The notes beneath the pieces are model-generated. The model saw only the letters and a program-made list of their open reading frames with translations. It was not told where the DNA came from and did no database searches. A program made the translations under genes and the position numbers. A stretch of DNA of 36,614 nucleotides from a virus. This document shows positions 1-36,614 of this stretch, in pieces (the stretch's first letter is position 1; each line of letters starts with the position of its first letter). The stretch is from IMG/VR virus record IMGVR_UViG_3300044637_001190, positions 1 to 36,614 of that record; one strand, 5' to 3'.

Positions 1-125
1 TCTTCATTGGCTAGTGCGTAAAGCTGCTGAACCTGAGCGTCAGTCGAGTTGACGACTTCCGTAGGGACGGGGATCGACAAAAGGCGGCAGGCCCTTTGGA
101 CAATCTGAAGAAGGTTCATCGCCAT
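1..125 (-). CDS. Tail adaptor protein, N-terminal fragment (duplicate of the gene at the right end)
   Basis: This is the first 41 codons of the gene that is complete at 35908-36612. It starts at the ATG whose complement lies at 123-125 and runs off the left edge. It is present only because of the 127-base contig overlap and should not be counted as a second gene. It places the tail adaptor gene three bases downstream of the stop of the 109-residue gene at 129-458. Confidence 0.9.
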   Translation of the reverse strand, partial: MAMNLLQIVQRACRLLSIPVPTEVVNSTDAQVQQLYALANE

Positions 126-127
126 TG
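1..127. repeat. Terminal direct repeat, left copy (circular contig overlap)
   Basis: Bases 1-127 are identical to 36488-36614, with no mismatch that I can find. The repeat lies inside a tail protein gene rather than at a gene border. A length of exactly 127 is a common maximum k-mer size in short-read assembly, so the simplest reading is an overlap left where a circular assembly graph was cut. It is less likely to be a real terminal redundancy of the virion DNA. Confidence 0.95.
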
Positions 128-128
128 A

Positions 129-458
129 TTAGGCCTTTGCAGGACGCCCGCGCTTCTTAAGGGCGGGGATGGTTTCAAGTTCCGCCACAACGTCCGTTTG
201 GTCGTCGCTGACAGGCTGGGCTACACCGCCGGGACCATCCACCCCGTCGTGATCAAACGCTTCAATCGGCGCATTATTGAACGCCGTCTTGAGATACATA
301 TCATATTCCGCGCCATGTGCCGCCTTGTCCGCGTCTGTAGCTACACGCGGACCAATAACCGACGACGAATCGGCCTGAAAGCGGAACATCAGGAACTTGC
401 CTTCCTTATAGAAGGTAGCACCAGGCTTATACATTACGTCGCGCTCAAGATTGTTCAT
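129..458 (-). CDS. Small virion-associated protein with basic AT-hook-like tail
   Basis: This 109-residue protein of unknown function sits between two other virion-region genes. Its ATG overlaps the stop of the upstream gene (ATGA at 455-458). Its TAA is followed after three bases by the ATG of the tail adaptor. The N-terminal half is of ordinary soluble composition. The C-terminal third is acidic and proline-poor and then ends in KKRGRPAKA, which contains the GRP core of an AT-hook, a minor-groove DNA-binding motif. In this position a minor head or connector protein that touches packaged DNA is plausible, but this is inference. I do not recognise the family. Confidence 0.8.
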   Translation of the reverse strand: MNNLERDVMYKPGATFYKEGKFLMFRFQADSSSVIGPRVATDADKAAHGAEYDMYLKTAFNNAPIEAFDHDGVDGPGGVAQPVSDDQTDVVAELETIPALKKRGRPAKA

Positions 459-976
459 GCGGCTGCCTTCTCTGCTTTGGCTTCCAGTGCCAGTGCCAGT
501 TTTTCCTCAAGCTCACGAATGCGCTGCGTCATTTCCGCAAGCGGCTTTTCAGCCTCAGTCTGCTCAATAAACCGCTGCGCCTTAGCGCGAAGGGCTTGAC
601 CACCCATCGGGACGCATTTGGCCAGTTGGCTATCAGACAGGCCCGCCAGAGCCTCAACGGTGCGGATATGAACGCTGTTAAGCTCAATCACCTGACTGCG
701 GCCCACGCCCGCCCATTCCTCTAGCGGTGTGCCGCTCTCAGGGGCTTCCATGTTAGCCTTGAACGCAGCGTATTTGGTGGGCCAACGTTCGCGGTGTTCG
801 TCCTTAACAGCCACGTCAACGATATTCTTGTTATCGCCCGGCACGATCAGTTCCACATACTCAACGTCAGCCCAGACCTCGCGGCCCTCTTTCTCTGACA
901 GAAAGTTGTTACGAACCGGCTTGATATGGAAACGCGGAATGATCCGGTCCCGTCCGTCTGGCGCTACATAATCCAT
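455..976 (-). CDS. Conserved phage head/tail-region protein with C-terminal coiled coil
   Basis: This is a 173-residue protein of unknown function. Residues 1-60 are rich in aromatic and charged residues and look like a compact beta domain (segments such as RFHIKPVRNNF and ADVEYVELIVPG). The central part contains a short helix-hairpin-helix-like stretch (VEALAGLSDSQLAKCVPMGG). Residues from about 130 form a Glu/Lys/Ala-rich coiled coil that ends in a run of alanines. The ATG is directly downstream of the TAG of the FkbM gene, with no spacer. Genes of this type sit between capsid and tail genes in BPP-1-like podoviruses; I recall this only in general terms. Confidence 0.8.
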   Translation of the reverse strand: MDYVAPDGRDRIIPRFHIKPVRNNFLSEKEGREVWADVEYVELIVPGDNKNIVDVAVKDEHRERWPTKYAAFKANMEAPESGTPLEEWAGVGRSQVIELNSVHIRTVEALAGLSDSQLAKCVPMGGQALRAKAQRFIEQTEAEKPLAEMTQRIRELEEKLALALEAKAEKAAA

Positions 977-1555
977 CTATGTCCTCCGATACACAGTGTC
1001 ATTTCCAATCCGCATCACGCTAGAATAGCCGGGCAGATCGGCTTTCGGGCCTAGTCCCTTTTCTTCAAGGACTATGATAGGCGAAAACTTCTCGATTGTC
1101 GCTAGTGCGCCTTTAATGGCGTCAGCCTCGGCACCTTCGATGTCCAGCCAGATCAAATCGCACTGGTCGAGGTTCAGGCTATCTATCGTTTGAACTGGGA
1201 TAGCCGTTCCCGGCAGCGTCTTGTGTGAACCGCAGTTGTCCGTGTCGATGCGCTGAACAGCACACCAGCCAGGTTCCGCCCCTAGCGCCCCAAAATACAC
1301 AAGGGCTTCGTCATATGTGACGTTCTTATGCAGGCATTCAAAATTGTCCTCATCCGGCTCAAACGTGATGACCTGACCGAACACCTTGGACAGCGCCAGC
1401 GGATACACCCCGACATTGCCACCAGCTTGAACACATACCCGCTTCTCGGCCACCAATGGCAGAACAATAGGCATAGCAGCGGCGCACTCAGAGATGACAA
1501 CCGCACGGCATTTAACGTCAAAATGGGGCCACCAAAGCCCATCAATCTGCTTCAC
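977..1555 (-). CDS. FkbM-family SAM-dependent methyltransferase
   Basis: The 192-residue product fits the FkbM methyltransferase family, which usually O-methylates sugars or small metabolites. The SAM-binding loop is visible as VCVQAGGNVGVYPLALSKVF near residues 40-59. It is followed by the acidic ribose-binding ITFEPDEDNF, and near residue 135 by the family signature DLIWLDIEGAE. Translation starts at GTG, overlapping the TGA of the preceding gene (GTGA at 1552-1555). It lies in the same leftward cluster as the glycosyltransferase/DUF115 protein at 2265-3704. The likely substrate is therefore a glycan added by that enzyme, on the virion or on the host surface. The link is inference from position. 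Confidence 0.88.
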   Translation of the reverse strand: MKQIDGLWWPHFDVKCRAVVISECAAAMPIVLPLVAEKRVCVQAGGNVGVYPLALSKVFGQVITFEPDEDNFECLHKNVTYDEALVYFGALGAEPGWCAVQRIDTDNCGSHKTLPGTAIPVQTIDSLNLDQCDLIWLDIEGAEADAIKGALATIEKFSPIIVLEEKGLGPKADLPGYSSVMRIGNDTVYRRT

Positions 1556-1734
1556 TTTGCGAAGCCTTTTTCGTCATACAGATGCCGTTGAGCGTCAACC
1601 GGATGGTAAAAGTCCGGCTCATCCAACAGCAACAGCGCCCGGTCAGCGTCCGTCAGCCGCTCAGGATACCATTTGAGCGTTGCCCACGCCTTGCGCCGCT
1701 CGTTGTCGTTGCGTTCGTGATACTGACTGCTCAT
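1552..1734 (-). CDS. Small charged hypothetical protein
   Basis: This is a 60-residue soluble protein rich in Arg, Asp and Leu, with no recognised domain. I start it at the ATG at 1734 because that codon overlaps the TGA of the tiny membrane ORF upstream (ATGA at 1731-1734), the arrangement used at most junctions in this genome. A longer reading from 1782 would lie wholly over the upstream ORF. Its own TGA overlaps the GTG of the FkbM methyltransferase. It may be an accessory of the sugar-modification cluster; no function can be assigned. Confidence 0.65.
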   Translation of the reverse strand: MSSQYHERNDNERRKAWATLKWYPERLTDADRALLLLDEPDFYHPVDAQRHLYDEKGFAK

Positions 1735-1814
1735 CGGCGCGTGTTCACAAAGATGCCAACGACTAGCAGCCACAGCAGCCAAACGGCGAGAAGCGCGATA
1801 ACCCAGACTAACAC
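1731..1814 (-). CDS. Tiny single-span membrane protein (27 residues)
   Basis: A GTG-started ORF of 27 codons fills the gap between the HNH gene and the next small gene. Residues 2-22 are almost all Leu, Val, Ile, Trp and Ala, followed by Asn-Thr-Arg-Arg, which is a classic one-span membrane peptide. An AAGG sequence lies eight bases before the GTG. The start overlaps the HNH stop, and the TGA overlaps the next ATG. These tight junctions support a real gene, but very short hydrophobic ORFs can arise by chance. Confidence 0.5.
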   Translation of the reverse strand: MLVWVIALLAVWLLWLLVVGIFVNTRR

Positions 1815-2275
1815 GACCAATGCCTTCCCTGTGCGATGCTATCGACCGGACTCAAACCAATGCCAAAGGTCTTCGCGATGGTTTTTCGCTTTTCCCCCTT
1901 ATCGAGCATCATTTTGATTTGTCTGGCCTGATCTAAAGACAGTTTGCTTTGGCCGTGCCGCTCGCCGCGCGCTGAACGTCCCTTACGGCCAGCGTCACGA
2001 TTGTTGTCCAACGCGGTGCCAAGGAAAAGGTGATCTGGGTTAATGCACGTCCGAACGTCGCACTTATGACAAACGAAAAGGCCGTCTGGAATAGGGCCTA
2101 CAAACTCAGTGTAAGCGGCGCGGTGCGAAAGAACCCCACCACCGTGCCATGAGTGTTTGATGACGCCATATCCTGTCCGGTTTATTTTGGCAGACCAAAG
2201 CCAACACCCGCCGTTGGTGTCGTGTTCGATCTTTTCCAAAAGCCGAACCGCCATTCCTTTCGGTCTAGGAGCCAT
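1808..2275 (-). CDS. HNH homing-type endonuclease with C-terminal HTH
   Basis: This 155-residue HNH nuclease carries the motif CHKCDVRTCINPDHLFLGT, with cysteine pairs that probably bind structural zinc, followed by DNNRD. The C-terminal part (KLSLDQARQIKMMLDKGEK and the following 20 or so residues) is a helix-turn-helix of the kind found in phage homing nucleases, where it recognises the target site. I chose the ATG at 2275, which overlaps the end of the glycosyltransferase gene by 11 bases and has GGGGA upstream within that gene. A longer reading from 2320 would cut further into that gene. It is probably a selfish free-standing nuclease inserted between two modification genes. Confidence 0.85.
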   Translation of the reverse strand: MAPRPKGMAVRLLEKIEHDTNGGCWLWSAKINRTGYGVIKHSWHGGGVLSHRAAYTEFVGPIPDGLFVCHKCDVRTCINPDHLFLGTALDNNRDAGRKGRSARGERHGQSKLSLDQARQIKMMLDKGEKRKTIAKTFGIGLSPVDSIAQGRHWSC

Positions 2276-3704
2276 TGAGTAATTTCCCCATGTCCGGCAC
2301 GAGCCCGCGCCCGTGAGCAATGACTTTCACGCCACGGTCACGCAGATACAAAAATTGCTGCTGAAACTCCATCGCCTGCCTAATCATCCAACGGGCGCAA
2401 GTGTATGTTTTGTCACCCAGCACAACGTCCATTGTGGCTTCACCGTCATTCAGGCTTTGCGAATAGGCATGGTGTGAACCCTCGGCATACGAACTGTCGA
2501 AACCATAAAGGTGTATTTTCTTATACCCCGACAGCCACGCCAGATTGATAGCGCGAAGGCCGACCGTGCCTCCACCGGGCACTAAAACGCAGGGCTTCTG
2601 GTCTGGGCCTTCGTCAAACCACGGTCTGATAATGTCCATAAGTTCCTCACCGGAACCCATCGCATTGTGCCACAAAACAACATCATGCCCTGAAAGCGCA
2701 TCAAACACGCACGGATGAACCTGCGAGGCAAGGAAATAGCGCACGGACATTGGCGCATCCTCGACCATGTGCAGATTTTCTTCCCGCGCATCCAGCATGA
2801 CGTGACCGTCTGGGGTTAGGCCGTGCTTGATCAGATACCGCATCGCATTGTTGACGCTGATAATCTTGGCCCCACGCCTGCGATGGTCCTTGATGGCCTG
2901 CACGCTGTCCGCAAGCGAGGGACCACCACCAACAATGACGCAAGCCTTGTCTTGGTCGCCAAAGCCGGAGAACCACGCCAAATCCCGCTGCACGTTTGCC
3001 CGCACGTTGGCATAGGCAAAGTCATGCGTTACGTTCATGCCCTTTAGTTCTGGCATCGCCGTGTAGCCGCCAACGCGCCAGACACCAGGAACCCACCCCT
3101 CAGTCACTTCATGCGGCTTAGGCCACCCGTGAAAGATAACGGCTTTAGCCGTCTCAGGGGGCCATGATACCGCATTCCGGTATGACACGAACATATCAGC
3201 GGGGAACGTGTTCCATGTGCTGATTTGCGTAATCCATTCTTGGTCCCCGCCATTCACTTGGCCTTCAGGCAACAAGCCTTGCAGGGTATCAGACGGCAGG
3301 TCGATAAACTCAGGCTCAAACCACGTCCAGATGTCGGAATGGTCGCCATACTGCCAGCGCATGACGCTGCTGTTATAGGTCGGCCAGTGCCAGTCCTTAA
3401 TGATGCCGTGCGGCAGTTCCTCAAGCCTGCCGGTCACGCATACGTCGAGGTCCATATACAGAACCTCGTCGCCTAATTCCCACGGCATAGCTTCTTCGCA
3501 GAACAGATAAACCTTTTGCCACCAGCCCGGCAGATCGGGATTGTGCGCGATAGCCGTAATGCCCTCTGGCAGCTCATCCGGCTTGTCAGTCAGGCACCAA
3601 TGGCGCTGCTCTTCGTCCAGATGGCGGGCGATGCCGTCATGCAGCTTAATGACGTATTCAATCGGGTATTTGGTCCCGACGCGGACGCTGACAACGTTAA
3701 TCAT
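2265..3704 (-). CDS. Two-domain glycosyltransferase-like / DUF115 (MptE-like) fusion protein
   Basis: This 479-residue protein has two parts. Residues 1 to about 215 resemble a GT-A type glycosyltransferase: the nucleotide-sugar metal site appears as MDLDVCVTGRLEEL (DLD at 85-87), and FHGWPKPHE near 191-199 is typical of phage enzymes of this class. Residues from about 255 show a Rossmann-like DUF115 or MptE-like domain (VIVGGGPSL, KIISVNNAM, then VPGGGTVGLRAINLAWLSGY and HLYGFDSSY). DUF115 proteins include the motility accessory factors that glycosylate flagellin with nonulosonic acids. A strong GGAGG (3709-3713) precedes the ATG. A terminator-like hairpin separates the gene from the capsid genes, so it may be expressed at a lower level. 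The sugar and acceptor are unknown. Confidence 0.85.
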   Translation of the reverse strand: MINVVSVRVGTKYPIEYVIKLHDGIARHLDEEQRHWCLTDKPDELPEGITAIAHNPDLPGWWQKVYLFCEEAMPWELGDEVLYMDLDVCVTGRLEELPHGIIKDWHWPTYNSSVMRWQYGDHSDIWTWFEPEFIDLPSDTLQGLLPEGQVNGGDQEWITQISTWNTFPADMFVSYRNAVSWPPETAKAVIFHGWPKPHEVTEGWVPGVWRVGGYTAMPELKGMNVTHDFAYANVRANVQRDLAWFSGFGDQDKACVIVGGGPSLADSVQAIKDHRRRGAKIISVNNAMRYLIKHGLTPDGHVMLDAREENLHMVEDAPMSVRYFLASQVHPCVFDALSGHDVVLWHNAMGSGEELMDIIRPWFDEGPDQKPCVLVPGGGTVGLRAINLAWLSGYKKIHLYGFDSSYAEGSHHAYSQSLNDGEATMDVVLGDKTYTCARWMIRQAMEFQQQFLYLRDRGVKVIAHGRGLVPDMGKLLNGS

Positions 3705-3716
3705 GCTACCTCCATA

Positions 3717-3751
3717 GCAAAACAGCCGCAGGGACGAACCCCACGGCTGTT
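3717..3751 (-). terminator. Terminator-like hairpin after the capsid genes
   Basis: On the minus strand a perfect 8-bp stem, AACAGCCG with CGGCTGTT (arms 3744-3751 and 3721-3728), is followed by four T residues counting the stem end (TTTTGC). The loop contains a further GGG/CCC pair. It lies between the small head protein and the glycosyltransferase gene. The short T tract suggests partial termination that lowers expression of the downstream modification genes relative to capsid. Confidence 0.6.
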
Positions 3752-3797
3752 AGGCTATCACACTAACCCCAGTGGAGGCTAGGGAAAGGGACAGGTG

Positions 3798-4085
3798 TTA
3801 GATGGCGGTGCGCTTTGCCCAAAAGTATTGGCCAGCGGCGACACCGCCCGTGGTGTTGACCGTGAAGCCAGCCGAACCGGAATCCGACGACGCAGAGCCG
3901 TTGGTGCCAATCAGGATGGTTGCAGTCGAAGACAGAGCCTCCGAAGCACGGGCGTAGAGGTGGAGGCGAGCGTCGTTAGCACGAACAGTCGTGTTGACGG
4001 CGAAGGCCGGGGTCGAGGACTTGTCGTCCAGATCAATCCCCACAGTCGGAATGGTCGAAAAGACCGTAGCAGCAGTCGATGCCAT
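3798..4085 (-). CDS. Small head protein, probably capsid decoration or stabilisation
   Basis: The 95-residue product is rich in Ser, Thr, Ala and Gly with alternating hydrophobic residues, typical of a small beta-structured virion protein. It follows directly after the major capsid gene, where many phages encode a decoration or head-stabilising protein. AAGGAG lies 7-8 bases upstream of its ATG, a strong ribosome site that fits a protein made in large amounts. No enzymatic motif is visible. The decoration role is inferred from position and composition. Confidence 0.75.
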   Translation of the reverse strand: MASTAATVFSTIPTVGIDLDDKSSTPAFAVNTTVRANDARLHLYARASEALSSTATILIGTNGSASSDSGSAGFTVNTTGGVAAGQYFWAKRTAI

Positions 4086-4109
4086 GTTAGTGGCTCCTTT
4101 CTAGGGGGA

Positions 4110-5081
4110 TCAGGTTTGGAACAGGACGCCTTGGAGGAAGGCGTTCGAGAGGGTCAGGTTGCCAGCCCAAACGATAGGCTTGACCATAGCGTCCTGGTTG
4201 ATCGAACGGACTTCTTCCAGCGGAACCATGTTGCGGTCCTTGTGAGGGCGCCAGTGGATGTAGCCGGTGTTCAGCATATACATATGGTTGGCCGGGCAAG
4301 CCCCGCCGAAACCACCGTCAAACACCACGTCGGTGCCTTTGAACTTCAGCGAGACATAACCGGCGTCGCCTTCGTTGGGGTTGCTGATGCGCTGGATGTC
4401 CTGAAGCGCCGACTCATAGAATGCGAAATAATTGTCATCGCACAGAATGAGGTCCGGCTTGTCAGTGCCACGCGAGCATTGACGATACAGGTTGTTCATG
4501 AAGCGAACGATGTTGGCAGCCGAGGCAGCCGAACCGCCGTCCGAAGTGGCTTGGAACTTCTGGTTTTGCCAGAAAGACCACGTTGCACGGTTGATGCCGC
4601 CGACAGTGCCGGTGGTGGGGTCGTCAGCGACGAGAAGCTGAAGGCCACCAATCTGCTTGCCGCCCGAAGCCGTACCGTTCGAGTACAGGTCTTCGGCCAC
4701 ACCGTTCTGCATGGTCTTTTCCGCGTTCTTGATACGCGAGGCCAGCAGGTCGATGATGGCATCAACGCCGGAGTTTTGCAGTTGCTCCAGACCGCTCATG
4801 GTCACGTTGACAGCGATTTGCTTCCAGTCAAACTCAGCCGAAGTGAACACGTCGCTGGGCGAGATGTTCAGGACTTCGTAGCCCGAATAGCGCTGATAAG
4901 TGACGTTCTCAGCGTATTCCAGCTCTTGAATGATGGTCCGACCACCGGACACCGGCTTGATGGTGCCGCGACGGTTCATACGCGACAGAATCGCGTTGTT
5001 CTGGGTAACGTTGTCGGCCAGCTTACCCGTGCGATTACGCAGGGTCGTGGTTGCGATTTCCGAAACATTCGGGGAAGTCAT
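4110..5081 (-). CDS. Major capsid protein (HK97-fold type, BPP-1-like podovirus family)
   Basis: This is a 323-residue protein of a widespread phage major capsid family. I recognise it by its opening (MTSPNVSEIATTTLRNRTGK), by SGGRTIIQELEYAENVTYQR, and by the motifs VVFDGGFGGACPANHMYMLN and WAGNLTLSNAFLQGVLF at the end. Length and order (portal, scaffold, capsid, small head protein) are normal for the group. There is no N-terminal prohead protease or delta domain, and the separate scaffold gene lies 10 bases upstream. It should form the icosahedral shell around the scaffold. GGAG-type sequence precedes the ATG. Confidence 0.93.
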   Translation of the reverse strand: MTSPNVSEIATTTLRNRTGKLADNVTQNNAILSRMNRRGTIKPVSGGRTIIQELEYAENVTYQRYSGYEVLNISPSDVFTSAEFDWKQIAVNVTMSGLEQLQNSGVDAIIDLLASRIKNAEKTMQNGVAEDLYSNGTASGGKQIGGLQLLVADDPTTGTVGGINRATWSFWQNQKFQATSDGGSAASAANIVRFMNNLYRQCSRGTDKPDLILCDDNYFAFYESALQDIQRISNPNEGDAGYVSLKFKGTDVVFDGGFGGACPANHMYMLNTGYIHWRPHKDRNMVPLEEVRSINQDAMVKPIVWAGNLTLSNAFLQGVLFQT

Positions 5082-5091
5082 TTAAGTTCTC

Positions 5092-6114
5092 CTAGGCCGC
5101 ACCGGCAACTTCTTCAAAAGCTGCGCGGATGTCGTCTTCGATTGATCCATTGGACTTGGGAATACGGGTTTGACCCGGAGACCCGGTGACACTGACAGCC
5201 GCCCGTCGCGCCTGCGCCGCCTTGTCTTGCACGGGAGCCGCCGGGGCCTGCGCTGTTTGCAGGAACGGGCGAATATCCGGCCTCATCCAGCAAGCCATTT
5301 CGTAGGCTTCCTTAAGGTCCGATGCTTTCCCGTTGTGCAAGAGGACCGCCATGTCATCGCGGACGTTCTCAAAATACAGGTTGGCAGGGTCGTTCTGGAA
5401 GGCGTCGATCTGGCTGACAATAGGCGCGGTTTGCGCCGTCTGGACTTGGCTTTGCAGGACTTGGAGTTGCTGCTTAAGGGCTGCAATCTCTGGGTGGCTG
5501 TCTCGCGCGGGCTGGGCCTGGTATGGCTGTCCCTGCGGCTGGGCCGTGTTCAAATTCACGCCATACGAACGGGCCAGAAACTCAAGCCCTTGCATTGGGT
5601 TCTTTTCAAGCAGGTCTTGTGCTGCAAGCAGCGTTTTGACCGCGTGAACCTCATCCATCCCTTGCGCGGCCCATTGAGCGCGGCGAGGGGCAAGCACTTG
5701 TTCCAGCGGTTCATACCGCTTCACTTCCTCAGACTTGCGCCGCAGTCCGTGATCGATCTCCTGTTCCCGCTTTGCAACAGCCTGTTGCACTTCCGGTGGC
5801 AGTTTATCGAACGTGGCCTTAGCCGCAGGTGACCACGAAGCCGGGGCGCGGATGGCGAGCTTTGCAGCAGGGTCCGCGACTGCCTCCGAGGGCTGGTCGG
5901 GAGTATCTTGCACCATTTCTGGCGCCTTGGCAATAAACTTGCCGTCAGGGCCCCTTACGCGCCCGTCTGCTGCCTTTTCGCTGTCATCGTGGGGCGTTTC
6001 TGCCTCGATAACGGCTTCCGGCGCAACCACCACTTCCTCAACGGGCGCAGGCTCTGGTGCGTTGCCGCTTACCTCAGCCATAGCTGCCCGGATGTCGTCT
6101 TCCATGTCGCTCAT
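5092..6114 (-). CDS. Scaffolding protein
   Basis: The 340-residue protein is acidic and low in complexity at the N-terminus (Pro, Glu, Ala and Val repeats to about residue 90). It has a helical Gln/Glu/Lys-rich middle (VQQAVAKREQEIDHGLRRKS and a Gln-rich coiled coil near 215-235). It sits between portal and capsid genes, the usual place for a podovirus scaffold that guides shell assembly and then leaves. The motif (D/E)DDIRAA occurs near both ends (residues 4-11 and again near 327), suggesting an internal repeat or a short capsid-binding element used twice. Sequence motifs alone do not prove the role; position and composition do most of the work. Confidence 0.85.
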   Translation of the reverse strand: MSDMEDDIRAAMAEVSGNAPEPAPVEEVVVAPEAVIEAETPHDDSEKAADGRVRGPDGKFIAKAPEMVQDTPDQPSEAVADPAAKLAIRAPASWSPAAKATFDKLPPEVQQAVAKREQEIDHGLRRKSEEVKRYEPLEQVLAPRRAQWAAQGMDEVHAVKTLLAAQDLLEKNPMQGLEFLARSYGVNLNTAQPQGQPYQAQPARDSHPEIAALKQQLQVLQSQVQTAQTAPIVSQIDAFQNDPANLYFENVRDDMAVLLHNGKASDLKEAYEMACWMRPDIRPFLQTAQAPAAPVQDKAAQARRAAVSVTGSPGQTRIPKSNGSIEDDIRAAFEEVAGAA

Positions 6115-6440
6115 AGTCTGGCCTCCACCTGATCAATAGCCGTCTTGATGTCCTGCTTAAGCTCACGGTCAGACAGCGTGGGCCGTGGCTTGGCCGTTAG
6201 TTTCTCGTTCCCGACAATCTCGCAGCCCGCATCCTTGACGCCGCGCTCATAGGCCGACCGACTGTCATACATCAGGCCATTGGCGTGGTTCAGGATCGGG
6301 TCCATGCCGTCGGCCCGAATGGCGGGCATTGGCAGATGGGAGCGCGCCTTGCGGAACTGTTCAAGGCAGGGGCCAGGCCATGCGGCTACGTCGTGCATAT
6401 CGCCACAGGCTTTGCAGATGCGATAAGTCGCACGGCTCAT
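6111..6440 (-). CDS. Small head-region protein with zinc-knuckle-like cysteines
   Basis: I start this 109-residue protein at the ATG at 6440, which overlaps the TGA of the upstream gene (ATGA at 6437-6440); a longer start at 6467 is possible. Near the N-terminus, CKACGDMHDV followed by PGPC could bind zinc. The central MYDSRSAYERGVKDAGCEIV and GNEK is a stretch I associate with small proteins next to the scaffold in BPP-1-like phages. It overlaps the scaffold start by four bases. A minor head or assembly role is likely; no biochemical function is known to me. Confidence 0.78.
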   Translation of the reverse strand: MSRATYRICKACGDMHDVAAWPGPCLEQFRKARSHLPMPAIRADGMDPILNHANGLMYDSRSAYERGVKDAGCEIVGNEKLTAKPRPTLSDRELKQDIKTAIDQVEARL

Positions 6441-6712
6441 ACGGCAAACGTTCCCATTGACGACCAATTGTCAAACCCTTGGCTTTCGGCAAACGCCTGC
6501 ATGGCCTCGGTCAAGTTGGTGTAGTTGGCGCTCAACCGGCTATTAATCCAAAGCAGTTGCGCCTCGTTAAAGGTTGCGGCAGCAGGCACAGTGATTTCCG
6601 CTTCGATCATCAGCCGCACATCACCGTTATAGTTATTGGCGGTTGGCGTGAGGCTAATTTCCCTCGCGCTCGCCTGCCGCTTGCCTTGTTGCGTCTTGTC
6701 CAGTGTCGGCAT
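6437..6712 (-). CDS. Small head-region protein, unknown function
   Basis: The protein has 91 residues. The first 30 are basic and polar, and the rest has amphipathic helices (FNEAQLLWINSRLSANYTNL, TEAMQAFAESQGFDNW). The ATG shares one base with the portal stop codon, and the TGA overlaps the next ATG. It belongs to the head-assembly operon between portal and scaffold. No motif points to an enzyme. A head-completion or connector accessory is the best guess from position only. Confidence 0.75.
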   Translation of the reverse strand: MPTLDKTQQGKRQASAREISLTPTANNYNGDVRLMIEAEITVPAAATFNEAQLLWINSRLSANYTNLTEAMQAFAESQGFDNWSSMGTFAV

Positions 6713-8796
6713 CAGGCAAACCCTTGTGGCGTCGGGTCACGGGAAAGGGTCGCGGCCTTAACCTGAAGCTCTTGGCCTTTCAGTTGCAGTTCAGCCATCC
6801 CAAGCTCGCCCTCCATTTGCGTCCGCTGTTGCTCGATTTGAGCCTGCATCTGGGCCGTTTGCGACTTGAGTTGCTCCACCTGCATTGCGCTTTCGTCAGG
6901 CGGCGGCGGTCCTGGTGGCTGGACAGGCGGTGCGGCCTCGGCCTGCTCAAACACCTTGTCAATCACATCCTCCATCGAACGTGAGACATTGAACGTGCGA
7001 GCGCCTTGCTTCAGCACCTCGGCAAACAGCGGGGCCGTGTAAGGCGCAGACGGGACGATGCTTGCCGCCGCTGACATCAGGCCGACGATAGCGCTTGTGA
7101 ACTCAGTGAACGCCATCTTGGCCGCGTTCTCATCCGGCTGGACCGTCGAATCAGTCTCAACGTCAATGCGGAACGAGCGCAGCGCGTCATCGCGGAGAAG
7201 GGCTTGCACTTCTTCCCATGTCGGCTGCGCCATCAGTTCCAGCATAGCCGGGTCAGGAGCCATGCCGGGCGGAATGGGCATTCCAGACTGTTGCGCTTGT
7301 TGGATTAGCGGCATGATTTGCTTGATCTGCTGCTTTTCCGCCGCCGTAAGCAACTTCACGTTCGTCATAGCCTTCAGCGTGTCAATGCTGAAATGCTCTG
7401 CAATAATCTCTGCCTTGAGCCGGATAGCATCACGGCAGAACCGTTGCAGGTCGCGTTGACGGTCACGGACACGCAGTGAACCCCACTGGCCCTTCATCCG
7501 TTGAGCCGTTGCCGTCTCGTTAGGATTGCTCTCGCCCCGAATAATGTCCGACAGGCCGGTGATCTGGTAGATGTCGTTCAGGACTTGCGAGCGGGCCTCA
7601 TAGCAGCCTTTCAGCACCTGAATGACCATATCGACCGGAACCCACTCGATAAGGCCGCGAACGCCGCCCTTCTCTTTCCACAGGTCAAACGTGTCGATTG
7701 GGATTAGCTTGTTCTCGTTACCCGGCGAAAACACCAGTTGCAGTTCGCGGTTGGCTTCACCGGCATACACACCGACCATCCGCAGCGCATCTTGCAGCTT
7801 GCCAATGCGGGCCGTCAGTTCGTCCAGTTCGTCGGCTTGGTCTTGATACTGGACGTAATCGGCAACCGGAATGGTGCTGTCATTGGCCGTCGTGGCATTC
7901 AACGGAGGCGGGCACGGGAAGAAATTAGTCAGCCCCAGCGGGTCTTCACGCTTGTCCAGCACACCGCCCGTGTAGCCCTTGCAGACCCAATAAGCCATCT
8001 TGGTGGGCTTATCCCAAATCTCGTAGACCTCGCCCGTCTGACTGGACTGCTTTTGGGCATCCGATGCCGTGTCCGTGCCGGTTGAGGTCGTCGTGATAGG
8101 AACGTTCTTGGCCATGTCTTTGCCAAAGCGTTCCGTCAGTTCTGCCCTTGTCATGTAGACGCGTCGGGCAACCCAACGGACTTCAGCCCATTCACGCGCC
8201 GGGTTAGTCAACCAGTCTTTCCATGAAACGTGGTCGCACTGGACTTCCTCGTAAACCACTTCCTCGGTGGCTTCCGGCGTCTCGACCTCGCCAACCTCGG
8301 TATCGTCATCGTCCTGAACGCCTTCGCCCAGTTCGTAATCCTGTTCTGCGTTGACCTCGCGCATATGCGGGATGTAGCGCACCCACACTTGGCCTCGACC
8401 TGGCAGCAGATAGTCCAGAACGCAGAGCTTCACGCGTCCGTCAAAATCATACTGGTCTAGGCTGAAGCCTAGCGCCCGTTCCAGCACGTCAGACGCAATC
8501 TTGCCCACCGGGTCCTCATCACGATAGCGGCGATCCACCATCGGCACCGGCTGCTTGGCATAGATGGCAGGCTGAAGGGTCGAGACGTTTGACCACAGGA
8601 TAGCAAAGCGACGACGCTCATACCCTACAGACGGACGGCCACCACCACGGGCGCGGTTCTCGTTCTTGTAGCGCCTAACGATGATGTCGCCAGTCTTCCA
8701 CCACGGCTGCAACTCGCGCTCAGACAGATTGATTTCCTCAATCCATTTGGTAACAAGGTCGATGCCGTCTTGATTTTCAGGTTCGTCGGGAAGCAT
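6712..8796 (-). CDS. Portal protein (P22-like podovirus type)
   Basis: The protein is about 694 residues from the ATG at 8796 and matches the large podovirus portal family by size, position after the terminase, and content. It has an N-terminal tryptophan-rich helical region (WIEEINLSERELQPWWKTGD), a central acidic insertion near residues 150-185, the conserved crown and stem region (GLIEWVPVDMVIQVLKGCYE; then QVLNDIYQITGLSDIIRGE), and a long Gln/Met-rich coiled-coil barrel at the C-terminus. The reading frame is open to 8907, inside the terminase gene; I prefer 8796 because GAGGGG stands just upstream. The dodecameric ring would be the DNA entry and exit channel. Confidence 0.92.
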   Translation of the reverse strand: MLPDEPENQDGIDLVTKWIEEINLSERELQPWWKTGDIIVRRYKNENRARGGGRPSVGYERRRFAILWSNVSTLQPAIYAKQPVPMVDRRYRDEDPVGKIASDVLERALGFSLDQYDFDGRVKLCVLDYLLPGRGQVWVRYIPHMREVNAEQDYELGEGVQDDDDTEVGEVETPEATEEVVYEEVQCDHVSWKDWLTNPAREWAEVRWVARRVYMTRAELTERFGKDMAKNVPITTTSTGTDTASDAQKQSSQTGEVYEIWDKPTKMAYWVCKGYTGGVLDKREDPLGLTNFFPCPPPLNATTANDSTIPVADYVQYQDQADELDELTARIGKLQDALRMVGVYAGEANRELQLVFSPGNENKLIPIDTFDLWKEKGGVRGLIEWVPVDMVIQVLKGCYEARSQVLNDIYQITGLSDIIRGESNPNETATAQRMKGQWGSLRVRDRQRDLQRFCRDAIRLKAEIIAEHFSIDTLKAMTNVKLLTAAEKQQIKQIMPLIQQAQQSGMPIPPGMAPDPAMLELMAQPTWEEVQALLRDDALRSFRIDVETDSTVQPDENAAKMAFTEFTSAIVGLMSAAASIVPSAPYTAPLFAEVLKQGARTFNVSRSMEDVIDKVFEQAEAAPPVQPPGPPPPDESAMQVEQLKSQTAQMQAQIEQQRTQMEGELGMAELQLKGQELQVKAATLSRDPTPQGFA

Positions 8797-8857
8797 AGCC
8801 CCTCGCAAAGCGTTCAGGGGAACATATCGTGCGCGGGTCCGCTTGTCGATAGAACGA

Positions 8858-10177
8858 TCATGCGCGTTCGTAACCCGTGTGCACCGGCTGGTTAGCCAAT
8901 AGGTCATCCCATGTCATGTCCATGATGCCCTTGATCGGCTGTTCTGCCGTTTTGACCTCGGGCTTAATCTCACGATAGGCCATTGCCAGATACCGAAAGG
9001 CATCGGCAGCGTGGCTGGTCCAATCGTGCTTAGGTCCATCACGGAACACGCGGGCCTTGTCGTCATAGTCCGCTCGATACTGGCGCAGGCATTCCAGCCC
9101 GGCCTTGCACTTTTCACGGTCAAACCAGATGCGCGGGAACAGAACACGGCCCGCGTTAATGCCGTCCAGCACCTTGTGGTTAGGAACCAGCTTGGGCTTA
9201 AGCTTGAGCGTCAGCATCGTCTCAATCCGCGTCCGGCCCGTGCCTAGCTCTCGCACCCTCGCGTCATGCGGCACCCAATCCGTTTCGTATTTGTAAGGCT
9301 TGGCTTGTAGCACCTTGGCGTAATGCTCAATGCTCTCCCCGCTGGCCTCATAGAAGTCGATGACCCTGATTTCCGACCCGTGAGCCTGCCAGAACCAGAT
9401 CGCCGTGCTGTCGCCTATGCCTAAATCCCACGTCGTATAGACCGGGAGCGCAGGGTCATATGGCACGTCCGTAATCCGTCCCGCTCGCTCGCTCTCGGCC
9501 ATGTCCTTACCGTAGTAAGCGCCGATAATTGCCGCCTCGAACGAGCATTCAAACTCTTGCTCATATTGCTCTGGCGTCATTTCCTTAGACGCGGCCACCA
9601 GTTCGCTTTGTGGCAGGATGCCAGTCTCAGACGCAGGCAGGAAGAACGGGAACCAATCAGGGTCCGTCTTGGCTCGCTCGAACAAGTCAAAGAACGCATT
9701 GCGTCCCTTTGGTGTTCCAATGAACGTAGCCGTGCCCTGACGGTCGGCCAGCATCGGGCGGATGATCGAGCCGAAGATGCCCGGATACATATCGGCGTAT
9801 TCGTCCAGCGTGGCATCATCCAAGTAACCGCCGCGCAGGGCATCCGGGTTGTCAGCGCCGTAAATCTTGATGCGCTTGCCGCCGATTAGCTCGACATACA
9901 GTTCTGATTCGTTCGGAGGCTTTGCCCAGATCGGCTGGCTGTATCGTTTCAGATACTCCCATGCCACGTCCTTTGCTTGCTTCAGGTAGGGCGCGAGATA
10001 GGCCGCTCGATAGTGGGGCTTGTCCGACACCACCGCATTGCGAATCATGTCGTTAATGCAAGCCACCGTCTTACCGCAGCGACGGTGCGCCACCCCGATG
10101 GCAAAGCGTTGCGTTCGGTTATGGAACGGCAGGAACACCCGGCGAGGGGCGTAGGGGATTACTCTGGGTTCAGCCAA
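8858..10177 (-). CDS. terL: Terminase large subunit (packaging ATPase and nuclease)
   Basis: This 439-residue protein carries the full terminase set. The Walker A motif is AHRRCGKT (residues 30-37) and the Walker B is TLDE (123-126). The C-terminal RNase H-like nuclease has acidic residues at D251 (TTWDLGIGDST), D305 (WVPHDAR) and D392 (SHAADAFRY). It cuts concatemeric DNA and drives it into the prohead through the portal. The start is TTG at 10177, overlapping the small-subunit gene by 19 bases. The next in-frame ATG lies after Walker A, so TTG is needed. The order terS, terL, portal is standard. Confidence 0.95.
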   Translation of the reverse strand: MAEPRVIPYAPRRVFLPFHNRTQRFAIGVAHRRCGKTVACINDMIRNAVVSDKPHYRAAYLAPYLKQAKDVAWEYLKRYSQPIWAKPPNESELYVELIGGKRIKIYGADNPDALRGGYLDDATLDEYADMYPGIFGSIIRPMLADRQGTATFIGTPKGRNAFFDLFERAKTDPDWFPFFLPASETGILPQSELVAASKEMTPEQYEQEFECSFEAAIIGAYYGKDMAESERAGRITDVPYDPALPVYTTWDLGIGDSTAIWFWQAHGSEIRVIDFYEASGESIEHYAKVLQAKPYKYETDWVPHDARVRELGTGRTRIETMLTLKLKPKLVPNHKVLDGINAGRVLFPRIWFDREKCKAGLECLRQYRADYDDKARVFRDGPKHDWTSHAADAFRYLAMAYREIKPEVKTAEQPIKGIMDMTWDDLLANQPVHTGYERA

Positions 10178-10440
10178 GAGACACTGATCGAGATTGGCGC
10201 ATCAGGGTCACCCGCAAGCTGCATCGGCAGAACCTTGCCAAGCAGCGACATAAACGGGCCGGGGTTCTCGCTGGCCTGAACGGTCAGGTAATCCACCAAG
10301 CCTGTATCCGTGCCACCGCCTGCCTTTTGAGCAGCAAGCAGGATGGCGTCCTTAAGCAGCGCCGTGTTTTTGTTTGGCGTCCCCTTCTGGCGACCGCCTC
10401 GACGCTCACCGGGCAATGATGGTCTAAAGCCGGACAACAT
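10159..10440 (-). CDS. Terminase small subunit-like protein
   Basis: This 93-residue protein begins with a basic stretch, RRGGRQKGTPNKNTALLKDA, the GRPKGTPNK-type element seen in many phage DNA-binding proteins next to terL. A helical segment and the motif NPGPFMSLLGKVLPMQLAGD follow. It is shorter than classical TerS proteins but is in the right place, immediately before and overlapping terL. It probably recognises the packaging site. A GGTGAAATG context gives a modest ribosome site. A promoter lies about 65 bases upstream. Confidence 0.75.
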   Translation of the reverse strand: MLSGFRPSLPGERRGGRQKGTPNKNTALLKDAILLAAQKAGGGTDTGLVDYLTVQASENPGPFMSLLGKVLPMQLAGDPDAPISISVSWLNPE

Positions 10441-10506
10441 TTCACCATCTAGTTTAGTTCTGTGCGTCTAGCCTTAAGCCGTAGCGGGGGCGTAGTTGCG
10501 GGAGGG

Positions 10507-10535
10507 ATGATGCATTAGAGGGGCTTTCCGGTCAA
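10507..10535 (-). promoter_or_regulatory. Sigma-70-like promoter for packaging and head genes
   Basis: On the minus strand TTGACC (10530-10535) and CATCAT (10507-10512) are separated by exactly 17 bases. The -35 matches consensus at five positions and the -10 at four. The site is in the 164-base gap upstream of the terminase genes, and the leader to the TerS ATG would be about 60 nt. It would allow the morphogenesis genes to be transcribed apart from the recombination genes. Confidence 0.55.
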
Positions 10536-10548
10536 GTTAGTATGAGCA

Positions 10549-10587
10549 GGGCGCGGCGGGTCCGGTGAAACCCGTTATTCCGCGCCC
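10549..10587. other. Long GC-rich hairpin upstream of the terminase genes
   Basis: GGGCGCGG (10549-10556) pairs with CCGCGCCC (10580-10587), and inside it CGGGT (10557-10561) pairs with ACCCG (10570-10574), leaving a five-base bulge. Neither strand has a T run afterwards, so it is not a standard terminator. It lies just before the terminase promoter. It could slow transcription from upstream, or be part of the packaging initiation region. The whole 10441-10604 gap otherwise holds only the promoter. Confidence 0.5.
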
Positions 10588-10604
10588 ACTAGGCCCTCTA
10601 CCTC

Positions 10605-10814
10605 CTAGCTGCTCAATGGGGTGTCCCGCGCCATAACCACCAGTGCGGCGCTAATGGCGTAGGAAATAGCGTTTGCCGTTGTGTAGCCGTAACGGTCTTT
10701 GATGCGTTGCAGATCGGCAAGCTGGCCAGCGTCTAGCACTACCTCGACACGCTTTGCTCCTGATTGGGCTTGGCGGGAACGGGCGCGTTGAGTGCGGAGG
10801 GTGGCGGTCATCAT
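10605..10814 (-). CDS. Ribbon-helix-helix DNA-binding protein
   Basis: The 69-residue protein has a basic N-terminal tail (RTQRARSRQAQSGAKR). A short beta strand RVEVVLD is followed by two helices (AGQLADLQRIKDRYG and TANAISYAISAALVVMA), the layout of an Arc/MetJ-type ribbon-helix-helix repressor. Such proteins bind DNA as dimers with the strand in the major groove. Its ATG overlaps the stop of the upstream gene. It lies just before the terminase promoter at 10507-10535, so that promoter is a natural candidate target; this is inference. Confidence 0.72.
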   Translation of the reverse strand: MMTATLRTQRARSRQAQSGAKRVEVVLDAGQLADLQRIKDRYGYTTANAISYAISAALVVMARDTPLSS

Positions 10815-11068
10815 GCCAGCGCTCCCGTGAACGGGGGCAAGCCCAGCCTAGCGTGACGGGCGGTCATCATTGGCACGAAACGGTCGCAGCAATGAGCGCA
10901 ACGATCAGCGGCTGGCGTTGCCATGAACTCGTTAACGCCGACAACTTCCGAAGCCATGCATTGATAAGTCTGGCGACCGTTGCGAACGACATTGCCCCGG
11001 CTATCGACACCGAGCGAGGCGCAGGCTGTGGTTCCGTTTTTGCCTTGGCGAAGATGAATCTTGGTCAT
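10811..11068 (-). CDS. Small cysteine- and histidine-rich hypothetical protein
   Basis: This is an 85-residue protein of unknown function. Paired residues CAHCC near position 60, together with other Cys and His residues, suggest a small zinc-binding fold. GGGAGAG lies upstream of the ATG, and the TGA overlaps the start of the ribbon-helix-helix gene. Co-translation with that regulator suggests a shared early or middle role. No homologue comes to mind. Confidence 0.65.
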   Translation of the reverse strand: MTKIHLRQGKNGTTACASLGVDSRGNVVRNGRQTYQCMASEVVGVNEFMATPAADRCAHCCDRFVPMMTARHARLGLPPFTGALA

Positions 11069-11133
11069 GTCGTTCTCTCCCTTTGATGCACCCTTATCCC
11101 ATACCGTTTCCGGTTACGCAATAGCCCGCGTGA

Positions 11134-11316
11134 TTATTTTTGCGCTTTTTGAAATTGGCGCATAAACGCTCCCGGCGGCTCCCCATGTTTATCAGCGATG
11201 CGGAACACAGGCATTCCAGCCTCTGCACGGTGGGCAAGCCATCGGTCTCTGGCAAGTTGGCTTTTACGGCAAGCGTAGGTCCGCACCGAGGCAATGGGGT
11301 CGTGACCGTCATTCAT
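11134..11316 (-). CDS. Small basic hypothetical protein
   Basis: The 60-residue protein is rich in Arg, Ala and aromatic residues (RKSQLARDRWLAHRAEAGMP, then VFRIADKHGEPPGAFMRQF), with the feel of a small helical DNA-binding protein. I prefer this frame over an overlapping 72-codon frame at 11094-11312 because its residue pattern is amphipathic and because AGGA precedes its ATG. The 66 bases between it and ninB hold nothing clear. Downstream (11069-11133) is a weak promoter-like stretch and the hairpin ACCGGAAACGGT. Confidence 0.55.
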   Translation of the reverse strand: MNDGHDPIASVRTYACRKSQLARDRWLAHRAEAGMPVFRIADKHGEPPGAFMRQFQKAQK

Positions 11317-11382
11317 CGGCTATAGTCCTGTTTGAAAACGGTCCACGGGGTCCAGAATATCACTCGGATAGGCTTTGGCTTG

Positions 11383-11772
11383 TCAGGTGTCATGGCTAAA
11401 GGTCACTCCGTTTTGCGCTCCCCACGCGGTCATAAATTCTATCAGGTCGCCCATCTCTTGCCGGTCAAGATCGGATGACCGGAGGCCAAGCGGAAACCAG
11501 TTCTGGCCGTCCAGCGTCGGCATCATCACCATCTCAGCGCCTAGCGCCTGCATCATCACGGCCTTCCATTTCACCGGGTCCATTGGCAGATTGCAATGCA
11601 CCGGCTTTTGCTCGGCAAGTTCGGTCAGCATCGCCCACATTTTATCGTTCTGGGGCAGGCTACGTTTCGGCCTTGAAAGGGTGATGCGGGACAAGTCGGG
11701 CAATGCCCAGACCCATCCGCACACCTTCTCTCTATCCTGTTTAGATCGCAGAACGATAGCGGCCTTCGTCAC
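11383..11772 (-). CDS. ninB: NinB-like recombination protein
   Basis: The 129-residue protein matches the lambda NinB (Orf) family, a recombination mediator that helps load annealing proteins and can replace RecFOR. Visible family features are TLSRPKRSLPQNDKMWAML, the later MDPVKWKAVMMQALG, and the end LGLRSSDLDRQEMGDLIEFM followed by AWGAQNGVTF. The start is GTG, sharing one base with the TAG of the upstream coiled-coil gene. It sits in the same operon as the Rad52-type annealase and SSB, the partners expected for NinB. Confidence 0.88.
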   Translation of the reverse strand: MTKAAIVLRSKQDREKVCGWVWALPDLSRITLSRPKRSLPQNDKMWAMLTELAEQKPVHCNLPMDPVKWKAVMMQALGAEMVMMPTLDGQNWFPLGLRSSDLDRQEMGDLIEFMTAWGAQNGVTFSHDT

Positions 11773-12500
11773 TAGACCACCGTTTGCACTTCGACGACAT
11801 CGAAGCCGGGAATGTCACGCCGCCCCGACGCCACGTCCGCATCCGCCAGCTTTTGCAGAAACGCATTGAACGCGGACGGGTCGCGCTTCCAGTATGCTCC
11901 GGCGGCGACTTGGGCATCCACGAGAACGGCCTTGTAAGACGTTCTCAGGGTTGCGGCCCTTCCCATACCAGACGCTTGCGGACGGGCGTTCTCAGCGTCC
12001 CTAGCGGCCTTTTGCGCGGCTTGGGCTTCCTGTATCTTTTGCTCCGCGTCCTCGCGTTCTGAAAGGTTAGCGCTCTGGGCTTGGCGCATAGCTTCAGCCG
12101 CGTCCTGAATAGCCTTCTCAGCTACCAGACGCGCGGCTTCCGCCTTGGCCTTTTGTTCGTCGTCCAGCCTTTTCAGCCACGGTGCGAGGCAAGCCTTAAG
12201 CGCCTCGACCGCTTGAACCGTTTTACCCTTGACGGCTTTCGTGTTGCCAATAAGCGGAGCGTATCGGGCTTGGACCTCGGCCTTGCCCGCGTCGTAAGGC
12301 TCGTTTTCCTTTACGCGCTCCGCATCCGCCGCCTTCTCCGCTTGCTGGATTTGGCGCATCAGGGTTTGCACGGCCTCGGCTTGTCCCGGCGTGGTGATCG
12401 GCTCGCCGTCTGCGAAATTTTTAGCTTCCGCGTAAAGGTCGTCGATATGCTCGCAGATCAGGTCGTAGGGCCGCGCGTTCGGGATAGGTTCAGCACTCAT
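11772..12500 (-). CDS. Coiled-coil protein of the recombination module
   Basis: This 242-residue protein has a short globular N-terminus (PYDLICEHIDDLYAEAKNFA), a long Lys/Glu/Ala/Gln-rich coiled coil at about residues 45-180, and a C-terminal domain (TLRTSYKAVLVDAQVAAGAY and onward). I start at the ATG at 12500, overlapping the ssb stop by 11 bases, rather than at an upstream codon inside ssb. Its place among ssb, gapR-like and rad52-like genes suggests a DNA-repair or nuclease-protection accessory, similar in position to Gam or Gp157-like proteins. The family is not identified. Confidence 0.72.
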   Translation of the reverse strand: MSAEPIPNARPYDLICEHIDDLYAEAKNFADGEPITTPGQAEAVQTLMRQIQQAEKAADAERVKENEPYDAGKAEVQARYAPLIGNTKAVKGKTVQAVEALKACLAPWLKRLDDEQKAKAEAARLVAEKAIQDAAEAMRQAQSANLSEREDAEQKIQEAQAAQKAARDAENARPQASGMGRAATLRTSYKAVLVDAQVAAGAYWKRDPSAFNAFLQKLADADVASGRRDIPGFDVVEVQTVV

Positions 12501-12897
12501 AACTGAACGCCTGACGAATGAAGGGAGCGCTGTCGTCGAAATCAAAATCTCGCAAACTGGGCTTGTTAGAATATTCGCCACGGTCGCCACCGCCGCCAGC
12601 CGCCTTCGGAGCGCCTTGCAGGGTCAGGTTATCAACGCGGACGGTCAGGTAACTCTTGCCTTCATGCTCGCGCTTGGACAGGTCGCCACAGACCGTCACG
12701 CTTGAGCCTTTCGTCAGGTATTGCGCCAGACTGTCGCCACGCGCTCCCCAAAGGTTGCAGTCGAAAAAGATCGTTCCTTTTTCCTTTCCAGACCGATCAT
12801 CAACCGCGACGGAAAACGCCGTCACCTTGTCGCCTCCCGTTGTCGTCCGTTGTTCGGCGTCTTTGGTGATGCGCCCGGCAATCGTGATGTTTTTCAT
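12490..12897 (-). CDS. ssb: Single-stranded DNA-binding protein
   Basis: The protein is 135 residues with a clear OB-fold SSB core: ITIAGRITKDAEQRTT, GDKVTAFSVAVDD, FFDCNLWGARGDSLAQYL, then KGSSVTVCGDL and YLTVRVDNLTL. A Gly-rich linker follows, and then an acidic tip, DFDFDDSAPF. In most SSBs the acidic tip is the last thing in the protein and recruits partners. Here nine more residues (IRQAFSYEC) follow, which is unusual. The TGA overlaps the next gene. It protects ssDNA during annealing-driven recombination and replication. Confidence 0.92.
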   Translation of the reverse strand: MKNITIAGRITKDAEQRTTTGGDKVTAFSVAVDDRSGKEKGTIFFDCNLWGARGDSLAQYLTKGSSVTVCGDLSKREHEGKSYLTVRVDNLTLQGAPKAAGGGGDRGEYSNKPSLRDFDFDDSAPFIRQAFSYEC

Positions 12898-12900
12898 AGG

Positions 12901-13137
12901 TCAGCCCTCCACGGCTTGCAGATAAAGATCGAGGATTGTTTCCTCTTGCTGGCGCTTCGCCTTGTCCTGTTTAATCAGGCGCAGAACCTTTCGCATGATT
13001 TTCGGGTCATACCCGACCGCCTTCGCCTCCGCGAAAACTTCCTTCATGTCGGCAGCAATGGCCGTCTTATCCGTATCGAGGCGTTCCAGCCGTTCCATGA
13101 ACGCTTGAAGGTGGCCGGTGTTAATCGCGTCCGTCAT
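12901..13137 (-). CDS. GapR-like (DUF2312) nucleoid-associated protein
   Basis: This 78-residue all-helical protein matches DUF2312/GapR. It has FMERLERLDTDKTAIAADMK, then EVFAEAKAVGYDPKIMRKVL and IKQDKAKRQQEETILDLYLQ. Host GapR in alphaproteobacteria is a tetrameric clamp that binds overtwisted AT-rich DNA ahead of forks and stimulates type II topoisomerases. Length and spacing of motifs look complete. The ATG overlaps the Rad52-like stop (ATGA at 13134-13137). Its presence strongly suggests an alphaproteobacterial host. The phage copy could aid phage replication or compete with host GapR. Confidence 0.88.
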   Translation of the reverse strand: MTDAINTGHLQAFMERLERLDTDKTAIAADMKEVFAEAKAVGYDPKIMRKVLRLIKQDKAKRQQEETILDLYLQAVEG

Positions 13138-13805
13138 TTTGCTTCCTCTTTGGTGAATGGGGTTTGCGAGGCCAAGTCGATCAGCCCCTCATAAAGCGTC
13201 GTCAGTTCCGCCAGCCGTTCGGGCAATGTGGCGTCTAGTTCGGCACACAAGCCCGACGCCTTCGCCCAGACCTTCGACAGATCGTCCGGCTTTGTCCGGC
13301 GCAACACGTCCTCAAAACGGTCGGCCCGTTCGGAAAGGGTCGGGGGCTTGACAGGCTCAGGCGGGGTTTCGACCACGTTCGCTTGCGCCTTGTCGTAAAG
13401 CGCCAGACCAAAGGCATTGCCAAAGGTCATAAGCGCCCGCTTCATTGCGTCGCTCTCAGCCTCTTTGACGGCGCTTTCGTGGGCTTGGTCAACGTCCCGG
13501 TCAATACCAGACCCAAACCCGCAACCCTCGCGGACGATAACCGTGTCACCCGCGCGAACGGTAATCCGAACGCGGGCGGTATAGCCGACGCGGAACTTTT
13601 CGTTAATCATGCGCGGCTCGCCAAGCTGGCGCATTTCGACCGTCTCGCGGTCCCATTCCGCAAAGCCGAAAATCCGATTGGCCTCCGCGATAACGTGCCA
13701 CGCGGCAAGATACGAAAGCGTCTGCCCGGCTTGCTGGCGGGTGGCCACATGGGCCTTATTGAGCGGTGCCGTCAGGGCTATCCGCTGTTCATCCGAGAAC
13801 GTCAT
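13134..13805 (-). CDS. Rad52-type single-strand annealing protein
   Basis: The 223-residue protein shows the conserved Rad52/22 core: LSYLAAWHVIAEANRIFGFA, then RVGYTARVRITV, the REGCGFGSG turn, and HESAVKEAESDAMKRAL followed by MTFGNAFGLALYD. This core forms the ring that anneals complementary strands. The N-terminal domain (to about residue 145) is complete. The rest is a charged tail that may bind SSB. It is the centre of a phage recombination module with SSB and NinB. Both ends overlap neighbouring genes by ATGA junctions. No partner exonuclease was recognised. Confidence 0.9.
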   Translation of the reverse strand: MTFSDEQRIALTAPLNKAHVATRQQAGQTLSYLAAWHVIAEANRIFGFAEWDRETVEMRQLGEPRMINEKFRVGYTARVRITVRAGDTVIVREGCGFGSGIDRDVDQAHESAVKEAESDAMKRALMTFGNAFGLALYDKAQANVVETPPEPVKPPTLSERADRFEDVLRRTKPDDLSKVWAKASGLCAELDATLPERLAELTTLYEGLIDLASQTPFTKEEAK

Positions 13806-14005
13806 TCGGCCTCCTCCTTTGCCTTGTCGTATTCTGCTAGTGCCCTACGACAATCGCGGACGTATCGCTTGGCGTTTTCGTCTGACCGACTCAAAAACAT
13901 ATGAACCGTCATCACAACATCAAATCGCGTGGCAGGGTAATAAACGCCGCCGTAATCCATTTCTAACCGGCCTTCATGAAACCGGGCGAGAGGTCTGTCA
14001 GTCAT
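13802..14005 (-). CDS. Small hypothetical protein upstream of the annealase
   Basis: This 67-residue protein has an aromatic-rich beta N-terminal part (RLEMDYGGVYYPATRFDVVM) and a charged helical C-terminus. It is coupled to the Rad52-like gene by ATGA at 13802-13805. No family is recognised. An accessory role in recombination or early host interaction is possible, but only the operon context supports it. Confidence 0.65.
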   Translation of the reverse strand: MTDRPLARFHEGRLEMDYGGVYYPATRFDVVMTVHMFLSRSDENAKRYVRDCRRALAEYDKAKEEAE

Positions 14006-14198
14006 CGGCTTGGCCTAGCGAGTGTTTGTAATACGCGGCGGTTAGTCGGGTGACTGCGCTTCTCAGGCGTTCAATCTGGGCTTCATCTAGATCAGTCAGC
14101 CGCTCCACGTCACCGATTGCGACAGTGAGGGTTGAGAGACACGGCTCGAACTTGCCGGAGTGGCGGATGGTGCGGAGGGCTTCGATAACGTCAGTCAT
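13998..14198 (-). CDS. Small helical hypothetical protein
   Basis: The protein is 66 residues from the ATG at 14198 (MTDVIEALRTI). I prefer this start to one at 14267 because it overlaps the stop of the upstream gene by eight bases and because the extra upstream residues are unusually basic and lie entirely over another gene. The sequence is amphipathic and helical (DLDEAQIERLRSAVTRLTAA). The function is unknown. Confidence 0.62.
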   Translation of the reverse strand: MTDVIEALRTIRHSGKFEPCLSTLTVAIGDVERLTDLDEAQIERLRSAVTRLTAAYYKHSLGQADD

Positions 14199-14382
14199 TG
14201 GTCCCTGCCTTCGCGCGAGCCTGAAGCGCAGCCGTAATGGCAAGAACCTCTTTCCGACGAAACGCATTCCAGCGCGTCCGATACCATCCGCCGACGTATT
14301 TCATCTCGTCCGCCGAGGCCGCTCCGTTTGCCGCCTCATAAGCCGCAGTCCAATCGCTAATGATTTTCTCGTGATCGCTCAT
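14191..14382 (-). CDS. Small hypothetical protein
   Basis: The protein has 63 residues, is helical and is rich in Ala, Trp and Lys (KIISDWTAAYEAANG, GGWYRTRWNAFRRKEV). Its ATG overlaps the TGA of the first gene of the leftward unit (ATGA at 14379-14382). The function is unknown. The pattern resembles many small early phage proteins that act on host targets. Confidence 0.62.
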   Translation of the reverse strand: MSDHEKIISDWTAAYEAANGAASADEMKYVGGWYRTRWNAFRRKEVLAITAALQARAKAGTND

Positions 14383-14717
14383 TTCACGGCTCCCGTAATG
14401 TCAGCGGCCATCGCCAGAGCCTTCGCAGCCTTATCGGCGGCTTCCTCTTGCAGTTCCCTGTAACGGTAATAAGCGGCAGCAGAGACAACCCCCATCTGGA
14501 AGGGCTGAAAAAACTTTTTCAGGTCGCCTTCAATGTGGTCTTCGTATTCGGCTTCATCGCCGCTTGGGTCGAGAGCGAAGGCGTCCTCACCGATCTTCAG
14601 ACCGTCTTCGCGCAGTTCGTCCGCGTTGGCCCAGTCTTTATCGTTTTCGTGGGCAAAGTCGCGGTGCGCGTCCCACATATCGTCATCCAGCTTGCACAGT
14701 TCTTTTGACATCTTCAT
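14379..14717 (-). CDS. Acidic hypothetical protein, first gene of the leftward unit
   Basis: The protein has 112 residues and is strongly acidic in its first 70 positions (DEAEYEDHIEGDLKKFF and similar), with a helical Ala-rich C-terminus. AAGGGAGAG upstream gives a good ribosome site for the ATG at 14717; a second ATG six bases later is also possible. The gene begins only 20 bases after the end of the candidate structured RNA, so that RNA could control its translation. The function is unknown. Confidence 0.7.
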   Translation of the reverse strand: MKMSKELCKLDDDMWDAHRDFAHENDKDWANADELREDGLKIGEDAFALDPSGDEAEYEDHIEGDLKKFFQPFQMGVVSAAAYYRYRELQEEAADKAAKALAMAADITGAVK

Positions 14718-14737
14718 TTCGTCTCTCCCTTGTTAAG

Positions 14738-14972
14738 TAGCGGATGGCCAAAGCCAGCCCGTTCGTTTGTGACTCGTCAGCCGCGCAATCGACGGCCTCG
14801 CTGGTTAATTCCTTTCGATCCCAAATCCCGTTTCGCTACCCCGGCTTACCGGGTTCCGGTTTGCGGCACTTGGCCACCGGACTTGCCTCGCTACTTTGTT
14901 CATCCGCCGAAAGGGCGCGTTCACTTTCCCCGGATTTCGCCTTGGGCTGTTACCCCTAGCGCCATCCGCTAC
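14738..14972 (-). ncRNA. Candidate structured RNA (235 nt) at the head of the leftward transcript
   Basis: This minus-strand segment begins with GTAGCGGATGGC (14972-14961) and ends with its exact complement GCCATCCGCTAC (14749-14738), a 12-bp closing helix. Inside, local stems are visible: ATCCG/CGGAT (14935-14931 with 14906-14902), CCCGG-TAAG-CCGGG (14853-14840), GGC-CAAGT-GCC (14875-14865) and GCCG/CGGC (14796-14780). Between the stems are purine-rich linkers such as GCGAAAT, GGAAAGTGAA, GAACAAAG, GCAAAC and CGAAAGG, a composition typical of folded RNA. A promoter with its -10 at 14980-14985 would start transcription within one or two bases of the 5' arm. The 3' arm ends just before the ribosome site of the first gene. 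It could be a stable RNA cut from the leader or a cis-acting leader. No long convincing protein reading covers it. Confidence 0.55.
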
Positions 14973-14979
14973 ACGCACC

Positions 14980-15008
14980 ATAAAACACGGCACCGGGGAG
15001 GGCGTCAA
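14980..15008 (-). promoter_or_regulatory. Leftward early promoter
   Basis: On the minus strand TTGACG (15003-15008) and TTTTAT (14980-14985) are exactly 17 bases apart, with five and four matches to consensus. Transcription would begin near 14973 and give a leader of about 255 nt before the first leftward gene. The -35 boxes of this and the rightward promoter are only 13 bases apart, so one regulator could control both. Confidence 0.6.
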
Positions 15009-15021
15009 GCTATCTTTTCGC

Positions 15022-15050
15022 TAGACAGTGCGATTTTGTTCGCCTAGCTT
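15022..15050 (+). promoter_or_regulatory. Rightward early promoter
   Basis: TAGACA (15022-15027) and TAGCTT (15045-15050) are separated by 17 bases, with five and three matches to consensus. A start near 15057 would leave a short leader carrying AAGGGAG before the ATG at 15075. The -10 is poor, which suggests that an activator is needed or that the exact boxes differ slightly. The stretch CTAGACAGTGCG and TTCGCCTAG nearby gives partial dyad symmetry that could serve as an operator. Confidence 0.42.
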
Positions 15051-15074
15051 AGTGGCAGAAAGGGAGACAAGCTA

Positions 15075-15308
15075 ATGAGCATTTGGGACGAACTGGACGC
15101 CGAAAAGGAAGCGGAGATTGCCGCTTTCCGGGCGGCAGAGGCAGCAAAAACGCCGGAGCAAAAAGAAGCCGAGCGCATCGCAGCCGAGAACCGGGCGCAA
15201 GCCGCCCATGACGAAGGTGTCCGGCTTGGATGGTGGGATGAAGAGGGTAACAGCCTCGCAATTGAAACCGACGATGAGGACGAAGAAGAGGACGAAAACG
15301 ACGAATGA
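15075..15308 (+). CDS. Very acidic small early protein
   Basis: This 77-residue protein is the first gene of the rightward unit. It has an Ala/Glu/Lys helix (residues 10-50) with a WW pair after it, and then an extremely acidic tail in which nearly all of the last 16 residues are Asp or Glu. AAGGGAG lies eight bases before the ATG. Early phage proteins of this type are sometimes DNA mimics that block host nucleases or nucleoid proteins. That is only a possibility here. The TGA overlaps the HTH gene start. Confidence 0.72.
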   Translation: MSIWDELDAEKEAEIAAFRAAEAAKTPEQKEAERIAAENRAQAAHDEGVRLGWWDEEGNSLAIETDDEDEEEDENDE

Positions 15309-15499
15309 CAAAAGAACAGGTCATCAAGGCCATCAAACGCATGGTGGGCGACACAAAACAGAAGGCTTGGTGCCAACTGCACGGCGTGAACCAGACCGTC
15401 CTTAGCGACGTTCTGCGAGGCCACCGCGCACCGACAGAACAGCTTTGCAACATGGTGGGCGTCGAGCGCGTCACCGTCATTCAATATCGGAGCAAGTAA
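15305..15499 (+). CDS. Small Cro/C1-like helix-turn-helix protein
   Basis: The 64-residue protein has a predicted HTH (AWCQLHGVNQTVLSDVLRGH, then the RAPTEQLCNMVGV helix), as in Cro/C1-type repressors and YdaS-like proteins. It is short, consisting of the DNA-binding domain only. It is encoded next to the divergent promoters, which makes self-regulation of both early units plausible. The ATG overlaps the previous TGA (ATGA at 15305-15308). Confidence 0.75.
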   Translation: MTKEQVIKAIKRMVGDTKQKAWCQLHGVNQTVLSDVLRGHRAPTEQLCNMVGVERVTVIQYRSK

Positions 15500-15500
15500 T

Positions 15501-15764
15501 ATGTGGGAAGCACTCAAACGCCTGTTCAGCCGCTACGGCTTTCATCGCCAGCCCGCACCGCAAAAGCGGGACGACTGGCAAGCCCACCCTTTCTACACAA
15601 GCGCCGGAGATAAAGCCCGACGCCTTGCCGAGATTGCTCGCCAGCGTAACGCATTGAAAGACGAACTGGCGAAGGTCATCAAAGCCAAAAAGGCCCGCGC
15701 TCCGATTTATGCGGCTCTTCGCGCTCTCTCGATAGAGGAACTTAAGGTCGAGGGGCGGCGGTGA
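15501..15764 (+). CDS. Small basic helical hypothetical protein
   Basis: This 87-residue basic protein has a long Lys/Arg/Ala helix (ARRLAEIARQRNALKDELAK) and starts one base after the previous stop. No family is recognised. Its stop overlaps the GTG of the DUF1064 gene (GTGA at 15761-15764), so the two products may work together. Nucleic-acid binding is plausible from charge alone. Confidence 0.68.
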   Translation: MWEALKRLFSRYGFHRQPAPQKRDDWQAHPFYTSAGDKARRLAEIARQRNALKDELAKVIKAKKARAPIYAALRALSIEELKVEGRR

Positions 15765-16087
15765 AGGCTCCCAAATACCGGAACGTCAAAACCACCGTTG
15801 ACGGCATCACCTTTGACAGTGCGAAGGAGGTTCGGCGGTGGGCGCAGTTGTGCTTGTTACAACGGGCCGACGAAATCTCACACCTTGAGCGCCAGAAGCG
15901 CATTCCGATGATCGTTAACGGGATGAAGGTCTGTGACTGGATTCCCGACTTCCAATATTGGGACGTTGCGCGGTGTCAGTTGGTCGTCGAGGACGTGAAA
16001 AGTCCCGCCACCAAGAAGCTGCCAGCTTACCGCATCAAGGTGAAATTGGCAAAGGCGTTGCACGGGATTGAGGTTCTGGAAACGTGA
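15761..16087 (+). CDS. DUF1064 protein, predicted PD-(D/E)XK nuclease
   Basis: This 108-residue protein matches phage DUF1064. The opening KYRNVKTTVDGITFDSAKE is typical. The nuclease-like residues are in place: E23 in the first helix, D63 in DWIPDFQY and the DVK triad at 78-80 in VVEDVKS, followed by a long Lys-rich helix. The family is predicted to cut DNA, perhaps branched intermediates in replication or recombination. The start is GTG within a GTGA overlap. It lies beside an HNH gene and the replication-initiation genes. Confidence 0.85.
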   Translation: MKAPKYRNVKTTVDGITFDSAKEVRRWAQLCLLQRADEISHLERQKRIPMIVNGMKVCDWIPDFQYWDVARCQLVVEDVKSPATKKLPAYRIKVKLAKALHGIEVLET

Positions 16088-16455
16088 ACCGAGAACCCGT
16101 CGTCATCCGCCCTCGCAAGTCGTTTAGCGCCAAAGACCGCGCCCGAATCTTTGCCCTCCATGACGGCATCTGCGGCATATCCAAGCGCAAGATTCAGGCT
16201 GGCGAGGCATGGGAGATTGAGCATCGAATAGCCCTTGCTCTAGGCGGGACGAACGAGGACGAAAACCTATACCCGGCCCTCAAAGAGCCGCACAAAGGGA
16301 AAACCCGGACGGACAAGGGCGCTATCGCAAAGTGCAAGCGTATCGAGCGGAAATCAAACCCGCTGACCCGCAAGCCTAGCACGATGCAATCCCGCCCGTT
16401 TCCAAAGACTAAAACCACATGGCCAAAGCGGCCTTTTAAGGGGAGAGAGAGTTGA
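16084..16455 (+). CDS. HNH endonuclease
   Basis: The 123-residue protein carries an HNH motif: CGISKRKI (one half of a possible zinc pair), EIEHRIALALGGTNEDENLY (with the key His-Arg/Asn elements), and KGKTRTDKGAIAKCKRIERK at the C-terminal side. The basic tail ends in repeated Lys/Pro/Arg. This form is common as a cargo or restriction-like nuclease in phages and lacks the AP2 module of the two other HNH genes at 19370 and 35411. The start is GTG in a GTGA overlap with the DUF1064 stop. Confidence 0.85.
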   Translation: MNREPVVIRPRKSFSAKDRARIFALHDGICGISKRKIQAGEAWEIEHRIALALGGTNEDENLYPALKEPHKGKTRTDKGAIAKCKRIERKSNPLTRKPSTMQSRPFPKTKTTWPKRPFKGRES

Positions 16456-16820
16456 GACAGACAGTCGCTAATATCTTGCGGGAGGTCGCGCAGGAACACG
16501 GGCTAACCGTTGCCGCGCTAACCGGGCAAGGTCGCTCGCGTCATATCGCATGGCCAAGGCAGGAGGCTTATTACAGGGCCTTCACCGAGTGCCCGCACCT
16601 TTCTTATCCAGAGATTGCCCGGCGCATCGGTGGTCGTGACCATACAACAGTTTTGCACGGGGTCCGCGCTCATTGCGAACGGAATAACCAGACATACGCT
16701 CAGGCCGTTCGGATTAGGAAGCATGGCGGGCCGGACTTTGCGTTCTATGCGCTGGCCAAAGGTTACGAGCGGACGATGGTGACTGCCAGATCAGGAGGCG
16801 AGTATGCATCAGCCGCGTAA
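16452..16820 (+). CDS. Stand-alone DnaA domain-IV-like DNA-binding protein
   Basis: The 122-residue protein contains the DnaA C-terminal signature GGRDHTTVLHGVRAHCE (near residues 59-75), preceded by a helix with SYPEIARRI. In DnaA this domain reads the origin boxes. The ATPase domains are absent here. An N-terminal helix (VANILREVAQEHGLTVAALT) completes the domain. Such proteins could bind DnaA boxes in the phage or host origin. The start is TTG in a TTGA overlap, with a strong AGGGGAG upstream. One near-consensus box, TTATCCAGA, occurs within the gene at 16604-16612. Confidence 0.85.
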   Translation: MRQTVANILREVAQEHGLTVAALTGQGRSRHIAWPRQEAYYRAFTECPHLSYPEIARRIGGRDHTTVLHGVRAHCERNNQTYAQAVRIRKHGGPDFAFYALAKGYERTMVTARSGGEYASAA

Positions 16821-17181
16821 TTGGTTTTCTTCCGTTCAAGATAACACGCTTCGCAAGATGAAGCGACTAGGCTTCACCCCCGCCGAGATTGGCGAGAAGC
16901 TGGGCCGGACGGAATACACTATCCGGGAAAGAGCGCGGACTATGGGCATTCCGTGGCAGAAAGACTTGGGCCGGTCGGAGCTGGCGAACAGATACGCGGA
17001 CGGCTTCAACAAAGACCGGGAGACAGAGGCACGGCAACGGGTGGCAGACGAACGCTTTGTTTATGCCCTAGCCCTTGCGTTTAAGCGGGGGGACCATTTG
17101 CCAGCGCCTAAGCCGGAGCCTGTCAGGACAAGGCCCGTCCCTGCCAAGCGGCCTTCACTGTTTAGCATTTGGGAGGATTGA
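16804..17181 (+). CDS. HTH-containing small protein, GcrA- or SANT-like
   Basis: The 125-residue protein begins with a homeodomain-like HTH (WFSSVQDNTLRKMKRLGFTP, then AEIGEKLGRTEYTIRERARTM), similar in layout to GcrA- or SANT-type domains. The C-terminal half is basic and proline-rich and ends in SLFSIWED. AGGAGG immediately upstream gives one of the strongest ribosome sites in the window, and the start overlaps the DnaA-like gene by 17 bases. It is probably a DNA-binding regulator of early genes. Confidence 0.72.
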   Translation: MHQPRNWFSSVQDNTLRKMKRLGFTPAEIGEKLGRTEYTIRERARTMGIPWQKDLGRSELANRYADGFNKDRETEARQRVADERFVYALALAFKRGDHLPAPKPEPVRTRPVPAKRPSLFSIWED

Positions 17182-17183
17182 GG

Positions 17184-17351
17184 ATGCGTAAGCCAAAAGG
17201 CGCATGGACACCGGAGGAGGACCGTCTTCTTAAATCCGGCTCGCTTGCCAAGCGACCTGTCGCAGACGTGGCAAAGGCGCTTAACCGGCTAGAGGAAAGC
17301 GTAATCATCCGGGCTAAGGTGATTGGCTTTCCGTTTGATGATGCGGAATGA
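17184..17351 (+). CDS. Small SANT/Myb-like protein
   Basis: The protein is 55 residues from the ATG at 17184, with GGGAGGA and GAGG upstream. The sequence KGAWTPEEDRLLKSGS, followed by VADVAKALNRLEESVI and IRAKVIGF, has the spacing of a three-helix Myb/SANT or homeodomain-like fold. It repeats the theme of the preceding gene and may be its partner or a diverged duplicate. A 195-base non-coding stretch with hairpins and a promoter follows. Confidence 0.7.
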   Translation: MRKPKGAWTPEEDRLLKSGSLAKRPVADVAKALNRLEESVIIRAKVIGFPFDDAE

Positions 17352-17385
17352 AAAAGACCCCGGCGAGCGCGAAGCATCACCGGGG
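17351..17385 (-). terminator. Terminator oriented against the rightward genes
   Basis: The stem CCCCGG/CCGGGG (17358-17363 with 17380-17385) has a 16-base loop. Read on the minus strand it is followed by TCTTTTT, the U tract expected of an intrinsic terminator. Read on the plus strand it is followed by CCTCCTTCC and would be weak. It would therefore mainly stop leftward, antisense transcripts, such as read-through from the long leftward unit past 21280. A second hairpin (GGGGG-AGCAAAA-CCCCC, 17412-17428) lies just beyond it. Confidence 0.55.
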
Positions 17386-17450
17386 CCTCCTTCCTCCGCG
17401 ACGGGGACAAAGGGGGAGCAAAACCCCCGCCGCGCTCCCTTGTTCCCGCC

Positions 17451-17479
17451 TTGACCTTTTGAGGCCAATAACGGATAAA
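17451..17479 (+). promoter_or_regulatory. Promoter for the replication genes
   Basis: TTGACC (17451-17456) and GATAAA (17474-17479) are separated by 17 bases, with five and four matches to consensus. It lies in the only sizeable gap of the rightward unit (17352-17546) and would drive the DUF1376 gene and everything after it. The predicted start near 17486 coincides with the first base of a perfect 9-bp hairpin. Confidence 0.6.
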
Positions 17480-17486
17480 GGTCGGT

Positions 17487-17511
17487 GCGGGTTAGCCACG
17501 AACTGACCCGC
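17487..17511 (+). other. Perfect hairpin at the predicted transcript start
   Basis: GCGGGTTAG (17487-17495) pairs with CTGACCCGC (17503-17511) around a 7-base loop, CCACGAA. All nine pairs form, one of them G-U. It starts one base after the promoter's expected start point. It could be an operator overlapping the start site, or a 5' stabilising hairpin of the mRNA. Confidence 0.5.
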
Positions 17512-17546
17512 GAAACGCCAACGGCTTTCCACAGGAGCCATCGACT

Positions 17547-17600
17547 ATGCGGTTTTACCGCCACCAGACCATTTGTGCAAGCCTTCGGGTGATGCCGTGA
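17547..17600 (+). CDS. Short leader ORF coupled to the DUF1376 gene (17 residues)
   Basis: This ORF starts at an ATG preceded by AGGAG at a nine-base spacing, a better ribosome site than that of the next gene. It ends with a TGA whose first two bases overlap the GTG of DUF1376 (GTGA at 17597-17600). The peptide itself (rich in Arg, Cys and His) has no recognised function. Its value may be to deliver ribosomes to the weakly initiated replication gene. Confidence 0.45.
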   Translation: MRFYRHQTICASLRVMP

Positions 17601-18436
17601 GCCTCCCGTATTACAAACGCTTCCCCCGCGATTTTCTCGACGGGACGATAGGCTTGTGTCTGGAAACCAAGGGCGCTTACGCCATCGTTCTTGACCTGAT
17701 TTATATGCGCGACGGACGGCTTGCCGATGACGCGCGTTACATCGCTGGCCAGCTTGGGTGCAGCGTCAGGAAGTGGACGTCCATCCGAAAAGAGCTTCTT
17801 GCGGCTGGGAAGATTCAGTGCGCCAACGGGATTATCTCGAACTTTCGCGCAGATTATCTCACCGAAGAATCGAGAAAATATCAGGATAATCAGCGCGAAA
17901 TCGCAGGGCTTCCTCGCAAAAACAACACGTTACGCCAGCCAAAACCTAGCCAATCAGAATCAGAACCAGATAGTAAGAGAGTTACTAACGTAACTCTTGT
18001 GCGACCGCCTGATTTGTTCGCTGAGTTTTGGTCGCGTTGGCCAGTCAAGAAATCCCGCAAAGCCGCCCATGCGGCATACCTGAAAGCCCTGAAGGAAACC
18101 GATCATGGAACGCTTGTCGCCGCAGTCGATGCTCAACGCCGTTGGCCTGAGTGGGCAGTCGCGAGATATATCCCCCACGCTGCAACGTGGCTCAACCGGG
18201 GTGGCTGGGCTGACGAGCCAAGAGGAAGCGAAGGCGAGGGCGTGGCTGGGAACACGAAAGCCAGCGGAAACCGATCAGGCGATACGTCATTCGCTGACAT
18301 CGCAGCTAGGCGTAAGCGTGAACGTGAAGCGGGAATGGAGATACCCGGAAGGCAAGCCGCCGTATCAGGTGACGACTTCGGCTGGGGTATTGGCGCAATC
18401 GACGGACAATGTGCGGCTGGCGATTGGCAAGGTTGA
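17597..18436 (+). CDS. DUF1376 replication protein (phage O-like)
   Basis: The protein is about 279 residues from the GTG at 17597. The DUF1376 domain is at the N-terminus (YYKRFPRDFLDGTIGLCLET, then GAYAIVLDLIYMRDGRLADD and IAGQLGCSV). After a polar linker comes the usual C-terminal unit, FAEFWSRWPVKKSRKAAHAA, ending in AATWLNRGGWADE. Proteins of this kind bind the phage origin in the manner of lambda O. Upstream in-frame codons (TTG at 17573) are possible but have no ribosome site. The last 110 codons overlap another open frame; see the next gene. An origin may lie within or just before this gene. Confidence 0.82.
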   Translation: MSLPYYKRFPRDFLDGTIGLCLETKGAYAIVLDLIYMRDGRLADDARYIAGQLGCSVRKWTSIRKELLAAGKIQCANGIISNFRADYLTEESRKYQDNQREIAGLPRKNNTLRQPKPSQSESEPDSKRVTNVTLVRPPDLFAEFWSRWPVKKSRKAAHAAYLKALKETDHGTLVAAVDAQRRWPEWAVARYIPHAATWLNRGGWADEPRGSEGEGVAGNTKASGNRSGDTSFADIAARRKREREAGMEIPGRQAAVSGDDFGWGIGAIDGQCAAGDWQG

Positions 18437-18476
18437 GTTTGCCTCCGTCCCGCCAAGCCATGAGGAAGCGGAACTA

Positions 18477-18968
18477 ATGGTTTCGCAACTGCAACAGGCT
18501 TTGGCCCGGCGGGCATCTAGCGAGGACGCGGCAGAGGTCGGGTTTGATGCTTACGTCCATTGCCTTCGCCGTCATCCGCTGGACGTAGCGCAAGCTGCCG
18601 TGATGGAACTGGCGAACGAACCTCGACCGGGTAACGCCGCCGCGTGGTTTCCTACCCTCCCCGAACTTGAGGGGGTTTGCCGGAAATACGGCGGGGACCG
18701 AGAGGCGATGCTTGATGCTTTGCGCGGTTGGCGTGAACCGTCGCCAGAGGCCGTTGAGGTCCGGCGCTTGGAGCAAGAATGGAAAGCCCTGCGACAGAGG
18801 GCCAGCGAACTGAATATGAAGGTTGGGCCGGGGCCAGCGACTGACACAGGCCCACGCGGCGAACGGTTAGCCGCCGCCCGTGAAGCCGAACAGCAGTCCA
18901 TGAAGGCCCGCGAGGCTTTTCTTGCAGCCGAAAAGACCACGCAACATCACAACGCAAACAGCTTCTAA
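18477..18968 (+). CDS. Probable replication partner (helicase-loader-like region)
   Basis: The protein is 163 residues from the ATG at 18477, which has GAGGAAG eight bases upstream. The domain with AYVHCLRRHPLDVAQAAVME, followed by WFPTLPELEGVCRKYGG, resembles a small helical module that follows DUF1376 or O-like proteins in many alphaproteobacterial phages. A charged coiled coil ends the protein. The frame is open back to 18105, but that part lies wholly over DUF1376, whose own C-terminus looks genuine, so I use the later start. A role like lambda P, bringing the host helicase, is inferred from position. Confidence 0.62.
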   Translation: MVSQLQQALARRASSEDAAEVGFDAYVHCLRRHPLDVAQAAVMELANEPRPGNAAAWFPTLPELEGVCRKYGGDREAMLDALRGWREPSPEAVEVRRLEQEWKALRQRASELNMKVGPGPATDTGPRGERLAAAREAEQQSMKAREAFLAAEKTTQHHNANSF

Positions 18969-18978
18969 GGAGCTTATG

Positions 18979-19152
18979 ATGACAAGCTCTCGCCAGATAG
19001 AGGAAGGGGACAAGCCTATCAGCAATGCGCGGGTTGCCGCCGAGCTACAGGCCATCGCCCTCACCATCCATATGTTCGGTTTAGAGGGGTTATCAAACAT
19101 GACGGCGGGACGTGCATACAAAACGCCCGAAAACGAACACGTCAGCACCTAA
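18979..19152 (+). CDS. Small hypothetical protein
   Basis: The protein has 57 residues. AAGGAG (18967-18972) precedes two adjacent ATG codons at 18976 and 18979; the second has the better spacing. The sequence is polar with one helical stretch (ISNARVAAELQAIALTIHMF). No family is recognised. It is separated by about 70 bases from the next gene, a stretch that may hold a promoter. Confidence 0.58.
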   Translation: MTSSRQIEEGDKPISNARVAAELQAIALTIHMFGLEGLSNMTAGRAYKTPENEHVST

Positions 19153-19188
19153 CCCCAATGTTTTTTAAGGGGAGGGTGGAGATAGGTG

Positions 19189-19217
19189 TTGACGGCCTGA
19201 TTAAGCGGTGACAATGT
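19189..19217 (+). promoter_or_regulatory. Possible weak promoter before the small RHH gene
   Basis: TTGACG (19189-19194) is a good -35, identical in form to the other promoters here. At 17 bases the -10 would be CAATGT, a poor match; GACAAT at 15 bases is better by sequence but badly spaced. If real, transcription would start at or next to the ATG at 19224. That gene lacks a ribosome site, so a leaderless message is possible. Confidence 0.28.
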
Positions 19218-19223
19218 GTCGTC

Positions 19224-19373
19224 ATGGAAACGACGAAATATCACCGCCCCGGCGTAAGGCTGGACCCGCAAGACAAAGCCCTGCTTGATAAGCTGGTCCG
19301 CGTTTACGGCTCGGAAGCTCAAGCTGTTCGAGTAGCTATCAGGACGCTTGCCGAGCGTTACGGTGCCGTATGA
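19224..19373 (+). CDS. Small ribbon-helix-helix-like protein (49 residues)
   Basis: A 49-codon ORF runs from ATG 19224 to TGA 19371-19373. After a short basic start the sequence RPGVRLDPQDKALLDKLVRV and the following SEAQAVRVAIRTLAERYG give one strand and two helices, matching a ribbon-helix-helix DNA-binding protein. The TGA overlaps the ATG of the HNH gene. Only a distant GGTGA lies upstream, so the ribosome site is weak. It is probably a repressor of nearby accessory genes. Confidence 0.68.
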   Translation: METTKYHRPGVRLDPQDKALLDKLVRVYGSEAQAVRVAIRTLAERYGAV

Positions 19374-19921
19374 CGCATTCAGTTTGCGTATGTGGCGATC
19401 ATGCATGGAGACCAGCTTCTCTAGGGCTTGTCGCCATCATGGATGTTTCAATCGCGCCGAAGTTTGATGCGTGGCGATTGTTCGGTCACCACAAAAAGAA
19501 AAGCAGCGGGCGCATTTATAGCCGCATCATTGCGTGTCTAGGAAAACGCAAAGGCGGAACCGGGAAGAATATTTCTCTCGGGCGCGCAATCCTAAACGCC
19601 GATGGAATCGTTGATCACATAGACAACGACCCGACTAACAACAAACTTTCCAACCTCCGGCCAGTAACGATTGCTCAAAACAACGCAAACCGAAGAGGAA
19701 CATCGTTGTCTGGAGCCAAAGGCGTAACGTTTGCGAGGGGAGGATACCAAGTAGCGTGTGCCCACAAATACGTTGGTCGATTCAAAACTTTAGATGAAGC
19801 GGCGGCGGCATACCAAAAGCGAGCGGAAGAAGTCTGGGGTTCGGATTTTGTAAACACAAAACTCAACCGGACATTCTCGCTCATGACAAAAGCATCAGAA
19901 CAAGAGGGAGAAGAACAATGA
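19370..19921 (+). CDS. HNH homing endonuclease with AP2-like domain
   Basis: The product is up to 183 residues. The nuclease motif is seen at IVDHIDNDPTNNKLSNLRPV, followed by the conserved Asn-rich NNANRRG. The C-terminal part (GVTFARGGYQVACAHKYVGR then FKTLDEAAAAYQKRA) is an AP2-like DNA-binding fold. The ATG at 19370 makes an ATGA overlap with the RHH gene, but the first 23 residues look unlike the rest and the ATG at 19439 is a reasonable alternative. It is related in design to the HNH at 35411-35911. It is likely a free-standing homing nuclease; the upstream junction may mark its insertion point. Confidence 0.85.
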   Translation: MTHSVCVCGDHAWRPASLGLVAIMDVSIAPKFDAWRLFGHHKKKSSGRIYSRIIACLGKRKGGTGKNISLGRAILNADGIVDHIDNDPTNNKLSNLRPVTIAQNNANRRGTSLSGAKGVTFARGGYQVACAHKYVGRFKTLDEAAAAYQKRAEEVWGSDFVNTKLNRTFSLMTKASEQEGEEQ

Positions 19922-20118
19922 TTGACACGCACGACATCCGACGCGACCCGCGCAGGCTTGCCGCAATGGAAACCGACGACGGTTCATCGCGTGGCTGGGA
20001 CTTCCGCCCCTCCGACGAGCCGCCAATGTGGTTCCGCGCCGTGGCCGAGGTTCTTCGTCCTCGCAGCCTCATCATCTTGGCCGTGCTGGCCGGGGTTATC
20101 AGCCTGTGGTTTCTGTGA
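19918..20118 (+). CDS. Small protein with C-terminal membrane anchor
   Basis: The protein has 66 residues. The first 45 are charged and soluble. The last 20 (SLIILAVLAGVISLWFL preceded by RPR) form one membrane span with the C-terminus at the end of the span, a tail-anchored layout. The ATG overlaps the HNH TGA (ATGA at 19918-19921). The function is unknown; a superinfection-exclusion or host-membrane effect would be typical for such an early small protein, but nothing proves it. Confidence 0.68.
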   Translation: MIDTHDIRRDPRRLAAMETDDGSSRGWDFRPSDEPPMWFRAVAEVLRPRSLIILAVLAGVISLWFL

Positions 20119-20405
20119 TGGGGGCGCACACGAAAGGGCCGTGGACCATCGCAGAGGGGGCCAATAGCCATGTCTTTGACGGTCGCCTTTGCCCGGCTAG
20201 CGACGAAAACGTAACGATTGCGTTCGTGGACCTCGACACCGCCGACGCCCGCCTTATCGCCTCCGCTCCAGAGCTTTTGGAGGCGCTGCGCTCGCTGCTT
20301 TCACACGACGAACAGGACGCGGGCTGCATCCCGACTGACGCGCATCTGGACGCGCAGAATGACGCTCGCGCAGCCATCGCCCGCGCCACAGGAGAAGCAT
20401 CATGA
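20118..20405 (+). CDS. Conserved small phage protein (ARLIASAPELLEALR family)
   Basis: The protein is 95 residues from the ATG at 20118, which shares a base with the previous TGA. The start GAHTKGPWTIAEGA and the motif DARLIASAPELLEALRSLLS are hallmarks of a very common but uncharacterised phage family. The rest is Asp/Ala-rich and helical. The role is unknown. Several proteins of this kind follow in a row, a typical accessory cluster. Confidence 0.75.
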   Translation: MGAHTKGPWTIAEGANSHVFDGRLCPASDENVTIAFVDLDTADARLIASAPELLEALRSLLSHDEQDAGCIPTDAHLDAQNDARAAIARATGEAS

Positions 20406-20689
20406 CCGAACTCCCCGACGATATGGAGGGACGGCTGGACCACGCGCTTAACAAGGCCGGGGGGCTTATGCATGAAATGAACTTCGTCGGGACACCAAAC
20501 TGGCACTTGTCGTTCGACGACCTCCGAACCCTCCTGAAAGCATACCAAGAGCAGCGTTGGGCTTTGGGGCGGTCGGAATCACTGCTCCGCGAGTGCCTTG
20601 GGGATTACGGCCACCCCAACTTCACCGACCGTTACGGTATGGCAGATCGCATCCGAACCGCCCTCAACCAGAAAGGTGATGAACGATGA
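20402..20689 (+). CDS. Small accessory protein, unknown function
   Basis: The protein has 95 residues and is coupled to both neighbours by ATGA overlaps (20402-20405 and 20686-20689). It is helical, with HLSFDDLRTLLKAYQEQRWA and a C-terminal MADRIRTALNQKG. The C-terminal helix resembles the IRAAL ending of the next gene, hinting that this row of genes shares a short domain. No function is known. Confidence 0.68.
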   Translation: MTELPDDMEGRLDHALNKAGGLMHEMNFVGTPNWHLSFDDLRTLLKAYQEQRWALGRSESLLRECLGDYGHPNFTDRYGMADRIRTALNQKGDER

Positions 20690-21003
20690 GCGAGAAACTA
20701 AAGGCTTGGCGGACTGTTCCGGTAGAGCCGACAGAGGCAATGTTGGTGAATGGCCGCGAGGCGCTGATGCCTCTCGTCCGGTTGGACAGTTACGGGCCGC
20801 TGATCGGCGTCTGGAAGGACATGCTCGCAGCAGCCCCTGTCGTCCCGGTAGGGAGCGCCGACACCCTTGAACGCCAAGCCGCTGAGATAGAGAGGCTGCG
20901 GGAGCTTCTGCGCTGTATCCGCGACACGCCAGCCAACGAGTTTGACGCGGTTGATGTGGCCAACCGCATCCGAGCCGCCCTTACAGGAGAAGACCATGAC
21001 TGA
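20686..21003 (+). CDS. Small accessory protein (PVEPTEAM... family)
   Basis: The protein has 105 residues. The N-terminal AWRTVPVEPTEAMLVNGREA and DMLAAAPVV belong to a common uncharacterised phage family. The second half is a leucine-rich helix (ERQAAEIERLRELLRCIRD) ending in VANRIRAALTGED, similar to the end of the preceding protein. Coupled by ATGA to the gene before it and overlapping the next gene by eight bases. The function is unknown. Confidence 0.7.
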   Translation: MSEKLKAWRTVPVEPTEAMLVNGREALMPLVRLDSYGPLIGVWKDMLAAAPVVPVGSADTLERQAAEIERLRELLRCIRDTPANEFDAVDVANRIRAALTGEDHD

Positions 21004-21190
21004 CACATGGCACACCGAACTGACGCAGGACGGCGACCGATGGTCCTTCACGCTCACTCAAAACGGCATTTGGCACAGTGGCGGGCGGAACTATCGAAGC
21101 CGCACCGCCGCGCTCCAAGCCGCTGACTGGCACAAAACATGGCCAGAACCTCCTTCAATTGCAGACGAACTGAAAAGGATAGGACTATGA
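20996..21190 (+). CDS. Small accessory protein, unknown function
   Basis: The protein is 64 residues from the ATG at 20996, which has AGGAGA ten bases upstream. A beta-rich N-terminal half (ELTQDGDRWSFTLTQNGIWH) and a helical end suggest a small folded domain. I reject a longer start at 20942 because it lies over the previous gene in an uninformative frame. The TGA overlaps the start of a tiny membrane ORF. Confidence 0.65.
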   Translation: MTDTWHTELTQDGDRWSFTLTQNGIWHSGGRNYRSRTAALQAADWHKTWPEPPSIADELKRIGL

Positions 21191-21273
21191 TGACCGACTT
21201 GCTTCTCGCCGGGTTCTTTATCGCCGTGGCCGCGTTCTGTCAGTTGTGGCTTTGGGCAGACCAGAGGCGTTAA
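21187..21273 (+). CDS. Tiny membrane protein, last gene of the rightward unit (28 residues)
   Basis: Two ATG codons (21187 and 21190) open a 28-codon ORF with one membrane span (LLLAGFFIAVAAFCQLWLW) followed by Ala-Asp-Gln-Arg-Arg. The first ATG overlaps the previous TGA. It ends only six bases before the stop of the last leftward gene, so the two units meet with almost no spacer. It could be a small regulator of membrane proteins, or a chance ORF. Confidence 0.48.
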   Translation: MMTDLLLAGFFIAVAAFCQLWLWADQRR

Positions 21274-21279
21274 AGCCGT

Positions 21280-21459
21280 CTAACCTAGCTCAATGTCGGC
21301 ATCATCAAGTGTGCCGGGGTCTGGGCGCAAGTCCGTAACGGAACGCGGGAAGGGTCTGCCAATGTGCGCGGCCCATCTTGCTCGCTTTGCCGACGCCTTG
21401 CGATTAAGAGCGCGGGCGGCGGCGATGCCTAGCAGGAGGGCGAACGGATTAAGGTTCAC
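21280..21459 (-). CDS. Small basic protein at the end of the leftward unit (59 residues)
   Basis: This GTG-started ORF overlaps the end of the metallophosphoesterase gene by 11 bases, with GAGG about eight bases upstream. The N-terminus is hydrophobic (NPFALLLGIAAARAL). A strongly basic middle (NRKASAKRARW) and an acidic end follow. The exact tiling with both neighbours supports a real gene. No family is recognised. It may be a membrane-associated peptide. Confidence 0.45.
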   Translation of the reverse strand: MNLNPFALLLGIAAARALNRKASAKRARWAAHIGRPFPRSVTDLRPDPGTLDDADIELG

Positions 21460-22633
21460 GGTTCAGCCTCGCTATCGAGCAAGTATGCCGTTCAACCTCG
21501 CCATCCAGCCGATGGTATGTCACCGCCTCGATTGACCGCTTGGAGCGATAGCCACTCGCGTGGCTCCAAATGTCAGGGGCCGCAAGGGTCCGGCAGTATT
21601 CGACCGTGACGCCGGGATGGTCCTTAACGTCTTTGTGGTGGACGTGGCCGACAAACCAGACCCGCGAGCCATGCTCCGACGCCAGCCACATGGCGGGGGC
21701 GTCCACTGCCATGAGCAAGGGCAGATTTGCGCCCTTTGCCCCGTCGCCGTGTGTAGTCCCGATCAGGTTCGCGCCGAAGCCGTGAAACCAATAGGGGTTA
21801 GGGCTAGTCGAGACCGTGACGCGCGGTTCGTTTTCGTAAATCGCCGCCATCATTTCAGCCAGCATCAGGGCCGTTATGCCGTCATGGTTTCCGGGGTTAA
21901 TCCGCACGGTCACATGATTATGCTTTTCCAGCATCCGAGCGACGTGGTGGCGCTTGCACCGAATGACAGCCCGGACGACTTCCGCGTGACGGCCATGCGT
22001 GTCTAGATGATGCCCAGACCGCGTTCGAGCCGCATTGTTATCAGCATGGAGACTGTCGCCAAGGTCAATAAACAACGCATGGGATGACGGGGCAGCGGAC
22101 GCGACAAGCCGATCAATCGCGGCCTTCGTCACCCGCTCATATTCGACCAGATCAAAAGCTTGTCCAGTTTCGTCTTTCCAAGCGTAAAGGCCCGCGTGGG
22201 GGTCGCCTTGAGGATAGACAGTTAGCAGGTCGTCATCCGTGTAATCAGGCCCAGAAAGCGGCGCGATAGGCTCTAGCCCATCAAGAAGCCCCGCCTTGAT
22301 AGCTTGCAACCGTTCAGCCTGCGATTCAGCGTCTGGGGACTGCCGTTCCCAAACCCTCTCAACGCCACCGGGGCCGCGCTGGATGGTGACTTTGCCCATA
22401 ACAAAGCCGGGGGCTACGCCGTCGTCAAAATGGCCGGGGGCGTGTCCTCGCCTAGCCGCTTCCCTTTTGTATGTCGCAATCGCTTCGTTGACCGAACTCT
22501 TCGCAACACCGAGCGCCCTAGCTGCGGCGTTCTGGCCGCCGTGTTCTTTTACCGCTTCTAGATATCTAATCTGGGTTTCAGTCACCCATCGGGGATACTC
22601 GTCATTTTCCGGTGGAATAAACGACAAGGCCAT
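21449..22633 (-). CDS. HTH plus metallophosphoesterase protein
   Basis: The protein has 394 residues. The N-terminal 60 form a helix-turn-helix (TETQIRYLEAVKEHGGQNAA, then LGVAKSSVNEAIATYKR). The rest is a calcineurin-like phosphoesterase with its metal-binding blocks in order: GDPHAG (near 140), DLGDSLH, NPGNHDG, THGDG and GHVHH. This combination occurs in many phages near lysis or terminase genes. The substrate may be nucleic acid or a nucleotide. The ATG is six bases after the Rz1 stop. Its lateness in the unit and DNA-binding head suggest action on DNA late in infection, but the role is unknown. Confidence 0.85.
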   Translation of the reverse strand: MALSFIPPENDEYPRWVTETQIRYLEAVKEHGGQNAAARALGVAKSSVNEAIATYKREAARRGHAPGHFDDGVAPGFVMGKVTIQRGPGGVERVWERQSPDAESQAERLQAIKAGLLDGLEPIAPLSGPDYTDDDLLTVYPQGDPHAGLYAWKDETGQAFDLVEYERVTKAAIDRLVASAAPSSHALFIDLGDSLHADNNAARTRSGHHLDTHGRHAEVVRAVIRCKRHHVARMLEKHNHVTVRINPGNHDGITALMLAEMMAAIYENEPRVTVSTSPNPYWFHGFGANLIGTTHGDGAKGANLPLLMAVDAPAMWLASEHGSRVWFVGHVHHKDVKDHPGVTVEYCRTLAAPDIWSHASGYRSKRSIEAVTYHRLDGEVERHTCSIARLNREP

Positions 22634-22639
22634 GTCAGA

Positions 22640-22939
22640 TTACCAAAAGCGCCAGAATGGGCGGGGAGGGGTCGCCAAGGCGCGAGATTGAGCGTCGAAG
22701 GCTTGGACCGCTAAATCTCTCCGACCGTCGCACACGGCCAGCATTAGACCCCTAGCGTCGTGCGTGACTTCTAGGTCAGAAATGGTCGGGTTATCGGGAA
22801 GCGTCGGCAACTGGCACGGGGTCCGCGCCGCTTCCGGCAGGGTCAGGACTGGCGCAGATTGACGGGGCGACGATGCACAGCCGGTGATCAGCAACCCGAA
22901 TACGAGCCACGCGGTCAGGGTCAAGGGGCGTTTCAGCAT
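22640..22939 (-). CDS. Rz1: Outer-membrane spanin lipoprotein (Rz1-like)
   Basis: The protein is 99 residues from the ATG at 22939, in a different frame and overlapping the Rz-like gene by 149 bases, the classic nested spanin layout. A signal peptide (LKRPLTLTAWLVFGLLITGC) ends in the lipobox ITGC, so the mature lipoprotein starts at that Cys. The mature part is Pro-rich, as in other Rz1 proteins, but extends further than the 40 residues of lambda Rz1. With Rz it should fuse the inner and outer membranes in the last step of lysis. Confidence 0.83.
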   Translation of the reverse strand: MLKRPLTLTAWLVFGLLITGCASSPRQSAPVLTLPEAARTPCQLPTLPDNPTISDLEVTHDARGLMLAVCDGRRDLAVQAFDAQSRALATPPRPFWRFW

Positions 22940-23231
22940 CGGGTGCCGTCCTCGCTTCGGTTTCAGCTTGGCGGGCAAGGTCGCGGATTACAACCTCCCG
23001 CGTGTGAAAGGTTTGTGTCGCCGCCGCAATCTCAGCGTTGCCGACCGCCTCGCGCTCTAACACCGAGACCTCGCTTTTCAGCCGGTCAATCTTGCGGGCA
23101 TCAATGCCGAACGGGTCGAACTTGAGGCCGAGAAAGCTAGGACGGGCCAGACCGGCGAGACCGAACAGCACCACCGCAACCGCTGCAATGACAAGCCATC
23201 CGGTCGGGGTGATGATGCGGAGATAACGCAT
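22791..23231 (-). CDS. Rz: Inner-membrane spanin (Rz-like)
   Basis: The protein has 146 residues. An N-terminal membrane span (TGWLVIAAVAVVLFGLAGLA) is followed by a periplasmic coiled coil (KIDRLKSEVSVLEREAVGNA, AEIAAATQTFHTREVVIRDL). The C-terminal part overlaps the Rz1 frame. The ATG shares a base with the amidase stop (TAATG). It would pair with the lipoprotein to span the periplasm. Position directly after the endolysin is normal. Confidence 0.83.
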   Translation of the reverse strand: MRYLRIITPTGWLVIAAVAVVLFGLAGLARPSFLGLKFDPFGIDARKIDRLKSEVSVLEREAVGNAEIAAATQTFHTREVVIRDLARQAETEARTAPDAETPLDPDRVARIRVADHRLCIVAPSICASPDPAGSGADPVPVADASR

Positions 23232-23635
23232 TACAGGGCGGTCGCTACGTCAAAAGACGGACAGGCTTTAGAGACGCCGGGCCAGTCGCGATGCCCGCGC
23301 ACGACAATGCCCGGATATTTCGCGCGATAGTCTGCTACGACCTTTCGCAACGCGACTTTCTGGGCTTCCGTCCGCGTATCGGCTGGCGTCATTGCTTTGT
23401 TGTTCTCGACCCCGCCAACGTAGCAAATCCCAATGTTGCCCGTGTTATGCCCACCCGTATGTGCGCCGCGCTGACTGTCTTTCAGAGTGCGGACGACAGT
23501 TCCGTCAAGCTCAATGACGTGGTGATAACTAGCTTGCCCGAAACGGTCCATTCCCATCTTTACAATGGCGGGCGCTTTCACGTCGCGGCCACGCGGGGTC
23601 GCTGCACAGTGAATGGTCAGGAACTTAATGCTCAT
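23231..23635 (-). CDS. Endolysin: N-acetylmuramoyl-L-alanine amidase (T7 lysozyme type)
   Basis: The 134-residue amidase is close in size and layout to T7 lysozyme. Zinc ligands are visible as H9 (TIHCAATP), H115 (VVRGHRDWPG) and C125 (KACPSFDV), with likely catalytic Y37 and K123. It cleaves the amide bond between muramic acid and the peptide in murein. There is no signal sequence, so release depends on a holin; the membrane genes just upstream are candidates. No N-terminal extension of the kind T7 lysozyme uses to inhibit RNA polymerase can be judged from sequence. Confidence 0.93.
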   Translation of the reverse strand: MSIKFLTIHCAATPRGRDVKAPAIVKMGMDRFGQASYHHVIELDGTVVRTLKDSQRGAHTGGHNTGNIGICYVGGVENNKAMTPADTRTEAQKVALRKVVADYRAKYPGIVVRGHRDWPGVSKACPSFDVATAL

Positions 23636-23877
23636 GGCTTTTTCCAGCTTGCGACGATGCGGGCGAGGTCAGAGGCCGACGCTCCCCCCATATACATCAG
23701 GGCAAAGAACGCTTGCGAGCCTATGAGGGCCAGCGCAATGTCACGAAGCGGCCCGCCTTCGGTTAGCTTCCAGACGATCACGGCCAGCAGGATTGTGGTC
23801 GCGACGACATAACCAATCGTAACCCATCGCCGCCAGTGGAACGACGGTTCGGGAAGGGGATTGTCCGGGTCGGTCAT
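23632..23877 (-). CDS. Holin-like protein with two membrane spans
   Basis: The protein is 81 residues from the ATG at 23877, chosen because it overlaps the previous TGA (ATGA). Two hydrophobic segments are clear: WVTIGYVVATTILLAVIVW and IALALIGSQAFFALMYMGG. The N-terminus is polar and proline-rich, and the C-terminus ends in SWKKP. It lies directly before the endolysin, and the gene ends in an ATGA overlap with it. A class II-type holin is the best call, though an accessory membrane protein cannot be excluded. Confidence 0.72.
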   Translation of the reverse strand: MTDPDNPLPEPSFHWRRWVTIGYVVATTILLAVIVWKLTEGGPLRDIALALIGSQAFFALMYMGGASASDLARIVASWKKP

Positions 23878-24062
23878 GACAAGCCAAGCACGGCAGCGAC
23901 GCGGGGAAGCAGCAAGGTCATCACCACGCCAAAGCCGACAGCCGCGCCCATTTGCCACCGTTGCGTAAGCATGATCGCTTCCACCTTGGCTTCCAATTTC
24001 TCAACCCGGTCGATCAAATGTCCTACGTCGTTTGCGACCACCTCCACGCTTGGAATGCTCAT
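23874..24062 (-). CDS. Small coiled-coil membrane protein of the lysis cassette
   Basis: The protein has 62 residues. An N-terminal heptad helix (VGHLIDRVEKLEAKVEAIML) is followed by one membrane span (MGAAVGFGVVMTLLLPRVAAVL). The design resembles small holin accessories or antiholins. Both ends are joined by ATGA overlaps to flanking membrane genes. It may oligomerise with the holin-like product. Confidence 0.7.
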   Translation of the reverse strand: MSIPSVEVVANDVGHLIDRVEKLEAKVEAIMLTQRWQMGAAVGFGVVMTLLLPRVAAVLGLS

Positions 24063-24544
24063 TGTCCAGCATCCGCTGCAAGAGATACGTCCCGGCGATT
24101 AAACAGCCAGACGCGAAGACGACCCACGCCATGACCCACTCCGACGCTTGCGAGGGTAAGAAGCTGGACCACGAAGATCGCGTTGACAGCCACAACATAG
24201 GTCCACAATCCATGCTGTGTTAGCTCCCCAGTTTTCCATAGTCCGATAGCCACAACATGAAGCGCAAGTTGGGCAACCAATGTCCCGACCATGACATATT
24301 TCCAGTTCTCGGGATTTTCCTGATTTGACCGGAAGATCATCGCCACCAAAAAAAGGTCGAGAACTGGCGAAGCCAAAAGCGCGTCGGGGAAACGATAAAG
24401 CCCGAGGATTGCGTTCCCGATGCAAAAGACCATTGCAAGCAGGGCGCTGACGCCCATCAAGTCCGCATACTTCTGAGGCTTGGACCGATAGGCCAGAAAG
24501 CAGACCACAAAGACGGCTGCGGTCGCGTAAAGATACCAGATCAT
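24059..24544 (-). CDS. Polytopic membrane protein of the lysis cassette
   Basis: The protein has 161 residues with about five predicted spans (for example YATAAVFVVCFLAY, GVSALLAMVFCIGNAILGLY, VMVGTLVAQLALHVVAIGLW, VVAVNAIFVVQLLTLASVGV). A basic cytoplasmic C-terminus follows (RLRVWLFNRRDVSLA). It could be a holin of unusual size or a membrane helper. Phage families with such a protein just before a two-span holin exist, but I cannot name this one. It is coupled by ATGA at both ends. Confidence 0.7.
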   Translation of the reverse strand: MIWYLYATAAVFVVCFLAYRSKPQKYADLMGVSALLAMVFCIGNAILGLYRFPDALLASPVLDLFLVAMIFRSNQENPENWKYVMVGTLVAQLALHVVAIGLWKTGELTQHGLWTYVVAVNAIFVVQLLTLASVGVGHGVGRLRVWLFNRRDVSLAADAGQ

Positions 24545-24831
24545 GGCTTCACCGGCTTGTCGGGGTCAGTGACCGGAGGCTTATCCGTGCCCCCAGAGAA
24601 AGCAACAATGTTCTTGCCGTCGCGCGTGGCCATGTAGGCTTTCTGCGCTCGGTCCAGTCTAGCATGAAGAAGGGCAAGGCTTTTCTCCGCTTGCTCTGTT
24701 GCCTTCCGCATGGCTTTTGCGGCAGGGTCGCGTTGGTCCGCCTGCTGCGTCGCTTTTTGCATGACCTTTACGGCGGCTTCCACCTGAACGATTGCGCGCC
24801 CGATAGCTTCGATGTGTTCTTGTGCAGTCAT
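24541..24831 (-). CDS. Small coiled-coil protein before the lysis cassette
   Basis: The protein has 96 residues and is almost all helical (IEAIGRAIVQVEAAVKVMQK, then ATEQAEKSLALLHARLDRAQ). A Pro/Lys/Asp tail follows (TDPDKPVKP). It contains a near-repeat, MQKATQQA and MRKATEQA, spaced by about 15 residues, a sign of internal duplication. It is coupled by ATGA to the polytopic membrane gene. The function is unknown; a tail-associated or lysis-timing role is possible. Confidence 0.68.
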   Translation of the reverse strand: MTAQEHIEAIGRAIVQVEAAVKVMQKATQQADQRDPAAKAMRKATEQAEKSLALLHARLDRAQKAYMATRDGKNIVAFSGGTDKPPVTDPDKPVKP

Positions 24832-24935
24832 TGTGTTGCCTTTCCAGTAACGGGGCTTTCAAGCCGCACAAGCCAAATAATGACGGCCACGCCAGCTAGG
24901 CCGAGGGTGATGAGATGCCTAGGTTCGAGAACCAC
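24828..24935 (-). CDS. Tiny membrane protein after the tailspike (35 residues)
   Basis: A GTG-started 35-codon ORF fills the gap between the tailspike stop and the next gene. AAGGG lies nine bases upstream of the GTG, and its TGA overlaps the next ATG. One membrane span is seen (LITLGLAGVAVIIWLV), flanked by charged residues. Exact tiling between neighbours argues for a real gene, possibly part of the lysis set. Confidence 0.52.
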   Translation of the reverse strand: MVLEPRHLITLGLAGVAVIIWLVRLESPVTGKATQ

Positions 24936-24938
24936 GAC

Positions 24939-26666
24939 CTAATACCCTTGGATAACGACGGACCCGACGAAACGGGCCGTAACTGAGTCAAGATTGGTAA
25001 ACTGCACAGTTGTGGTCGTCGAGGCGGACACGGTAATAAGGTTGTTCGGCGTTTTTGTGCCGCCGATGTTGACCACCGATCCTGCCAGCACGTTTTTGAA
25101 CGAAGCAATCTTGTCGTGGGTCACAACAACGTCAAACGTCCCGCCCGCCGCTACGCCCGAAACATCAAAGGTAGCGCGAGCTTGGTTAATCCAACCCTCT
25201 AGGACTGGCGAACCCGAAACCACAACAGGATCACCCGAGTAGCCCGAAACAACAATCGAGCCGTAACCAAGGAGCGTTTTTGCGTAGTTCGTCACGACGG
25301 CAACGGCGTTTGTGAAGCCCGACCCACAGCGGTAATTGACCTCGCCAATCACAGCCGCGTATGCCGGAGGGCTGGCAGGCGTAATGCTGTCGTTTCGTCC
25401 GACGTAAATAGGAACGCCAAGACCGCCGCCCGTTTTCGCGCCCGCACCATAAAGGTTAATCTGGTTGTTCCCGCCAGACATCAACTCAACAACCGCCGTG
25501 CCGGAAATATCGCCGTCAAAATACACAGTGACATCATTATCCGTCGGGTAGGTCGTGGTGTTTGTCGCCAAAAACTGGAACGCCGAATAGAGCGCGGCGC
25601 TGTCGGAAATGTGCAGTTCCAGCTTGTTGCCTCTACACGCGCCCTTGAAAAAGCCGCCAACGCAGTTGAGGCCAGTGTAGTTTCCAAGGTGATTTCTGAC
25701 GAACGCAATAATGCTGTTGCCGAAACATTCCGGTTGGCCCGGGTCGCTTGCAATGTCGATAGGCGCAAACCGGCTGCCGTCGTCGTGGATTTCGATGTAA
25801 TTGTTGGACGCGCCAGCAGCCAAATAAAGGCCGTGACGCGGAACGCTGGTTGTGATGACGATGAGATTTGAGTCGCAGAGCGTCCCGTTCAGACCGTAAC
25901 CGTTCGACCCGCCGATAAATGCTGCAATGCTGTTGCAAACAATACGCCCGCGCCAACGGCGGGGCGGCAACGTCAAATCGCTGATGTCGCTTGCTTGGAC
26001 GCCAACCGTTGTTTTCGTAATCTCAACGTCAAGCGTTACGTCATGGCAAGAGTTGACCGCCGGATAAATACCACGCTCCACGACCTCGGTGGCTGTTGTG
26101 TTGCTGCCTTCCAGTCTGCCGATAACAGTGCAGCCAGGATTAACGCGAACGATGTTCTTTTCGCTGCCAACCGTCGCAGCGGTGCGAATTTTGAGGTTGC
26201 AGAACAACGTCACATTGGCCGGGACGTTCAGTTCGTCAGTTGTGTATTGAACGTCGTTGCAAAACACCGTTGCAGGGGCACGCGTTCCAGCATAGGTCAA
26301 CGCCGCTTGAATAGCTGCCGTGTCGTTTGCCCCGCCACCAAGCGCGCCAAAGTCCTTGGCGTGGATGGTGTCCTTCAATCTGCCCTCGACCGTCCGCGTA
26401 ACAGCGCCGGTTCCTGATTGAAGAAAGTTCACGAATGACGAAGCAATCTGCCCCAGCGCCACAAGGAAGGCGCTATTGTTCGCCGTAGCCAGCAGGGTGC
26501 GCGTGAACGGGGTGCCGATCACCGTGTTGACGTAGGTGCCGAGAACGGAAGCGGTTGTGCGCTTGGCGGGACCGGGTGAACGGTAAACAGCCAACACATC
26601 GCTATCCACCACCGGGGCGGTTAGGGCCTGAAGTTCAGGAAAAGTCTTACGGGGCGTATCGACCAT
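24939..26666 (-). CDS. Tailspike with pectate-lyase-like beta-helix
   Basis: The protein has 575 residues. The first 100 or so (opening TFPELQALTAPVVDSDVLAV) are a virion-attachment region shared by many phage tail proteins. HAKDFGALGGGANDTAAIQA marks the start of a pectate-lyase_3 type right-handed beta-helix, which continues with regular short beta repeats (for example NVTLFCNLKIRTAATVGSE). The last 120 residues form a separate beta-rich domain ending in VGSVVIQGY. Such spikes bind and often cleave capsular or lipopolysaccharide sugars. No catalytic residues can be assigned with certainty. Confidence 0.88.
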   Translation of the reverse strand: MVDTPRKTFPELQALTAPVVDSDVLAVYRSPGPAKRTTASVLGTYVNTVIGTPFTRTLLATANNSAFLVALGQIASSFVNFLQSGTGAVTRTVEGRLKDTIHAKDFGALGGGANDTAAIQAALTYAGTRAPATVFCNDVQYTTDELNVPANVTLFCNLKIRTAATVGSEKNIVRVNPGCTVIGRLEGSNTTATEVVERGIYPAVNSCHDVTLDVEITKTTVGVQASDISDLTLPPRRWRGRIVCNSIAAFIGGSNGYGLNGTLCDSNLIVITTSVPRHGLYLAAGASNNYIEIHDDGSRFAPIDIASDPGQPECFGNSIIAFVRNHLGNYTGLNCVGGFFKGACRGNKLELHISDSAALYSAFQFLATNTTTYPTDNDVTVYFDGDISGTAVVELMSGGNNQINLYGAGAKTGGGLGVPIYVGRNDSITPASPPAYAAVIGEVNYRCGSGFTNAVAVVTNYAKTLLGYGSIVVSGYSGDPVVVSGSPVLEGWINQARATFDVSGVAAGGTFDVVVTHDKIASFKNVLAGSVVNIGGTKTPNNLITVSASTTTTVQFTNLDSVTARFVGSVVIQGY

Positions 26667-26675
26667 TTTAGTTCC

Positions 26676-27851
26676 CTAGAACTTGATAATAAACATGAGG
26701 GCGATGTTACGCGGGCGCGTCTCACTACCGCCTGTTGAGGCCGTGTTGTATGGCGTAATGGTTTCAGCGCCGCCCGTGCCAGTCGTAGTCAATCCTGCCC
26801 CAGTGTCATCGGTTGCAGATGGAGGCTGAACGCTGTGAACGTGCGCCTCAATCGCCCCGCCTTGCGCCGAACCGAACGCGCGAGCCGGGTCTATGCCTCG
26901 CCCGTTATCCCATCCACGCGCAAACTCGCCGCGCATATCGGGCAGATTAAACGTGGTCGAGCCGTCACCAGACCCAAACACTGTGCCGATTGCAGCGAAC
27001 AATCCCGCGTATGTCGTCCGAGATACCGCCGCTCCGCTACATTCAAGCCATCCAGTCGGGGCCGTGTTGGCCGCATACATGGTAATAGAACCGACAGGAA
27101 CAGCCGCCGCAAACGTGCCAGCCGCGCTAAGGAAGCGAGCCGCAGCCGTATCACCAGCAGCCGGGGCGGGAACCAAGCCCTTTGTGCCACCCGATCCGCT
27201 ATCACCCACCACCGCGCTCAACAACGTGGTTGCCTGAGTGCCGGTTAAGTCTTCTACAGCGCCCGTCCCAGCCGTCACCCGGCCCTTAATCGTCGCCGTG
27301 GCAACCGTCGCCAGTTTGGCATTTGTGAACGATGCGTCAGGAACGGTCACAGTCGAGGTAAAAGTAGCCGTGCCGTTAAAGGTCTGGTTGCCGGTGAACG
27401 TGCCAGTAGCCACTACCGACAGCGTGTCCGTGCCAGCGTTGCCAATGGTCGTGTTACCGTTGACCGTCAGGTCGCCCGTAACGGTTTGGTTTCCAGCAAA
27501 CGTCACACCAAGCGGGAACGTTACGCCGGATGATGTAGCCGAAAGAACAGCCGCGCCACCGCAAACCAGCGTGGCCGAATTTGCAGCCGGGAAATAAAAG
27601 CCGGTGTCGGTGTCGCCAATCACGCTAATCGACGGAGCCGTAATTAAGCCATCAGACACGCGGATGCCTTGAGCAAACGGAATGACCGCAGCAGCGGGCG
27701 TCTGGCCATCGGATGCCAGCGATTGCGTCAGCGCCGTCGCAAGGTCCGCAAGCGTTGCGTTCCAGTCATCCGACAGGATAGCGGTTTCAGGAACCGCAGG
27801 GTTCCATGTGTTTGATGGGGGCGAATATGAGCCAGAACCGTTGCGGGCCAT
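26676..27851 (-). CDS. Tail fibre with collar domain
   Basis: The 391-residue protein starts with a common virion-anchoring segment (WNATLADLATALTQSLASDG). A triple-helix-like beta region with repeated GN-T-T-G motifs follows (DLTVNGNTTIGNAGTDTLS). It ends in a phage tail collar domain: PTGWLECSGAAVSRTTYAGL, GSGDGSTTFNLPDMRGEF, then HVHS and RPRNIALMFIIKF. In T4 short fibres this domain carries receptor-binding tips. It lies nine bases before the tailspike gene, so fibre and spike may share a base, the first domain of each being anchor-like. Confidence 0.9.
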   Translation of the reverse strand: MARNGSGSYSPPSNTWNPAVPETAILSDDWNATLADLATALTQSLASDGQTPAAAVIPFAQGIRVSDGLITAPSISVIGDTDTGFYFPAANSATLVCGGAAVLSATSSGVTFPLGVTFAGNQTVTGDLTVNGNTTIGNAGTDTLSVVATGTFTGNQTFNGTATFTSTVTVPDASFTNAKLATVATATIKGRVTAGTGAVEDLTGTQATTLLSAVVGDSGSGGTKGLVPAPAAGDTAAARFLSAAGTFAAAVPVGSITMYAANTAPTGWLECSGAAVSRTTYAGLFAAIGTVFGSGDGSTTFNLPDMRGEFARGWDNGRGIDPARAFGSAQGGAIEAHVHSVQPPSATDDTGAGLTTTGTGGAETITPYNTASTGGSETRPRNIALMFIIKF

Positions 27852-27853
27852 TT

Positions 27854-30532
27854 CTAGTCCTCTTGTCCTGAGCCGAGAGCTACAGTCGCACGAATGCGGT
27901 TAGCGCCACGGGGGCGGTTGAGCGCACGGGTCAGCCGGGCGTTAAAGTCTTCGGAGTTGGCCATCAGCAAATCGGCCAGCGTTTCGGCGTTGCGACGGGC
28001 CACAATGTCATCAATCCCAGTCGCAATCCGACCAGGAATTCCGGGAATGTTTGCGACAGAGCGAACTGCGCCACTAGCCACGTTTCCGCCTGCCATTTGC
28101 CGCTGAATGTCTTGATTAAACGCCGTATCGGAACCCGCGCGGTGACGCTGGCCAGTGGCTTGCAGCACCTCGACAAGCTGCGCCATCGGGTCAGAACCGC
28201 GAGCAGGCATCGCGTTGGCGCTCAAGGGTGGGAACGCCATGTTAGGGTCGGGGCGGTTCACAACGTCAAGCGCCCCCATAACAGTCCGGCGCTGTTCAGG
28301 GTTGCCAAAAGCTCGCGCGGCAAAGTTTGCGCCGCCAAACTGGTTAGACCCCGTGGCCAGTTCTTGCTGCGCTTCCATCGCTTGACGCGCTAGTTGCTGC
28401 CGAACAAGCGGGCCACCGACAGACGGGTCAATCTCGCCCATCAGTTCTAGCGCACGGGCTGTTTCAGCGGCTTGGCCCTCAAACGGCGTGTCAGGGAACA
28501 TTCGTCCCGTCATGTTGACAAGGTTTGGAGCTGGACCTGCGTCAGCAAGCGCACCAATCGGACCGGCTTTCAGCGGGTCAATAAACGCTTCATTGATGCC
28601 GCGCACCGTGTCGCGGGCCATGCCGTAATCTGGCGAGGCTTGGCGGGCAAGTGCGTCCGCCAAATCAGCAGCTTCACCGCGAACGGACGCCCGCGTCATC
28701 GACCCGCCAACTCGCGCAGAATTTGGCGCGGCTTCTTCGGCCATCGTGCGGAGTTGCTTTACAACTTCGTTGACGACTTGAAGCCCTCGATCACCCGTGG
28801 CGGGGCCGAGACGAATATTTTGCGGGTCAAAAACCGAATAAACCGTCGATGGACCGCCTTGGCCCATATAGTCATCGACCGAATTGCGGACGATAACCGA
28901 ATCATTGCCGCCCGCTCTTGCTTCGTCTAGCGCTCCCCGCGTGCCGCTCCACCTACGCCCCGCACCCTCAATTTCTAGCGGATTTTGAAGGCGTAGCCGA
29001 GCTTCTAAAACGCCCGGTTCAGCGTTTTGATAATCCCATGCGCGTTGAGGGTCAGCGTATGTTCTTGCTACGCTTGGGTTATCGGTAAACCAAAACGCCC
29101 TGGACGAATCATTTACCCCGTAAAGCTCTTGAGGCGTTTTGAATCCGCCCGCTAGTCCACGCACATCGGGAGTGCCGTGATAAACCGGCCCTGTCGTGAA
29201 TGGGTCGGCAATTAGCGGTGCGATTTCTGGATCATTGCGAACCGCCTGAAGGGCTGTTTGATAAGACGGACTGTTCGCAAGTTGAGCGTATTGGTCTTCC
29301 GGTATCGATTGTTCCGGCAAGCGCCGATAAAACGGGCCAGCGTCCTCATTTGCGCGTTGACGCAAGCGAGTCAATACGCCCTCTGCCGCGTCGCGGACCC
29401 GAGGCGCAAGTGTAGACGGCTCAACGCTTGGCGCAATCTGGTTTAGCCGCGACTCAATAGCGCCCTGAACTTGAGCGGGGCGATTGGCAAACATCGGTGC
29501 CATGCGCGTCGTTTGGCCTTCCACCACACGCTGCAAGCGGCCCAGACCAGACCCGCCGCCCGTGACTTGCTGAATGGCCTCTGCGTTGGTCAAATCAATG
29601 CCCATTGCTTGCGCGTCACGCCGAAGCGCCGTTGCCAGTTGCAAGTTTTGCGGAGTTACGCCTTCCGCCGCATTGCGGAGGGAAATATCAGCACCGCCGC
29701 GAACCGCGCTCGCGCCACCAACGGCAAAACCACCCCCGAGGCCACCGAGCAACCGGGCAAAGTTTTCAGCGTTTGTATCGCGCTCACCGCCGCTCATGCC
29801 ACGCGCAATCTGGCCAGCGGTTTCGCTAGTAAACGCGGGGACCGCTACGGATGCGCCCCTTGCAAGGGCAGAACCTGGCGCCAGCGCACCAGGAAGAAAC
29901 TCGCCAACGGTCCGCGAGTATTCACCTGCAACGGTCTGCGGCTGATAATAATCACGCCCCAGCCCCTGACGAATCGTCTCGTTTAGTTGCTCGCCGGTCG
30001 GGCCAACAATGCCAAATCCGGGCATATTTTGCCCCAGCGATTGCTCGCCGTAAATCATTTGGCCGATTGTGCCTTGCATACCAGCAAGGCCGGTCAGTCC
30101 CTCAACCACGCCAGTCGGGAGCGATTTTGCTATGTCTTCGACGACAGACTGCGGACGAACATTAACGCCCGGCGCTTGTGGCAGATCACCGACGCGAAAC
30201 TGTCCTTCTACCGGGTCAGACGGAAGGGGATAGACCGTGCCATCAGGGCCTTTAACCCACATTCCACGCTTCATGCCCGCAGCGGTCGCGCGGTCCACCG
30301 TAGCAAGATCAATTGGGTTGTTTGGCGACGAACCTGGGCCGGTGTCAGGATAAATGCTGTTGTCACCCGCGTCTTGTTGCGGGTTGAAACCGACCGAGGC
30401 GTAAAAATCAGCCAGCGGGATGTCAGAATAGAACCGGCCATGAATGGCATTCGCCAGTGTCATGTCGTCCATATCGTCATATTCGGGGAACCGTTCCCGA
30501 ACCTGATCCATTGTCATTTTTTCTTGCGGCAT
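27854..30532 (-). CDS. Large internal/ejection protein with ADP-ribosyltransferase-like domain
   Basis: This 892-residue virion protein opens with a short module common in podovirus ejection proteins (MTLANAIHGRFYSDIPLADF). A membrane-active, Gly/Ala-rich region lies near residues 130-280 (GVVEGLTGLAGMQGTIGQMI, LLGGLGGGFAVGGASA). At about 450-575 the pattern YHGT, FWFTDNPSVARTYA, DSVIVRN and VYSVFDPQNIR matches the ADP-ribosyltransferase-like domains found in phage polyvalent proteins. The C-terminus is helical. Such proteins enter the cell with the DNA, so the domain could modify a host target at once. Enzyme activity is not proven. The TAATG overlap links it to the gene before. Confidence 0.8.
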   Translation of the reverse strand: MPQEKMTMDQVRERFPEYDDMDDMTLANAIHGRFYSDIPLADFYASVGFNPQQDAGDNSIYPDTGPGSSPNNPIDLATVDRATAAGMKRGMWVKGPDGTVYPLPSDPVEGQFRVGDLPQAPGVNVRPQSVVEDIAKSLPTGVVEGLTGLAGMQGTIGQMIYGEQSLGQNMPGFGIVGPTGEQLNETIRQGLGRDYYQPQTVAGEYSRTVGEFLPGALAPGSALARGASVAVPAFTSETAGQIARGMSGGERDTNAENFARLLGGLGGGFAVGGASAVRGGADISLRNAAEGVTPQNLQLATALRRDAQAMGIDLTNAEAIQQVTGGGSGLGRLQRVVEGQTTRMAPMFANRPAQVQGAIESRLNQIAPSVEPSTLAPRVRDAAEGVLTRLRQRANEDAGPFYRRLPEQSIPEDQYAQLANSPSYQTALQAVRNDPEIAPLIADPFTTGPVYHGTPDVRGLAGGFKTPQELYGVNDSSRAFWFTDNPSVARTYADPQRAWDYQNAEPGVLEARLRLQNPLEIEGAGRRWSGTRGALDEARAGGNDSVIVRNSVDDYMGQGGPSTVYSVFDPQNIRLGPATGDRGLQVVNEVVKQLRTMAEEAAPNSARVGGSMTRASVRGEAADLADALARQASPDYGMARDTVRGINEAFIDPLKAGPIGALADAGPAPNLVNMTGRMFPDTPFEGQAAETARALELMGEIDPSVGGPLVRQQLARQAMEAQQELATGSNQFGGANFAARAFGNPEQRRTVMGALDVVNRPDPNMAFPPLSANAMPARGSDPMAQLVEVLQATGQRHRAGSDTAFNQDIQRQMAGGNVASGAVRSVANIPGIPGRIATGIDDIVARRNAETLADLLMANSEDFNARLTRALNRPRGANRIRATVALGSGQED

Positions 30533-32031
30533 TAGCGCAGCCCCAACGGGTCATTATTCGGCGCGGGCTGGCGCGAACGGTTTGGCGCAGTGGGGCGCGG
30601 GCGAGGTGCTGGCGCTTCACCCCCACCCCATCCAAACGCCTCACGGGTCCGCGTCGGCAGGACGTTATTGAACGCGCCAGCGCCAAATGTTTCCGTCACA
30701 AGCGGCTCATACGACAGCACACGGTCGCGATACACCGCGTTCATGTTCTGATAAATATCTTCGCCGGTCGCCAACAATTGCGCCCGGATTTCGGGGCTAA
30801 ACCGGCCCGACGACGTAAGATAGCCTTGCAGGCCCGCAATGCCGCCGTTGATGCCTTGGGCTTGCAGTTGCAGCGCCACGTCACCTTCACGGACCACGCC
30901 TTCGTCAATGAGCTTCTGAAGGCCGTTAATCATGGCAATGTCACCCGCACCGTTCTGTGCGCGAGAACCGGCGCGAAGGGCTTGGATGTTCCGTTGCAGC
31001 AGGGTGGCGGAATCAATAATCGGGTCGACCTCTTTGCGGAGGTTTGTCAGTTCTGCAAACCGTCGCGTCGGGGCGTTAAGGTCTTCCCTGCCTCCGGCTT
31101 CTGGACGCAACTGGCCACCGACACGCTCATAGCCTTCGGTCGGGCGTCCAACTACACTAGGGACGCCAAACGGATTAACCGACACGCCGGAGCCTTCAGG
31201 CAAACCAAAGACGTTTCCGGCCCCGACAACCTGATTGGTGTTCATCGCTTGTTGCGGAATGCCACCCTCAAGCGGCGTCCATTGGCGCGTAACCGTATCG
31301 ACCACACCTGGAACGCCATTGATTGACTGAAACTCTTGACGCTCCGCAGCGGGAGCCGACATCCGCTGACGAACCAAGTCGATTTCACCCCGCACCCATG
31401 CTCCAATTGCAGGGTCGCCCGTGCGGCGGAACGCGTCAACGCCCTCCTGAATCCGGGCCATTTCACCCGGCGTAATACCGAGCGGGTTAGCAGCCGATTG
31501 GGGAGCGATTTGCGGGGCCGCTTGTGGCGCAGCTTGCGGGGCATTGACAGGCGGCGCGGAGGGTTGCGGCATCGGCGGAACGTCTGCCATCGGAGGCATT
31601 GCCGCAGGCATTCCAGCCGGAGCAGCGGGGGGCATAGGCGAACCCGCAACCGCTGCAACAGGGGCCGTCATGGCTTCGACGGGCTGTTGCGTGTTAGAGA
31701 CGGGCGGCACCATTGGGGGCGGGGCAGCGGGCGGCATATCTGTAGCGGGCGGCGCACCACCGGAATCACGCAACACGTTTGCCAGCGTCAAGCCAAACGC
31801 ATCAGCTTCACCCGCCGTCCGCCTTGCCCGTTCGTCCCGCACCGCCCGCTCAGCCCGGTTAGCGCTAAACTGCGTGATGCCTTGGCCGAGAAGCCTAGCC
31901 GCCAATTCGCCGTAGCCGCCCTTAATCTCAACGGGCTGACGTTGTTCCTCAAGCAGTTTGGCCAGCATTGCGCTACGGCGCATAGCCGGTGTTTCGATCA
32001 TCTGCGGAACAGGCATGGGAGCGCGGGCCAT
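30532..32031 (-). CDS. Internal virion (ejection) protein with Pro/Ala/Met-rich linker
   Basis: This 499-residue protein is in the middle of three genes whose position matches the internal ejection proteins of podoviruses. Residues 1-90 are helical (LAARLLGQGITQFSANRAER). Residues 92-195 are a Pro/Ala/Met/Gln low-complexity linker with several MPP and APQ repeats. The rest is a helical domain (VDAFRRTGDPAIGAWVRGEI and onward) ending in a basic Arg/Pro tail. It probably helps to form the channel for DNA entry. No enzyme motif is seen. Confidence 0.77.
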   Translation of the reverse strand: MARAPMPVPQMIETPAMRRSAMLAKLLEEQRQPVEIKGGYGELAARLLGQGITQFSANRAERAVRDERARRTAGEADAFGLTLANVLRDSGGAPPATDMPPAAPPPMVPPVSNTQQPVEAMTAPVAAVAGSPMPPAAPAGMPAAMPPMADVPPMPQPSAPPVNAPQAAPQAAPQIAPQSAANPLGITPGEMARIQEGVDAFRRTGDPAIGAWVRGEIDLVRQRMSAPAAERQEFQSINGVPGVVDTVTRQWTPLEGGIPQQAMNTNQVVGAGNVFGLPEGSGVSVNPFGVPSVVGRPTEGYERVGGQLRPEAGGREDLNAPTRRFAELTNLRKEVDPIIDSATLLQRNIQALRAGSRAQNGAGDIAMINGLQKLIDEGVVREGDVALQLQAQGINGGIAGLQGYLTSSGRFSPEIRAQLLATGEDIYQNMNAVYRDRVLSYEPLVTETFGAGAFNNVLPTRTREAFGWGGGEAPAPRPRPTAPNRSRQPAPNNDPLGLR

Positions 32032-33102
32032 TTAGAGCTTCCCGTAATCGACCATGAGGAAGCCCGTCCAGTGACGGACCACCGCGTCAATGCCAGCCTT
32101 GAGAACGTCCTGCGCCATGACGCCAGTGTGACGCTTGCGGCCCCAGACGTAGCGGTATTCGTAAACCGGCAAGCCGTTAGCCATCGTGCCAACGCGCTTG
32201 ATGTCGCGCTTTAGGCGGCGGTCAGACGCGCCAATAGCAGCGCCACCGAGCGAAAACAGTCCGCTCATCAGGGCGTTCTGCTGACCCACGCGGGCCTGAT
32301 AGTTTTGGTTCAACTGGTTTTGCGCCAAGCCTTGAGCGCCGAGAACGTCCGTCTGACCAATACCGGTCGGGCTGTATTGGATGCCCTGCGGCATACCAAC
32401 CTGGCCCGTGCCTAGCAGGGCTTGAAGTTGCTGGAGGGGTTGGTTCTGGACGTAAGCCCGCTCTTGCAGGCCCTGCGTCCGCGCCTGATTACCGAATGTC
32501 CCGCCCGCAATGGCTTGCTGAATAGCGCGAGATTGCTCCGCGCCACCGGCTTGAATGGCTTGGTTTGAAGCCTCTCCGTATGCGTCAGCTCTATCTCTAG
32601 CAAAATCAGATCGAAGGTTTCGCGTTGCCTCGCTATTCGCTCCAAGGCCCTGCGCGGCAAGACGTGCATCTTGCGACCTCTCAAGCCGCTGAAATTGCGG
32701 GTCAAGCCTACGGGTCTGGCTGGCATAAACCGAATCCTCAAACCGTTGGCGGTCAAAGTCAGGTGCGTTGTAGCCTTGCAGTTCCGGCAAGCCTTCGGTG
32801 TTCAGGCCTTGCCCAAGCGCCGTATTCACGCGGCCAATCTGCTGGCCAGCGGTGTCGAGGGCGCTACCGTAAACACCTGTCGAGCGTTCGTAGTTCTGCT
32901 GCTCAAGCGGGCTAAGTGCCGTCTCTTGACGATAGCCACCAGGTGCGGACGGGTCAGCGATATAACGCACGGTCCCTTGAGGGCCGGACGTATTCACCAT
33001 GTTCAGCCGCTGCTGTTCACGCGCAGTTGCGGTGTTTGCCGCGCTTTGAGCGTTGGCAAGCTGGACGGGATCAGGAGCCGCTGGGGGCCGGGGCTTGCTC
33101 AC
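32032..33102 (-). CDS. Virion protein with C-terminal S74-like chaperone motif
   Basis: The protein has 356 residues. The N-terminal 270 are Gln/Ala/Asn-rich and helical (TATAREQQRLNMVNTSGPQG; LLGTGQVGMPQGIQYSPTG). The end shows a pattern typical of the intramolecular chaperone (peptidase S74) domain: SDRRLKRDIKRVG, ANGLPVYEYRYVWGRKRHTG, VMAQDVL and VDYGKL. In tail fibres that domain trimerises the chain and then cuts itself off. Here it is shortened and lies on an internal-type protein. Its ATG lies inside the GNAT gene (32-base overlap). The stop directly abuts the next ATG. Confidence 0.78.
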   Translation of the reverse strand: MSKPRPPAAPDPVQLANAQSAANTATAREQQRLNMVNTSGPQGTVRYIADPSAPGGYRQETALSPLEQQNYERSTGVYGSALDTAGQQIGRVNTALGQGLNTEGLPELQGYNAPDFDRQRFEDSVYASQTRRLDPQFQRLERSQDARLAAQGLGANSEATRNLRSDFARDRADAYGEASNQAIQAGGAEQSRAIQQAIAGGTFGNQARTQGLQERAYVQNQPLQQLQALLGTGQVGMPQGIQYSPTGIGQTDVLGAQGLAQNQLNQNYQARVGQQNALMSGLFSLGGAAIGASDRRLKRDIKRVGTMANGLPVYEYRYVWGRKRHTGVMAQDVLKAGIDAVVRHWTGFLMVDYGKL

Positions 33103-33538
33103 TTACACGGTCCTTGTTGAAACGGTGAACACGCCACTCGCTTTCGAGGAGACCGGATATGATGCAATCATCGTCACCATAACCACGCCGGATAGTCCCC
33201 TCATGTTTGAAACCAAACTTTGAGAGAAACTGGCGAGCGGGACGCAAACGCTTTGGCGTCAGGCTGGTGATTCTCGCCGCCCCTAATTGTTGGAACGGAT
33301 AACGCAAGATACCTGTGACCAGCGAAGGCGTCAACCAGTTGGACCGACTAGCGGCAAAGCTAACCTCAATGTTGCGATATTGAGGCTGATATTGGTTAAA
33401 AACGACACCGCCAATGAGATTGTCGTGCTTATCGACCACCCCGATAGCCTCGCACGGCCCCCAGTCCAGTCCATGCCCTATCTGGTCCGCTACCCATTGA
33501 GCGACTAAGGGCGAGAACGGGCCGGAAACTAGCCTCAA
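33071..33538 (-). CDS. GNAT-family N-acetyltransferase
   Basis: The protein has 155 residues and a GNAT fold: strand and acceptor region (IGVVDKHDNLIGGVVFNQYQ), helix and CoA loop (WLTPSLVTGILRYPFQQLGA), then RITSLTPKRLRPARQFLSKF and GFKHEGTIRRGYGDDDCII. These match RimJ/RimL-like acetyltransferases. It starts with TTG in a TTGA overlap with the stop of the tail hub gene and overlaps the next gene by 32 bases. An acetyltransferase here, among tail genes, is a recurrent feature of related phages. The target may be a virion or host protein. Confidence 0.83.
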   Translation of the reverse strand: MRLVSGPFSPLVAQWVADQIGHGLDWGPCEAIGVVDKHDNLIGGVVFNQYQPQYRNIEVSFAASRSNWLTPSLVTGILRYPFQQLGAARITSLTPKRLRPARQFLSKFGFKHEGTIRRGYGDDDCIISGLLESEWRVHRFNKDRVSEQAPAPSGS

Positions 33539-35223
33539 AGCTGCCCGCCCGTCTGGTTTTCGTATTTGAGGTTAAACGCGATAATCTCGCACGGCGCGTT
33601 CGTGTTCCGTGCCGCTTGCATTGCAATGATGCCGTCTGCCTCATAGGCCAGCGACGTATCGTCATCCACGGCAAGGTCAATGTAAAGCGTAGCGTCAGGC
33701 GCTACACGCATTCGCACCGCACCGCAGTAGCCAATGCCGGTCACGCTGGTCCAGCTATCGCGCGTTTGCACCGCTTGAGACCACACCGCTACATCCCAAA
33801 GGCCGGTATCCCAACGCCCGCCCGTTGTCCTAATGGTCGTTGGGACAGCGGTTGGCACTTTTTCTTTGAAGTCCGTAACGATTTCAATTGCTGGTGCCAG
33901 GTCTGCGCCAATCCGCAATACCGGCTGAATCATCTCAAACTTCTTCAGGCTTCCGCGAGAGCCAAAATAATTAAACGCCGTTTTGATGTCGCCAACGATG
34001 CCGGTTGTGTTGTCCGCAAAGCCAGTATCCCATAGGCATACAGAATCAGCCGCACCAAAATACATCTGGTCGTTGGCCACAGCCCAGCAGAACGCATCAA
34101 TGCCCGTAAACCGGCACCATGCGCCCGTCTGGACGTTCTGCACATATTGTTCCGACCGCGTGAGGCTAGAAGTTGGAACGTTGAAGATTGCCAGCGTTCC
34201 TTTCGGATACAACGCACCTTCCCAGCCAAAATTGCTGCGATATTTGGTTGTTGCTTGCTGGAATGCGTTCTGGATTTTCTGCGTCAGCGCCACAAGGTTC
34301 TCTTGTGCGCGGTCCAATTTTAGCGCTTGAGAAAGCGGAACGACACCGTTGGTCGTCAGCACTACCAGGTCAGAACCATATTTGATCAGCGACCGGCGCG
34401 AGAGCGGCAGGCCGATGTCATAGACGCCAACCAGTGCCCAGTTGTTTGCGTCCGAAGGGTCAAGGCCCTGATACACAGCCACCTGACCCTGCGTAGTGAC
34501 CCACACCGCCAGATCATCGGCACCGGAACCACCATCCAGCGTCCAAGTGGCTTGGCAAAGGATTGAGCCGCCCTTGTCAAAAATCGGGCCAAGGTCCAGC
34601 AGATTGGCCGCGCCTTGGATGGCAAACGGCTCAAGAAACCAGCACCGCAAGCTGTCCTCTTGCACAAAGAACAGACGGCCTTTGTGGTCCATAACGTCAA
34701 CCAACGTGCGCGGGTCCAGCGTAATGACACCAGCCGAGCCGGTGATGACCGTAGAGGCAAACGTAGAGCCGTTGTAATAGACCGGATCGGTGGCCCCGTT
34801 GGCCGCAATCAGAAACGTCCCCGCGTCATTGGCAAAGTTAATCCATTGCCAACGCGCATTGCCGGTGCCGGAAAACACCTCAACCGGCGCATCATTTTGA
34901 TTGCTTACGTCGTAAAGAGAACCGCCCGCCGCAGCAAAAATCTTGTCAGCAACGGAGGCTGTCCCGCCGCGCCAGACCAACAGCGATTCAGTCGGCAGAG
35001 GCATACCTTCCTGCCACGGAATGTAGCCCTTACGCAATTCGACATAACCGGCGCGAGGAATGAAGTTGTCGAGAATGACCGCGTTTTCGGCAGGCATATT
35101 GGCTAGGGGCGATTGAGCGTCCCATCCGCCAACAGGAGCCGGGACAGCGCGTCCGATAGACACTCGCTGTTGAGACACCGCCCGTAGGGGCTGGCGACCG
35201 TATCGCTGCGCCGCTTGTCTCAT
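33535..35223 (-). CDS. Tail hub/nozzle-like structural protein
   Basis: The protein is about 562 residues. I place the start at the ATG at 35223 because it overlaps the previous TGA (ATGA at 35220-35223); the ATG at 35235 is an alternative. The sequence is beta-rich with repeated Trp/Gly turns (VDVMDHKGRLFFVQEDSLRC, ANNWALVGVYDIGLPLSRRS, IDAFCWAVANDQMYFGAADS), as expected for the propeller-type nozzle proteins of podoviruses (T7 gp12 or P22 gp10-like roles). It opens with a typical segment (PVGGWDAQSPLANMPAENAV) seen in this family. It should close the portal and carry fibres. Confidence 0.83.
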   Translation of the reverse strand: MRQAAQRYGRQPLRAVSQQRVSIGRAVPAPVGGWDAQSPLANMPAENAVILDNFIPRAGYVELRKGYIPWQEGMPLPTESLLVWRGGTASVADKIFAAAGGSLYDVSNQNDAPVEVFSGTGNARWQWINFANDAGTFLIAANGATDPVYYNGSTFASTVITGSAGVITLDPRTLVDVMDHKGRLFFVQEDSLRCWFLEPFAIQGAANLLDLGPIFDKGGSILCQATWTLDGGSGADDLAVWVTTQGQVAVYQGLDPSDANNWALVGVYDIGLPLSRRSLIKYGSDLVVLTTNGVVPLSQALKLDRAQENLVALTQKIQNAFQQATTKYRSNFGWEGALYPKGTLAIFNVPTSSLTRSEQYVQNVQTGAWCRFTGIDAFCWAVANDQMYFGAADSVCLWDTGFADNTTGIVGDIKTAFNYFGSRGSLKKFEMIQPVLRIGADLAPAIEIVTDFKEKVPTAVPTTIRTTGGRWDTGLWDVAVWSQAVQTRDSWTSVTGIGYCGAVRMRVAPDATLYIDLAVDDDTSLAYEADGIIAMQAARNTNAPCEIIAFNLKYENQTGGQL

Positions 35224-35414
35224 ATCGCCACCCATGCCCCAGAACGGTTCTGATAGCCTTGTGCGCCGATATAGAACAACCGACCGTCTGGGCTATCCGC
35301 AGCGGCTGGCAAGGCTGAACCATAGCCGGGCGCATACACCGACAACAGCGCGTTAATCTTCTTGCGCTGCGTCTCTTGGTTTTTGGTGTCAGAAATGGTG
35401 ACGAACAGGATCAT
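35220..35414 (-). CDS. Small virion-region protein (64 residues)
   Basis: The protein is 64 residues from the ATG at 35414, which overlaps the HNH TGA (ATGA at 35411-35414); its own TGA overlaps the tail hub start. A helical N-terminus (TKNQETQRKKINALLSVYAP) is followed by a beta-like end (DGRLFYIGAQGYQNRSGAW). Small genes at this spot occur in related podoviruses between adaptor and hub. The HNH gene separates it from the adaptor here. The function is unknown. Confidence 0.68.
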   Translation of the reverse strand: MILFVTISDTKNQETQRKKINALLSVYAPGYGSALPAAADSPDGRLFYIGAQGYQNRSGAWVAI

Positions 35415-35911
35415 GCGTGGGCAGCCTCTCGACGCGGCTGGACGCCCCACCGCTGTTTTTCCACAGCAAGCCTAGCCGCGTTGGCCTCTTCTGCTGTGTC
35501 AAAACGACCAATAATCGTCCTTTTCAGTCCTTCAGAAATGGACGCTGACCATTTGTGCCGGTAACGCGGCTCATAACAAACGCCCATAAATCCTGACGTA
35601 TTGTTGCTACGTTTGCCCGTCAGGTTTCTTGCGTTTTCCGCGCGAGTAACGGCCCGAAGATTGCAGCGCCGGTTATCCAGTCCGTCGCCATTGATGTGAT
35701 CGACGACGCTACTAGTTAAATCCAGCCCCATGCGCTCCGCAATGACGCGGTGCAGCAGAACGCGTTTTTTCGCTTTCCGCCCGCCCACATCACGCGCCGC
35801 ATAAACACAATTCCCAATAGTTGCCGCATACCAATTAAGCATCGACAAATCATAGTCGTCGTTGTCCACAACGGCACTAAAACCTTTTGTCAGTTTAAAT
35901 ACCGCAATCAT
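35411..35911 (-). CDS. HNH homing endonuclease with AP2-like domain, inserted between tail genes
   Basis: The protein is 166 residues from the ATG at 35911, which forms an ATGA overlap with the tail adaptor stop. I reject a longer frame to 35947. It opens with a FKLTKGFSAVVDNDDYDLS beta unit common in such nucleases. The HNH motif follows (VLLHRVIAERMG and VVDHINGDGLDNRRCNLRAV). Last comes an AP2-like domain (GFMGVCYEPRYRHKWSASIS, TIIGRFDTAEEANAARLA). It shares this design with the nuclease at 19370-19921. Both edges are seamless ATGA junctions, as expected of a free-standing homing gene that does not disturb neighbours. Confidence 0.9.
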   Translation of the reverse strand: MIAVFKLTKGFSAVVDNDDYDLSMLNWYAATIGNCVYAARDVGGRKAKKRVLLHRVIAERMGLDLTSSVVDHINGDGLDNRRCNLRAVTRAENARNLTGKRSNNTSGFMGVCYEPRYRHKWSASISEGLKRTIIGRFDTAEEANAARLAVEKQRWGVQPRREAAHA

Positions 35912-36612
35912 CCAGGAAACCCTCCTTCTTGTATGTTTGTGGACCAACCATAATAATTGCCGCCGGTGCTGTCTATGATTGTGTTTCCACCGTCTCTTGC
36001 CATCCGTTGGTTTCGTTCACCTTGGTAAGTTCTAAAATCTTCACTATAATCCAGTCCCTTAGACTTAAGGAAGCGCCAGCGGAGGCCAAGCGGAAACAGC
36101 TTGTCGTCAAGATACGTCAGGTCGGTATCAGCGAGGAATGACGATTGCGCCGAACCGGCAGCCGATTTGGCCCAGTTTGTCGTAATGTATTCATACGCAA
36201 TGGCCTGCCCTGCGGCTGGCGTCGGGGTGACTAGAAACTTGTTATCCCGCTCAATGAACGCCAGAAACACGCGATTGAGTTGGGGCTGCGCTTGGATGGC
36301 CTGCCACTCTTGCGGAGTAATAGGCCCGTAAATGTAACGCATTGTCGTCCTGTTGAAGAACGAGTTAGCGATAAAGTGGTCCAAATCAGACGGGACTGCG
36401 CTCGCCTGAACCGCGCTTGCCACCGTATTGAACAGATGCTGCTTTCGCATCACCTGCCAATCATAGGTGCCTGACAGTTCGTCGCCTTCTTCATTGGCTA
36501 GTGCGTAAAGCTGCTGAACCTGAGCGTCAGTCGAGTTGACGACTTCCGTAGGGACGGGGATCGACAAAAGGCGGCAGGCCCTTTGGACAATCTGAAGAAG
36601 GTTCATCGCCAT
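35908..36612 (-). CDS. Tail adaptor protein (gp4/gp11-like)
   Basis: The protein is 234 residues and complete at the right end. Helical segments (LLQIVQRACRLLSIPVPTEV; QVQQLYALANEEGDELSGTY) are followed by DWQVMRKQHLFNTVAS and a loop-rich centre. The motif DDKLFPLGLRWRFLKSKGLD and Tyr/Arg-rich stretch that follows are characteristic of a podovirus tail-tube adaptor family that binds below the portal. The start ATG at 36612 is duplicated at 125. Its stop overlaps the HNH start. Because the contig is cut here, the real upstream neighbour is the gene at 129-458. Confidence 0.85.
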   Translation of the reverse strand: MAMNLLQIVQRACRLLSIPVPTEVVNSTDAQVQQLYALANEEGDELSGTYDWQVMRKQHLFNTVASAVQASAVPSDLDHFIANSFFNRTTMRYIYGPITPQEWQAIQAQPQLNRVFLAFIERDNKFLVTPTPAAGQAIAYEYITTNWAKSAAGSAQSSFLADTDLTYLDDKLFPLGLRWRFLKSKGLDYSEDFRTYQGERNQRMARDGGNTIIDSTGGNYYGWSTNIQEGGFPG

Positions 36613-36614
36613 TG
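36488..36614. repeat. Terminal direct repeat, right copy
   Basis: This is the exact copy of bases 1-127 and covers the first 41 codons of the tail adaptor gene. Removing one copy closes the circle and gives 36,487 bases. No base differs between the copies by eye. Confidence 0.95.

Follow-up and report, generated by a model that had tools for sequence, protein, structure and literature searches.

An optional, apparently non-coding leader element with a conserved closing helix ahead of a phage early recombination operon

The early recombination operon of the phage studied here, which encodes Rad52, SSB and an exonuclease, is preceded by a 236-nt leader element that is optional within the phage family. 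In the window (the whole 36,614-nt stretch analysed, IMG/VR record IMGVR_UViG_3300044637_001190), the element occupies 14737-14972 on the minus strand and runs from the 5′ arm to the 3′ arm of a perfect closing helix, P1. The first pair of P1 falls at the predicted +1 or +2, and its last pair lies 7 nt before the GGGAG of the ribosome site (Table 1). We tentatively read the element as an optional non-coding 5′-leader cassette of the operon, acting in cis and traded between phages by recombination, and put the chance of this reading a little below even. The first-pass annotation had proposed a structured RNA enclosed by perfect 12-bp arms, starting within a base or two of the predicted start site of a minus-strand TTGACG-N17-TTTTAT promoter and ending just before a ribosome site. 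The promoter, the position of the 5′ arm (14972-14961) and both placements are confirmed; the arms are indeed complementary, but the 3′ arm lies at 14748-14737 and not, as had been given, one base away at 14749-14738.

Along the minus strand, the promoter is followed by GGTGC and then GTGTAGCGGATGGC. At the other end, directly 3′ of the P1 3′ arm, comes TTAACAAGGGAGAGACGAAATG, the ribosome site and the beginning of the first operon gene. The window promoter (15008-14980) falls under the threshold of the consensus scanner; its TTGACG and −10 region are kept in 24 relatives, with TTGACA in L019 as an exception to the −35 hexamer.

Table 1. Leader element and adjoining features, in window coordinates
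Feature	Coordinates	Strand	Remarks
−35 hexamer TTGACG, early operon promoter	15003-15008	−	common to 24 element-free relatives and the 2 other carriers
−10 hexamer TTTTAT, 17-nt spacer	14980-14985	−	relatives keep GTGTTTTATGG or have the variants CTTTTGT / CTATAT
Leader RNA element, allele A	14737-14972	−	234/236 identical in L002; missing from 24 related contigs
P1 5′ arm GTAGCGGATGGC	14961-14972	−	perfect, invariant in 3/3 carriers; in relatives the arm has 14 nt (14961-14974)
Constant 5′ frame, 58 nt, common to allele B	14915-14972	−	54/58 identical to L005
Candidate hairpin GGG-GUAACAG-CCC	within 14915-14972	−	in constant 5′ frame
Variable interior	14767-14914	−	148 nt in allele A, ~177 nt in allele B
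Constant 3′ frame, GAACGGGCTGGCTTTG plus P1 3′ arm	14737-14766	−	29/30 identical to L005
P1 3′ arm GCCATCCGCTAC	14737-14748	−	perfect 12-bp complement, invariant in 3/3 carriers
Ribosome site GGGAG	14725-14729	−	inside conserved string AACAAGGGAG, found in every carrier and every empty site
First operon gene, 112 aa	14379-14717	−	without family match

The P1 arms form the only perfect inverted repeat of at least 12 bp with a gap of up to 300 nt in the window. Dinucleotide shuffles yield 0.28 such repeats per window at gaps of 150-300, so the repeat alone is unremarkable; what is remarkable is its exact placement, and that all three carriers keep it. In relatives, P1 is two pairs longer (GTGTAGC...GCTACAC, equivalent to 14735-14974), and in the window these two outer positions are G·U and U-U.

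The other two carriers, L002 (IMGVR_UViG_3300035190_000542) and L005 (IMGVR_UViG_3300042914_002058), were found by scanning 2.9 million viral contigs with four patterns taken from the element, and have it at the same place. The element of L002 is 99% identical to that of the window, against 83.8% in the upstream flank and 70.6% in the downstream flank, and the first operon protein is 61% identical between the two. The non-coding element with a helix joining 5′ end to ribosome site is real, and in L002 it is conserved far beyond its flanks; the identity may come from recent transfer or from constraint, either of which can produce it. L005 carries a second version, allele B, which retains the first ~58 nt and the last ~30 nt. 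The closing helix of L005 has 14 bp (the 14-bp form occurs in two carriers), and its interior is ~30 nt longer than that of the window and not alignable beyond weak local similarity, giving a length of 236-265 nt across carriers. The local score of the sequence alignment of the two interiors is reached by 11/500 shuffles, a weak signal, and distant homology is possible. As judged from these alignments, the retention of the ends and not the middle argues against a uniform rRNA-like constraint and for allele exchange. No protein gene limited to the carriers was found, so that the element has no obvious need of a trans partner. Carriers differ in the gene divergent from the operon; in the window it encodes a 77-aa protein without family match (15075-15308, plus strand), and in L002 a 64-aa protein (3782-3976, minus strand) whose PapB-type match is weak and under the curated cutoff.

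In 24 related contigs the promoter and AACAAGGGAG are separated by 34-37 bases, measured from the first base of TTGAC, compared with about 270-300 in filled sites, and 5-8 unrelated bases occupy the place of the element. A promoter-based scan blind to the element returned 17 contigs, 2 of them carriers. That carriers and non-carriers have the same promoter and ribosome site supports the cassette reading, and exchange is further supported by G003, a close sister with an empty site that shares 98-99% identity with the window in its Rad52, SSB and exonuclease genes. The final two bases (TT) before AACAAGG in the window match G003 (ATTAACAAGG) and differ from the other carriers (ACAACAAGG), a pattern consistent with a recombination joint at the ribosome site.

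Among the relatives, mosaicism runs through the whole of the early regions. The promoter-leader-ribosome-site junction (window 14717-15075 and the matching regions of L002-L107) looks like a recombination joint, around which relatives exchange the upstream flank, in at least three types, as well as the leader element and the small gene or two that come first. These exchanged parts are arranged around the conserved TTGACG...GTGTTTTATGG and AACAAGGGAG. Extra TTGAC promoters 34-37 bases before AACAAGGGAG occur in L024 at 8205 (plus strand) and 11935 (minus strand), and these copies suggest that the promoter/ribosome-site cassette may be used at several places in the family. Elsewhere in the window, an HNH endonuclease (19370-19921, plus strand; PF13392) is 99% identical in G007 and missing from most relatives, and is possibly a free-standing homing gene. 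A 122-aa phage protein with a DnaA C-terminal helix-turn-helix domain (PF08299, E 6.5e-18) is encoded at 16452-16820 on the plus strand, and an 892-aa protein with a sub-threshold match to ART-PolyVal (ADP-ribosyltransferase in polyvalent proteins) at 27854-30532 on the minus strand.

Conserved ends with unrelated interiors are typical of MITE families. A non-autonomous, MITE-like mobile DNA element with 14-bp terminal inverted repeats, lying in the leader by chance and transcribed incidentally, would account for the perfect repeats, the clean empty sites and the conserved ends around a free middle. We nonetheless consider such an origin improbable, as the junctions show no target-site duplication when set against empty sites, the element sits at a single location in 3/3 carriers, and no other copy was recovered in phage, viral, bacterial/archaeal or plasmid searches. 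More specifically, 1.4 Mb of phage sequence contained no further copy, and two diagnostic strings gave zero exact matches in 84,980 bacterial and archaeal genomes. Allele A has no blastn relative in 50,697 phage records or in plasmids; allele B has no blastn match in plasmids, and its weak phage matches touch flanking coding sequence only. Two 18-mer matches (L068, L069) and a 17-mer match (L108) were set aside as chance matches in unrelated sequence.

The element also stands apart from known RNA families. With Rfam 15, the whole window has no match at gathering score, and the comparison that the first-pass annotation had recommended returned nothing at E ≤ 10 for either allele (window 14600-15100; L005 1350-1800). 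No covariance-model match was obtained to families including RNase P, group I and II introns, tmRNA and hammerhead, and no tRNA or tmRNA was found. Several resemblances noticed along the way were rejected. Two RNase P-like strings (GAGGCAAGUCCGG, GCGGUAAGAG) and an rRNA-like string (GGUAGCGAAA), all seen by eye, have no covariance-model support at E ≤ 10; a hammerhead-like CUGACGA (14795-14780 region, 3′ side) has no GAAA partner and is missing in allele B; the group II intron start GUGCG lacks a domain V, in an element that is too short and without Rfam match; and an anti-Shine-Dalgarno switch pairing the interior CCCUU with AAGGG is not retained in allele B. The element resembles candidate structured-RNA motifs from comparative genomics (PMC2864571, PMC8040213) in being an orphan non-coding segment at a conserved position. 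It differs from them in lying outside Rfam 15 at any reported score, in having no covariation support and in having three known carriers. It is an orphan, and its function is one that we infer.

The window and L002 both have an open sense ORF (14805-15008) and an open antisense ORF (14744-14959), as a small protein-coding insertion would. The sense ORF begins upstream of the predicted transcription start, however, and neither frame is retained in allele B, where the sense ORF stops early and the antisense ORF diverges (50 aa). A coding insertion is thereby largely refuted and we regard it as highly implausible. The earlier annotation had named translation of the region as an outcome that would speak against its RNA; neither the sense nor the antisense ORF survives in allele B, and as far as can be told from the two alleles the element is non-coding, with no reading frame kept between them.

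The predicted fold consists of the closing helix around a multi-branched interior. Against dinucleotide shuffles, the whole element folds with z of −2.6 in the window, −3.8 in L002 and −1.9 in L005, whereas with P1 removed the interior gives z of +0.07 in the window and +1.16 in L005. The folding excess over shuffles therefore comes from P1, and the interior is no better than shuffled sequence. On the boundaries of the first-pass annotation, the fold gives z = −2.2. Its "several GC stems" do not hold up as a defined fold: in a three-row alignment on the window fold, 1/72 pairs shows a two-sided change, and a structural alignment of the two interiors with a home-made LocARNA-type program was equalled by 175/200 shuffles, so that the alleles share no structure beyond that of shuffles. 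The covariation score is no better than that of shuffles, with three carriers and two alleles only. Within P1, 0/12 pairs vary, and with three carriers and an invariant helix the proposed comparison of compensatory changes is uninformative. The two bases at which the elements of the window and L002 differ both sit in predicted loops of the window's fold, a location compatible with that structure and too small a number for a test. By eye, and without statistics, both alleles allow a candidate helix between CC(A/G)GC and the GCUGG in the constant 3′ frame. As a conserved inverted repeat P1 is well supported by the sequence comparison, while the rest of the modelled fold is unproven.

No terminator-like U-tract, second promoter or processing signal was seen in the sequence 3′ of the element. 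Without a U-tract or second promoter, the element should remain in the mRNA unless it is processed, and the suggestion in the first-pass annotation of a stable RNA cut out of the leader finds no direct support. The missing signals also bear on a trans-acting phage RNA (a decoy, or a host-takeover or anti-defence RNA) processed from the leader, in which the constant frame would serve processing or stability and the interior would contact the target. Two interiors that cannot be aligned, set between constant 5′ and 3′ frames, are the pattern expected of a display scaffold, and the optional presence resembles that of accessory anti-host functions. Besides the missing terminator and processing signals, there are only two alleles, no target has been identified and the interior has no defined fold, and we judge a trans-acting RNA possible but unlikely.

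In the cis-acting cassette that we favour, transcription would start at the base of P1, at the predicted start, so that the 5′ end of the RNA would be held in a 12-14 bp duplex and a domain of ~210-240 nt would be displayed between the 5′ end and the ribosome site. The cassette would act on its own mRNA, most likely through protection of the 5′ end against 5′-end-dependent decay, and the sealed end would lengthen or raise expression of the recombination operon. Recombination in the constant flanks, the promoter upstream and AACAAGGGAG downstream, would spread it among related phages. RppH prefers single-stranded 5′ termini (PMC3997798), which makes a 5′-terminal duplex a known stabiliser. Because P1 is perfect in 3/3 carriers and starts at the predicted +1, the element is joined to the mRNA and RppH has this preference, a leader that seals the 5′ end is the most economical reading. 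The 5′-terminal stem-loop stabilisers of the ompA and papA type similarly place the 5′ end of an mRNA leader in a duplex, at +1 or adjacent to it, with sequence between this duplex and the ribosome site; the few-nucleotide distance of the duplex from the 5′ end is given here by the predicted start site only. Unlike in those stabilisers, the duplex here encloses a domain of 210-240 nt that has conserved sequence blocks and allelic interiors, in an optional cassette.

Some features sit poorly with 5′-end sealing. A simple cap needs no 240-nt domain or conserved loop, yet the frames are conserved base for base; sealing leaves the conservation of the inner ends around a free middle unexplained; and the interior structure is unproven. 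Serious rivals are a function of the frames in binding RNA polymerase or another host factor, and a trans-acting RNA. Within the cis reading, the main alternative is a put-like effect on the transcribing polymerase, in which the nascent leader would bind RNA polymerase and promote read-through of pauses and terminators across the long early operon. HK022 putL likewise begins just downstream of the early promoter PL, precedes an early operon and acts without a dedicated protein; put RNA binds RNA polymerase (PMC9378689). However, put is ~70 nt with two stem-loops (PMC9378689), compared with 236-265 nt and another architecture here; no phage record shows blastn similarity, and most relatives run the operon without the element. 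We give a put-like element a small chance, marginally less than a MITE-like one. Rather unlikely, if less so than either of these, is a new phage RNA class with a fixed scaffold (the 12-14 bp helix and constant blocks) at +1 and exchangeable interiors, which would regulate in trans or by binding RNA polymerase and be exchanged as a leader cassette.

If functional, the element would be an undescribed phage RNA that comes with a near-ideal natural control: close relatives that have promoter, ribosome site and operon in common and are distinguished by the presence of the element. With such natural pairs, what it does to the expression of early genes can be put to a direct test, and alleles that share their ends but not their interiors could show which part carries the activity.
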